Of a stretch of DNA of 41,476 nucleotides, positions 1 to 41,476 are shown one piece after another. A model generated the notes under the pieces. It had not been told where the DNA came from. It worked only from the letters and a program-made list of their open reading frames with translations, and made no database searches. The DNA lies in contig JAIKWY010000109.1 of assembly GCA_024684395.1 (NCBI GenBank), positions 1 to 41,476 of the forward strand. The letters are read 5' to 3'. Numbering within the stretch: the first letter of the stretch is position 1; each line of letters begins with the position of its first letter. The position numbers were made by a program, and so were the translations under genes. This DNA is from Oscillospiraceae bacterium (GTDB lineage Bacteria > Bacillota > Clostridia > Oscillospirales > Ruminococcaceae).

Positions 1-802
1 CATTTTCGTTGTGCCGATGCCGGTCATCATCAACGGCGAGACCTATTTCGAGGGCACCAGCCTTGACCATGCGGGGCTGTATGCCGCCATGCACGAAGAC
101 AAGGATCTTTCGACCTCCCAGCCGGCGATCGGCGAGGTCACGGCGCTCTGGGACAGCATCCTGGCGCAGGGCTATGACGATATCGTCTATATCCCGATGT
201 CGAGCGGGCTTTCGAGCTCCTGTGCCACGGCGACCGGCATTGCTGACGACTATGACGGGCGTGTGCAGGTCGTGGACAACCACCGCATCTCCGTCACCAT
301 GCGCCATGCGGTCGAGGATGCCATGTTCCTGGCGGGAAAGGGCATGGATGCGGCGCAGATCCGTGAGGAACTGCTTGAAATGGCGGCACAGTCCGTTGTC
401 TACCTCGGCGTGGACACGCTGAAATATTTCAAGAAAAACGGCAGAGCTTCGGCGGCAGCGGTCGCTGTGGCATCTGTCCTCAACCTCAAACCCATCCTCA
501 TCACGGAGGGCGGCAAGTTCGAGCCGCACGCCAAGGTGCGTGGTCTGAAAGCCTGCAAGGAGAAGATCATTGAGGCGGTCAGAAACGAGCTCGACACCCG
601 GTTTGCGGGTGTTCCCGCCCAGAAGCTGCGCATTGCCACCGCCGGCACGCTCGAGACCGGCGAGGAGGCTGAGGCATGGCGCAGCATGGTGCAGGAAAGC
701 TTCCCGGCGTTCGATGTCATCTATGATCCGCTGTCTTGCAGCATCGCCTGCCATACGGGCATCGGTGCCGTGGGCGTGGGCATCTCGCAGGTGCTTCACT
801 GA
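1..802 (+). CDS. DegV family protein (5' end outside window)
   Basis: DegV proteins bind a fatty acid in a cleft between two alpha/beta domains; in Firmicutes some act as FakB, presenting fatty acids to the kinase FakA. The frame is open from the first base and reads into a typical DegV body: VVP followed by an INGETYFEG segment, a serine-rich MSSGLSSSC loop that normally contacts the carboxylate, a VDTLKYFKKNGR segment and a C-terminal CHTGIGAVGVG motif. The true start lies to the left; a GTG at 11 is internal, because the conserved strand continues upstream of it. The stop is TGA at 800-802. The PAP2 gene follows after 24 bases, so the two are probably co-transcribed. The family is secure; the ligand is unknown. 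Confidence 0.9.
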   Translation, partial: IFVVPMPVIINGETYFEGTSLDHAGLYAAMHEDKDLSTSQPAIGEVTALWDSILAQGYDDIVYIPMSSGLSSSCATATGIADDYDGRVQVVDNHRISVTMRHAVEDAMFLAGKGMDAAQIREELLEMAAQSVVYLGVDTLKYFKKNGRASAAAVAVASVLNLKPILITEGGKFEPHAKVRGLKACKEKIIEAVRNELDTRFAGVPAQKLRIATAGTLETGEEAEAWRSMVQESFPAFDVIYDPLSCSIACHTGIGAVGVGISQVLH

Positions 803-826
803 GCGCTGCCTGCCAAGGAGGCTATT

Positions 827-1762
827 ATGGACATCGCTTATTTACTCTGGCTACAGGAGCTGCGGGAAGCAACCCCGTGGCTCGTCAAGATCCTGTCGAA
901 GCTCTGCGACCTGAATGTCGTGCTGCTCCCGGCGCTCTGCTTCTTCCTCTATCTGAGCGTTGACAAGCGGGCGGGACTCTGGGGGCTGCTGAGCTTCCAT
1001 GTCTCGGAGACTGCCAATCTGCTCGTGAAGAACATCTGCTGTGTGTACCGTCCCTACATCAAGGATGCACGATTAAACCCGCCGGCGAGATCGACCAGCT
1101 ATTCCTTCCCGAGCGGGCACACGATGTATGCGACCTCCATGCTCGGCACCATCGGTGTCTGGCAGCGGAAGAAGCATGTCTGGATCACGGTGATCTGTGT
1201 GTTTTTGATCCTTGTCACGGGATTTGCACGGAATTACCTCGGTGTGCATACCCCGCAGGATGTGGTGGTATCCGTCATCCTGACCGGCATCTGCGTGTAT
1301 TTCTGCCACAGGATCCTACAGCACCTTGCCGATCATCCTGAGCACCGGCTCCCGGTGATTCTGATCGGTGCGGCAGTCGGCATCATCGTGCTGGTCTTCC
1401 TCGAATGCAAGCCCTATCCGATGGACTACGATGCGGATGGCAAGCTCCTCGTGGATCCCTTCAACACCAAGACGGAGGTCTACCAGTGCGTCGGCAAGTG
1501 GCTCGGCTTCCTCATCGCCATGGTGCTCGACATGCAGTTCACGCATTACGCCATCCCGGAAAAGAAACCTGTACGCTATTTCGGCGGTGCCGTCGGCGCT
1601 GTGCTGCTCTTTGCCGGATCGGTCTTGCTGCACAAGGTCAAGACATTCCCCCTCGGTGCACACTGGGGCGGGCTGATCGTGAGCCTTGCGATCTGGGTGA
1701 TCGTGCTCGGCGTGTATCCGCTCATTCTCATGAAGCTGGGCGGCAGCCGGAAAGAGGAATGA
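827..1762 (+). CDS. PAP2-family membrane phosphatase
   Basis: A 311-residue polytopic membrane protein of the type 2 phosphatidic acid phosphatase family, which removes phosphate from lipid phosphates such as undecaprenyl-PP or phosphatidate. All three signature motifs are present: K68 to RPY at 75-77, PSGH at 95-98, and R135 to H141 to D145 in RNYLGVHTPQD. About seven hydrophobic segments follow the family pattern, and the C-terminal half (about 170-300) adds further membrane spans beyond a minimal PAP2. An AAGGAGG site at 815-821 fixes the ATG at 827. It follows the DegV gene closely, so a shared lipid-related transcript is plausible. The substrate cannot be read from sequence. Confidence 0.9.
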   Translation: MDIAYLLWLQELREATPWLVKILSKLCDLNVVLLPALCFFLYLSVDKRAGLWGLLSFHVSETANLLVKNICCVYRPYIKDARLNPPARSTSYSFPSGHTMYATSMLGTIGVWQRKKHVWITVICVFLILVTGFARNYLGVHTPQDVVVSVILTGICVYFCHRILQHLADHPEHRLPVILIGAAVGIIVLVFLECKPYPMDYDADGKLLVDPFNTKTEVYQCVGKWLGFLIAMVLDMQFTHYAIPEKKPVRYFGGAVGAVLLFAGSVLLHKVKTFPLGAHWGGLIVSLAIWVIVLGVYPLILMKLGGSRKEE

Positions 1763-1790
1763 TCCATTATACATTATAATAGCTAAAGGA

Positions 1791-1821
1791 AGCTCCCTCT
1801 GAACATGGTTCAGAGGGAGCT
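1791..1821. terminator. Terminator-like perfect hairpin between convergent genes
   Basis: A perfect 14-bp inverted repeat (AGCTCCCTCTGAAC / GTTCAGAGGGAGCT) with a 3-base loop lies between the convergent PAP2 and DUF308-like genes. It has no long T tract on either side, so it may work weakly in both directions. Confidence 0.65.
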
Positions 1822-1830
1822 ATTTGCAGC

Positions 1831-2364
1831 TTATGGGATATAGGCGATCGACGTTTTCCGGAAGGCGGAGGCGATGTGCACGCCCGCCGAGTAGAGCAGT
1901 CCGAGACTGTAGATGACCTCGAGCACACGATCCGACCGGAGGAACACCAGACACAGCACCGCCATCACAATATTGACAACACCCTTGCTCGTGCTGAGCT
2001 TCCAGACGGGGGATTCCATCTTCTTGGCCTCCAGGCCGCGCATGATGTCGATGCCGCCGCTGACGGCATGGCTGCCGAAGATGTACATCATCAGGAAGAT
2101 CCGGGGCGAAGCGGACATCGTTGTCAGGAACATGCCGAAATCCAGCAAGATCAGCCCGGTATACAGCATCGCCTTGCCGCCGACCATGTTCCGCGCCATG
2201 AACGCATAGAAGAAGAGATACTTGATGCCCATCCAGAGCAGCATCAGACAGAGGCCGATCGCTGCAATGACGAATCCGAGCTCCGCATCAAACTGCATGA
2301 GCACGGTGAGCGCGATGAGCAGGAACCCCCAGCAGAAGCTGCGGATGCGCTGTAGTTTAGTCAT
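1831..2364 (-). CDS. DUF308/HdeD-like small membrane protein
   Basis: A 177-residue protein with six hydrophobic segments, very short loops and an FxxGxxxIxxxxxx pattern repeated across the membrane spans, which resembles the DUF308 (HdeD-like) family. Function is unknown; some HdeD relatives are linked to acid stress. Its start overlaps the end of the DUF6765-type gene by 8 bases (2357-2364), so it is the last gene of a three-gene operon read from the promoter at 4028-4056. Family assignment is moderate, because it rests on hydrophobic pattern and length. Confidence 0.65.
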   Translation of the reverse strand: MTKLQRIRSFCWGFLLIALTVLMQFDAELGFVIAAIGLCLMLLWMGIKYLFFYAFMARNMVGGKAMLYTGLILLDFGMFLTTMSASPRIFLMMYIFGSHAVSGGIDIMRGLEAKKMESPVWKLSTSKGVVNIVMAVLCLVFLRSDRVLEVIYSLGLLYSAGVHIASAFRKTSIAYIP

Positions 2365-3511
2365 GCTCCCGCCCCCTTCCGAGTTCCTCTGTCAGCATCT
2401 TGAAATCCTTGATGCCCATGAAGCCTTTTTCTGCAAAATTGATCGAAAAGCCCGCCAGCATGTTCTTGGAGCGGTAGATGCGGTTCGTCACCATGCTTTT
2501 CTGCGCAAGTGCCGCAAGGATAAACTTCCCGAGCACGGTGCTGTTCTTGTCGGACGCATCCACATATTCCTGCTGACATGCCTCGAAGTCAAAGGCGGGG
2601 ATCTCCTCGCCGGAGAGCTGTCTGCCGAATGCCGCCCAGTCTGCACAGGCATCGAGCTGGCGCTTTTCAAGGATCGCGCGGATCTGCGCTTCATAGGGCT
2701 GCACGGTCTCCCAGGCATACTGCGCTGTCTCGAATGCCGGACGCTCGCCCCGCAGGAACTGCATCGCATAGACCATCTGGCAGAAGGCATGGTAATACTC
2801 CGAGGGGTTGTCCTTGATGATCTCCTCATAGTCATACCACGCCGGCAGGTATTTGTAGCGGATGAAGCTGTAATCCGGCAGGTGTCCCGCACGTCCGTGA
2901 CCAAGGTTCATGATGGAATGCTCATGCATCTGGTAGAGACTGCATGTATAGATGCTCTTGTCCGGCTCATCGGGCTTGGAGGCGCTGTGGCGGAAGGTGA
3001 TCTTCCGTTCGCCCTCCGGGAGGATCTCATAGAAATGATAATTGGTATTGTTGATGACGAGCGACGGCGTTCCCGCAAAATAGGCATGTGCCCAGGTATC
3101 GGCAAGCACATGCATCGCAACGCCCACTGCCTGTAGGCTCTTGTCTTTGGCGAGCTCGACCGTATCCCGCACAAGATCGCCGTTCGGACCGCAGATCAGG
3201 CGGTACTTGCTACGGTACAGCTTGTTGCAGAAGCGGCGCTCCGCATACAGATCCTTCGGCAGGAAGTGGAACGATGCCCAGATGCGTGTGATGTCCTGGA
3301 TGCCCAGCACATCGGTGCTCGCATCCATCAGCTCGAGCTGGAGCTGTGTGGTCGCTGCAGAAAGGGGCGCTTTGAGCTTGGAGAGCAGCGTCCGGGAACA
3401 CATATCGACAAATTGTGCGCTGTAGCAGACCGCAAGGCTCTCCTCGTGGGAATAGCCCGCAAGATATGCTGCACAATAGGTCGCATAATAATGGAAATCT
3501 TCCTGCATCAC
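2357..3511 (-). CDS. DUF6765-like protein with phospholipase-C-type His/Asp core
   Basis: A 384-residue soluble protein beginning MQEDFHYYATYCAAYLAGY. It resembles the DUF6765 family, whose members start with a DxHYYxTY motif. A central MHVLADTWAHAYFAG segment looks like the helical metal-binding core of zinc-dependent phospholipase C/S1-P1 nuclease folds (HxxxDxxxH), and further His residues (YHFYE, MHEHSIMNLGHGRAGHLPD) could complete a metal site. No signal peptide is visible, so it is probably cytoplasmic. Its start shares the ATGA of the preceding membrane-protein gene stop (3508-3511), giving translational coupling. Enzymatic activity is not established; metal binding is inference. Confidence 0.7.
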   Translation of the reverse strand: MMQEDFHYYATYCAAYLAGYSHEESLAVCYSAQFVDMCSRTLLSKLKAPLSAATTQLQLELMDASTDVLGIQDITRIWASFHFLPKDLYAERRFCNKLYRSKYRLICGPNGDLVRDTVELAKDKSLQAVGVAMHVLADTWAHAYFAGTPSLVINNTNYHFYEILPEGERKITFRHSASKPDEPDKSIYTCSLYQMHEHSIMNLGHGRAGHLPDYSFIRYKYLPAWYDYEEIIKDNPSEYYHAFCQMVYAMQFLRGERPAFETAQYAWETVQPYEAQIRAILEKRQLDACADWAAFGRQLSGEEIPAFDFEACQQEYVDASDKNSTVLGKFILAALAQKSMVTNRIYRSKNMLAGFSINFAEKGFMGIKDFKMLTEELGRGREHD

Positions 3512-3993
3512 GCCACCTCCAGCTTTTTGAGCTTATGGCGGTACAGCTTGACGCGGATCGCCGCGTGGAACAGCTCTGCAAGCGTGACGCAAACAGAGCC
3601 GTCGATCAGCAGAGAGATCACCATTTCGATCGGATCTTCACTCACGGTGTCAAACTCGTCGATCTCCGCCTTCATGCTGAAGATATAGAACGCTATGAGC
3701 AGCGCGATCGACACAAGATAGGCCCACGAGCTGCGTTTTCCGTACCCCTCTGACCGTGCGGAAAGGCCGATGGCCAGATGCCAACCCACGACAAGTACGA
3801 CGATGATCAGTAATACGGCCAAGATCAATGCCTCGCTGATCATGTCGTCCGCTGATTCTTTGATCGAGTTTGCTACGCGCTCGTCCATGAACAGTGACAG
3901 GATCACTTTGACCAGGCTCCACAGGCCTATGCCGATCATGCCGCTGCCGATCACAACCAGGCGGTTTTCATACCGCCGTAATTCCCTTTGCAT
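3508..3993 (-). CDS. Small membrane protein of unknown function
   Basis: A 161-residue protein with about four membrane spans: residues 11-31, 57-75, 85-105 and a weaker C-terminal one. It has a charged N-terminus and a basic C-terminus (RVKLYRHKLKKLEV). It is not recognised. The ATG at 3993 is chosen because GGAGGG lies 6 bases upstream, while the alternative ATG at 3999 touches the ribosome site. First gene of the operon with the DUF6765-type and DUF308-like genes. Confidence 0.65.
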   Translation of the reverse strand: MQRELRRYENRLVVIGSGMIGIGLWSLVKVILSLFMDERVANSIKESADDMISEALILAVLLIIVVLVVGWHLAIGLSARSEGYGKRSSWAYLVSIALLIAFYIFSMKAEIDEFDTVSEDPIEMVISLLIDGSVCVTLAELFHAAIRVKLYRHKLKKLEVA

Positions 3994-4027
3994 GCACATC
4001 CCTCCATGATTCGCTGTGAATATGTAT

Positions 4028-4056
4028 AGTATAGCATAAAACTAAAGTTTTTGCAA
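4028..4056 (-). promoter_or_regulatory. Sigma-A promoter of the 3993-1831 operon
   Basis: Minus-strand TTGCAA (4056-4051) and TATACT (4033-4028) with a 17-base spacer, about 35 bases before the first start codon. Good match to the vegetative consensus. Confidence 0.75.
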
Positions 4057-4072
4057 CCGTTATCCGACAAAA

Positions 4073-4102
4073 AGCGGAGGCAGGAGCGCCCCCGCTGTAT
4101 TT
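4073..4102 (-). terminator. Probable terminator of the AlbA_2 gene
   Basis: A GC-rich hairpin (AGCGG...CCGCT) read on the minus strand just past the stop codon at 4108, followed by TTTTTG. The hairpin has internal mismatches. Confidence 0.55.
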
Positions 4103-4107
4103 TTGTA

Positions 4108-5499
4108 TCATCGTGTCAGGCGATAGGACGGCTCCTCCGCATCGTCCGCGACCACGATCCCCTCCGCCGCAAGCTGTTGCAGGAGGCGTCTGGCTCGGGT
4201 GTGCTTCACGCCGAGGACCTCTGCGAGCGATGCCGCATCGCCGGTCACATGGTCGGTCAGGTAGTCGATGATCATCTCCTTCTGCACATTGGAGATGGTC
4301 TCTTTATCCGCTGCATTGCCAATGGAAAGCGTCACCGTGATGCGCTCCGGGTGGAAGCTCTCCGAGATGACGGGAGCCTGCCAGCCACGCTGGTTCCACA
4401 CCCGGAAGATGCCCGGGATGCCGCTGCCGGTGCGGCTGCCCACGTCGATGAAGCTAAACATCTTCACGAGCGCCGGGTTCACCGGGTCGGAGATACCGCC
4501 CGACTTCGCCGCTTCGATGCCGATGAGGAAGCGTCCGGGGTTGGAGAAGGTGATCTGTCCGGCGCTCCGGTGGATGACGAGCCCCTGTCTGCCGGAATAA
4601 TCGGCATTGAGCAGGCAGTTGGCAAGCGCCTCCCGCAGTGCCTTATAGACCGGGGCGTCCTCCCCTGCTGCACCAAATTCCCGCAGGAACCTGTCCTGCA
4701 CCCGGAAGTAGAAGTCGTACAGATTGCCGCTCCACTCCCCCGAGGAGGACGTGATCCGGCAGCCGCCCTGCACCTCCGCATCCTCCCGGTAATCGAGGAA
4801 ATATGCCGGGAACGCCCGCACGATCTCATATTCCGAGCCGAACATCAGGAGCCCTGCCACGGTGGGGTGCATTGCGCCGTCCTTCCCGGCTCCCACGGCG
4901 CCGATGCGCTGTAAAAAGGCATCGTTATCCAGCTCGCCGTAGACATGCCCCGGGCGGGTGTGGCTCATGCGCATCCGGTAGCTGCGGAGCGTCTCCGGGT
5001 CGAGGACATCCGGCGCCATCTCCTCGATCAGGCGCATGTCCTGCCCTTTGCGGAATTTGTGGAGCATGGCGAACACCTCGTCCGGCGTGCAGCGGCAGTC
5101 GCCCTCGCCGCTGCGGAGGTATGTCCCGGTGAGCGGGTCGTTGTTGATGAAGACCGGGATGTCCGACGGCTGTGCCCGCGGCACGGTGATGACGATGATG
5201 CGCTTGCCGTCCACCGTGCGGATCATGACATTCTGCTCGCTCAGCAGATTGACGCTCACCCGTGCGGGGTCGTTGATCGTCTCCCAGAAATCCGTGAGGA
5301 GCCAGTCGGGATCGAGTACATCCACGGGATGCAGGCTCTTGTCCGGGTATTCCTCCACGCCGAGCAAGATCACGCCGCCCAGCGTGTTCGCAAATGCCGA
5401 ATAGGTCTCCCAGAGGCTGTCCGGCAGACCGCCGGTCGCCTTTTTGGCTTCGATGCGGTTGTTCTCCTTGTAGATCGCCAGATTGGAAAGATCCAGCAT
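4108..5499 (-). CDS. AlbA_2/Schlafen-like ATP-binding domain protein (putative transcriptional regulator)
   Basis: A 463-residue protein of the COG2865 type. It has an N-terminal AlbA_2 (Schlafen-type nucleic-acid-binding) domain with IEAKKATGGLPDSLWETYSAFANT and GGVILLGVEE, a middle ATP-binding region (EALANCLLNADYSGRQGLVIH...GSRTGSGIPGIFRVW) like GHKL-related HATPase_c_4, and a C-terminal winged helix (ITGDAASLAEVLGVKHTRARRLLQQL). The start at 5499 is set by an unusually complete Shine-Dalgarno, AGGAGGTGATC. The frame stays open 58 codons further upstream, but that part is repeat-derived sequence. It is a single gene with its own promoter at 5694-5722. Its target is unknown. Confidence 0.85.
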   Translation of the reverse strand: MLDLSNLAIYKENNRIEAKKATGGLPDSLWETYSAFANTLGGVILLGVEEYPDKSLHPVDVLDPDWLLTDFWETINDPARVSVNLLSEQNVMIRTVDGKRIIVITVPRAQPSDIPVFINNDPLTGTYLRSGEGDCRCTPDEVFAMLHKFRKGQDMRLIEEMAPDVLDPETLRSYRMRMSHTRPGHVYGELDNDAFLQRIGAVGAGKDGAMHPTVAGLLMFGSEYEIVRAFPAYFLDYREDAEVQGGCRITSSSGEWSGNLYDFYFRVQDRFLREFGAAGEDAPVYKALREALANCLLNADYSGRQGLVIHRSAGQITFSNPGRFLIGIEAAKSGGISDPVNPALVKMFSFIDVGSRTGSGIPGIFRVWNQRGWQAPVISESFHPERITVTLSIGNAADKETISNVQKEMIIDYLTDHVTGDAASLAEVLGVKHTRARRLLQQLAAEGIVVADDAEEPSYRLTR

Positions 5500-5599
5500 C
5501 GGGATCACCTCCTGTGATAGATGTGCTGTGATTTGAAGAAAGACGGTCTGCACTGCGTCCCCCCAGCTTGTCGAGAGATCCGGGTTTCTCGCTTCGGGT

Positions 5600-5643
5600 G
5601 CCCCTCCGCCGCCGTCCGGCGGCAACTCCCCCTTTGGGGAAGG
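5600..5643 (+). repeat. GC-rich intergenic repeat, family 1, copy 1
   Basis: It contains CCGCCGCCGTCCGGCGGC and TCCCCCTTTGGGGAAGG, two adjacent hairpins. The same pair occurs inverted at 17140-17184 with few differences. It lies in the leader of the AlbA_2 gene. Confidence 0.8.
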
Positions 5644-5693
5644 AAGGGTTTTAAGGGGGCTCCACTGCAACAAAACAGACCTCGTTTATTTGC

Positions 5694-5722
5694 AGTATAC
5701 CACAGATCCGGTCATCTGGCAA
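5694..5722 (-). promoter_or_regulatory. Sigma-A promoter of the AlbA_2 gene
   Basis: Minus-strand TTGCCA (5722-5717) and TATACT (5699-5694) with a 17-base spacer. The leader to the start codon at 5499 is about 190 bases and includes the repeat at 5600-5643. Confidence 0.65.
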
Positions 5723-5877
5723 GTGCTGACAGGGCTCTCTGTAGTTGCATATCCTGTAAGGAATGTTGCAAATATCTTCAATTTTGGATAATCCGCATGA
5801 TTTTGTTGAGCAATTTGACAAACAAACGTGGTTTTTTGGAGCTTTCCATAAAATTCATTTGACTTTACAAAATACAG

Positions 5878-5906
5878 TTGATTTTTTGTGCAAAATGAGA
5901 TATAAT
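5878..5906 (+). promoter_or_regulatory. Sigma-A promoter of the GH9 cellulase gene
   Basis: TTGATT (5878-5883), a 17-base spacer and a consensus TATAAT (5901-5906), preceded by an A+T-rich stretch. Transcription would start near 5913, leaving a leader of about 120 bases before the ATG at 6035. Confidence 0.8.
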
Positions 5907-6034
5907 AAGGATGTATATGTGAACGATTTTTGATCGAGAGACTATCGTTCCGATGCACGGATATTGGCGGCATGTCAACTGCGTAAGGCATCCGCACAGT
6001 ATAATTCTAATTTTTTAAGGAGGAAGTGTTTATC

Positions 6035-8104
6035 ATGAGACACACATTCAAACTGGGCAAGCGTCTGATTGCCGGGATCATGAGCACTGCACTGCTCGCA
6101 TCTTCGGTCGCATTCACCGCAGCCCCCACGACCGTTGTAGCAGCTGACAACGACAACTATGCCAAGCTGTTACAGTACAGCCTGTATTTCTACGACGCCA
6201 ATATGTGCGGCGACGTGAGCGGCTGTGCATTCAGTTGGAGAGGCAACTGCCATATGAACGACGACGTTGTCGGCGGTTTCCACGATGCCGGTGACCACGT
6301 TATGTTCGGCCTGCCGCAGGGCTATGCTGCATCCACACTCGGCTGGAGCTACTACGAGTACAAAAACTCTTACGATTCCCTCGGTCTGACCAGCCACTAT
6401 AAGATGATCAACAACCGCTTTATCGACTTCTTCAAGAAGAGCACCGTACTGAGCGGCGACAGCGTTTCCAAGTTCCTCTACCAGAAGGGAGAAGGTCGGC
6501 CGGATCACGCTTACTGGGGCGCTCCGGAGCAGCAGGGCAACCGTGGTCAGATGTACTGGACGACCTCCGGTGCCAGCGATATTGCCGCTGAGTATGCAGC
6601 AGCACTCGCACTGGACTACATCAACTTCGGCAACAAGGAGTCCCTTGACTACGCAAAGGCGCTCTACAAGTTCTCCACCCGTGACAACCAGTGTGCAGTA
6701 GAAGGTACACAGACCTTCTATGATTCCAAGCAGTGTGCAGACGATCAGGCATGGGCAGCTGCATGGCTCTATGTAGCGACAAAGGATCAGGGGTACCTGA
6801 ACGATGCCAAGTCCAAGAACACCCAGTATCTCGGCTGGGCTCATGCATGGGGCAACGTAGACCTCGGTGCAGCCTGCGTTATCGCCAAGGAGACCAAGGA
6901 CTGGTCCAAGGTCAACGGTTACATCGGCGGTCTCTGCAACGGCAGCAACTACCTCTGCATGGATGACTGGGGCAGCGCACGTTACAACTGCGGTATGCAG
7001 TTCGTTTCCCTCGTATCTTCCAAGAACTCCAGTGCCGACTACTCCAGTTGGGCACAGGGTCAGATGAACATCATCCTCGGCGCTAACGGCGGTCAGAACT
7101 ATGTAGTCGGCTGGAACGACAAGTCCCCGACACACTGCCACCACAGAGCTGCTTCCGGCATGAATGATTCCAACAGCAACGAGCCGAACAAGTACTCCCT
7201 CGTCGGCGCACTCGTAGGCGGTCCGAACAAGGCTGGTGTCTATGTTGACCAGCGTTATGACGAGATCGGCTACCAGGTAAACGAAGTTGCTGTTGACTAT
7301 CAGGCAAACCTCGTTGCAGCCGCAGCCGCTCTCTATGACAAGTTCGGCACCGGCAGCACCGTTACCTCCATCCCGGGCATCGACGGCAGCATCAATGTAA
7401 ATCCGCAGGATCCGGATCCGACCCAGGCTCCGACTGAGAAGCCGCAGGATCCGACCCAGGCTCCGACTGAAAAGCCGCAGGATCCGACCAATCCGCCTTC
7501 CAGCGGCGAGACAAAGGCTACTGTGACCGAGAAGGAAAACAGTGAGGGCAGAACCTACTGGTCCGTTGATGCAGCCGGTGCAAGCAAGGTCAAGGTAACC
7601 TTCAAGACCAACTCCAACGATCTGGAAGCAAACGGCGTATACAATCCGCCCGGTGGCTGGGCTCCTGTAGACTGGAAGGCAAGCCCGAGCGACGGCACCT
7701 TCACGCTGACCTATGACAACGACGACAACTACAGTTTCATTGATATCCACGTTTACTGGCCGCAGACCTGCACGCTGGTCGAGGCAGTGAAGATCGGCGG
7801 TTCCACCACGCAGCCGACTGAAAAGCCCACTGAACAGCCTACTGAAAAGCCCACTGATAAGCCTACTGAGCAGCCCACTGAGGCACCTCAGAACCAGGCT
7901 AAGCTGTACGGCGACGTAGACAACAACGGCAAGGTTGACATTCTCGACGTTATCGCACTGAACAAGAACCTGCTGACCGGTGATTACATCTCCGATGACG
8001 GCAAGCTGAACGCTGACGTTGACAGAAACGGCGCTATCAACGAGACGGACTCCCTGAACATCCTGAAGTACCTCGTTGAGCTGATCCCGAGCCTCCCCGT
8101 TTAA
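6035..8104 (+). CDS. GH9 endoglucanase with C-terminal module and dockerin
   Basis: A secreted 689-residue cellulase that hydrolyses beta-1,4-glucan by inversion. A signal peptide covers residues 1-37 (basic MRHTFKLGKR, hydrophobic core, AxA-like end at VVAA). The GH9 catalytic domain spans about 40-437. It shows GGFHDAGDHV (80-89; D84/D87 bind the catalytic water), HHRAASG (369-375) and NEVAVDYQAN with acid E417. A PTQAPTEKP linker leads to a beta-rich module at about 493-589 (WSVDAAG...DNYSFIDIHVYWP), probably a carbohydrate-binding module that I cannot assign to a family. A second PTEKP linker precedes the dockerin (622-689), with two EF-hand-like loops, GDVDNNGKVDILD and NADVDRNGAINETD. 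AAGGAGGA at 6017-6024 fixes the start; an upstream GTG (6026) is too close to it. The gene is monocistronic and followed by a terminator. Confidence 0.95.
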   Translation: MRHTFKLGKRLIAGIMSTALLASSVAFTAAPTTVVAADNDNYAKLLQYSLYFYDANMCGDVSGCAFSWRGNCHMNDDVVGGFHDAGDHVMFGLPQGYAASTLGWSYYEYKNSYDSLGLTSHYKMINNRFIDFFKKSTVLSGDSVSKFLYQKGEGRPDHAYWGAPEQQGNRGQMYWTTSGASDIAAEYAAALALDYINFGNKESLDYAKALYKFSTRDNQCAVEGTQTFYDSKQCADDQAWAAAWLYVATKDQGYLNDAKSKNTQYLGWAHAWGNVDLGAACVIAKETKDWSKVNGYIGGLCNGSNYLCMDDWGSARYNCGMQFVSLVSSKNSSADYSSWAQGQMNIILGANGGQNYVVGWNDKSPTHCHHRAASGMNDSNSNEPNKYSLVGALVGGPNKAGVYVDQRYDEIGYQVNEVAVDYQANLVAAAAALYDKFGTGSTVTSIPGIDGSINVNPQDPDPTQAPTEKPQDPTQAPTEKPQDPTNPPSSGETKATVTEKENSEGRTYWSVDAAGASKVKVTFKTNSNDLEANGVYNPPGGWAPVDWKASPSDGTFTLTYDNDDNYSFIDIHVYWPQTCTLVEAVKIGGSTTQPTEKPTEQPTEKPTDKPTEQPTEAPQNQAKLYGDVDNNGKVDILDVIALNKNLLTGDYISDDGKLNADVDRNGAINETDSLNILKYLVELIPSLPV

Positions 8105-8118
8105 TGGTACACTGACAG

Positions 8119-8153
8119 ATGCACCCTATGCTTATGCATGGGGTGCATTTTCT
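8119..8153 (+). terminator. Intrinsic terminator of the GH9 gene
   Basis: The stem ATGCACCC/GGGTGCAT, with further pairing of TATGC and GCATG inside it, is followed by TTTTCT. It lies 15 bases past the GH9 stop. Confidence 0.85.
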
Positions 8154-8154
8154 A

Positions 8155-8184
8155 TTGACAAGGTTTCACACTGTGTGCTATAAT
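8155..8184 (+). promoter_or_regulatory. Sigma-A promoter of the terD-AIM24 pair
   Basis: A consensus TTGACA (8155-8160) and TATAAT (8179-8184) with an 18-base spacer, immediately after the GH9 terminator. A strong, probably constitutive promoter. Confidence 0.85.
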
Positions 8185-8221
8185 GGATATAGCTACGATC
8201 CCGTATAAAGGAGGGTGATCT

Positions 8222-9139
8222 ATGAAGCTACAGATCCCGCAGAAAACTGCCGCTGCACTGCGAAAAGCCACGCTCAAGCAACCGCCTCGTGTGCAGAGCG
8301 CCTATACGAAACAGTCCGTTGCGCAGCTCAACAACCGCAGGACGCAGCAGCAACAGCCCGTACCGCCACAGTTCCAGCAGCAGCAAAGACCTGCGCAGCC
8401 GCAGCCTGTACCGCCGCAGTATCAGCAGCCGCAGAGACCTGCACCGCAGCCTGTACCGCCGCAGTATCAGCAGCCGCAGAGACCGGCGCAGCCGCAGCCT
8501 GTACCGCCGCAGTATCAGCAGCCGCAGAGACCTGCACCGCAGCCGGCTCCCGCTCCCGCAGCGCCTGCAACACCGAGGATGACCATCCCGGAGCTGCCGA
8601 ATCTGCTGCGCAGAGGGCAGAAAGCACCGCTGAGCGGCGCATCCAGGCTCAAGATGTGCTTCGGCTGGAATGTCAGCAACAGCCAGTGCGACCTCGATGC
8701 ATCGGCATTTCTCGTCACCGGGAACGGCAAGGTGCAGAGCGATGACTGGTTCGTGTTCTACAGCCAGGAAACGAGCCCGGACGGCAGCGTGCATTTCATG
8801 ATCGACAGCACGCACAAGGATCGGGAGGTCATCGAGGTCGATCTGAACCGTGTCAGTCCGCAGGTCGAGAAGATCGTCTTTGTGCTGACGATCAATGAGG
8901 CGTTTGAGCATCATCTCAATTTCAGCATGATCCAGGATCCCTATGTGCGCATCCTCAATGCCGCCAATAACCAGGTGATCCTGAGCTACCGGATGGAGGA
9001 GCTGTATGCAAATGTCATCTCCATGACCATCGGTGAGCTGTACCGCCACAACGGACAATGGAAATTCAACCCCGTAGGCAACGGCGTGAACCAGGATCTC
9101 GCCGGGCAGTGTGCCGTCTACGGCGTAGAGATCAACTGA
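8222..9139 (+). CDS. TerD-domain protein with Pro/Gln-rich repeat N-terminus
   Basis: A 305-residue cytoplasmic protein. Residues 1-40 are basic, and residues about 40-120 are a low-complexity Pro/Gln region made of PVPPQYQQPQRPA repeats. Residues about 122-305 form a TerD domain: LPNLLRRGQKAPLSG, LKMCFGWNVSNSQCDLDASAFLV, DDWFVFYSQETSPDGSV and the closing GVEIN. TerD proteins bind Ca2+ and belong to the tellurite and stress-response set (TerZABCDE). The acidic CDLDAS and SPDGS segments are the usual Ca2+-binding places. The repeat tail is unusual and probably mediates protein contacts or assembly. AAGGAGG lies just ahead of the ATG. The AIM24 gene follows 14 bases downstream. Confidence 0.9.
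   Translation: MKLQIPQKTAAALRKATLKQPPRVQSAYTKQSVAQLNNRRTQQQQPVPPQFQQQQRPAQPQPVPPQYQQPQRPAPQPVPPQYQQPQRPAQPQPVPPQYQQPQRPAPQPAPAPAAPATPRMTIPELPNLLRRGQKAPLSGASRLKMCFGWNVSNSQCDLDASAFLVTGNGKVQSDDWFVFYSQETSPDGSVHFMIDSTHKDREVIEVDLNRVSPQVEKIVFVLTINEAFEHHLNFSMIQDPYVRILNAANNQVILSYRMEELYANVISMTIGELYRHNGQWKFNPVGNGVNQDLAGQCAVYGVEIN
8357..8542 (+). repeat. In-frame 45/48-bp tandem repeat in the TerD gene
   Basis: Four copies of alternating 48- and 45-base units (8357-8404, 8405-8449, 8450-8497, 8498-8542). The last three are nearly identical in DNA, which points to recent duplication, whereas the first has diverged. The units encode PVPPQYQQPQRPAPQ or PVPPQYQQPQRPAQPQ. Confidence 0.9.
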
Positions 9140-9153
9140 CGGAGGATAGAAAA

Positions 9154-9870
9154 ATGGTAGTATTTGAAACAGTCAATGAGCTGACACTGAAGGTCACCTG
9201 CCAGGGCAATGACACGATCTTCACGAAGGCAGGCGCTTTCATCGCCGGTGAGAGCGGCACAAAGAATTACAAGTTCGAGAAGGTTCTCCTCGGTCCGGAG
9301 GGCAACATCGGACAGGCACTCCTCGGCTCGTTCATGCGTCGTGCCACGGGCGAGAACATCCCGCTGATGAAGGTGCTCATGAACGGCGATTCCGTGACCT
9401 ATTATGCCAATCTGGGACAGCATGTGGTCGTGTACCAGCTCGATTACGGCGAGATGATCTCTGTCGAATCTGAGAACCTGCTGGCATTTTCCGGCGACTG
9501 CAAGTATAGCATCCGTTTCATCGGCGTAGGTATGTTCTCCCAGAAGGGTCTGTGTACCACGACGCTGACCGGCAACGGCGCCAATGCCTATGTGGCAGTC
9601 ATCTGCGACGGCAACCCGCTCGTGCTGAGCAATGTCGGCACGGGTACGACCCTCACCGCCGACCCGGATGCAGTGGTCTGCTGGATCGGCAACGGTCCCT
9701 GCGACCCGAATATCACCGCAGATGTCAACTGGAAGACCTTCATCGGTCAGTCCTCCGGTGAGTCCTATCAGTTTGAATGGAGCCAGCATTGCCCCGTGAC
9801 CGTCATCATCCAGCCTTCGGAGCGTGGCGGCAACTACAGCGGCGCGAATGTGCGGATGAGTATCGACTAA
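9154..9870 (+). CDS. AIM24/TIGR00266 family protein
   Basis: A 238-residue protein with the glycine-rich double beta-helix pattern of the AIM24 family: GGxxxxMSGN-like strands such as GAFIAGESGTKNYKF, GNIGQALLGSFMRRATGENIPLMKV, YSIRFIGVGMFSQKGLCTTTLTGNGANAYVAV and the C-terminal NWKTFIGQSSGESYQFEW. Bacterial members are often found next to TerD proteins, as here. The molecular role is unknown. Start at 9154 with GGAGG at 9141-9145, 2 bases past the TerD stop. It shares the promoter at 8155-8184 and ends before a strong hairpin. Confidence 0.85.
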   Translation: MVVFETVNELTLKVTCQGNDTIFTKAGAFIAGESGTKNYKFEKVLLGPEGNIGQALLGSFMRRATGENIPLMKVLMNGDSVTYYANLGQHVVVYQLDYGEMISVESENLLAFSGDCKYSIRFIGVGMFSQKGLCTTTLTGNGANAYVAVICDGNPLVLSNVGTGTTLTADPDAVVCWIGNGPCDPNITADVNWKTFIGQSSGESYQFEWSQHCPVTVIIQPSERGGNYSGANVRMSID

Positions 9871-9877
9871 ATGAAAA

Positions 9878-9907
9878 ATGCACCCCCGGAACTCCCCGGG
9901 GGTGCAT
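9878..9907. terminator. Bidirectional terminator between convergent AIM24 and GH43 genes
   Basis: An ATGCACCCCCGG/CCGGGGGTGCAT inverted repeat flanked by AAAAA on the left and TCTCTTTTA on the right, so it has U-rich tails in both directions. Confidence 0.85.
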
Positions 9908-9912
9908 CTCTT

Positions 9913-12888
9913 TTATTCCACAATGATCATCGCCGTGACAGTATCGCTTGTGAGCTCTGCGGCGGCGCAGCGGTCGATGACCGGGGCACCGTCTGCATCG
10001 AACAGCACCCGCCGGATGTGCGTGTGGCGGCAGGGATCGTAGAGCGGATCCTTGTTGTAGGTGCCGCACGCCTGATAGGCATGGGTCGAAGGCCGTGCAT
10101 GGTAGACGATCAGGAGGTCGCCGTGCTCATCCGTCACGAAGCTGTTATGCCCGGGGCCGGATTCGCCTTGCAGATTGCCGGTCGAAAGCACCGGATGATC
10201 GAGCTTTTTCCAGCTCTTCACGTCCATGAGGTCTGCATCGGCGTCCGCTTCGAGCCGACCGACACAGTATTCCGAGCCGGTGCCGGATGCCGAGAAGAAC
10301 ACATAGACCTTGCCGTTCGCTTTGAGGACGGCGGGGCCTTCGTTCACACGGTTGTTGACCAGCTCCCAGGCATATTCGGGCTTTGTCAGCAAAATGGGCT
10401 GCGAGATGAGCTTGTTCGGGGCGGCGGGGTCGATCTCTGCCATGAACAGCGAGGAATCGCCCTTGATCTCCGCCCAGATGACGTAATGCTTGCCGTTGTG
10501 CTCGAAGTAGGTCATATCGAGGGAGAAGCTCCGGAAGGACTCCGTGTCGCCGTCTGACGCCTGCATCTGTCCGAGCTCCGTCCAGCTGCCGGTGTAGGGG
10601 TCGCCGTCACATTTGAGGACATACGGACGGATCGCCCAGACATTGTCGCTGGCACCCGCCGCAAAGAGCATGTACCAGCTCCCGCCGATCTTGTGCAGCT
10701 CCGGCGCCCAGATGTGCTTGGCGAGGATGCCGCTCGGGTGGGCGTTCCAGATGGTCTTTTCCTCTGCGGAGGCAAGCCCTGCGACCGTATTGCTCCGGCG
10801 CAGGATGATGCGGTCATAGCCCTTGTCCACGCTGCCGTAAGCGGGATAGGAGGCGGTGAAGTAGTAATAGCCGTCCTCTCCGTCCACGATGTACGGATCC
10901 GCCCGCTCCTCGATGAAGGGCGACGTATAGGTATCCGCACTGCTGCGGAGGGTGCCTTTGACTTCATAGACGCCGGGGCTTGCGGTATTGACATCGGCAA
11001 GATCTGCGGCATCCCATGTCACGGGGAAATCTGCCGTGCTGCCATCGGTATAGGTCGCCGTCACAGTTTCGGGCAAACTGACGCTCTCCCCCTGCCGGAT
11101 GCGGCTGACGATCGGCTGCGTGCCGGTGTTCTTCGCTGCCACCCCGGCGGACGGGAAGGCACTCACCAGCGCATTGTACTGGTCATCCGTGATCGGGATG
11201 ACATAGCCGTGGCGGGGCGTGAAGTCGAAGCTGTAGCCGCTTCTTGCCACGGTCGTGAAGTGTTCGAGGTCGGTCGTTTCCTGCATCACGTAGAAGCCGT
11301 TTCCGTAGGCATCGGACATCATGACCCACTTGTCGGAGCCGAGGATATGGTAGATGTTCGGTCCCTCTACGCCGAGACCGTCCTCGGACACCTGCCGGAT
11401 CTCCTGATAGGGACCGGAAGCGTGGTCAGATACGGCAAGGTAGAGCTTCTTGTTGGTCTCGTTCTTGTAGTACATGTAGTACTTGTCGTTCTGGTAGATG
11501 ATGTCGGAGTCGATGGCGTCATCGCCGTTCTGCGGCGCAAAGAGCAGTGCCGGATCGGTGTCGAGCGTCCGGAGATCCTTGCTGTAGGCATAGTACATGA
11601 TCGTGCGGTCATCCCGACCCGGTACACGGGCGGCAAAGTAGATCATGTAGGACTGCTTCTGCGGGTCATAGATCGCCTGCGGCGCCCATGCACGGTCGGC
11701 GCCGTTCATCAGCGGGGAGGCATTGGCGATCTTGATGGATGTCTCGTCAAACCAGTGGACAAGGTCGGTGGACTTGGCACTGAGGATGTCCCGGTTGCTG
11801 TTCCAGCCGAGGGAGGACTTCATATCCGTTGCTAAGAGATGATACAGCCCGTCCTCGCCCTTGAAGATATAGGGGTCACGCAGGCATTCCGTGCCGACGC
11901 TCGACTTCCAGACGGCTTTGCCGCTGTTGAGTGCCGTGAAATGATAGCCGTCAAGGCTCACCGCATAGGAAAGCCGCTCCTGCTCGGGGGCATTGCCGAG
12001 GAAGTAGGCGAAAAGATACGCTGCTTCGGGCTTTTCATAGGACGCAGATGCCGTCTGCGCTATGCTTCCCTGACCGTGGAGGAACTTTGTGAGCAGCACC
12101 AGATCCTGCACGGTGGCATAGCCGTCTGCATTGACATCCGCTGCCGTCTCCCCTGCCTTGTCGAAGCCGTAGAGCAGCCCCTTTTGCAGGAGCGCACGGT
12201 CGAAGATGTCCACCACATCGTCCTGGTTCAGGTCGCCCGCCGTGAAGGTATAGGCATTGTCCACGGGGCGGATATACCACTTCTGTCCTTCGCCCCGCCA
12301 GTAGTCCCACTGGTCGATGTTGGCGCCGTTGTCGTAGCTGATGTCATAGACATCGAGCGCCGCATTGCCGGAGCATTCGCCTGTGATATAATAGGCATCG
12401 TCCGTCCGGTGCAGAATGAAATGCTGCGCCGGCGTGTCCTCGTAGGGCGTGAGTGCGATGTTGTTGCCGTTGGTGCTGTCGCCGCCCTCGACCGTGAGCG
12501 CAAGGCTGCGGTCGGCATTCAGGATGCAGCACATGCCGTCCCCGGCGGAGAGGATCTGCCAGGTCTGGGAAGTGCCTGCCTGCTGTTCCCATTGCAGGAC
12601 ATTGCCGTCCTCGCCGGCGGTCATGAATTTGCCGCTGAGCCGGGACATGATCGTGTACGCTGCGCCGGGCAGGACATCGCCCTTGGTATCCACGGAAGCC
12701 GCCCCTGCCGGAAGGGGCAGGAGCGTCATTCCGAGCATAACAGCCGTCAGCAGCGCAGCTGTTATATGGGAGCGTCTTTCAATTTTCCGATCTACTTTTC
12801 TACGAAAAGCAGATCGGCTTAGGAATGGGGCTTCGCCCCATTCCCCTCCTCTAAAAACATAGTTTTTAGAGGTAACCTTTTGCTTCAT
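9913..12888 (-). CDS. Double GH43 glycosidase with ricin-type lectin domain, internal dockerin and repeat-derived N-terminus
   Basis: A 991-residue secreted modular enzyme. Order: a 35-residue extension then a signal peptide core (about 41-63, TAALLTAVMLGMTLLPLP, cut near AGAA); a ricin-B/CBM13-like domain (about 75-208, QxW motifs); an internal dockerin (217-272, GDLNQDDVVDIFD and ADVNADGYATVQD); a first GH43 propeller (about 285-580; D338 in RDPYIF, D462 in DSDI, E509 in EGPNIY); a Big_4-like Ig domain (about 592-655); and a second GH43 propeller (about 660-985; D664 in ADPYIV, LDMTYFE, NEGPAVL). Both propellers keep their three acids. GH43 domains are arabinofuranosidases or xylosidases, and the second resembles arabinofuranosidases. 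AAGGAGG at 12894-12900 sets the start. It lies 13 bases after the GH97 stop, so one operon. Confidence 0.9.
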   Translation of the reverse strand: MKQKVTSKNYVFRGGEWGEAPFLSRSAFRRKVDRKIERRSHITAALLTAVMLGMTLLPLPAGAASVDTKGDVLPGAAYTIMSRLSGKFMTAGEDGNVLQWEQQAGTSQTWQILSAGDGMCCILNADRSLALTVEGGDSTNGNNIALTPYEDTPAQHFILHRTDDAYYITGECSGNAALDVYDISYDNGANIDQWDYWRGEGQKWYIRPVDNAYTFTAGDLNQDDVVDIFDRALLQKGLLYGFDKAGETAADVNADGYATVQDLVLLTKFLHGQGSIAQTASASYEKPEAAYLFAYFLGNAPEQERLSYAVSLDGYHFTALNSGKAVWKSSVGTECLRDPYIFKGEDGLYHLLATDMKSSLGWNSNRDILSAKSTDLVHWFDETSIKIANASPLMNGADRAWAPQAIYDPQKQSYMIYFAARVPGRDDRTIMYYAYSKDLRTLDTDPALLFAPQNGDDAIDSDIIYQNDKYYMYYKNETNKKLYLAVSDHASGPYQEIRQVSEDGLGVEGPNIYHILGSDKWVMMSDAYGNGFYVMQETTDLEHFTTVARSGYSFDFTPRHGYVIPITDDQYNALVSAFPSAGVAAKNTGTQPIVSRIRQGESVSLPETVTATYTDGSTADFPVTWDAADLADVNTASPGVYEVKGTLRSSADTYTSPFIEERADPYIVDGEDGYYYFTASYPAYGSVDKGYDRIILRRSNTVAGLASAEEKTIWNAHPSGILAKHIWAPELHKIGGSWYMLFAAGASDNVWAIRPYVLKCDGDPYTGSWTELGQMQASDGDTESFRSFSLDMTYFEHNGKHYVIWAEIKGDSSLFMAEIDPAAPNKLISQPILLTKPEYAWELVNNRVNEGPAVLKANGKVYVFFSASGTGSEYCVGRLEADADADLMDVKSWKKLDHPVLSTGNLQGESGPGHNSFVTDEHGDLLIVYHARPSTHAYQACGTYNKDPLYDPCRHTHIRRVLFDADGAPVIDRCAAAELTSDTVTAMIIVE
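12787..12872 (-). repeat. Three-hairpin intergenic repeat, family 2, copy A (inside the GH43 coding region)
   Basis: Hairpins at 12787-12817 (CCGATCT-CTTTTC / GAAAAG-AGATCGG), 12822-12844 (GGAATGGGG / CCCCATTCC) and 12848-12872 (CCTCTAAAAAC / GTTTTTAGAGG). The same order of structures recurs at 24431-24512 and 26686-26785. Here the element is read in frame as residues about 6-34 of the GH43 protein. Confidence 0.85.
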
Positions 12889-12901
12889 AATTTCCTCCTT
12901 T

Positions 12902-15900
12902 TCAGGAAAGCAGCATCTTCTTGAACGCTGCCAAATCAAAGACATCGACCTCGCCGTTGCCGTCCATGTCGGCGATCGCAAACTGCTCCTCGTTGAAGCC
13001 GGCAAGACCGTGGATGTACTTCGTGAGGAGGATCAGGTCGAGCAGATCGCATTTGCCGTCGAAATTCAGGTCGCCCCGGAGCTCTCTCTCGGGTATGGCG
13101 ATGGCGATGCGGTCGATGGAGGGGCCGTCGCCCTGGTCGTTGTAGAGCTTGACGGTATTTACGCCGCCGGCAAGCTCCACATCAATATTGACAGCACGCA
13201 GACCCGTCCAGTCGCCCTTGTTGGCGTAGCAGTTGTCGATCTTCTGGACGAATTTGCCGTTGACATCGACCTTGAGGGAGCGGGGCTCACCGGAGATGTA
13301 GTAGATGCGCAGCGTGTACTTGCCTGCGGTGTCCACCCTCACATTCTCGAAGGTCACGCCGTTGCCTGCGCCGCCGACATAGCCGACGTATGCACCGCCG
13401 GAGCTGAACTTGCCGTCCTTGCCGCTGGTCACGGAGGACTTACCGGAGAGTTTAGCGTCCTCGGCTTCATAGTTGATGTAATTGGTGTAGGGCGTGGTGA
13501 GCTTCATGGAGCCGGGTGTCAGCTTGATGACGAAGCCGCCCTTATCCATGAGTTCCATGCTGATGGTATCCTCGGCGGTCAGCCCCTCCTGCACGGAGAC
13601 GTTCAGGTCGCTGCCGTTGTAATTGTCTGCAAAGATATAGGCGTTGTAGGTGCCCTCACCGATCAGATCGGAGAGCTTGATGTCCACATTGCGGGACTTG
13701 ATGGTCGAAGCGGCGATGTACCAGCTCTTGCCGCTTCTGCGGGCGGTGACGTTGAACTGCATCGGGTAGCCGTCCAGCACCTTCAGCTCATCCCATACCA
13801 CCGGAACGTCATTGAGCAGCGGGAGCGCGGAGGAATTCTCATAGGTGTAGACGGAATGCGCAAAGTGCTGGATGCCGGATTCGATGGTGACAACATCTGC
13901 CAAGGCAAAGCCAGCGGTCGCCTCACTGTTGTAGACACGGACGCCGGTCGGGGTGAAGTCTGCCGAGCCGACTACGTTTCTTGTGAAGGTGTAGGAGACG
14001 CGATTCTCGAGCGACGGGCTCGTGAACCACTTGTAGTACTCCGTGCCGTTGACTGCCTCATAGGAGACGATGTTCGGATAGGTGCGGCTCTCACCTCTCG
14101 GGATGGTGCAGCCGTGGAAGAGCACCATGAGCTTGTTCTTCGCCGCAATGTCGGCACACATGTGCATCTGGCGCATGGTCTCCTGCGTATCGCTCTCGTA
14201 GTAATCGACCTTCACGCCCTTGACGCCGATCCGGCTGATGCGCTCGAACTCACGGGTGATGGTCGCTTCATCCAGGAGCGAATAGTAGGGATATGCCGGG
14301 TTGCCCTTGCTGTCCTTATAGCCGTTATGACCCTTGTTGTTGACGCCGTACCAGAGGTAGATGCCGATGCCGCGCTCGGCGCCGTATTCGCAGAGCTCCT
14401 TGACCTTGTTCTCGGAATCGTCCCAGAGCGCCCAGCCGAAGTCAAGGCAGACGAAATCCCAGCCGTTCTCGGCGGCAAAGTCGATGTAGTCCTTCTGCGT
14501 ATGATACTCTACCGGAGAATCACCGCCGGACGACCACCACGACCATGCGGTCTTGCCGGGCTTCACCCAGCTGATGTCATCGAGCTTGTTCTCGGGGTTG
14601 AGGTTCATGATGAGGTCGCTGTTTGCCATGCCGTTGAGGTCATCGCCGATGATGACAGCACGCCACGGGGTGTGGAACGCCTTGGTGAAGCTGACATCCT
14701 CCTCCTTGACACCGAACTTCCACGAAAGTGCACGGCTGCCGCCCTCTGTCCGCAGACAGCCGGCGCAGTAGGGATCGTCCTCGTTGAAGACATTCGCCTC
14801 GGAGACAACGACCCAGCTATGACCGCCGACATGGCCGGTCAGCGGGCAGGAATAATCCGCCCAGGCATCGTTGATCTTCTGGGTGGTCAGCTCGACCATA
14901 TCCCATTCATATGTCGCATTGGGCCAGTTGCCCCAGAACGTGCTGCCGGTTGGGAAAATGATCTGGCTTGCCTCGGATTTGATGGCGGCGCCCTTGTTCA
15001 GGCTGTAGCGGAAGCCCACCCCGTCATCATAGACACGGAAGGTCACGGTCAGCGTGGTGCCGCCCTTTTGCAGCGGGAAGCTCATCTCGGTGCAGTGGTT
15101 GCGGATGTCGTGGTGCTTGCCGTAGGGCATGGAATAGCTCTCGTCGATCTCTGTCACGGTAGCGGTCGGCACCTCACCCGTGAAGCCGGAGGACAGATCC
15201 TCGGTCGTGGTGACGATGCCGAGCTGCGAGGGCTCGATGACCGTCTCGCCGCTGTCCTTGTGGACGGAGTAGTAGTAGCGGCTGCCGTCCGTCCAGAGCT
15301 TCGTCAGGAGCTTGCCGTCCGGGGATGCCGTGTAGAGCTCCGGGATGCTGGTGATGTTCGCACCGCCGAGGGTCTTGGCGGTCTCCTGCTCATAGACGGC
15401 AGGGGGCGCTTCCTCGAGGGTGTTTTCCTCGAAGGTATACAGGAATTCCGCATCATCCGGGAGATCCTTCACCTCCGCAGCCGAAAGCGCACGACGGTAG
15501 AGCGCCACATTGTCGATCCTGGCGCGGATGTCCTTGTCGGAATAGAGCGAGTGACCGATCGAGTTGTAGACATACGACTGGATCGTGTTCCCCTCAAACA
15601 GGCTCTTGGCCGTGTCGGAGATCGTGTCCGCTTCATAAGCGACCGACTTGCCGTCGATGTAATATGTCACACCGTCCGGCGAGCAGACCACCGTCATGGT
15701 GTGCCATGCGGTATCCGGCGCCGCATCGAGGTCGAAGATGGCGCGGTGCTTGTCGTCATTCTCAGTGGACTCGCCTGTCCCGGCAAAGACGCTTGCACGG
15801 AAGGCGGTCTTGTCCTTCACATCGACGGAGATGTCCGGCGAGGAATAGGACGGCGCATTGCCGCCGCCGAAGGGCACCGTGGCGAACTGGAACAAACGGG

Positions 15901-16222
15901 CATAATTGGCGTTGTCGTCCGAAAGCTTGTATTGCAGCGAGAAGGTGAAGCCTTTCCCGCAGTCCTTCTCAAAGAACTGGGGCAGCTCCAGCCAGCCGCC
16001 GCCGAAGGACGTGCCGTTCAGGCTGAGGACATCGGAATCGAGCGTGCTGTCGTGGACGATCTCGGCAGCGCTGCCCCGCAGGCGTGCTGTTGCACTCTCG
16101 CTGCCCTGGCTGGCAACGATCGTCTTGGGTGCTGCGCCTGCCGGGATGACCGGAAGACAGGCAGCCGTCACCGCTGCCGCAAGCACGGCGGCAAGCGTTC
16201 GGAATTTTACGGAACCATGCAT
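12902..16222 (-). CDS. GH97 glycosidase with LamG-like, CBM and dockerin modules
   Basis: An 1106-residue secreted enzyme. Signal peptide 1-30 (AAVLAAAVTAACLPVIPAGA). A laminin-G/ConA-like domain spans about 45-265. The GH97 region spans about 285-910: an N-terminal beta-sandwich (MPYGKHHDIRNHC...), TAWSWWSSGGDSP, and the barrel with KGVKVDYYESD, where D673 fits the retaining nucleophile, and SYEAVNGTEY, where E722 fits the acid/base. A CBM6/35-like module follows (about 915-1040, YEAEDAKLSG...IDRIAIAIP), then a dockerin (1044-1106, GDLNFDGKCDLLDL and ADMDGNGEVDVFDL). GH97 members are alpha-glucosidases or alpha-galactosidases; a nucleophile Asp rather than a catalytic-base Glu suggests the retaining, alpha-galactosidase-like branch. 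Position in an arabinose locus suggests side chains of pectin or arabinoxylan. AAGAAGG precedes the ATG. Confidence 0.92.
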   Translation of the reverse strand: MHGSVKFRTLAAVLAAAVTAACLPVIPAGAAPKTIVASQGSESATARLRGSAAEIVHDSTLDSDVLSLNGTSFGGGWLELPQFFEKDCGKGFTFSLQYKLSDDNANYARLFQFATVPFGGGNAPSYSSPDISVDVKDKTAFRASVFAGTGESTENDDKHRAIFDLDAAPDTAWHTMTVVCSPDGVTYYIDGKSVAYEADTISDTAKSLFEGNTIQSYVYNSIGHSLYSDKDIRARIDNVALYRRALSAAEVKDLPDDAEFLYTFEENTLEEAPPAVYEQETAKTLGGANITSIPELYTASPDGKLLTKLWTDGSRYYYSVHKDSGETVIEPSQLGIVTTTEDLSSGFTGEVPTATVTEIDESYSMPYGKHHDIRNHCTEMSFPLQKGGTTLTVTFRVYDDGVGFRYSLNKGAAIKSEASQIIFPTGSTFWGNWPNATYEWDMVELTTQKINDAWADYSCPLTGHVGGHSWVVVSEANVFNEDDPYCAGCLRTEGGSRALSWKFGVKEEDVSFTKAFHTPWRAVIIGDDLNGMANSDLIMNLNPENKLDDISWVKPGKTAWSWWSSGGDSPVEYHTQKDYIDFAAENGWDFVCLDFGWALWDDSENKVKELCEYGAERGIGIYLWYGVNNKGHNGYKDSKGNPAYPYYSLLDEATITREFERISRIGVKGVKVDYYESDTQETMRQMHMCADIAAKNKLMVLFHGCTIPRGESRTYPNIVSYEAVNGTEYYKWFTSPSLENRVSYTFTRNVVGSADFTPTGVRVYNSEATAGFALADVVTIESGIQHFAHSVYTYENSSALPLLNDVPVVWDELKVLDGYPMQFNVTARRSGKSWYIAASTIKSRNVDIKLSDLIGEGTYNAYIFADNYNGSDLNVSVQEGLTAEDTISMELMDKGGFVIKLTPGSMKLTTPYTNYINYEAEDAKLSGKSSVTSGKDGKFSSGGAYVGYVGGAGNGVTFENVRVDTAGKYTLRIYYISGEPRSLKVDVNGKFVQKIDNCYANKGDWTGLRAVNIDVELAGGVNTVKLYNDQGDGPSIDRIAIAIPERELRGDLNFDGKCDLLDLILLTKYIHGLAGFNEEQFAIADMDGNGEVDVFDLAAFKKMLLS

Positions 16223-16269
16223 GATAATGACCTTCTTTCTTTTTTCATATATCGGTCGATCGTTTCTTG

Positions 16270-16283
16270 CCGGCTTTCGCCGG
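16270..16283 (-). terminator. Small GC hairpin between the ART-fold and GH97 genes
   Basis: CCGGC-GAAA-GCCGG with a stable GNRA-type tetraloop on the minus-strand transcript. It lacks a U tract, so it is more likely an mRNA processing or stability element than a full terminator. Confidence 0.4.
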
Positions 16284-16325
16284 TTCAGGAGCTTCCCCCG
16301 ATGCCCCTGAGAGCCTGTACTCGCA

Positions 16326-17069
16326 TCAGCGTTCGTTCAACAGCGATGCGGTCATGGAAGATTTCCATGTAGAATAGATTTTGACATCCGCCGGATCAGG
16401 TGCTTCGCCGCTGTTCAGGGTGGCAAAGATGCGCATTCCGGCTGCTGCGCCGTCTGTGGCTTGCGTGGGCGGATGAGAGAGCAGCTTTCCGGGAACCGCC
16501 TGCACATAGCACTGCGGCGGCGCATCGTCTGCATCACGGATATGGAGATATGCCTCCGGCACCGGACTTTCTGTCAGCGTAAGCGCCAGACCCGGCGGGA
16601 GCAGGACTTCTGCCTCCTCGGATTTAGCATAATACGGCAACGCATCTGCCATGCGGATGACCGGTGTGCCTGCCGGGATACGGAACCGCAGGAGCGCAAT
16701 GCCCCGCCGGTCGCTGTATGCCGCAAGAAAGCCGTTTTCCGAGGTCGATGTGAAGCTCAGGGTGTGCCCTGCTGCCTTCATCGCCTCGTAATCCGAAAGC
16801 CGTTCCACCCGGGATGTCTGCAATTCCCGCACCGCCGGTGTGAAGGCGGAGAGCAGCACCCGCAAGGTCTCCCGCAGGCGTTCTTCATCTGCTAAAAGGG
16901 CAGGATTCAGGCGCTTTCCCTCCGCAGCCCGGAGCGTTTCCGTGCCGATGCCGGGGAAGAACAGCGCATTCACACCCACATACGCCTTCGGGTCGCCCCA
17001 GAACGGGTCGTCGCCCTCGACATCGCCGGTATACCACCGGACGGCATTGAGCTGGTCCTCTGTCAGCAT
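16326..17069 (-). CDS. ADP-ribosyltransferase-fold protein (R-S-E type)
   Basis: A 247-residue protein without a signal peptide. Its middle region carries the three hallmarks of R-S-E ADP-ribosyltransferases in the right order and spacing: R87 at the end of a strand (ELQTSRVER), the STS motif (SFTSTS, 105-110), and ExE (SEEAEVLLPPG, E152 and E154) followed by the usual VLLP strand. Such enzymes transfer ADP-ribose from NAD+ to a protein or small molecule, and the ExE form often targets arginine. Residues 1-80 are helical and resemble the N-terminal alpha-lobe of exoenzyme-type ARTs. GGAGG precedes the ATG. It sits between araA and the GH97 gene on the same strand. No antitoxin, ADP-ribosyl hydrolase or secretion gene is adjacent. 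The fold call is good; activity and target are unknown. Confidence 0.7.
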   Translation of the reverse strand: MLTEDQLNAVRWYTGDVEGDDPFWGDPKAYVGVNALFFPGIGTETLRAAEGKRLNPALLADEERLRETLRVLLSAFTPAVRELQTSRVERLSDYEAMKAAGHTLSFTSTSENGFLAAYSDRRGIALLRFRIPAGTPVIRMADALPYYAKSEEAEVLLPPGLALTLTESPVPEAYLHIRDADDAPPQCYVQAVPGKLLSHPPTQATDGAAAGMRIFATLNSGEAPDPADVKIYSTWKSSMTASLLNER

Positions 17070-17113
17070 GTGAACCTCCTTTCGTTTTAAGGATCTCAGA
17101 AAAAGCGGGTCTG

Positions 17114-17184
17114 AGGGGGGGCAACCCCCTCCCCCCTGTCCTCCCCCTTTGGGGGAGGTGCCGCCGAACGGCGGCGGAGGGGGT
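17114..17184 (-). repeat. GC-rich intergenic repeat, family 1, copy 2
   Basis: Three adjacent hairpins: GGGGGGGCAACCCCCTCCCC, CCTCCCCCTTTGGGGGAGG and CCGCCGAACGGCGG. The last two match 5600-5643 in the opposite orientation. On the plus strand a TTTTT follows. It lies in the 271-base gap between araA and the ART-fold gene and could act as a terminator or processing site within the operon. Confidence 0.8.
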
Positions 17185-17340
17185 GTTTTTCAGCCATTTT
17201 TTATTTACATCCATATGCAGCACGAGCCCGGACGCCATGTCCGGGCAAGTCTGCTATTACCAATGAATAAATAATCCTTTTCAGAAGATCCCCCTTCTGT
17301 ATCGCTGCCGTTCAGCGATCACCTTGATTTCGGGAACCGT

Positions 17341-18780
17341 TTATCTCCTTGCGTAGATCACATCGCCGAGCATCAGGTCACGCTCGAGGGTGTAGGGCTT
17401 GGTGTCCTTGTCAATGACAACCAGCTCGATGCCCATGATGGCTGCGAAATCATGCACAGCCTGTGTGGTGATCTCGTAGGACAGCACCGTGTGATGTGCG
17501 CCGCCGGCAATGATCCAGCAGGTCAGACCGTCGAGGAAGGACGGCTCCGGGCGCCACATGGTACGTGCTACCGGGAGATTCGGCATATCCTGGAACGGCT
17601 TCTCGCAGGTCACATCCTGGGAGATGAGACGCAGTCTGCCGCCGATGTCGATCAGGGAGATCGCCTTTGCCTTGCCAGCCTTGCCCTCGAACACGATACG
17701 TGCCGGATCCTCCTTGCCGCCGATGCCGAGGTGATGCACCTCGATGCGGGGCTTGTCGGCTGCGATGCTCGGGCATACTTCGAGCATGTGGGAGCCGAGG
17801 ATCAGCTCGTGCTTGTAATCATAGGTGTAGTCCTCCATGAACGAGGTCGCACCGTCCGGATACATCGCCTTGATGATGGCGGTCATGCCGGCGGTCTTCC
17901 AGTCGCCCTCTGCGCCGAAGCCGTAGCCCTTGTGCATGAGGTGCTGGGAAGCCAGACCCGGAAGCTGCTTCATGCCGTGCAGATCCTGGAAGGTGTTGGA
18001 GAATGCCATAGCCCCCTCACGAACGAGGATCTTCTCGATAGCGATCTCCTCACGAGCCTGGTAGCGGATCGCCTCGGTGTCCTTCTCCTCGAAGGTGTAG
18101 AGCTTGGCATACTCTGCCATCAGAGCGTCGATCTCGGCCTCCGTGACCTTGTGCATCTCCTGAACGAGATCACCGACTGCCCAGGTGTTGACCTGCCAGC
18201 CGAGCTTGATCTGTGCCTCGACCTTATCGCCCTCGGTGACTGCTACCTCACGCATGTTGTCGCCGAAGCGGACGATCTTCAGGCTGCGGCTGAACTTGGC
18301 GCCGACGGCGGCACGCTGCCACTGTGCGATCTTCTCCTGCACGGCGGGATCCTTCCAGTAGCCTGCAACGACCGTTCTCGGGGCGCGGAGTCTGGCGCCG
18401 ATGAAGCCGTGCTCACGGTCGCCGTGGGCGGACTGGTGCAGGTTCATATAGTCCATATCAATGGCTTCGTTCGGGATGGTCTCGTTGAACTGCGTATGCA
18501 GATGCAGCCAGGGCTTCTGGAGGAGCGTCAGACCGTTGATCCACATCTTGGACGGCGAGAACGTATGGCAGAAGGTGATGATGCCGGCGCACTCCTCATC
18601 GTAGTTTGCCTCTCTGACGACCTTCTCGATCTCTGCCTCCGTCTTGGCGGTCAGCTTGTATTCCACCGGGAACGGCAGCTTGAGACCGTCCACGATGACC
18701 TTAGAATCCTCCTCGACCTGCCGGATCGTCTCCTCACCGTACAGGAACTGCGAGCCCGTGATAAACCAGAATTTTGCCAT
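17341..18780 (-). CDS. araA: L-arabinose isomerase
   Basis: A 479-residue cytoplasmic enzyme converting L-arabinose to L-ribulose, Mn2+-dependent. The sequence follows the AraA family end to end: FWFITGSQFLYGEET at the N-terminus, CHTFSPSKMWINGL, LHTQFNETIP, MDYMNLHQSAHGDREHG, then the catalytic region with a Glu in GAEGDWKTAG, EDYTYD, HMLEVCPSIA and GGAHHTVLSYE near the end. Length is normal for the family. The ATG at 18780 is preferred because an ATG three codons upstream touches the AAAGGA site. The kinase gene is upstream; the gap between them (18781-18905) holds a partial repeat copy. Confidence 0.97.
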   Translation of the reverse strand: MAKFWFITGSQFLYGEETIRQVEEDSKVIVDGLKLPFPVEYKLTAKTEAEIEKVVREANYDEECAGIITFCHTFSPSKMWINGLTLLQKPWLHLHTQFNETIPNEAIDMDYMNLHQSAHGDREHGFIGARLRAPRTVVAGYWKDPAVQEKIAQWQRAAVGAKFSRSLKIVRFGDNMREVAVTEGDKVEAQIKLGWQVNTWAVGDLVQEMHKVTEAEIDALMAEYAKLYTFEEKDTEAIRYQAREEIAIEKILVREGAMAFSNTFQDLHGMKQLPGLASQHLMHKGYGFGAEGDWKTAGMTAIIKAMYPDGATSFMEDYTYDYKHELILGSHMLEVCPSIAADKPRIEVHHLGIGGKEDPARIVFEGKAGKAKAISLIDIGGRLRLISQDVTCEKPFQDMPNLPVARTMWRPEPSFLDGLTCWIIAGGAHHTVLSYEITTQAVHDFAAIMGIELVVIDKDTKPYTLERDLMLGDVIYARR

Positions 18781-18853
18781 GTTGATCATTCCTTTCTTCA
18801 GGAAGCACTGATTTGATCGGTAATCCAGTACTCCGGGGATAGTAAAAGCGTTT

Positions 18854-18902
18854 TCCGGGGCTGTGCCCCGTACCCGCTTCTCTGAAAGCCTGCTTTCAGA
18901 GA
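18854..18902 (-). repeat. Three-hairpin repeat, family 2, partial copy B
   Basis: It retains the second and third structures (CGGGGCTGTGCCCCGTACCC and TCTCTGAAAGC / GCTTTCAGAGA) but lacks the first. It lies in the araB-like to araA gap. Confidence 0.75.
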
Positions 18903-18905
18903 CTG

Positions 18906-20492
18906 TTAGATCTGTGCTGCCACACGTTCGGCAGCGATACCAGCCTGGTATTGTTTCATATAAGCAGCAAAGCCCTCCACATCCGCCTTTTCAGGCGAGA
19001 CCGTGCTGCCGTTCATGTCCTTGAATACATGGTTGCTGAGATAGTCCTGTAATGTCTGGGCTGTCGTTCTTTGTGTCATATACGCTGCAAGGAGCGCAAT
19101 GCCCCATGCGCCGCCCTCACCTGCCGACTGCATCAGCGTGATATCCGCACCGAGTGCGGCTGCCAGAATGCTCTGGCTCGGCACCGGATTCTTGAACAGA
19201 CCGCCGTGTGCATAGATGCGTTCGAGCTTGACCTGCTCCTCCTTCGTGAGGATGTCCATGCCGATGGCGAGCGTTGCCACCGTGCCATAGACAAGGCTGC
19301 GGGCAAGATCCTCTGCCGCAAAGCCCTTGTCGGGGCTGCGGAACAGGAGCGGCTTGCCGGCATCGAGCCCTGTCACCGGCTCACCGGCGTAATAGTTATA
19401 GGAGATGATGCCGCCGCAGTCCGGGGCGCCCTTTGCCGCCAGACCGTAGATCAGGTCGTAGAGCTGCGGCTTGGGCAGCTCCGTGCCCGCTGCTGCAAGT
19501 ACGCTGCCGAACAGCTTCACCCAGGCATCGAGGTCTGTGGTGCAGTTGTTGCAGTGTACCATCGCCACGGGAGCGCCGCAGGGAGTCGTCACGATGTCGA
19601 TCTCCCGGTGTACGGCTTTCAGGTTCTGTTCGAGCACGATCATCGCAAAGATGGATGTACCGGCGGAGACATTGCCTGTGCGGGGTGCGATGCTGTTGGT
19701 GGCTGCCATGCCGGTCTGCGCATCGCCCTCCGGCGGACAGAACGGAACGCCTGCCCGGAAAGTCCCGGTCGGGTCGAGGAGCTTTGCGCCCGCTTCGGTC
19801 AGCTTTCCGGCGCAGTCTCCCACGGGAACGATCTGCGGGAGGATGTCGGAGAGCTTCCTGGTGAAGCGTGTGCCCTGTGTCAGCTCGTCGAATTTCGCCG
19901 TCATAGCGGCATCGTAGTCACATGTCTGCGGGTCGATCGGGAAGATGCCCGATGCATCGCCGATGCCGATGACCTTTTCGCCGGTCAGCAGATAATGCAC
20001 ATAGCCGGCTAAAGTCGTCAGGAATGCGATCCGGTCGATATGCGGTTCGTCCTTCAGGATCGCCTGATAGAGATGGGCGATGCTCCAGCGCTGCGGGATG
20101 TTGAAGGAAAATGCCTCGGTGAGCTTGGCTGCCGCTTCCTCGGTCATGGTGTTGCGCCATGTCCGGAACGGCACCAGCTGCTCCCCTGCCTCGTCAAAGA
20201 CGAGATAGCCGTGCATCATTGCCGAGATGCCGAAGCCTGCGGTGGTCGTCAGCTTCTCGCCGTACTGTGCTTCCACATCCTGCATCAGGCTGCGGAAGCA
20301 ATCCTGCAAGCCCTCCTGCACCTCTGTGAGCGGGTACGTCCAGACGCCATCCGCCAGTGTGTTCTGCCAGTCGTGTACGCCCTGTGCGAGCGGGGTATGA
20401 TCCTCACCGATGAGGATCGCCTTGATGCGGGTGGAGCCAAGTTCAATGCCGATGCAGGTCTTGCCTGCACGGATCTGCTCTGTGACCGTCAT
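18906..20492 (-). CDS. araB: FGGY-family carbohydrate kinase, probable L-ribulokinase
   Basis: A 528-residue sugar kinase. The N-terminal phosphate-binding loop reads CIGIELGSTRIKAILI, and the C-terminal FGGY-type signature region is IYAHGGLFKNPVPSQSILAAALG followed by GEGGAWGIALLAAY. GISAMMHGYLVFD and RTWRNTMTEEAA fit substrate-site positions of ribulokinase and xylulokinase relatives. With araA next to it the expected substrate is L-ribulose, giving L-ribulose 5-phosphate. The protein is shorter than classical AraB (about 560 residues) and belongs to the variant clade often annotated only as FGGY kinase, so the substrate is inferred from context. Its start overlaps the permease stop (ATGA, 20489-20492). 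Confidence 0.85.
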   Translation of the reverse strand: MTVTEQIRAGKTCIGIELGSTRIKAILIGEDHTPLAQGVHDWQNTLADGVWTYPLTEVQEGLQDCFRSLMQDVEAQYGEKLTTTAGFGISAMMHGYLVFDEAGEQLVPFRTWRNTMTEEAAAKLTEAFSFNIPQRWSIAHLYQAILKDEPHIDRIAFLTTLAGYVHYLLTGEKVIGIGDASGIFPIDPQTCDYDAAMTAKFDELTQGTRFTRKLSDILPQIVPVGDCAGKLTEAGAKLLDPTGTFRAGVPFCPPEGDAQTGMAATNSIAPRTGNVSAGTSIFAMIVLEQNLKAVHREIDIVTTPCGAPVAMVHCNNCTTDLDAWVKLFGSVLAAAGTELPKPQLYDLIYGLAAKGAPDCGGIISYNYYAGEPVTGLDAGKPLLFRSPDKGFAAEDLARSLVYGTVATLAIGMDILTKEEQVKLERIYAHGGLFKNPVPSQSILAAALGADITLMQSAGEGGAWGIALLAAYMTQRTTAQTLQDYLSNHVFKDMNGSTVSPEKADVEGFAAYMKQYQAGIAAERVAAQI

Positions 20493-21571
20493 GTTACGCC
20501 CCCCTTTGGTACCTTTTCAGCTGCCGCAGATGCATTTGCCTTCTTGCGGCGTGCAATGATGACGCTCTGTACGACCAGGAAGATGCAGAGCATTGCGGCG
20601 ATCGTGATGCCGGTCCACCATGCCTGATCGAGTCCGACCGATGCCACGATGTTCTTAATGAGTTCGAGCGACAGTACGCCGAACAGCGTACCGATGATGT
20701 TGCCGACACCGCCGGTCAGCATCGTGCCGCCGATGATGGAAGCTGCAATGGCGTTCATCTCTGCGCCCATCGCATGGGACGGAGAGCCGGAGCCTACATG
20801 CATGAAGTAGACATAGCCGCCGATGCCCGCCAGCAGACCGCAGATCACATAGGAGGCGAAGGTCGTGCGCTTCACGTTGATGCCGAGCATCAGAGCGCTC
20901 TGCTTGTTGCCGCCGACTGCGTAGAAGTTTCTGCCGAGCTTTGTCCATTTGAGGACACAGAACAGCACGATGACGATCAGCAGCGCCACGATGACGCCGA
21001 TCTCGATGGTCGCCGGGATGTACTTGCCCTTTCTCGTATAGGAACCGAGCAGCGGAAGAACGATGCGGAAATCCTTGAGCGCCACGAAGCTCTCATTTTC
21101 CACATTGAAGGGATTCGTGTGGACGATGGTCGTCATGCCTCGTGCAAAGAACATGCCGGCGAGGGTGACGATGAACGGCTGCACGTTCAGGTAGGCGATC
21201 AGGTAGCCCTGCACCACGCCGAACGCCAGACCGATGCCGACTGCGATCAGCATGGAGACGAACACATTGCCGCCGCCCTGGTCGAGGTATACGGCACAGC
21301 ACATGGCAACGAGCGCCGTCACACCGCCGACGGAAATGTCGATGCCGCCGGTGATCATGACAAGGCTCATGCCGCAGGACAGGATGATCAGATACGCATT
21401 GGTGCTGATGAGATTCAGCATCTGCTGGGGTTTGCGGAAGCCCTCACCGAGGATCAGGATGGAAGCGATGTACATCACCAGGAATACGGCGATCGTAATG
21501 GTCGTCAGCAGGTTGGTGTCTGTCATGCGCTTGCCCGGATCCCGACGGAGGACATTGGGTAGATTCATCAT
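20489..21571 (-). CDS. yjfF: Sugar ABC transporter permease, YjfF-like
   Basis: A 360-residue membrane protein of the RbsC-type permease family (BPD_transp_2). It has about ten hydrophobic segments, the GGIDISVGGVTAL motif, and LNVQPFIVTLAGMFFARGM, a stretch characteristic of YjfF-type galactofuranose permeases. The coupling segment GINVKRTTFASYVICGLLAG and a hydrophilic Lys-rich C-terminus follow. GGAGGAATTATCT precedes the ATG. It pairs with the permease gene upstream to form a heterodimeric channel, and it is translationally coupled to the kinase downstream. The symbol is by analogy to ytfQRT-yjfF of E. coli; substrate specificity is inferred. Confidence 0.85.
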   Translation of the reverse strand: MMNLPNVLRRDPGKRMTDTNLLTTITIAVFLVMYIASILILGEGFRKPQQMLNLISTNAYLIILSCGMSLVMITGGIDISVGGVTALVAMCCAVYLDQGGGNVFVSMLIAVGIGLAFGVVQGYLIAYLNVQPFIVTLAGMFFARGMTTIVHTNPFNVENESFVALKDFRIVLPLLGSYTRKGKYIPATIEIGVIVALLIVIVLFCVLKWTKLGRNFYAVGGNKQSALMLGINVKRTTFASYVICGLLAGIGGYVYFMHVGSGSPSHAMGAEMNAIAASIIGGTMLTGGVGNIIGTLFGVLSLELIKNIVASVGLDQAWWTGITIAAMLCIFLVVQSVIIARRKKANASAAAEKVPKGGVT

Positions 21572-21591
21572 AGATAATTCCTCCGTTCAGA

Positions 21592-22674
21592 TCAGGTTTT
21601 TTCCGCCGATGCGCCGCCGTTGATCTTCTTGACGAGTGCCGAGAGCTTCTCTCTGACTGTCGGCGCACTCATCACAACGAGCAGGATGACAACCACTGCC
21701 TTATAGGCCGGCAGTGCTGCGGCGTTGACTTCAAATTTGTACAGTGTCGTCGTCAGGAACTGGATGACATAGGCACCGAGCACCGATGCAGCCATGTTGA
21801 ACTTGCCGCCGCTGAGGGCGTTGCCGCCGAGTGCGACTGCCAGGATGGCATCCATTTCGATGTCCTTGGCGATAACGGAATAGTTGATGGTGGAGATGCG
21901 GCTCACCTTGATGAGCGCTGCCACTGCGACGCAAAGACCGAGCAGCACATAGGTCAGGAGCTTGATGAGCTCAGGGTTCAGACCGTTCAGGCGGGAGGTC
22001 TTCTCGTTGATGCCGACAGACTGGACATAGAGCCCGAGCGTTGTGAATTTCAGCACGAGCCACGTCACCACAAAGCACACAATGGCAATGAGGAACGGTG
22101 CCGGTATCGGGATACCGGGGATGTAGTTGCCGTAGTAGCTGAAGCTCGGATCCTTGACGATCGGGAGCTCATTGTTGTTGATCCAGGCGGCGACAGAACG
22201 TCCGGCTGTGAACAGGATCAGCGTCGCGACCATCGGCTGTATCTTGAAATAGGCGACAAGCGCTCCGTTGAAGGCGCCGAAGAGCATCGAAACGATGCAG
22301 GCGATCACAAAAGCCACGATGATGGGTGCCTGCATTTCCTCGGAACGGCTGTCCGAGCCGCAGAGTACCCGCAGCAGCACGCTGCCGCTGATGGCGATGG
22401 CGGCGCCGACGGAAATATCCTGTCCGCCGGAGGCTGCGGTGACGAGTGTCATGCCGATGGCAAGGATCGCAAGCTCCGAGCCGCTGTCGATGATGGAGAT
22501 GAGCTGTCCGCTGAGGACGGGGTCGCCGTTGGCGTTGTCCTTCAGCGTGATGCGGAAGAAGGAGGGATCTGCGATCAGATTGAATAAAGCAAGCAGCAGC
22601 AAAGCTGCGATCGGGATCAGGATCTGATTGCGGGAGATCTGCTGCCAGATACCCGCCATTTTGTTATTCTGCAC
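21592..22674 (-). CDS. ytfT: Sugar ABC transporter permease, YtfT-like
   Basis: A 360-residue RbsC-type permease with AILAIGMTLVTAASGGQDISVGAAIAISG, FKIQPMVATLILFTAGRSVAAWINNNELP and a periplasmic-side GNYIPGIPIPAPF insertion as in YtfT. A GTG start at 22674 is preferred: AGGAGG lies 8 bases upstream at 22688-22683. The frame also holds a GTG at 22683, inside that site, and an ATG at 22659, too far from it. The start overlaps the ATPase stop (22664-22666) by a few codons, so translation is coupled. Forms the membrane part of the importer with the YjfF-like protein. Confidence 0.85.
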   Translation of the reverse strand: MQNNKMAGIWQQISRNQILIPIAALLLLALFNLIADPSFFRITLKDNANGDPVLSGQLISIIDSGSELAILAIGMTLVTAASGGQDISVGAAIAISGSVLLRVLCGSDSRSEEMQAPIIVAFVIACIVSMLFGAFNGALVAYFKIQPMVATLILFTAGRSVAAWINNNELPIVKDPSFSYYGNYIPGIPIPAPFLIAIVCFVVTWLVLKFTTLGLYVQSVGINEKTSRLNGLNPELIKLLTYVLLGLCVAVAALIKVSRISTINYSVIAKDIEMDAILAVALGGNALSGGKFNMAASVLGAYVIQFLTTTLYKFEVNAAALPAYKAVVVILLVVMSAPTVREKLSALVKKINGGASAEKT

Positions 22675-24184
22675 GGCTCTCACCTCCTGCGATGGTATTC
22701 ATAACGGCTGTCTGCGTGAGCTGGTCGCCGGTCAGTTCACCAACAAGCTTTCTGTCACGCATAACGAGCAGCCGCGAGCAGGTGCGGAGCATTTCGTCTG
22801 TTTCCGAGGAGATGAACGTGATGCTCATGCCCTCCGATGCCAGTTTCAGCACCAGCTTCTGGATCTCGACCTTGGTACCGACGTCGATGCCTCGTGTCGG
22901 TTCGTCGAGGATCAGGTATTTCGGATGGGTCAGAAGCCATCTGGCAAGGATGCACTTCTGCTGGTTGCCGCCGGACAACGAGCCGATCGGCGTGTTGACC
23001 GAAGCGGTCTTGATGTCGAGCAGCTTGATGTATTCATCGGCAAACTCGACTGCCTTTGCTCTGGAGAACGGCTTGAAGAAGCCGGTCTTGACCTGGAGCG
23101 CCAGGATGATGTTGTCCCGGACGGACAGATCCGCCACGATGCCGTCACGCTTTCTGTCCTCCGGCAGATACGCAATGCCGTGCTTCATCGCCTCACGGGG
23201 CGTGGTGATCTTGACGGTCATGCCGTCCATCATCACGGTGCCGCCGATGACTTTATCCGCACCGAAGATCGTGCGGACGCATTCGCTTCTGCCCGAACCG
23301 AGCAGACCGGTGAAGCCGTTGACCTCGCCCTTGCGGATCTTGAAGTTGAACGGGCTGATGCCCTCGGTGCTGCACAGTCCCCTGCCCTCGTAGACGGGAA
23401 CGCCGCCCTTGTCGGTGTATGCCGGTGCAGCCTCCTTGATGTCTGCCATGTCGTCGAGCTCCTTGCCGAGCATCTTGGAAACGAGCTGCACACGGGGCAG
23501 CGTCTCGATCTCGTACTCGCCGACGAGCGTGCCGTCACGGAGCACCGTGATACGGTCGCAGACCTCATAGACCTGGTCGAGGAAGTGTGTGACGAAGATG
23601 ATGCCAACGCCGTCATTTTTGAGCTTGCGCATCAGCTTGAAGAGCTTGGCGACCTCGGATTCATCGAGTGAGGAGGTCGGCTCATCAAGGATGAGCACGC
23701 TGCACTCCATGTCCACGGCTCTTGCGATGGCGACCATCTGCTGGACGGCGATGGAGCAGCTTGCAAGCTGCTGTGTGGCTTTTACGGCGATGCCGAGCGA
23801 ATCGAGCAGCTCCTGTGCTCTCGCATTCATGCTGCGCCACTTGATAAGGTGCCCGTCCCCTCTGCCGATGAAGATATTCTCGGCAACCGAGAGGTTCGGA
23901 CATAAGGAAATTTCCTGATAAACGGTGCTGATGCCGAGCTTCTGCGCCTCCTGCGGCGAATGGATCTGCACCGGACGCTCATGTCCTTTGAGCCAGATAT
24001 CGCCGTCATCCTTGGTATGAACGCCGGTCAGCACCTTGATCAGCGTGGATTTTCCGGCGCCGTTTTCCCCCATGAGGGCGTGTATCTCGCCCTTGCGCAG
24101 AGTGAAATCCACGTTCTGCAGCGCCTTGACACCCGGGAAGGACTTATAGATCCCCCGCAGCTCCAGCACGGAACCTTCACGCAT
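22664..24184 (-). CDS. ytfR: Sugar ABC transporter ATP-binding protein, YtfR/RbsA-like
   Basis: A 506-residue protein with two tandem nucleotide-binding domains. Domain 1 has Walker A GENGAGKST, a signature-like region SCSIAVQQMVAIARAV, Walker B SVLILDEPTSSLD and TVYQEISLCPNLSVAENIF. Domain 2 has the degenerate P-loop GLLGSGRSE usual for this family, the signature SLSGGNQQKCILARWL and Walker B YLILDEPTRGID. It energises uptake of a monosaccharide, here probably arabinose in furanose form. The start at 24184 is chosen for the GAGGTGATC Shine-Dalgarno 3 bases before it; longer readings from 24202 or 24223 have no such site. Separated from the binding-protein gene by a 340-base gap holding two repeat copies. 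Confidence 0.9.
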   Translation of the reverse strand: MREGSVLELRGIYKSFPGVKALQNVDFTLRKGEIHALMGENGAGKSTLIKVLTGVHTKDDGDIWLKGHERPVQIHSPQEAQKLGISTVYQEISLCPNLSVAENIFIGRGDGHLIKWRSMNARAQELLDSLGIAVKATQQLASCSIAVQQMVAIARAVDMECSVLILDEPTSSLDESEVAKLFKLMRKLKNDGVGIIFVTHFLDQVYEVCDRITVLRDGTLVGEYEIETLPRVQLVSKMLGKELDDMADIKEAAPAYTDKGGVPVYEGRGLCSTEGISPFNFKIRKGEVNGFTGLLGSGRSECVRTIFGADKVIGGTVMMDGMTVKITTPREAMKHGIAYLPEDRKRDGIVADLSVRDNIILALQVKTGFFKPFSRAKAVEFADEYIKLLDIKTASVNTPIGSLSGGNQQKCILARWLLTHPKYLILDEPTRGIDVGTKVEIQKLVLKLASEGMSITFISSETDEMLRTCSRLLVMRDRKLVGELTGDQLTQTAVMNTIAGGESRAE

Positions 24185-24235
24185 TTCGATCACCTCTGAC
24201 ATTGATAGTGTTAGGTATCTCAATTACCCCCTTCC

Positions 24236-24300
24236 TCCTGCTTCTCCCTACGAAAGCAGGAGGCATCGTGCAGGGTCACCCCCTGCGTCCCCATCGCTCC
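24236..24300 (-). repeat. Three-hairpin repeat, family 2, degenerate copy E
   Basis: It has CCTCCTGCTT / AAAGCAGGAGG around CTACG, then CAGGGTCACCCCCTGCGTCCCC. The order of hairpins matches the other copies, with divergent stems. It is part of the gap between the ATPase and binding-protein genes. Confidence 0.5.
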
Positions 24301-24430
24301 AGAACGACGTATCTGCGTCATTTTAAGGAGCGTTTCCTGTGAAAATCGCATAAAGAAAGTGCGGGGGACACAAGGGCATTTCCCCATATGCCGCTCCGCA
24401 CTTGTCTCATATTCAGTTGAAATCCCATCC

Positions 24431-24512
24431 CATTTCTTTTCTGCGAAAAGAAATGGCGTTGCTTGCGGGGCTTCGCCCCGTACCCCAGCCTCTGAAACTG
24501 TGTTTGCAGAGG
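24431..24512 (-). repeat. Three-hairpin repeat, family 2, copy C
   Basis: CATTTCTTTTC-TGC-GAAAAGAAATG (24431-24455), GCGGGGCTTCGCCCCGTACCCC (24466-24487) and CTCTGAAACTGTGTTTGCAGAG (24490-24511). It lies directly after the binding-protein gene. In this position such hairpins commonly protect upstream mRNA and reduce read-through, giving more binding protein than ATPase; that role is inference. Confidence 0.8.
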
Positions 24513-24524
24513 CGCCAGTCATGA

Positions 24525-25529
24525 TCAGATGCCGTAATTGTTTACATCATCCTGGGTGATGGTCGTTGCATCGAAGCCCTTCTCGTTCATGATGATGGTC
24601 TTCTGGGAGAGCTTCTCGCCGTTCTCCAGCTTCTGGATAACGTCCTTGATGTACTCGGACTGGAACGGGTTGCACTGACCGTCATAGTTCCAGTTCTGGT
24701 TGAGCAGCTCCTCGAGTGCCCACTTGTTGCAGTCGAAGCCCATTACGATGACATCCTTGCCAACGCCGTGGGAGATGTTTGCCTTGTCGAGTGCAGCAAC
24801 AGCGCCCTTTGCCATGTCGTCGTTCTCAGCGTAGATAACGTTGAAGGACTTGCCGGAGTCGATAACGGACTGTACGATCTGCTGCGCCTTCTCAGCGTTC
24901 CACTCAGCGGTCTGCTCTGCTACGATCGTCCACTTGGAAGAATCAGCCTCAGCTGCTGCGGTGAGCGCACCAGAGCGGCCCTTCTATGCAGCGGAGCCCA
25001 TAACGCCCTGGATGTGGATGACTTCATACTAGTCGAGGTTCTGGCTCTTGAGCCAGTCAACAGCGGTCTGACCCTCCTTGTCCATATCGGAAACGATGGA
25101 AGCCTCATACAGGCTCTCGTCAGCGTCTACGGTACGGTCGAACAGGATGACCTTCACGCCTGCGTTCTGTGCTTCCTTCAGGACGCCGTCCCAGCCTGCG
25201 GTATCCGCAGCGGAGAGCAGGAGGTAATCCACCTCGTCCTGGATGAACTTCTGTGCATGGGTGATCTGCTCGTCGTTCTTCAGGCTGTAAGCGAAGGATG
25301 CGTCAAAGCCGTTCTCCTTGGTGAAGGTCGCCTTGAGATCCTTGTCGTTGGCAGTACGGTAGCCGGACTCGTTCGGGTCGTTGTTGATGATGCCGACCTT
25401 GATGAGATCGCCGGACTTCGCAGCACCGCCGCCGCTGGAGCTACCGCCGCCATTGGTGGCACAGCCGGTCAGCATTGCAGCACAGACGATCGTAGAGATC
25501 ACGACAGCAAGAAGCTTCTTCATTTTCAT
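24525..25529 (-). pseudogene. ytfQ: Sugar-binding lipoprotein of the ABC importer (YtfQ-like), interrupted by two in-frame UAG codons
   Basis: The extracellular binding protein of the importer, in one continuous frame of 334 codons. The lipoprotein signal MKMKKLLAVVISTIVCAAMLTGC gives lipidated Cys at residue 23, followed by a GGGSSSGGG linker and a periplasmic-binding-protein fold of the galactofuranose/ribose type. The start at 25529 follows GGAGG with 7 bases spacing. Two TAG codons break the frame: 25031-25029, after WLKSQNLD, and 24986-24984, after QGVMGSAA. The reading frame is kept before, between and after them, and there is no other damage. Aligning to relatives with QGTTGSSAQ at this place, the second stop replaces Gln; both are one C-to-T change from CAG. 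Either a recent pseudogene, an assembly error, or read-through. The full fold runs to NNYGI at the end. Confidence 0.8.
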
Positions 25530-25607
25530 GGTTGATTCCTCCATATCATAATAATTTTTGATCGAGTTCGTTCACTAAGGATGTATCTCTGTTACCCTGG
25601 GTCATGT

Positions 25608-25644
25608 ATGGCTATGGCGGGAGCGGTGCCCCTGCCATAGCCAT
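25608..25644 (-). promoter_or_regulatory. Hairpin in the binding-protein leader
   Basis: ATGGCTATGGC / GCCATAGCCAT, a perfect 11-bp stem with a GC-rich 15-base loop, in the leader between the -10 at 25702 and the start at 25529. No U tract follows. It could be a stability element or part of an attenuator. Confidence 0.5.
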
Positions 25645-25701
25645 CTGCTTCAGTAGCAGTCAGAGGAGGGTAATAATGAGTCAACCTTAACTTGTAATTA
25701 C

Positions 25702-25707
25702 ATTATA
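25702..25707 (-). promoter_or_regulatory. Probable -10 of the importer operon promoter
   Basis: A consensus TATAAT on the minus strand, about 175 bases before the binding-protein start. No good -35 lies 17 bases upstream, which would fit an activator-dependent promoter. Confidence 0.5.
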
Positions 25708-25797
25708 TCTGAAAGGTTCGTACATTTATACCTAAAATATTATCAAAAACGTGTAATATTTTACGATAATCTGCCTATCAGCGTGAATTTGACACCG

Positions 25798-25813
25798 ATT
25801 TGTCAATACATAT
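25798..25813. promoter_or_regulatory. Candidate AraR box upstream of the importer operon
   Basis: ATTTGT-CAAT-ACATAT differs at one base from ATTTGT-N4-ACAAAT. It lies about 90 bases upstream of the importer -10 and between it and the AraC-family gene. Confidence 0.45.
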
Positions 25814-25883
25814 CCGGATGCTATGCGTTTTCCGGCAGCACAGCGGCAGTTTGTACAGTTGTTGGCAAACGCTGGAAATACAA

Positions 25884-25913
25884 GCAGGGGCTCTCGTTGC
25901 CGAAAGCCCCCGC
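25884..25913 (-). terminator. Terminator-like hairpin after the AraC-family gene
   Basis: GCGGGGGCTTTCG / CGAGAGCCCCTGC pairing with a GCAA loop on the minus strand, followed by TTGTATTT, 6 bases past the stop. Confidence 0.6.
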
Positions 25914-25919
25914 AGTCGT

Positions 25920-26654
25920 TCATAATACACTTTGCTGTACGACATTTGCAGTGTTTTTGTACTGGCGGGGCGTCTTTCCGGTGTACTTCTTGAAGATCTG
26001 GCTGAAATAGCGGTAGTCCTGGAAACCGACCTCGTAGGCGATCTCGTAGACCATCTTGGACGTGCAGCACAGAAGCTGCTTGGAGCGGTCGATCCGCACC
26101 ATGTTCAGATATTCGGAGAAGCAGTGACCCGTCTTTTTCTTGAACAGGGCACTGAAATAGCTCGGACTCAGACCGATCTCGTGTGCGATGCAGTTGAGCG
26201 TCAGATCCTCCCGCATGTAATTCTTGTCGATGAAGCGGATCGCATTCCGGATCACGCCTGCACGGCTGTCTCCGACGGCTTCGATCCGCCAGCGGATGCA
26301 CTGCTCGAAGATGCCGTAGAGGTAGGCTGCCGTTCCCTCGATCGTGACGAGGTGCTGTTCCAGATCCTCCGGCTGTCCGAACTGTGCCGTGAATGTGCTG
26401 TCGCTGATGCCCAGCTCCCCCGCAAAGTTGCGGGCGGTCAGGTAAATGTCCGTGCTGATGTAGATACGCAGCACCAGCGAACTCAGCTTCCAGAAGCCAA
26501 ACGCCTCCAGGAGCTTGTCAAAATCCTCCTTGCAATGCTCCAGACCGGAGCTCCGGAGCATGTGCTCCAGCTGTTGAATGTCCGGCTTCCTTACTGTGCA
26601 GAACCCCTCTGCAGAAGACTGTTGTATCATCCCCGCACCCCCATGATCATGCAT
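25920..26654 (-). CDS. AraC-family transcriptional regulator
   Basis: A 244-residue protein. The C-terminal 100 residues contain both helix-turn-helix units of the AraC family: LTLNCIAHEIGLSPSYFSALFKKKTGHCFSEYLNMVRIDRSKQLL and VYEIAYEVGFQDYRYFSQIFKKYTGKTPRQYK. The N-terminal 140 residues look like the linker half of YesN-type response regulators (LEHMLRSSGLEHCKEDFDKLLEAF...LYGIFEQCIRWR), but no receiver domain is present. It may therefore be a response regulator that lost its receiver, or a stand-alone form. Its start has only a weak GGGG site; ATG at 26630 is an alternative. Being directly upstream of the importer, it may act on the weak promoter there. Confidence 0.85.
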   Translation of the reverse strand: MHDHGGAGMIQQSSAEGFCTVRKPDIQQLEHMLRSSGLEHCKEDFDKLLEAFGFWKLSSLVLRIYISTDIYLTARNFAGELGISDSTFTAQFGQPEDLEQHLVTIEGTAAYLYGIFEQCIRWRIEAVGDSRAGVIRNAIRFIDKNYMREDLTLNCIAHEIGLSPSYFSALFKKKTGHCFSEYLNMVRIDRSKQLLCCTSKMVYEIAYEVGFQDYRYFSQIFKKYTGKTPRQYKNTANVVQQSVL

Positions 26655-26685
26655 CTACCCCAGACGTATTATGAGTATCTCCAAA

Positions 26686-26785
26686 AACTCCCATTTTCCT
26701 TTTCTGCGAAAAGGGAGAATGGGTCGAGTGCAGGGCTCCGCCCCACGCCCCGTGTCTAAAAACACAGATTTCAGAGATCCCCTTA
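26686..26785 (-). repeat. Three-hairpin repeat, family 2, copy D
   Basis: CCCATTTTCCTTTTC-TGC-GAAAAGGGAGAATGGG, then GGGCTCCGCCCCACGCCCC, then CTAAAAACACAGATTTCAGAGAT. It lies between the AraR and AraC-family genes. Confidence 0.75.
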
Positions 26786-26836
26786 TGCTGTGAGTTTTGA
26801 GCTCACATCCCCATCTCCGAGAAACGGTCCGGAGAC

Positions 26837-27919
26837 TTACAGTTTTTTGACAGAACTGCGGACGATCAGCTCCGGTACGATGATCTCATCCCTCTGCTCC
26901 GATGAACGGTGCTCCATCATACCGATCAGTTTTCTTGCCGCAGCTTTCCCCAATTCGCTGTGAGGATGGTGTACCGTTGTCAGCGGCACCTCACAGATCG
27001 AAGCATAACGTGAATCATCGATGCCGACTACGGACAGATCGTCCGGCACCCGGATCCCGTTTTCCTTGCAGAATTTCAGCAGGTTGACAGCGAGCTTGTC
27101 ATTGTAGCAGACAACTGCCGTCGAGCGCTTGAGCAGTTCGAGCAGCTTATCCTTGGCGTAGTCAAAGATGCTGTTCCGGTCGGAGGTCGCAAACCAGAAG
27201 ACATTGCGCTCCGAGAACGGGATGTTGTGCGCAAGGCAGCTCTCCATATAGCCGCTGTAGCGCAGATGTCCCTGGATGTCGTCGAGTACGAACATGCCGG
27301 CGATGCTCCTGTGACCGCAGCCGATCAGGTAATCCGTCACGACCTTGCCCGCCGCCTTGTCATCCATCGCAACACACGGATAATTGCCCCACGGATACTT
27401 GGCGTTGAAGAACACCAGCGGGACGCCGCCGTCATGGAGCTCCTTGTACAGTGCGATGTTCGGATTCGGCAGCGCACTCTTGGACGGCTCCACGATCAGA
27501 CCGCAGACGCCGGAGGACAACATGCTCTCCAGTGCCTTGGTCTCTTCGAGCACCTGGTTGTGTGTGATGGATAGCTGCATCGTATAGCCGGCATCCCCCA
27601 AAACGCTCTCGATACCGGTCATGATGTGCGGGAAGATGTAGTCGCTGAAATAGGTCGAGATCACGCCTACGCTTTTCTGGTTCAGCGGTGCCTGCTGTAC
27701 CACGGGCTTTTCGCAGATGAACGTGCCGTTGCCACGTACACGGCTGATGATGTTCTCCTGTTCGAGATGCATCATCGCCTGTCTGACGGTCTGACGGCTG
27801 ACGCCGTGGATCTCACAGAGCTGTTTCTCCGTCAGGAAGCGGTCGTTCGGCTGGAGTCCCTCCGAGGATATATAATCCTTGACCCAATCCACGATCGCCA
27901 TATACTTATAATTATTCAT
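26837..27919 (-). CDS. araR: AraR-type arabinose repressor (GntR HTH with LacI-type sensor)
   Basis: A 360-residue regulator. Residues 1-75 form a GntR-type winged helix (FLTEKQLCEIHGVSRQTVRQAMMHLEQENIISRVRGNGTFI). Residues 80-360 form a LacI/GalR-type sugar-binding domain (SVGVISTYFSDYIFPHIMTGIESVLGDAGY, FNAKYPWGNYPCVAMDDKAAGKVVTDYLIGCGHRSIAG, DDLSVVGIDDSRYASICEVPLTTVHHP). This chimeric build is the hallmark of Firmicute AraR, which leaves DNA when it binds L-arabinose. Boxes of the AraR type in its own promoter imply autoregulation. The ATG at 27919 overlaps the stop of a three-codon upstream frame. Confidence 0.92.
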   Translation of the reverse strand: MNNYKYMAIVDWVKDYISSEGLQPNDRFLTEKQLCEIHGVSRQTVRQAMMHLEQENIISRVRGNGTFICEKPVVQQAPLNQKSVGVISTYFSDYIFPHIMTGIESVLGDAGYTMQLSITHNQVLEETKALESMLSSGVCGLIVEPSKSALPNPNIALYKELHDGGVPLVFFNAKYPWGNYPCVAMDDKAAGKVVTDYLIGCGHRSIAGMFVLDDIQGHLRYSGYMESCLAHNIPFSERNVFWFATSDRNSIFDYAKDKLLELLKRSTAVVCYNDKLAVNLLKFCKENGIRVPDDLSVVGIDDSRYASICEVPLTTVHHPHSELGKAAARKLIGMMEHRSSEQRDEIIVPELIVRSSVKKL

Positions 27920-27927
27920 GCTTTCAT
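27916..27927 (-). CDS. Possible three-codon leader frame overlapping the araR start
   Basis: ATG AAA GCA TGA on the minus strand sits 5 bases behind AGGGGAGG, the best ribosome site here. Its TGA shares ATGA with the araR ATG, while araR itself is 13 bases from that site. This could couple araR initiation to termination of the leader. Short enough to be chance. Confidence 0.35.
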   Translation of the reverse strand: MKA

Positions 27928-27983
27928 GCTGGCCTCCCCTATCCAGACTGTCACAGGCTCATGCGTCCTGTGAGGTTAGTACT

Positions 27984-28012
27984 ATTGTACCATACATTTT
28001 TTGATTTGTAAA
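27984..28012 (-). promoter_or_regulatory. araR promoter
   Basis: Minus-strand TTTACA (28012-28007) and TACAAT (27989-27984), 17-base spacer. The -35 lies inside the AraR box at 28004-28019. Confidence 0.7.
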
Positions 28013-28019
28013 GACAAAT
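28004..28019. promoter_or_regulatory. AraR operator 1 over the araR -35
   Basis: ATTTGT-AAAG-ACAAAT, a perfect ATTTGT-N4-ACAAAT dyad as in the Bacillus AraR consensus ATTTGTACGTACAAAT. It covers the araR -35, so binding would block the gene's own transcription. Confidence 0.8.
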
Positions 28020-28097
28020 TCAAAACAAATACTAAAAATATGTATACTCGAACAAACGAAGAGCCTTTTTATTGTGCAATATAACGGAGCTATGATA

Positions 28098-28140
28098 GTT
28101 CATGTATACAAATCATAAAAACTATGCATTTGTCGCAAAT
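28098..28140. promoter_or_regulatory. Degenerate AraR-like sites
   Basis: GTTCAT-GTAT-ACAAAT (28098-28113) keeps one half-site. ATTTG-TCG-CAAAT (28128-28140) is a dyad with shorter spacing. They may be auxiliary or decayed boxes between operators 1 and 2. Confidence 0.4.
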
Positions 28141-28153
28141 GACCGACAGTCAA

Positions 28154-28169
28154 ATTTGTATACACAAAA
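28154..28169. promoter_or_regulatory. AraR operator 2
   Basis: ATTTGT-ATAC-ACAAAA, one base from the full dyad, 150 bases from operator 1. The spacing would allow looping, which Bacillus AraR uses. It also borders the tRNA terminator hairpin. Confidence 0.65.
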
Positions 28170-28172
28170 AGC

Positions 28173-28224
28173 GGCTGCATAACAAAAGACTCTGACAATC
28201 GTCAGAGTCTTTTGTTATGCAGCC
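28173..28224 (-). terminator. tRNA operon terminator, perfect 24-bp inverted repeat
   Basis: GGCTGCATAACAAAAGACTCTGAC pairs without mismatch with its reverse complement around a 4-base loop, and GCTTTTTG follows on the minus strand. It lies 12 bases past the last tRNA. The stem is far longer than a normal terminator. Confidence 0.8.
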
Positions 28225-28235
28225 TATTGACTTGT

Positions 28236-28309
28236 TGGAGGCGCCAGCCGGATTTGAACCGGCGATCATGGTGTTGCAGACCAACGCCTTACCACTTGGC
28301 TATAGCGCC
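28236..28309 (-). tRNA. tRNA-Cys (GCA)
   Basis: 74 bases including an encoded CCA. Acceptor GGCGCTA/TGGCGCC, anticodon loop CTGCAAC with anticodon GCA, T-loop GGTTCGAATCC. Confidence 0.95.
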
Positions 28310-28313
28310 ATAT

Positions 28314-28389
28314 TGGAGCGGATTACGAGGCTCGAACTCGCTACCTCCACCTTGGCAAGGTGGCGCTCTACCAGATGAGCTAAATCCGC
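28314..28389 (-). tRNA. tRNA-Gly (GCC)
   Basis: 76 bases including CCA. Acceptor GCGGATT/AATCCGC, anticodon loop TTGCCAA with anticodon GCC, T-loop AGTTCGAGCCT. Confidence 0.95.
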
Positions 28390-28394
28390 AAATA

Positions 28395-28468
28395 CGACCC
28401 GGATGAGACTCGAACTCACGACCTCCGCCGTGACAGGGCGGCGTTCTAACCAACTGAACTACCGGGCC
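28395..28468 (-). tRNA. tRNA-Asp (GTC)
   Basis: Acceptor GGCCCGG/CCGGGTC with discriminator G, anticodon loop CTGTCAC with anticodon GTC, T-loop AGTTCGAGTCT. Unlike its three neighbours, no CCA is encoded after the discriminator (TAT follows), so CCA must be added enzymatically. Confidence 0.93.
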
Positions 28469-28470
28469 AT

Positions 28471-28546
28471 TGGTGGGGACTATAGGGCTCGAACCTATGA
28501 CCCTCTGCTTGTAAGGCAGATGCTCTCCCAGCTGAGCTAAACCCCC
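28471..28546 (-). tRNA. tRNA-Val (TAC)
   Basis: 76 bases including CCA. Acceptor GGGGGTT/AGTCCCC, anticodon loop CTTACAA with anticodon TAC, T-loop GGTTCGAGCCC. First gene of the tRNA operon. Confidence 0.95.
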
Positions 28547-28581
28547 ACTGTTTTGCCGTCCTGTTTTCCGACGGCTTTATT

Positions 28582-28610
28582 ATTATAGCACACTCCGGGG
28601 CGTTTGTCAA
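28582..28610 (-). promoter_or_regulatory. Promoter of the tRNA operon
   Basis: Exact consensus TTGACA (28610-28605) and TATAAT (28587-28582) on the minus strand, 17-base spacer, about 36 bases before tRNA-Val. All four tRNAs would be one transcript. Confidence 0.9.
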
Positions 28611-28668
28611 CCCCTTTTTCAAAAAAATTTTCACTTCTGAATTTTTATTGCTTTTTGATGGATAAACC

Positions 28669-28697
28669 TTGCAAATTCTGACGTGATGTGGTACAAT
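28669..28697 (+). promoter_or_regulatory. Promoter of the GH10 xylanase gene
   Basis: TTGCAA (28669-28674), 17-base spacer, TACAAT (28692-28697). A short CCGGG-GCAG-CCCGG hairpin follows in the leader. No AraR box is visible. Confidence 0.65.
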
Positions 28698-28753
28698 GAT
28701 ACTATGTGATGATCCCGGGGCAGCCCGGACAATATCAATAAGGGGGATATATC

Positions 28754-30649
28754 ATGAAGCATACAAAAATCGCAGCAGCGCTGACAGCAGCCATGCTGCT
28801 CGGGAGCATGACATCCGTCATGCCGGCGATCGCTGAGGGCGGCGAGACGCTGCTCAGCTCGGATTTCGAAGACGGCGTCGGTGCATGGATGGGCTTTGGT
28901 CCGGCGGATGTCTCCGTCAGCAATAATATGTGGCACGGGGGCAAGCAGTGCCTCTACATCGGCGGCAGGACAGAGAACTGGCAGGGCGCCTTCTGCTCGA
29001 TGGAGGGCACGCTGACTGCCGGGAGCACCTACAGCTTCTCCGCCTATGTCAACTGCAAGGCAGGCGATACCGTCCAGCTCATGCTCAAATATACGGACGG
29101 CGAGGGCGAGCAGTACAAGGAGATCGGCTCCGGCTCCGGCGAGTGGGCGCTGATCGAGGAGGACTATGCCATCCCGAGCGGCGTGAAGGACATTCTCATC
29201 TACTTCCAGACCGCCGAGGGCAGCAACGACTTCCAGGTCGATGATGTCAAGGTGAGCGGTCAGGCATCCTGGGCAAAGGGAATGCTGGAGGAGGAGCCGC
29301 TCAAGGACATCTATGCCAACTACTTCAAGATGGGCTGTGCAGCAACGCCCGATGAGCTTTCTTCGCCCATTTCGCAGGACATCGTGAAGCGTCACTTCAA
29401 CTCGCTGACCATCGGCAACGAGCTGAAGCCTGACTATGTGATGGATCAGACCATGACCCTCGCCAGCGGCAGCAATACGCAGGTCGCTGTATCGCTCGAC
29501 AAGGCACGCTCTCTGCTGAGCTTCTGTGAGAAGAACCACATCCCGATCCGTGGTCATGTGCTCTGCTGGTACAGCCAGACACCGCAATGGTTCTTCAAGG
29601 AGGGCTTCAAGGATGACGGTGCCTTCGTCTCCAAGGAAATGATGCAGACACGTCTGGAGAACTACATCCGGCTCCTGTTCGGTCAGATCCAGGTAGAATT
29701 TCCGGATCTGGACATCTACTGCTGGGACGTTGTGAACGAATGCTACCTTGACAAGGGAAACCTCCGTCCCGCAGGCACGGACACCCAGAAGGAGGAGTCC
29801 CTCTGGTCGATGATCTACGGTGATGACAGCTATATCGACGATGCCTTCACCTATGCCAGAATGTACGCACCGGAGGGCACCAAGCTCTTCTACAACGACT
29901 TCAATGAATATATCCCGGAGAAGCGGGATGCCATCTACAACAAGGTCAGCAGCCTGAAAGCCAAGGGGCTGATCGACGGCGTGGGTATGCAGTCGCATCT
30001 GGATGTCGGCTATCCGGACGCAAGCCTGTACCGTCAGGCGATCGACAAGTACAACGAGCTTGGTCTGGAGATCCAGATCACGGAGCTCGACATCACCGAC
30101 TACGATTCCGGCGCCGACTCCCAGAGCGTAGCCAATGCCTACAAGAAGATCATGAAGGAGATCGTGGATGCCAAGAAGTCCGGTGCCAATATCACGGCTG
30201 TTGTCTTCTGGGGCATCACGGACGGCACGAGCTGGCGCAAGAAGGGCTATCCCCTGCTGATGAATGCGGACTATTCCCCGAAGAAGGCTTACTATTCCGT
30301 GAAGAACGCCATCCCGGAGAGCGAATGGGGCAAAGCAGAGGAACCGACCGATCCGCTGCCGACTGAGACAGTGGGACCGACGCAGCCGACGGAACCCACT
30401 GACGGCAAGGTGCATCTCAAGCCCGGTGACGTCTATGCAGACGGCATCGTCAATGTACAGGACATCATCCTGTTGACCAAGTACCTGCACGGTCTCACCG
30501 ACAAGGCGGTCGAGTACTCCCTGTTCCCGGAATATGTCGCCGTTGGTACGCCGTGGGATCTGAACGATGACAATGAATGCGACATCTTCGACCTCGGTCT
30601 GCTCAAGCGGAAGGTCATGGAAGGTCAAGCCGACCCTGATCTGGGCTAA
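28754..30649 (+). CDS. GH10 endo-beta-1,4-xylanase with CBM22-like domain and dockerin
   Basis: A 631-residue secreted xylanase that cuts the xylan backbone with retention. Signal peptide 1-27 (AAALTAAMLLGSMTSVMPAIA). A CBM22-like beta-sandwich lies at about 31-170 (DFEDGVGAWMGFG...QVDDVKVSG), a module typically N-terminal to GH10. The GH10 barrel spans about 180-522: FNSLTIGNELKPDYVM, IRGHVLCWYSQTPQWFF, WDVVNECY with acid/base E329, GVGMQSHLDVGYP, ITELDIT with nucleophile E444 and FWGITDGTSWR. A PTETVGPTQPTEPT linker leads to a dockerin (about 567-631; GDVYADGIVNVQDIILLTKYL and DLNDDNECDIFDLGLLKRKV). AAGGGGGA precedes the ATG. Its own promoter and terminator make it monocistronic. Substrate overlaps with the GH43 enzyme upstream. 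Confidence 0.96.
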   Translation: MKHTKIAAALTAAMLLGSMTSVMPAIAEGGETLLSSDFEDGVGAWMGFGPADVSVSNNMWHGGKQCLYIGGRTENWQGAFCSMEGTLTAGSTYSFSAYVNCKAGDTVQLMLKYTDGEGEQYKEIGSGSGEWALIEEDYAIPSGVKDILIYFQTAEGSNDFQVDDVKVSGQASWAKGMLEEEPLKDIYANYFKMGCAATPDELSSPISQDIVKRHFNSLTIGNELKPDYVMDQTMTLASGSNTQVAVSLDKARSLLSFCEKNHIPIRGHVLCWYSQTPQWFFKEGFKDDGAFVSKEMMQTRLENYIRLLFGQIQVEFPDLDIYCWDVVNECYLDKGNLRPAGTDTQKEESLWSMIYGDDSYIDDAFTYARMYAPEGTKLFYNDFNEYIPEKRDAIYNKVSSLKAKGLIDGVGMQSHLDVGYPDASLYRQAIDKYNELGLEIQITELDITDYDSGADSQSVANAYKKIMKEIVDAKKSGANITAVVFWGITDGTSWRKKGYPLLMNADYSPKKAYYSVKNAIPESEWGKAEEPTDPLPTETVGPTQPTEPTDGKVHLKPGDVYADGIVNVQDIILLTKYLHGLTDKAVEYSLFPEYVAVGTPWDLNDDNECDIFDLGLLKRKVMEGQADPDLG

Positions 30650-30670
30650 GCAGAACAACCGACACAATGC

Positions 30671-30708
30671 AAAACACCCTGACCGCAAAAAAGCAGTCAG
30701 GGTGTTTT
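30671..30708 (+). terminator. Intrinsic terminator of the GH10 gene
   Basis: AAAACACCCTGAC / GTCAGGGTGTTTT, a 13-bp perfect stem, followed by a pyrimidine-rich CTTCTG. Confidence 0.9.
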
Positions 30709-31202
30709 CTTCTGTTATCGTATAAAGCCGTTTGGCGATTATGCCTCGGCAGCTTCCTCTGCCTGCGCCTCTGCGTTCTGCCGGGTCGGCAGCGGCTTCA
30801 TTGCCGGGAAAACAGATCCATGAAACATTGCAGTATTCGTATATCATTACGCCCCTGTTTTACGTTGGTTTCCTGACTTATCTCTTTTCACGAATGTTTC
30901 GGCGAAAAAGTTCTCATAAATCCCTCCCTTTGCCTCACCCGTGAGTTTCCCGTTCAGCAGCGCTTGCTTGGTAGCAAAGCCAAACAGTGCCATCAACAGA
31001 CCGGTGTCATTGATATACAGCTCGAACTCGTTTGTCTTTTCGTATGCCATGAGCGGCAGAACAGGCAGACTCGTATTATAGCAATGTATTGATTTTCACT
31101 GCCATATCATAACCTCTCTTTCATGATAATCGAGCATAGACGAATGATTTTATCTCCGTTTTCCAGGCTTCGGTATCATAAAGCCATGATCCTGTGACTT
31201 TC
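30709..31202. other. Mostly non-coding stretch with gene debris
   Basis: It contains an ATPase remnant (30847-31095) and a short Glu/Ala-rich frame (minus strand, about 30738-30810, MKPLPTRQNAEAQAEEAAEA) that looks like the tail of a lost gene. The rest shows nothing recognisable. Base composition shifts to A+T-richer from here on. Confidence 0.6.
30847..31095 (-). pseudogene. Remnant of a DUF4143-type AAA ATPase
   Basis: About 80 residues in one frame (CYNTSLPVLPLMAYEKT, FELYINDTGLLMALFG, KGGIYENFFAETFVKRDK) match the C-terminal DUF4143 part of the archaeal-type ATP-binding proteins common in gut bacteria, where the pattern is KLYLxDTGLL then GxxYENxxA. The P-loop half is missing upstream (stop at 31096-31098), and the final part is missing after the IYENFFAE motif. 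No start codon or ribosome site. A decayed gene fragment. Confidence 0.65.
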
Positions 31203-31772
31203 TCATTGATCAAATCCAAACAGCTTTTTCGTTGTGTTATAAATGATCACTGCAACAGCGATTCCGATGATAATAACAACCGGAAACGACCATGCCGGAC
31301 TGCAATCCATCAGTGTTTCTGCATAACCTCTCGGCATTTCCTCAACAGCGCACTCATAAGTATAATCACGATTGAACCATATCTGTCCGTAATATCCGAA
31401 TGTAGAAAAGGACATGATCACAGCAGCGATCATATTTCCCTTTTCGTTATATTCAAATGCAATGCGGATCAGCTCAGCAAGAACAGCAATGACAATCACA
31501 GGTACACAATGCCATACATTCGCATCCTGCATGGCAAAGAATGTTAACAGCATTCCAAGTGACAGGCAAACAGCAGCTCCGAACGATCTGATGCGGTCAA
31601 ATGCTTTTGCTGCTACGCCTGTAACAAGTAATCCTGCTGTTATCTGATAACACACGAAAAGAAATGGGTGTATCGAACCAAGTACGCAGACAATGACTGA
31701 TGTTATCACATACAGCACTACATACAACAGCATCCACAATGCGTTTTTCTTACTCCAGGAATGTTCTCTCAT
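31203..31772 (-). CDS. MptD/Trep_Strep-type ECF transporter S-component (orphan)
   Basis: A 189-residue membrane protein with five or six spans. It has the family features of MptD-like putative S-components: an N-terminal charged stretch and span (ALWMLLYVVLYVITSVIVCVLGSIHPFLFVCYQI), a central VIVIAVLAELIRIAFEYNEKGN loop matching the VVADLIAKKGGYKS position of the S-component at 37288, and a MPRGYAETL segment before the last span. It would bind a small substrate for a shared or neighbouring T/A module, perhaps the one at 37875-40076. ATG at 31772 has GGGAG 8 bases upstream; ATG at 31778 is too close. It lies just downstream of a MITE-like element. Confidence 0.65.
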   Translation of the reverse strand: MREHSWSKKNALWMLLYVVLYVITSVIVCVLGSIHPFLFVCYQITAGLLVTGVAAKAFDRIRSFGAAVCLSLGMLLTFFAMQDANVWHCVPVIVIAVLAELIRIAFEYNEKGNMIAAVIMSFSTFGYYGQIWFNRDYTYECAVEEMPRGYAETLMDCSPAWSFPVVIIIGIAVAVIIYNTTKKLFGFDQ

Positions 31773-31801
31773 AATCATTTCTCCCTTTTATAATAGTTTT
31801 G

Positions 31802-31911
31802 CACTATCCACAACTTAAACGCTGAGTCGCCCCACCCCCGACCCCCTCCCCAGAGGGGAGGGGGCTATTTATGGGGGCTTCGCCCCCACGCCCCTTAAGT
31901 TGTAGACAGTG
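31802..31911. mobile_element. MITE-like element with 17-bp terminal inverted repeats
   Basis: About 110 bases bounded by CACTATCCACAACTTAA (31802-31818) and TTAAGTTGTAGACAGTG (31895-31911), inverted with two mismatches. Inside are CCCCCTCCCC-AGA-GGGGAGGGGG and GGGGGC-TTC-GCCCCC hairpins, related to repeat family 1. No obvious target duplication. Its right end encodes the last residues and stop codon of the hydrolase gene, so it seems inserted at that gene's 3' end. Confidence 0.65.
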
Positions 31912-32917
31912 AATATTTTTGTATCAGTCGCATGATCTCATCAAATGCAGGCTTACAGCCGGGAATAAAGTATTGCAGGGCATAGCAGTGATGCATACCT
32001 TTGCCCACATGGATCATACACTTCGCACCTGCATTTCTGAAGCTCTCCGCATAGCTCGGTGCAAAGGCATACAACGTTTCCGCACTGCCGTAATAGAAAT
32101 GCGTCACGGGGGCATTGCGGAAGTCGCCGTGTGCGGTCGCAAGATACTTTTCGGGAATATCTCTGCCGTGGCACATGATCTCACGGGCGGTATACATATA
32201 CGCCGCAGGTATCATGATATCTCTTTCATCAAGTGCTTTGATCGCCGATTTTTCCGCTTCGGTAACAGGAACACTTCCTGGCGATACGGGGATCAGCATT
32301 CCGGGCATAGGAATAGTCTTGCAGCTGTCATTCAGCTCGTTGATGTATGTGATCAGGTCGAGCAGCAGCGCACCGCCCGATGAAAAGCCGAGAAATACGA
32401 TGTTCTCAGGCTTGTAGAATGTAAGCATTTTCTCATAGCAATCAAACAGCATCTGCACATTTTCGAGCATATCGTGTTCATGACATAGGGGATAAAATGG
32501 AAACCAAACATCTGCGCCTGTTTCCTCTGCGATTTTTCTTGAAAGACCGATGTCACCCTGATCGGAACCGAGTATCATGCCGCCGCCGAACACAAAGAGG
32601 AGCGCATTTTTACGCCGTGTCTTTTCAATATCAATTTCAACGCAGTGATACTGTCCCTGTATCAGATGATCGGTATAATGCGCCTTGTTATCAGTCGGCA
32701 TGATGAAATGCCGGTTCTTTGCATTCATTTTTGCCGCTTTTGCAAGAACTTCTTCTTTCGTGCCGACCAGACTGTTTTTGATCTTAGCTGCTTTTACAAC
32801 AGCTTTTGCCAGCTTATAGAACGGATCGTCCATCCCATCGGGAGCTTTTACAACTTTATCTCGTTTATCAAATCTCATAAATCGTTTCTTTTTCATGATT
32901 ATCTCTGCCTTACTCAT
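31895..32917 (-). CDS. Alpha/beta hydrolase (HSL-like fold-3 esterase)
   Basis: A 340-residue cytoplasmic hydrolase. The oxyanion-hole motif is VFGGGMILG (111-114 GGGM, a variant of HGGG), the nucleophile elbow is GFSSGG with S179, and a late VGKGMHHCYAL segment supplies the catalytic His. This order matches the hormone-sensitive-lipase/acetyl-esterase family. The substrate is unknown; deacetylation or esterase activity is likely. GAGGAG lies 8 bases before ATG 32917, and the start overlaps the stop of the DUF6796-like gene by 8 bases. The last four residues (LSTT) and the stop come from the inverted repeat of the MITE-like element, so the native C-terminus may have been replaced. Confidence 0.82.
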   Translation of the reverse strand: MSKAEIIMKKKRFMRFDKRDKVVKAPDGMDDPFYKLAKAVVKAAKIKNSLVGTKEEVLAKAAKMNAKNRHFIMPTDNKAHYTDHLIQGQYHCVEIDIEKTRRKNALLFVFGGGMILGSDQGDIGLSRKIAEETGADVWFPFYPLCHEHDMLENVQMLFDCYEKMLTFYKPENIVFLGFSSGGALLLDLITYINELNDSCKTIPMPGMLIPVSPGSVPVTEAEKSAIKALDERDIMIPAAYMYTAREIMCHGRDIPEKYLATAHGDFRNAPVTHFYYGSAETLYAFAPSYAESFRNAGAKCMIHVGKGMHHCYALQYFIPGCKPAFDEIMRLIQKYSLSTT

Positions 32918-33650
32918 CTGTTTGCTCCTCTATGCTCTTTTTGTCATGAACTGCATATTGCATAGTCAGCAATAATCCGCCAAACATCCAGATATTGCCT
33001 ATACTGATCCATGCAGCAGTCAGACCGTTGGTAACTGCATGGTTGCCTGTGAATTTCAACAGCATTGTTGTTGCCATGCCAACTGGCATGGAAAATATCC
33101 AGCACCATTTCGGATACGGTGTCAGTCCTTTGGCAAATGCACTGATCTGTGCCGTACTCATAACAAAGAAGAATATCAGAAACAGGATCATTGCAGGCAG
33201 CAGAAAACAAACACCGAACTTTAGTGTCAGATCATAAGCAGCATCGGAACTTACAAGCATCATGTGCTTGTAGAAGAATACAGTCGAAAGGCACGGCACA
33301 TGAACACCGCAAGCTGCAAAAAGCATATATCCGAACACGCCGCTTCGGAACACATGGGCGTGTTTCATACTCTTGTTTGCGATCAATCTGTATATTCCGA
33401 AATAGCAAAGTCCCTCAAGCGAGATGCCGATCAGTCCGAGAAATGCAGACCAAAACAGCTTTCCGTCTGACAGCGCAAGATACTGCGACAGCTTCTTTTC
33501 AAGTCCCGACAGGCTTTCGTCATACACGCCATATCCGAGCAGCCAGTCGCCAACAAAGGTCATGCAGCCGCCGAGCAGACCTATGATAAAGAGCTTGCGG
33601 ATGCGGTTCCAGTTAAGACTGCTGTCAATGCCGATGTCATTATATTTCAT
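32910..33650 (-). CDS. DUF6796-like membrane protein
   Basis: A 246-residue protein with about six spans. It has IGLLGGCMTFVGDWLLGYG in the first span, SGVFGYMLFAACGVHVPCLSTVFFYKHM, and a KFTGNHAVTNGLTAAWISIGNIWMFGG segment near the C-terminus. This resembles the DUF6796 family, whose role is unknown. His and Cys residues in the GVHVPCL stretch are conspicuous within a membrane segment. GGGAG lies ahead of the ATG. Part of the minus-strand operon, 13 bases after the paralogue at 33664 and coupled to the hydrolase. Confidence 0.6.
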   Translation of the reverse strand: MKYNDIGIDSSLNWNRIRKLFIIGLLGGCMTFVGDWLLGYGVYDESLSGLEKKLSQYLALSDGKLFWSAFLGLIGISLEGLCYFGIYRLIANKSMKHAHVFRSGVFGYMLFAACGVHVPCLSTVFFYKHMMLVSSDAAYDLTLKFGVCFLLPAMILFLIFFFVMSTAQISAFAKGLTPYPKWCWIFSMPVGMATTMLLKFTGNHAVTNGLTAAWISIGNIWMFGGLLLTMQYAVHDKKSIEEQTDE

Positions 33651-33663
33651 TCTATCACTCCCG

Positions 33664-34152
33664 TTATATTACTTTTGCAAGCAAGACCACTATTCCTGCG
33701 GCGATCGCCGCACCGATCACCCATATCAGTGCAAGAAATGAACGCTTTTTCAGTACCTGCGCCCATGTCTGCACAAACGGAATATCCTCCGTGCCCTTCA
33801 GGATCCAGAATTTGCTGTACCCTACCCACAGCTTGTCGATCACAACGCCGTCATAAAGATTCATGACTTCCAGAAAGAGTAATGCCTGCAAATAGGCGTT
33901 CCTGAAGTCGCTGATATGATTCCACACGGCGATGATCAGCACAAGCGCAGCCAGCATAACGATATAGAACAGCGTCATAAAGCGTTTGCGCTGTTTTTTC
34001 ACTGTCTCCCTGTCAGTCAGACCGATCTTGTATGCACGCTCCTGCACAGCTTTCGGATAGAAATACAGTCCGTTTATTGCTCCGCCCCTGACGGAATATC
34101 TTACCATTGCCGTGAACAGAAGGCAGTATAAGCATAATTGCAGATATATCAT
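33664..34152 (-). CDS. Membrane protein paralogue 1 of 3
   Basis: A 162-residue protein with four spans. It shares a layout with the next two genes: a first span, a juxtamembrane FYPKAVQE motif, two spans flanking an acidic pair (NLYDGVVIDKLWV), a polar loop with Trp residues and a last span. No family recognised. ATG at 34152 is preferred with GGGAG 8 bases upstream, rather than the TTG at 34167. Spaced 15 bases from paralogue 2. Confidence 0.7.
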   Translation of the reverse strand: MIYLQLCLYCLLFTAMVRYSVRGGAINGLYFYPKAVQERAYKIGLTDRETVKKQRKRFMTLFYIVMLAALVLIIAVWNHISDFRNAYLQALLFLEVMNLYDGVVIDKLWVGYSKFWILKGTEDIPFVQTWAQVLKKRSFLALIWVIGAAIAAGIVVLLAKVI

Positions 34153-34167
34153 AACACACGCTCCCAA

Positions 34168-34665
34168 TTAGCCAAGTAAAGCACCGATACCCGCAACGAT
34201 AATTCCTGCCAACGGACAGAACAGCAATGGCCATGCCAGACCGTGTTCCGGCACTGCCAGCTTCCACCAACCGCTCCATTTCCAGTCTGGATGTCCCTCT
34301 GCTCCTTTAATAAGTCCCTTATCCATGACATATATTCTCGCAAGTACATCCAGAAAAAAGAAATCTCCTGCATTCACAAACATCATTTCAATATATCCCG
34401 TCCAGAACAGGTTTTTGAAACCGCCGACACCGGCAAGATGTGCGCTGACCGCCATATACAGGAACATCAGCAGATATATGACGATCAGAATGCAGAACAG
34501 CACTGTTACATCTTTCCGATTGACATAGGGGGCTGCCGCTTGTTTGATACCCTTCGGAAACATTCTGCTGCACGCCTGCGGAAATACATAAAAGAACAGT
34601 CCGACCAAACCATTGAATATGACGCACATGACGATACCGTCTAATATCGTTCTTGACCAGTTCAT
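34168..34665 (-). CDS. Membrane protein paralogue 2 of 3
   Basis: A 165-residue protein with four spans. It has FPKGIKQ after the first span and NAGDFFFLDVLAR in the third, matching FYPKAVQE and NLYDGVVIDKLWV of paralogue 1. A polar loop (HPDWKWSGWWKLAVPEHG) precedes the last span. Function unknown. AGGAGG lies 5 bases before the ATG and contains the stop of paralogue 3. Confidence 0.7.
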   Translation of the reverse strand: MNWSRTILDGIVMCVIFNGLVGLFFYVFPQACSRMFPKGIKQAAAPYVNRKDVTVLFCILIVIYLLMFLYMAVSAHLAGVGGFKNLFWTGYIEMMFVNAGDFFFLDVLARIYVMDKGLIKGAEGHPDWKWSGWWKLAVPEHGLAWPLLFCPLAGIIVAGIGALLG

Positions 34666-34674
34666 AGCCGCCTC

Positions 34675-35178
34675 CTACATTCTTGAAAATATAAAAGCCA
34701 ATATCAAGCAGCATATCAGCATAAAAACACTTTGTCCGAGATGCTGTTTCCGGTTATATCCGAATTGCTGCCAACCTGCGCAGCCCTTGGTTTCGGGGAA
34801 GAAATGGGGAAAGAAATTCGTTTTTGTCAGCAGGAAATAATCCAGAGCGATGATATCAACTGCCTTTACGCCGAAAGCGATCATCAGAAACCGCAGCAGA
34901 TACTGACTGTATGTAAAATCATGATGCATTCCGTCAATGCCGCCGATAATGAACACAGCAATAAACAGCAAAAACATCATAATGATAAGGATACCGCCGA
35001 AAATCCTTGGCGCTTTGGGCAGTCTGTCAATTTCATCAAGCCGAGGTCTCAGTGCTTCCTGCACATCCTTCGGGAAGTTCTTTGCAAATCCACGATACGG
35101 CATAAATACAGTTGCTGTCAGTATCATCAGGCACAGCAGGATACTATTGCAGAGTGTCAACAGCAGTGTCATAAGCAT
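34675..35178 (-). CDS. Membrane protein paralogue 3 of 3
   Basis: A 167-residue protein with four spans, FPKDVQE after the first and KAVDIIALDYFLL in the third, then a loop with FFPHFFPETKGCAGW. Clearly related to its two downstream neighbours but strongly diverged. ATG at 35178 is chosen because GAGG lies 9 bases upstream; a TTG at 35187 overlaps the site. It ends in TAG, the only annotated gene in the window that does, and that codon lies in the next ribosome site. Confidence 0.7.
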   Translation of the reverse strand: MLMTLLLTLCNSILLCLMILTATVFMPYRGFAKNFPKDVQEALRPRLDEIDRLPKAPRIFGGILIIMMFLLFIAVFIIGGIDGMHHDFTYSQYLLRFLMIAFGVKAVDIIALDYFLLTKTNFFPHFFPETKGCAGWQQFGYNRKQHLGQSVFMLICCLILAFIFSRM

Positions 35179-35263
35179 GATGATCAACCTCTTTATCGTA
35201 TGTTAGCTTGACAGCAAGCGGAATGAGTACAGTCTTCCGCATATCTCCGGGTTTTAGTTCCAT
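35144..35263 (-). CDS. Possible 39-residue protein
   Basis: MELKPGDMRKTVLIPLAVKL and 19 more residues, with AAGGAG 8 bases before the ATG. It overlaps the start of paralogue 3 by 35 bases in another frame. It may be a coupling leader, or the severed front of a gene damaged by the same rearrangement as the neighbouring chimera. No family recognised. Confidence 0.4.
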   Translation of the reverse strand: MELKPGDMRKTVLIPLAVKLTYDKEVDHHAYDTAVDTLQ

Positions 35264-35283
35264 GATCGATACTCCTTTTTCGT

Positions 35284-36036
35284 TTATTCCATGTCCCATG
35301 ACTCGGCAAATTTGCTGAACAGCCACAAACCGTTTTCATCATCCGCATCGAAGTCTGCACCATCCACAGTTCGTGGTATTGTAACATCTGTATCGTTCTG
35401 GAAATAACAGTACATTTCCGCAGTGTTGTACTTTTCATCTGCCTTTCCAAGCACTTCGGTACGCTGCTGAACATCTTTTATTCCGCTGATATTTGCTATT
35501 TTTCTGGCTTGTTCTTTATCAAAATCCGCCCCGTATATCCAGCCATCAGCGAAATTGGAGCTACTTTCAAAATCTGTTCTCGCCTTATTTCCGCCGATCA
35601 CATTTGCCTGAAATCCCATATAGCACCACATGGCGATCAATGATAACAACATAATTGAAAAAAACTGCGCAAAGTTTGCTTTGATGTCACGGAGCATTTT
35701 CCTTTTGAGCATTGCTGTCACCTCTTCATATGCCGTCAGTCCGGGGAGCAGATTGTAGAACTGGAATATGAATCCGATCGTATCCGCACGGTACTCCGAA
35801 AGCTGCCTGTCGTTATACGAGGATATCTCTTTTCCGTCAACGAGAACCTTACCCTCTGTTGGAATGTCCATTCCGCCCAGCATATTCAGCACAGTGGATT
35901 TACCTGCACCGGATTGCCCAAGGATAACTACAAATTCTCCGCTTTCAATGGTGAAGCTCACACGATTGACTGCAACCTGTTTTCCGTCGCCTTTTCCGTA
36001 AATTTTCACTACATCCATGAATTCTACCGCTGACAT
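35284..36036 (-). pseudogene. In-frame chimera of a truncated LolD-type ABC ATPase and a truncated FtsX/MacB-type permease
   Basis: 250 codons. Residues 1-108 are the front of a LolD/MacB-type ATPase with Walker A GQSGAGKST (40-48), EYRADTIGFIFQFYNLLPGLTAYE and Q-loop Q92. They stop short of the LSGGQ signature, Walker B and H-loop, so ATP hydrolysis is not possible. From residue 109 the sequence is the front of an FtsX-like permease (MLKRKMLRDIKANFAQFFSIMLLSLIAMWCYMGF) that ends at FAESWDME, after one membrane span and part of the extracellular domain. At the junction, GAGGTGACAGCA before ATG 35712 is a normal ribosome site, so the permease start survives. An internal deletion joining two adjacent genes explains this. 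GGAGG precedes ATG 36036, and the promoter upstream is intact. Confidence 0.8.
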
Positions 36037-36061
36037 TTTAATTCCTCCATTTTAAATAAGG

Positions 36062-36075
36062 TTAGCAATAGCAAA
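36062..36075. promoter_or_regulatory. TTAGC-N4-GCTAA-type operator, site 1
   Basis: TTAGC-AATA-GCAAA, one mismatch from the dyad, in the leader just downstream of the start site of the accessory operon. Confidence 0.5.
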
Positions 36076-36086
36076 CTTATATAGCT

Positions 36087-36115
36087 ATTATAGCACATGC
36101 TAACTCAAATTGCAA
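36087..36115 (-). promoter_or_regulatory. Promoter of the accessory operon (36036 to 31895)
   Basis: Minus-strand TTGCAA (36115-36110) and TATAAT (36092-36087), 17-base spacer. Start near 36080, about 45 bases before ATG 36036. Confidence 0.75.
36090..36103. promoter_or_regulatory. TTAGC-N4-GCTAA-type operator, site 2
   Basis: ATAGC-ACAT-GCTAA, one mismatch, covering the end of the -10 and the spacer. With site 1 it brackets the start site. Confidence 0.55.
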
Positions 36116-36125
36116 GATGTCTACG

Positions 36126-36154
36126 AAAAAAAGCCGTCCAAGAATGAACGGCTT
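36126..36154 (-). terminator. Terminator after the AraC-family gene at 36251
   Basis: AAGCCGT / ACGGCTT stem and TTTTTTT on the minus strand, about 97 bases past the stop. It also insulates the accessory operon promoter. Confidence 0.75.
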
Positions 36155-36250
36155 TCTTGCGTTATTTCTGTACTGTTTTGCTGTTTCGTCGGATTATTGC
36201 TTGCCATATCTTATTTCTTGCTTTCGGAACATAGCCGTGTCAGTTGTTTA

Positions 36251-37150
36251 TCAAGCATCGTATTTCTCCTTTTTGCGAAATTCAAGCGGTGTACATCCTG
36301 CATATTTCCGGAATGCCTCTGTAAACCTCGACTGACCGGAGAAACCGATCTTGCGGGCAATCATGTCAAGAGAATCGGAAGTCTGTGTGAGAAGCTCCAT
36401 TGCCTTCTCCATCCGCACCTTCTGCTGAAAATCACGGAAGGCGTATCCATAAACATTTCGGAAATAGGCTTTCAGTGACGTTTCGCTGATGCCAAACTGC
36501 GCTGCAAACTCTGCGGCAGAATGCCGAACAGACAGGTCGCTGACAATGCTGTCGTGTACGGCTTTTGCAATCTCTGTCTGCTGATGCAGATAATACCGGC
36601 GGCTTTGCAATTTGAAATCCGTATGCAGATGCTTCAGCAGCAGCATTAGTTCCTCATATTTCAGGCGCATGATCGCACTGTCGAGTTCTTGTTCACAATA
36701 CAAAAGTATCTGCTCTGTGATTTGCAGCAGCGTCTGTTCTGCCGTGGCGATCAGCGGATGCTCTCTGTCAGAAAGAGGCAGTGAAAAAATGCTGGAAAGC
36801 CCCTGCTTTACGTTCTGATTCTCGATATATAGCTCAATTCCGGTATAATCAGCAGTCGGAAAATGATAGCTTTCCATAGTCTGCCCGTCATCGACCGCAA
36901 GCTCGCCGCCAATCAGGTATGTCACCACACCGGAATGCGTTTTGATCTCACATCGTCCGCTCAGGCATATATTGAGCTTGATGCTGCCTGCTGCCCTTGC
37001 ATGGGGATCATTTAATTCCGGACACGCCGCATCGTGAATGCGAACGCAGAACAAACTCACGCCCTCCATGATCGGATAGCAAACGATTTTACTGGCTTGG
37101 GTACGGTAAACGGAATAAGCACGGTTTTTCTCTTGTATAAAATGATCCAT
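36251..37150 (-). CDS. AraC-family regulator divergent from the ECF operon
   Basis: A 299-residue protein. The N-terminal 190 residues form a cupin-like sensing region (VSLFCVRIHDAACPELNDP, IKLNICLSGRCEIKT, GGELAVDDGQTMESYHFP). The C-terminal 100 residues hold two helix-turn-helix units (HSAAEFAAQFGISETSLKAYFRNVYGYAFRDFQQKVRMEKAMELL and LDMIARKIGFSGQSRFTEAFRKYAGCTPLEFRK). The layout recalls YbtA-type regulators that activate siderophore-uptake genes; that link is inferred. ATG 37150 is chosen with GGGAG 7 bases upstream; the frame is open further but without a site. It probably controls the divergent ECF operon. Confidence 0.88.
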   Translation of the reverse strand: MDHFIQEKNRAYSVYRTQASKIVCYPIMEGVSLFCVRIHDAACPELNDPHARAAGSIKLNICLSGRCEIKTHSGVVTYLIGGELAVDDGQTMESYHFPTADYTGIELYIENQNVKQGLSSIFSLPLSDREHPLIATAEQTLLQITEQILLYCEQELDSAIMRLKYEELMLLLKHLHTDFKLQSRRYYLHQQTEIAKAVHDSIVSDLSVRHSAAEFAAQFGISETSLKAYFRNVYGYAFRDFQQKVRMEKAMELLTQTSDSLDMIARKIGFSGQSRFTEAFRKYAGCTPLEFRKKEKYDA

Positions 37151-37213
37151 ATGGTTCTCCCTTTTAGCTTTTATCCATTTTAGCACCGAGTTTTTCCGAT
37201 CGGGATCAAAACT

Positions 37214-37242
37214 ATTGAAATCTCTCTTTCGATATGCTAAAA
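37214..37242 (+). promoter_or_regulatory. Promoter of the ECF transporter operon
   Basis: TTGAAA (37214-37219), 17-base spacer, TAAAAT (37237-37242). Transcription would start near 37250. Confidence 0.7.
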
Positions 37243-37249
37243 TAGTATG

Positions 37250-37263
37250 GTTAGCGATTGCTA
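37250..37263. promoter_or_regulatory. TTAGC-N4-GCTAA operator at the ECF operon start site
   Basis: A perfect dyad, TTAGC-GATT-GCTAA, placed exactly over the predicted start site, a typical repressor position. The same dyad, degenerate, flanks the promoter at 36087-36115. Confidence 0.65.
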
Positions 37264-37287
37264 ATGCAATGAACAGGAGGTCTTTGT

Positions 37288-37878
37288 ATGAACGACAATA
37301 AACTGAAAGCAAAAGATTTTATCACGGTCGGCATTTTCACGGCGATCATCTTCGCTGTGGAATTTTTGTGCGGAATGCTCGGATTAATCCACCCGTACAT
37401 TGTGGCATCGTATGTCATTATGATACCGCTCGTGGGAGCGATCCCGATGATGCTGTTTTATACGAAAATCGAGAAATTCGGTATGCTCACACTGATGTCC
37501 ATACTCATTGCGATCATCATGTTTGTGGCCGGCATGGGCTGGCTTGGTGCGCCGCTGATCATTATTTCCGGCGTAGTCGCTGATCTGATCGCAAAGAAGG
37601 GCGGCTATAAGAGCTTCAAGTCCACCGTCATCAGCTACGGCGTATTCTGCCTGTGGATCTGTGCAAACTATTTCCCGGTCATCGTCACTGCAAAGAGCTA
37701 TCGGCAGAGTCTCCTGGACGGCGGTTATTCTGCAGAATACTGCGATAATCTGTTCCGTGCCATCAACAGTAAGACCATTGCGTTTTTGCTGATCCTGTGC
37801 TTTGTTTTTGGCATGATCGGCGCATTTCTCGGCAAGGCTGTTGTAAAGAAGCACTTTGAAAAAGCCGGTATAGTATGA
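37288..37878 (+). CDS. ECF transporter S-component, MptD/Trep_Strep type
   Basis: A 196-residue membrane protein, the substrate-binding subunit of an energy-coupling-factor importer. Six spans, KAKDFITVGIFTAIIFAVEFLCGMLG at the front, HPYIVASYVIMIPLVGAIPMMLFYTKIEKFGMLTLMS, VVADLIAKKGGYKS, and a C-terminal GMIGAFLGKAVVKKHFEKAG that contacts the T-subunit. CAGGAGG lies ahead of the ATG. Overlaps the T-component gene by ATGA. The substrate is unknown; relatives occur in siderophore-linked loci. Confidence 0.88.
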   Translation: MNDNKLKAKDFITVGIFTAIIFAVEFLCGMLGLIHPYIVASYVIMIPLVGAIPMMLFYTKIEKFGMLTLMSILIAIIMFVAGMGWLGAPLIIISGVVADLIAKKGGYKSFKSTVISYGVFCLWICANYFPVIVTAKSYRQSLLDGGYSAEYCDNLFRAINSKTIAFLLILCFVFGMIGAFLGKAVVKKHFEKAGIV

Positions 37879-38579
37879 GACCGATCACACTTGACCCACG
37901 CACGAAGCTCGCTATGATTTTCGGCGTGTCCTTCATTGTCATGGTCAATGCCGTGACACCGCTTGAATGGGCGATCCGCATCGCAATTACGATGATCCCG
38001 ATCCTGCTCATGATCTCCGAGGGAAAATATGCAGCGGCATTCCGGTTTTCACTGTTGTACGGGATCGCACTGCTATTGCTGAAATGTTTTCTGTCATCCG
38101 AATCAACGGGATTCCTCTCGGCAATGCTGCTCGGCTACTGCGGCATTATTGCGCAATTTATGCCGGCGATGATTACAGCGTGGTATGTCATCCGAACCAC
38201 GAAAATCGGTGAATTCATGTCAGCCATGCAGAAAATGCATGTTCCGGACGGCATTGCTGTTTCACTGGCGGTCGTGATGCGTTTCTTCCCGACGCTGAAA
38301 GAGGAATACAGTGCGATCAGTGACGCAATGAGAATGCGAGGGATCGCATTCGGAGGCGGTAAGGTATCGAAGATGATCGAATACCGCATGATCCCGCTGC
38401 TGTTCTCCTGTGTCAGTATCGGCGAGGAGCTTTCAGCCGCAGCGGTCACACGGGGACTTGGCGCACCAATGAAGCGCACCAGCCCCTATGAGCTGCGGCT
38501 TAAAGCGGCGGATTGGATCATATTCGGGATCTTCGCACTGTTTGTCGGACTGTTTGTCGCTGTGAAATATCTGAGGTGA
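37875..38579 (+). CDS. ecfT: ECF transporter T-component, CbiQ/EcfT type
   Basis: A 234-residue transmembrane coupling protein. DPRTKLAMIFGVSFIVM at the N-terminus, then several spans, then the two cytoplasmic coupling helices with the Ala-Arg-Gly-type signatures AMRMRGIAFGG and AVTRGLGAP. These contact the ATPases. Starts within the stop of the S-component gene and lies 3 bases before the ATPase gene, so the subunits are made together. Confidence 0.92.
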   Translation: MRPITLDPRTKLAMIFGVSFIVMVNAVTPLEWAIRIAITMIPILLMISEGKYAAAFRFSLLYGIALLLLKCFLSSESTGFLSAMLLGYCGIIAQFMPAMITAWYVIRTTKIGEFMSAMQKMHVPDGIAVSLAVVMRFFPTLKEEYSAISDAMRMRGIAFGGGKVSKMIEYRMIPLLFSCVSIGEELSAAAVTRGLGAPMKRTSPYELRLKAADWIIFGIFALFVGLFVAVKYLR

Positions 38580-38582
38580 GCC

Positions 38583-40076
38583 ATGATCGAGATCAAAAAT
38601 GTCAATTTCAGCTATAAAGGCTCTTTGGATGCAGGATTGCATGATGTTTCATTGCAAATTCATGATGGTGAAACGGTGTTACTGTGCGGCGCATCCGGCT
38701 GCGGCAAAACAACAATTTTACGGCTGATCAACGGGTTGATCCCGCATTACTACAAGGGCGAATTATCCGGAAGTGTGAATGTCAGCGGCAAGCGAATCGA
38801 ACAGACGGAATTATACGAACTGGCAAGTATTGTCGGCACGGTGTTCCAGAATCCGCGCAGCCAGTTTTTCTCGGTCGATACGGACGGTGAAATCACATTC
38901 GGCACGGAAAATATCGGTATTCCGCCTGCGGAAATTCTGCGCAGGAAATCCGATGTAACAAAGGAATTTGCGCTGGAACCGCTGCTGGATAAGAGCCTGT
39001 TTGCGCTTTCCGGCGGAGAAAAACAGAAGATTGCCTGCGCCAGTGTTTCGGCGCTGATGCCGGAGATCATGCTGCTTGATGAACCGTCCTCGAATCTGGA
39101 CTGGAATGCAATCGGTGAGCTGGCAGAGGTCATCCGAAAATGGAAAGCGCAGGGAAAAACCATTGTCATTTCCGAGCATCGGCTCTGGTATCTCAAGGAC
39201 TTGGTCGACCGCGTGATCTTCCTTGAAAACGGTGTCATTTTGCACGAATGGAGCAGGCAGGAATTTGCAGCAATGTCTGCAAGCGAGCTGTCTGCACTCG
39301 GTCTGCGCCCTGTCACATTGGAAGAGCAATATATCCGTGAATTCAGCGGTGATCTGGCAGCACTGCATTCCGCAGAACCGGCAGTCATGTGTGATAACGA
39401 TATATTGATCCGTGACCTGTATTTCACCTATCATCCCCCGAAATATGTGCTTTGGAAAAAGAAACTCTGTGCGGAGCATTCTGCGGATTATACGCTTGCA
39501 GTGCCGGAGCTTCGTCTGCCACATGCCAGTGTGATCGGGCTGATCGGTCGGAATGGCGCAGGAAAATCAACATTTTTGCGTTGCCTCTGCGGACTGGAAA
39601 AAGACTGTCCGGTCCAAATGGTGCTGGACGGAGAAACAGCTTTCGGTAAACGTATTCTAAAAAAACGCTACATGGTCATGCAGGATGTGAACCACCAGCT
39701 TTTCACGGACAGTGTTGAAGCGGAGGTGCTGCTGTCCATGCCGGATGAATCCCCCGAAAAAGCGCAAAAGCTGATCGATGAGCTTGGACTTTCCGGTTAT
39801 GAGCAGACACACCCGATGGCGTTGTCCGGCGGTCAGAAGCAGCGTGTGGCGATTTGTTCGGCGCTTGCTGCGGATGCAGAGATTCTATTGTTTGACGAGC
39901 CGACTTCCGGGCTTGACCACAAGCACATGACGATGGTTGCTGCACTGCTCAAAAGCCTCGCAAAGCGTGGAAAAACCGTCATCGTTTCCACACATGATCC
40001 GGAATTGATTTCGCTCTGCTGCGACCGCATTCTTTGTCTTGAAAAAGGACGGGTGCGATATTTGCGAAAGGTTTGA
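38583..40076 (+). CDS. ECF transporter ATPase with two fused CbiO/EcfA domains
   Basis: A 497-residue cytoplasmic protein with two complete ATPase domains. Domain 1 has Walker A CGASGCGKTT (about 36-43), Q-loop VFQNPRSQFF, signature LSGGEKQK, Walker B IMLLDEPSSNLD and switch His in ISEHRLWYL. Domain 2 has GRNGAGKST, VMQDVNHQLF, LSGGQKQR, ILLFDEPTSGLD and STHDPELI. Both sites appear active. The fusion replaces the usual EcfA1/EcfA2 pair. Last gene of the ECF operon, followed by a terminator. Confidence 0.93.
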   Translation: MIEIKNVNFSYKGSLDAGLHDVSLQIHDGETVLLCGASGCGKTTILRLINGLIPHYYKGELSGSVNVSGKRIEQTELYELASIVGTVFQNPRSQFFSVDTDGEITFGTENIGIPPAEILRRKSDVTKEFALEPLLDKSLFALSGGEKQKIACASVSALMPEIMLLDEPSSNLDWNAIGELAEVIRKWKAQGKTIVISEHRLWYLKDLVDRVIFLENGVILHEWSRQEFAAMSASELSALGLRPVTLEEQYIREFSGDLAALHSAEPAVMCDNDILIRDLYFTYHPPKYVLWKKKLCAEHSADYTLAVPELRLPHASVIGLIGRNGAGKSTFLRCLCGLEKDCPVQMVLDGETAFGKRILKKRYMVMQDVNHQLFTDSVEAEVLLSMPDESPEKAQKLIDELGLSGYEQTHPMALSGGQKQRVAICSALAADAEILLFDEPTSGLDHKHMTMVAALLKSLAKRGKTVIVSTHDPELISLCCDRILCLEKGRVRYLRKV

Positions 40077-40082
40077 TCTGAC

Positions 40083-40115
40083 AGGCATACCGAGCTACGG
40101 CATGCCTGCTTTTTT
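40083..40115 (+). terminator. Terminator of the ECF operon
   Basis: AGGCATACCG / CGGCATGCCT stem followed by TTTTTT, 6 bases past the stop. The T tract overlaps the stop codon of the convergent gene. Confidence 0.85.
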
Positions 40116-41476
40116 AGTTCCTCCACCCCGTGCTGACTGCACGCTTTGTCACCATGTTGTGATAGATACCGTCCATAGCCATAAGGCTGTTATGATCGCC
40201 TGATTCGACAATCTGTCCGTCTTTGATCACCATAATGTGATCGGCATGGGCAATCGTATTCAGCCTGTGTGCAATGACAAGCAGCGTTTTTCCTTTACAA
40301 AGCTCCGAAATAGCCTGCTGGATGTAGCTTTCATTATCCGCATCTACGCTTGCGGTCGCTTCATCAAGAATGACAATAGGCGAATTTTTCAGAATGCACC
40401 TTGCGATGGATAAACGTTGTGCCTGACCGCCCGAAAGACTTGCGCCGCCCTCACCTATGACCGTATCAAAGCCGTCCGGCAGTTCCATAATAAAGTCGTA
40501 GCAACGAGCCTTTTTCGCAGCTTCGATAACTTCTTCACGGCTTGCGTCTGGTCTGCCGAGTGCAATATTGTTGTAGACCGTGTCCTGAAAGAGATACACG
40601 CGCTGGAATACCATACTGATATGATCCATGAGAGTGGCAAGCGGGATCTTCCGTATGTCCGTCCCACGAAGAAGGATCTCGCCGCTTTTCACATCCCAGA
40701 ATCGGGTCAGCAAACTTGCAATTGTAGATTTGCCGCCACCTGACGGTCCGACCAGTGCGGTCATCGTGCCTTTATCGGACTTGAATGACACGTCTTTCAG
40801 CACATCCTTTTCACCATAGGCGAATGTGACATTGCGGTATTCTATTTCGGGAGCATTCCCGTCTGAAAGCGGCTGAGTTCCGTTATCATTAAGCTCCTTT
40901 TCAGCAAAGAGTGATTCTATCCTGTCCATACAAGCACTCATCACCGTCAGCCGTGCCTCCTGATCGTAAAATGACTTTATCGGCACAAAGAGATCAAACA
41001 AGCACAGAAGCATACCGAAGAAATATTGCATATCCATAAATCCCTTTGTGTAAAGAAATGCGGAAAGCGCAAGCATGACGACCGTGCCGATGCCATAGAT
41101 CAAGAATACGCCCCTCTTGTATGGGTGATGTGAAAACTCAAAATCAAGATTCACACGGCAGTTTGTTTCAAAGCTGTCGATCAGCTCCTTTGACTTCTCA
41201 CCAAGCAGATTGTAGGTCTTGATAATGCCGATTCCCTCGGTAAAATCAAGCACCGCCTGCGTCTGTATCTCGGCGGCTTCCTGCTTTTCATCGGAATGTA
41301 CGAGGTCGCTTTTCATCATGTGCCTGCCGAGCAGCACCATACAACCCGTGACAGCAAGGGAAGCAATGCCTAACCGCCAGTCGAATACGAACATAAACAC
41401 GATCATGATAGCCTGCGAGAACAGATAGTTCATCATGTCCGCAAGCACCATCATGCAGTTTTCTTCGATGAACACC
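40114..41476 (-). CDS. ABC exporter-fold half-transporter, permease-ATPase fusion (5' end outside window)
   Basis: At least 454 residues of a type IV ABC transporter. The visible part starts inside the membrane domain (FSQAIMIVFMFVFDWRLGIASLAVTG, coupling region ETNCRVNLDFEFSHHPYKRG). The ATPase domain has Walker A GPSGGGKST, Q-loop MVFQRVYLFQDTVYNNIALG, signature LSGGQAQR, Walker B SPIVILDEATASVD and switch His AHRL. The family includes exporters but also YbtP/YbtQ-type siderophore importers, which have this fold and often sit beside MptD-type ECF genes. Convergent with the ECF operon. Direction of transport is not decidable from sequence. Confidence 0.92.
   Translation of the reverse strand, partial: VFIEENCMMVLADMMNYLFSQAIMIVFMFVFDWRLGIASLAVTGCMVLLGRHMMKSDLVHSDEKQEAAEIQTQAVLDFTEGIGIIKTYNLLGEKSKELIDSFETNCRVNLDFEFSHHPYKRGVFLIYGIGTVVMLALSAFLYTKGFMDMQYFFGMLLCLFDLFVPIKSFYDQEARLTVMSACMDRIESLFAEKELNDNGTQPLSDGNAPEIEYRNVTFAYGEKDVLKDVSFKSDKGTMTALVGPSGGGKSTIASLLTRFWDVKSGEILLRGTDIRKIPLATLMDHISMVFQRVYLFQDTVYNNIALGRPDASREEVIEAAKKARCYDFIMELPDGFDTVIGEGGASLSGGQAQRLSIARCILKNSPIVILDEATASVDADNESYIQQAISELCKGKTLLVIAHRLNTIAHADHIMVIKDGQIVESGDHNSLMAMDGIYHNMVTKRAVSTGWRN

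Follow-up and report, generated by a model that had tools for sequence, protein, structure and literature searches.

PMC10191376 describes GafABCD furanose importers and how these are linked to arabinose genes; its title names the Shewanella system as essential for growth on L-arabinose. Many of the Gaf clusters outlined in that report are linked to genes for L-arabinose isomerase and a kinase, and the same linkage is found at the operon from an Oscillospiraceae bacterium that we analyzed here. Characterized GafA proteins (YtfQ, 2vk2; Shewanella GafA, 5ocp; Mycobacterium smegmatis MSMEG_1712, 6hbm) are the best matches by sequence, and among the best by fold, of the binding protein encoded in this operon. 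In contrast to GafA, the gene at this locus carries two nonsense codons; the YtfQ score is below the cut-off, and identity to GafA structures is ~25–28%.

The gene shares with ordinary pseudogenes its stops in an otherwise conserved frame and its intact relatives, and internal stops in conserved frames are likewise seen in bacterial stop codon reassignment. According to the introduction of PMC8629427 (2021), all bacterial code changes known at that time reassign UGA, whereas the codon concerned here is UAG, for which we found no supporting evidence of reassignment. In the same study, Shulgina and Eddy describe how in-frame stops in pseudogenes gave rise to false inferences of stop recoding in yeasts. 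Among the titles and abstract openings listed for the literature on reassigned stop codons and on UAG decoding in nature, we found no comparable bacterial case, which is not proof that there is none.

Two amber codons in a putative furanose importer operon

The window, that is the whole stretch of DNA analyzed, comprises 41,476 nucleotides and represents the complete contig C205 of a draft genome of 4.21 Mb in 225 contigs, with an estimated contamination of 4.26%. Downstream of the binding-protein gene it contains genes for an ATPase, two permeases, an FGGY kinase and an L-arabinose isomerase, all of them open frames (Table 1).

Table 1 Features of the importer operon and its upstream regulators (positions in the window)
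Feature	Position	Strand	Remarks
GafA/YtfQ-related furanose-binding lipoprotein gene	24525..25529	(-)	334 codons and native TGA end; broken by two TAG codons
Premature TAG 1	25029..25031	(-)	Codon 167; Lys (AAG) in five same-genus orthologs; mostly Glu, Lys or Ser, never Gln, in 81 relatives
Premature TAG 2	24984..24986	(-)	Codon 182; Gln (CAG) in 81 of 81 relatives
Sugar ABC transporter ATPase (YtfR-like)	22664..24187	(-)	Intact frame
Permease 1 (YtfT-like)	21592..22683	(-)	Intact frame
Permease 2 (YjfF-like)	20489..21571	(-)	Intact frame
FGGY sugar kinase	18906..20492	(-)	Intact frame
L-arabinose isomerase	17341..18789	(-)	Above NCBIfam cut-off; intact frame
AraC-type regulator	25920..26654	(-)	Upstream of binding-protein gene; intact frame
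GntR/LacI-type regulator	26837..27919	(-)	Upstream of binding-protein gene; intact frame

The initial annotation had placed two in-frame TAG codons in the binding-protein gene, at 25031–25029 and 24986–24984, and both are present there in a single frame. As it had also stated, this frame is kept and both ends of the protein are complete: the gene has 334 codons and ends at its native TGA, the N-terminus bears a lipoprotein-type signal (by eye), and the Peripla_BP_4 domain (residues 46–280) runs through both stops. Apart from the two stops, the frame is undamaged. The TAG codons, 45 nucleotides apart, are clean substitutions that differ in kind (A/T and C/T), and there are no indels nearby.

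The proposed identity of the system as an arabinose/furanose importer finds support in relatives, fold and operon, with equivalog cut-offs not being reached. By sequence, the solved structures nearest to the binding protein are 6hb0, 6hbd, 6hyh, 5ocp and 2vk2, all of the GafA/YtfQ furanose-binding group. For the model of the intact ortholog in the closest relative (genome G005), the top two Foldseek matches were 5ocp and 6hbm, with ribose-binding proteins close behind; the identity given above refers to fold alignments of this ortholog to GafA structures. The NCBIfam equivalog model of YtfQ scored 116 bits with the binding protein (cut-off 510). Judged by its sequence, the protein is a relative of YtfQ and not the E. 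coli equivalog, and it is related to the arabinofuranose/galactofuranose-binding proteins GafA and YtfQ, with L-arabinofuranose or D-galactofuranose as putative ligand. The best models for the three transporter neighbors were YtfR, YtfT and YjfF, all scoring under their equivalog cut-offs. Among 80 named relative loci (the best 80 of at least 396), the ATPase gene was present in 79 and the two permease genes in 75 and 74, respectively.

A second close copy of the binding-protein gene was not found in the genome at E 1e-3, which leaves it as a single copy, and the broad Peripla_BP_4 family has 15 further matches. An AraD-like epimerase is encoded elsewhere, on contig C135, with 351 bits against a curated cut-off of 389. 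Between the binding-protein and ATPase genes lies a hairpin sequence (24431–24458; 11-base perfect arms, by eye), which has one near-copy in the genome with a single mismatch (C82:92680). A cluster of four tRNA genes (Val-Asp-Gly-Cys) is located at 28236–28546; the same set occurs on contig C21, and a Val-Asp-Phe-Gly set on contig C26. The window also harbors GH9-dockerin, GH97-dockerin and GH10 genes. Dockerin domain matches in the whole genome number at least 149, suggesting a very large cellulosome-type repertoire, and the bacterium is a degrader of plant fiber that probably lives in the gut.

Ancestral residues at the stop sites and the reading of UAG

The same-genus search covered 38 genomes including this one, with an ortholog threshold of E 1e-60. 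Orthologs were found in six genomes, and none of the five from the 37 others contains a stop; all five have AAG at site 1 and CAG at site 2. Relatives in named genomes numbered at least 396, of which the best 80 were compared. Four of the five same-genus orthologs were also among these 80, and together with the ortholog from genome G021 the comparison comprised 81 genes. An internal stop occurred in none of the 81 (best 80 of at least 396 plus the G021 ortholog), a sampling in which broken copies may rank lower and be under-represented. At site 1, the relatives carry Glu (42), Lys (24), Ser (9), Asp (2), Ala (2), Gly (1) or Thr (1), and Gln in no case. At site 2, all 81 have Gln encoded by CAG, in agreement with the earlier remark that relatives carry Gln at this position. 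The accompanying claim that both stops are one transition away from CAG therefore holds for site 2 and fails for site 1, where Gln is absent from all 81 relatives and AAG is the codon in the same-genus orthologs. The gene thus shows what would be expected of a nonsense pseudogene, namely intact orthologs, stops seen in this genome only and a frame that is otherwise homologous.

Internal stops in other genes of the genome were sought with four domain families, which gave 249 matches (Peripla_BP_4 16, ABC_tran 70, BPD_transp_1 14, dockerin 149; with 150 of 312 dockerin candidates scored, the last number means at least 149). Within the matched stretches, to which this search applies, stops were present in two genes only. 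One is the binding-protein gene, flagged in the whole-genome search with two TAG codons inside; the other is an ABC ATPase gene on contig C188 (L169:14761-15531, G000:C188) with one in-frame TAG at 15190. By eye, this ATPase gene adjoins a large permease gene and a two-component pair. The comparison at its TAG site included 11 homologues, among them a paralogue from this genome; seven have Glu there and four have Asp. In addition, 618,708 bases were screened by coding score for stops flanked on either side by coding-like sequence, which yielded 24 stops (9 TGA, 8 TAA and 7 TAG). Five of these were judged by eye to interrupt genes, namely the two in the binding-protein gene, the C188 stop at 15190, and two stops, TAG and TGA, that lie 72 bases apart in one frame on contig C22 (L171:17478-17552; G000:C22:37478-37552), a frame that looks ricin-lectin-like by eye. 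The other 19, also sorted by eye, were set aside as neighboring same-frame genes or antisense frames.

All three stops inside family matches are TAG, and this looked suggestive of a TAG excess. The idea was dropped because the codons of seven window genes (six operon genes and the GH97 gene) predict that 66–69% of single-base nonsense changes give TAG, and three of three would be expected ~30% of the time. In the binding-protein gene itself the share is ~78%, and both stops would then be TAG ~61% of the time. With this codon usage, nonsense changes lead to TAG more often than to any other stop, and finding TAG at both sites is what would be expected.

The initial annotation had considered that UAG might be decoded as Gln by a suppressor tRNA. 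Decoding as Gln, or as another residue, would yield a full-length protein, and it would accommodate the kept frame, its conservation beyond both stops, the invariant Gln at site 2 and the fact that all stops inside domain matches are TAG. Against this stand the ancestral residues at the three TAG sites, which fall into three classes (Lys/Glu/Ser, Gln and Asp/Glu) and thus argue against any single decoding; Gln in particular is contradicted by its absence at site 1 in 81 relatives and by Asp or Glu at the C188 site in 11 of 11 homologues. Release factor RF1 is present (540 bits; cut-off 423), and TAG serves as a terminator. In ~241 kb sampled, 173 frames ended in TAA (81), TGA (76) or TAG (16, the broken frame included), and coding-like sequence followed the stop in 1 of 16 TAG, 13 of 81 TAA and 5 of 76 TGA cases, which shows no excess for TAG. 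The stop usage noted earlier for the window was recovered as well: the 29 frames kept by a simple caller end in TAA (14), TGA (13) or TAG (2), the last two being the broken binding-protein frame itself and 34675–35187. The three-of-three TAG pattern, as set out above, is an unremarkable outcome of codon usage, and the broken C22 frame has a TGA beside its TAG.

Rfam marked 49 tRNA-like places in the genome, 46 of which were named by ARAGORN; by eye, the remaining three are a Gln(CTG) tRNA, a cut Trp(CCA) tRNA and one without a CTA triplet. No anticodon CTA occurs among the 46 tRNAs read, in a set that lacks Ile, Asn, Glu and His and therefore looks incomplete, so that a CTA tRNA could be missed and its absence is not proof. 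A pyrrolysine system was rejected, with PylS reaching only 28.5 bits in this genome (cut-off 178); weak matches of this type were also obtained in 13 of 14 control genomes, and one exceeded the cut-off. Taken together, recoding of UAG is not supported and the genetic code looks unchanged here. We regard decoding by a suppressor tRNA as very improbable. The same applies to a variant in which a natural amber suppressor, overlooked because the tRNA set of the draft looks incomplete, inserts one amino acid at some of the UAG codons where the position tolerates it; the binding-protein and C188 ATPase genes would then be functional and constrained, with UAG still ending other genes, and this, too, is scarcely credible.

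Probable recent inactivation or possible sequence error

The explanation that fits best is the one first proposed as a fresh pseudogene in a live operon, with stops in this genome only (none in 81 relatives), intact neighbors and few other changes. We thus consider the gene to be probably a recently inactivated allele of a GafA-like binding protein belonging to an ABC importer of the L-arabinofuranose/galactofuranose type. Compared to ordinary pseudogenes, it would be very young and shows little other decay.

Relative to G005, the binding-protein gene has a dN of 0.022 and a dS of 0.234 (ratio 0.095) and no frameshift. For the five further genes with full or nearly full coverage, the dN/dS ratios ranged from 0.015 to 0.061, and a kinase fragment of 102 codons gave 0.135. 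No frameshift was seen in the operon genes compared with G005, in which the kinase gene is cut and the isomerase gene is missing. Besides the stops and two indel codons, 11–13 codons encode different amino acids, depending on the alignment. By a rough estimate, free drift over half of the G005 branch would have produced ~90 non-synonymous changes, which indicates that the gene was under selection until recently. Of 13 differing codons, one is clearly charged to G005 and five fall in a block where G005 and another genome, G013, are very alike.

Nonsense changes make up ~4% of protein-changing mutations, and two of them would normally be accompanied by ~45 missense changes. With at most 12 codons, perhaps two to seven, chargeable to the present lineage, the probability of two or more nonsense changes is ~0.01–0.12. 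Slow drift after a first stop is thus somewhat unlikely, and the scarcity of missense changes leaves room for two changes close in time or for an artefact.

The latter would mean that the TAG codons are base-call or assembly errors, or stem from a collapsed minority strain, and that the gene in the cell is intact. A draft genome with the estimated contamination given above, two nonsense changes 45 nucleotides apart with few others in the gene, and intact, constrained operon neighbors would all be consistent with such an error. However, the changes are clean substitutions of two kinds in a stretch free of indels, frameshifts are absent from the operon genes for which a G005 counterpart was compared, and stops inside the matched stretch affected only two genes among the 249 four-family matches; by that measure, the assembly is not generally noisy. 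An artefact is less likely than a recent inactivation but is the main rival to it, and we infer that the base calls are right.

Divergence from G005 is locally raised just past the stops, with 15 differences per 90 nucleotides in codons 169–198 vs. 2–6 per 90 in the other full blocks. G005 and G013 differ from each other at 4 of 90 nucleotides in the same codons, and blocks with 4–6 differences occur elsewhere in the gene too. Their orthologs (L086 and L087) are much alike over codons ~140–228 (4–6 differences per 90 nucleotides), where local gene exchange has possibly taken place. It is only suggestive that exchange between G005 and G013, rather than a fault in the present genome, lies behind the local divergence. 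The AraC gene of G013 contains an in-frame stop near its C-terminus, which is unremarkable.

Predicted consequences for furanose uptake

If the recently inactivated allele is real, translation would stop at codon 167 and yield a lipoprotein consisting of lobe 1 only. In the fold predicted by AlphaFold for the intact G005 ortholog (mean pLDDT 80; numbering two lower), stop 1 corresponds to the start of strand 166–173 and stop 2 lies inside helix 177–193; in our reading of the model, lobe 2 begins at these sites. Where two stops follow one another, read-through past both would be very small. With a second TAG present and lobe 2 lost, leaky read-through would be predicted to supply practically no working protein.

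One might suppose that fragments still work, for example in sensing, either as the 166-residue lobe-1 lipoprotein, which has an intact N-terminal part up to the first stop, or as the product of an internal restart past codon 182. In type I binding proteins, the sugar is enclosed between two lobes that close on it. The lobe-1 product would lack lobe 2 according to our reading of the model, and a restart product would have no signal peptide, which makes working fragments highly unlikely. The truncated protein of the inactivated allele would accordingly be inactive, and the transport phenotype predicted for the strain is that the ATPase and permeases, although intact, are left without their cognate binding protein and the importer is inactive or nearly so. 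The kinase and isomerase would then depend on sugar entering another way, and one of the other Peripla_BP_4 family members may act as a substitute binding protein.

In summary, the gene has the appearance of an ordinary one that was broken recently, or else of a sequence error. What seemed to be a signal of recoding was cleanly refuted at this locus, since the two TAG codons supposed to stand for Gln occupy positions with different ancestral residues. Provided that the allele is real, the strain is predicted to keep the genes for arabinose catabolism without a dedicated importer.
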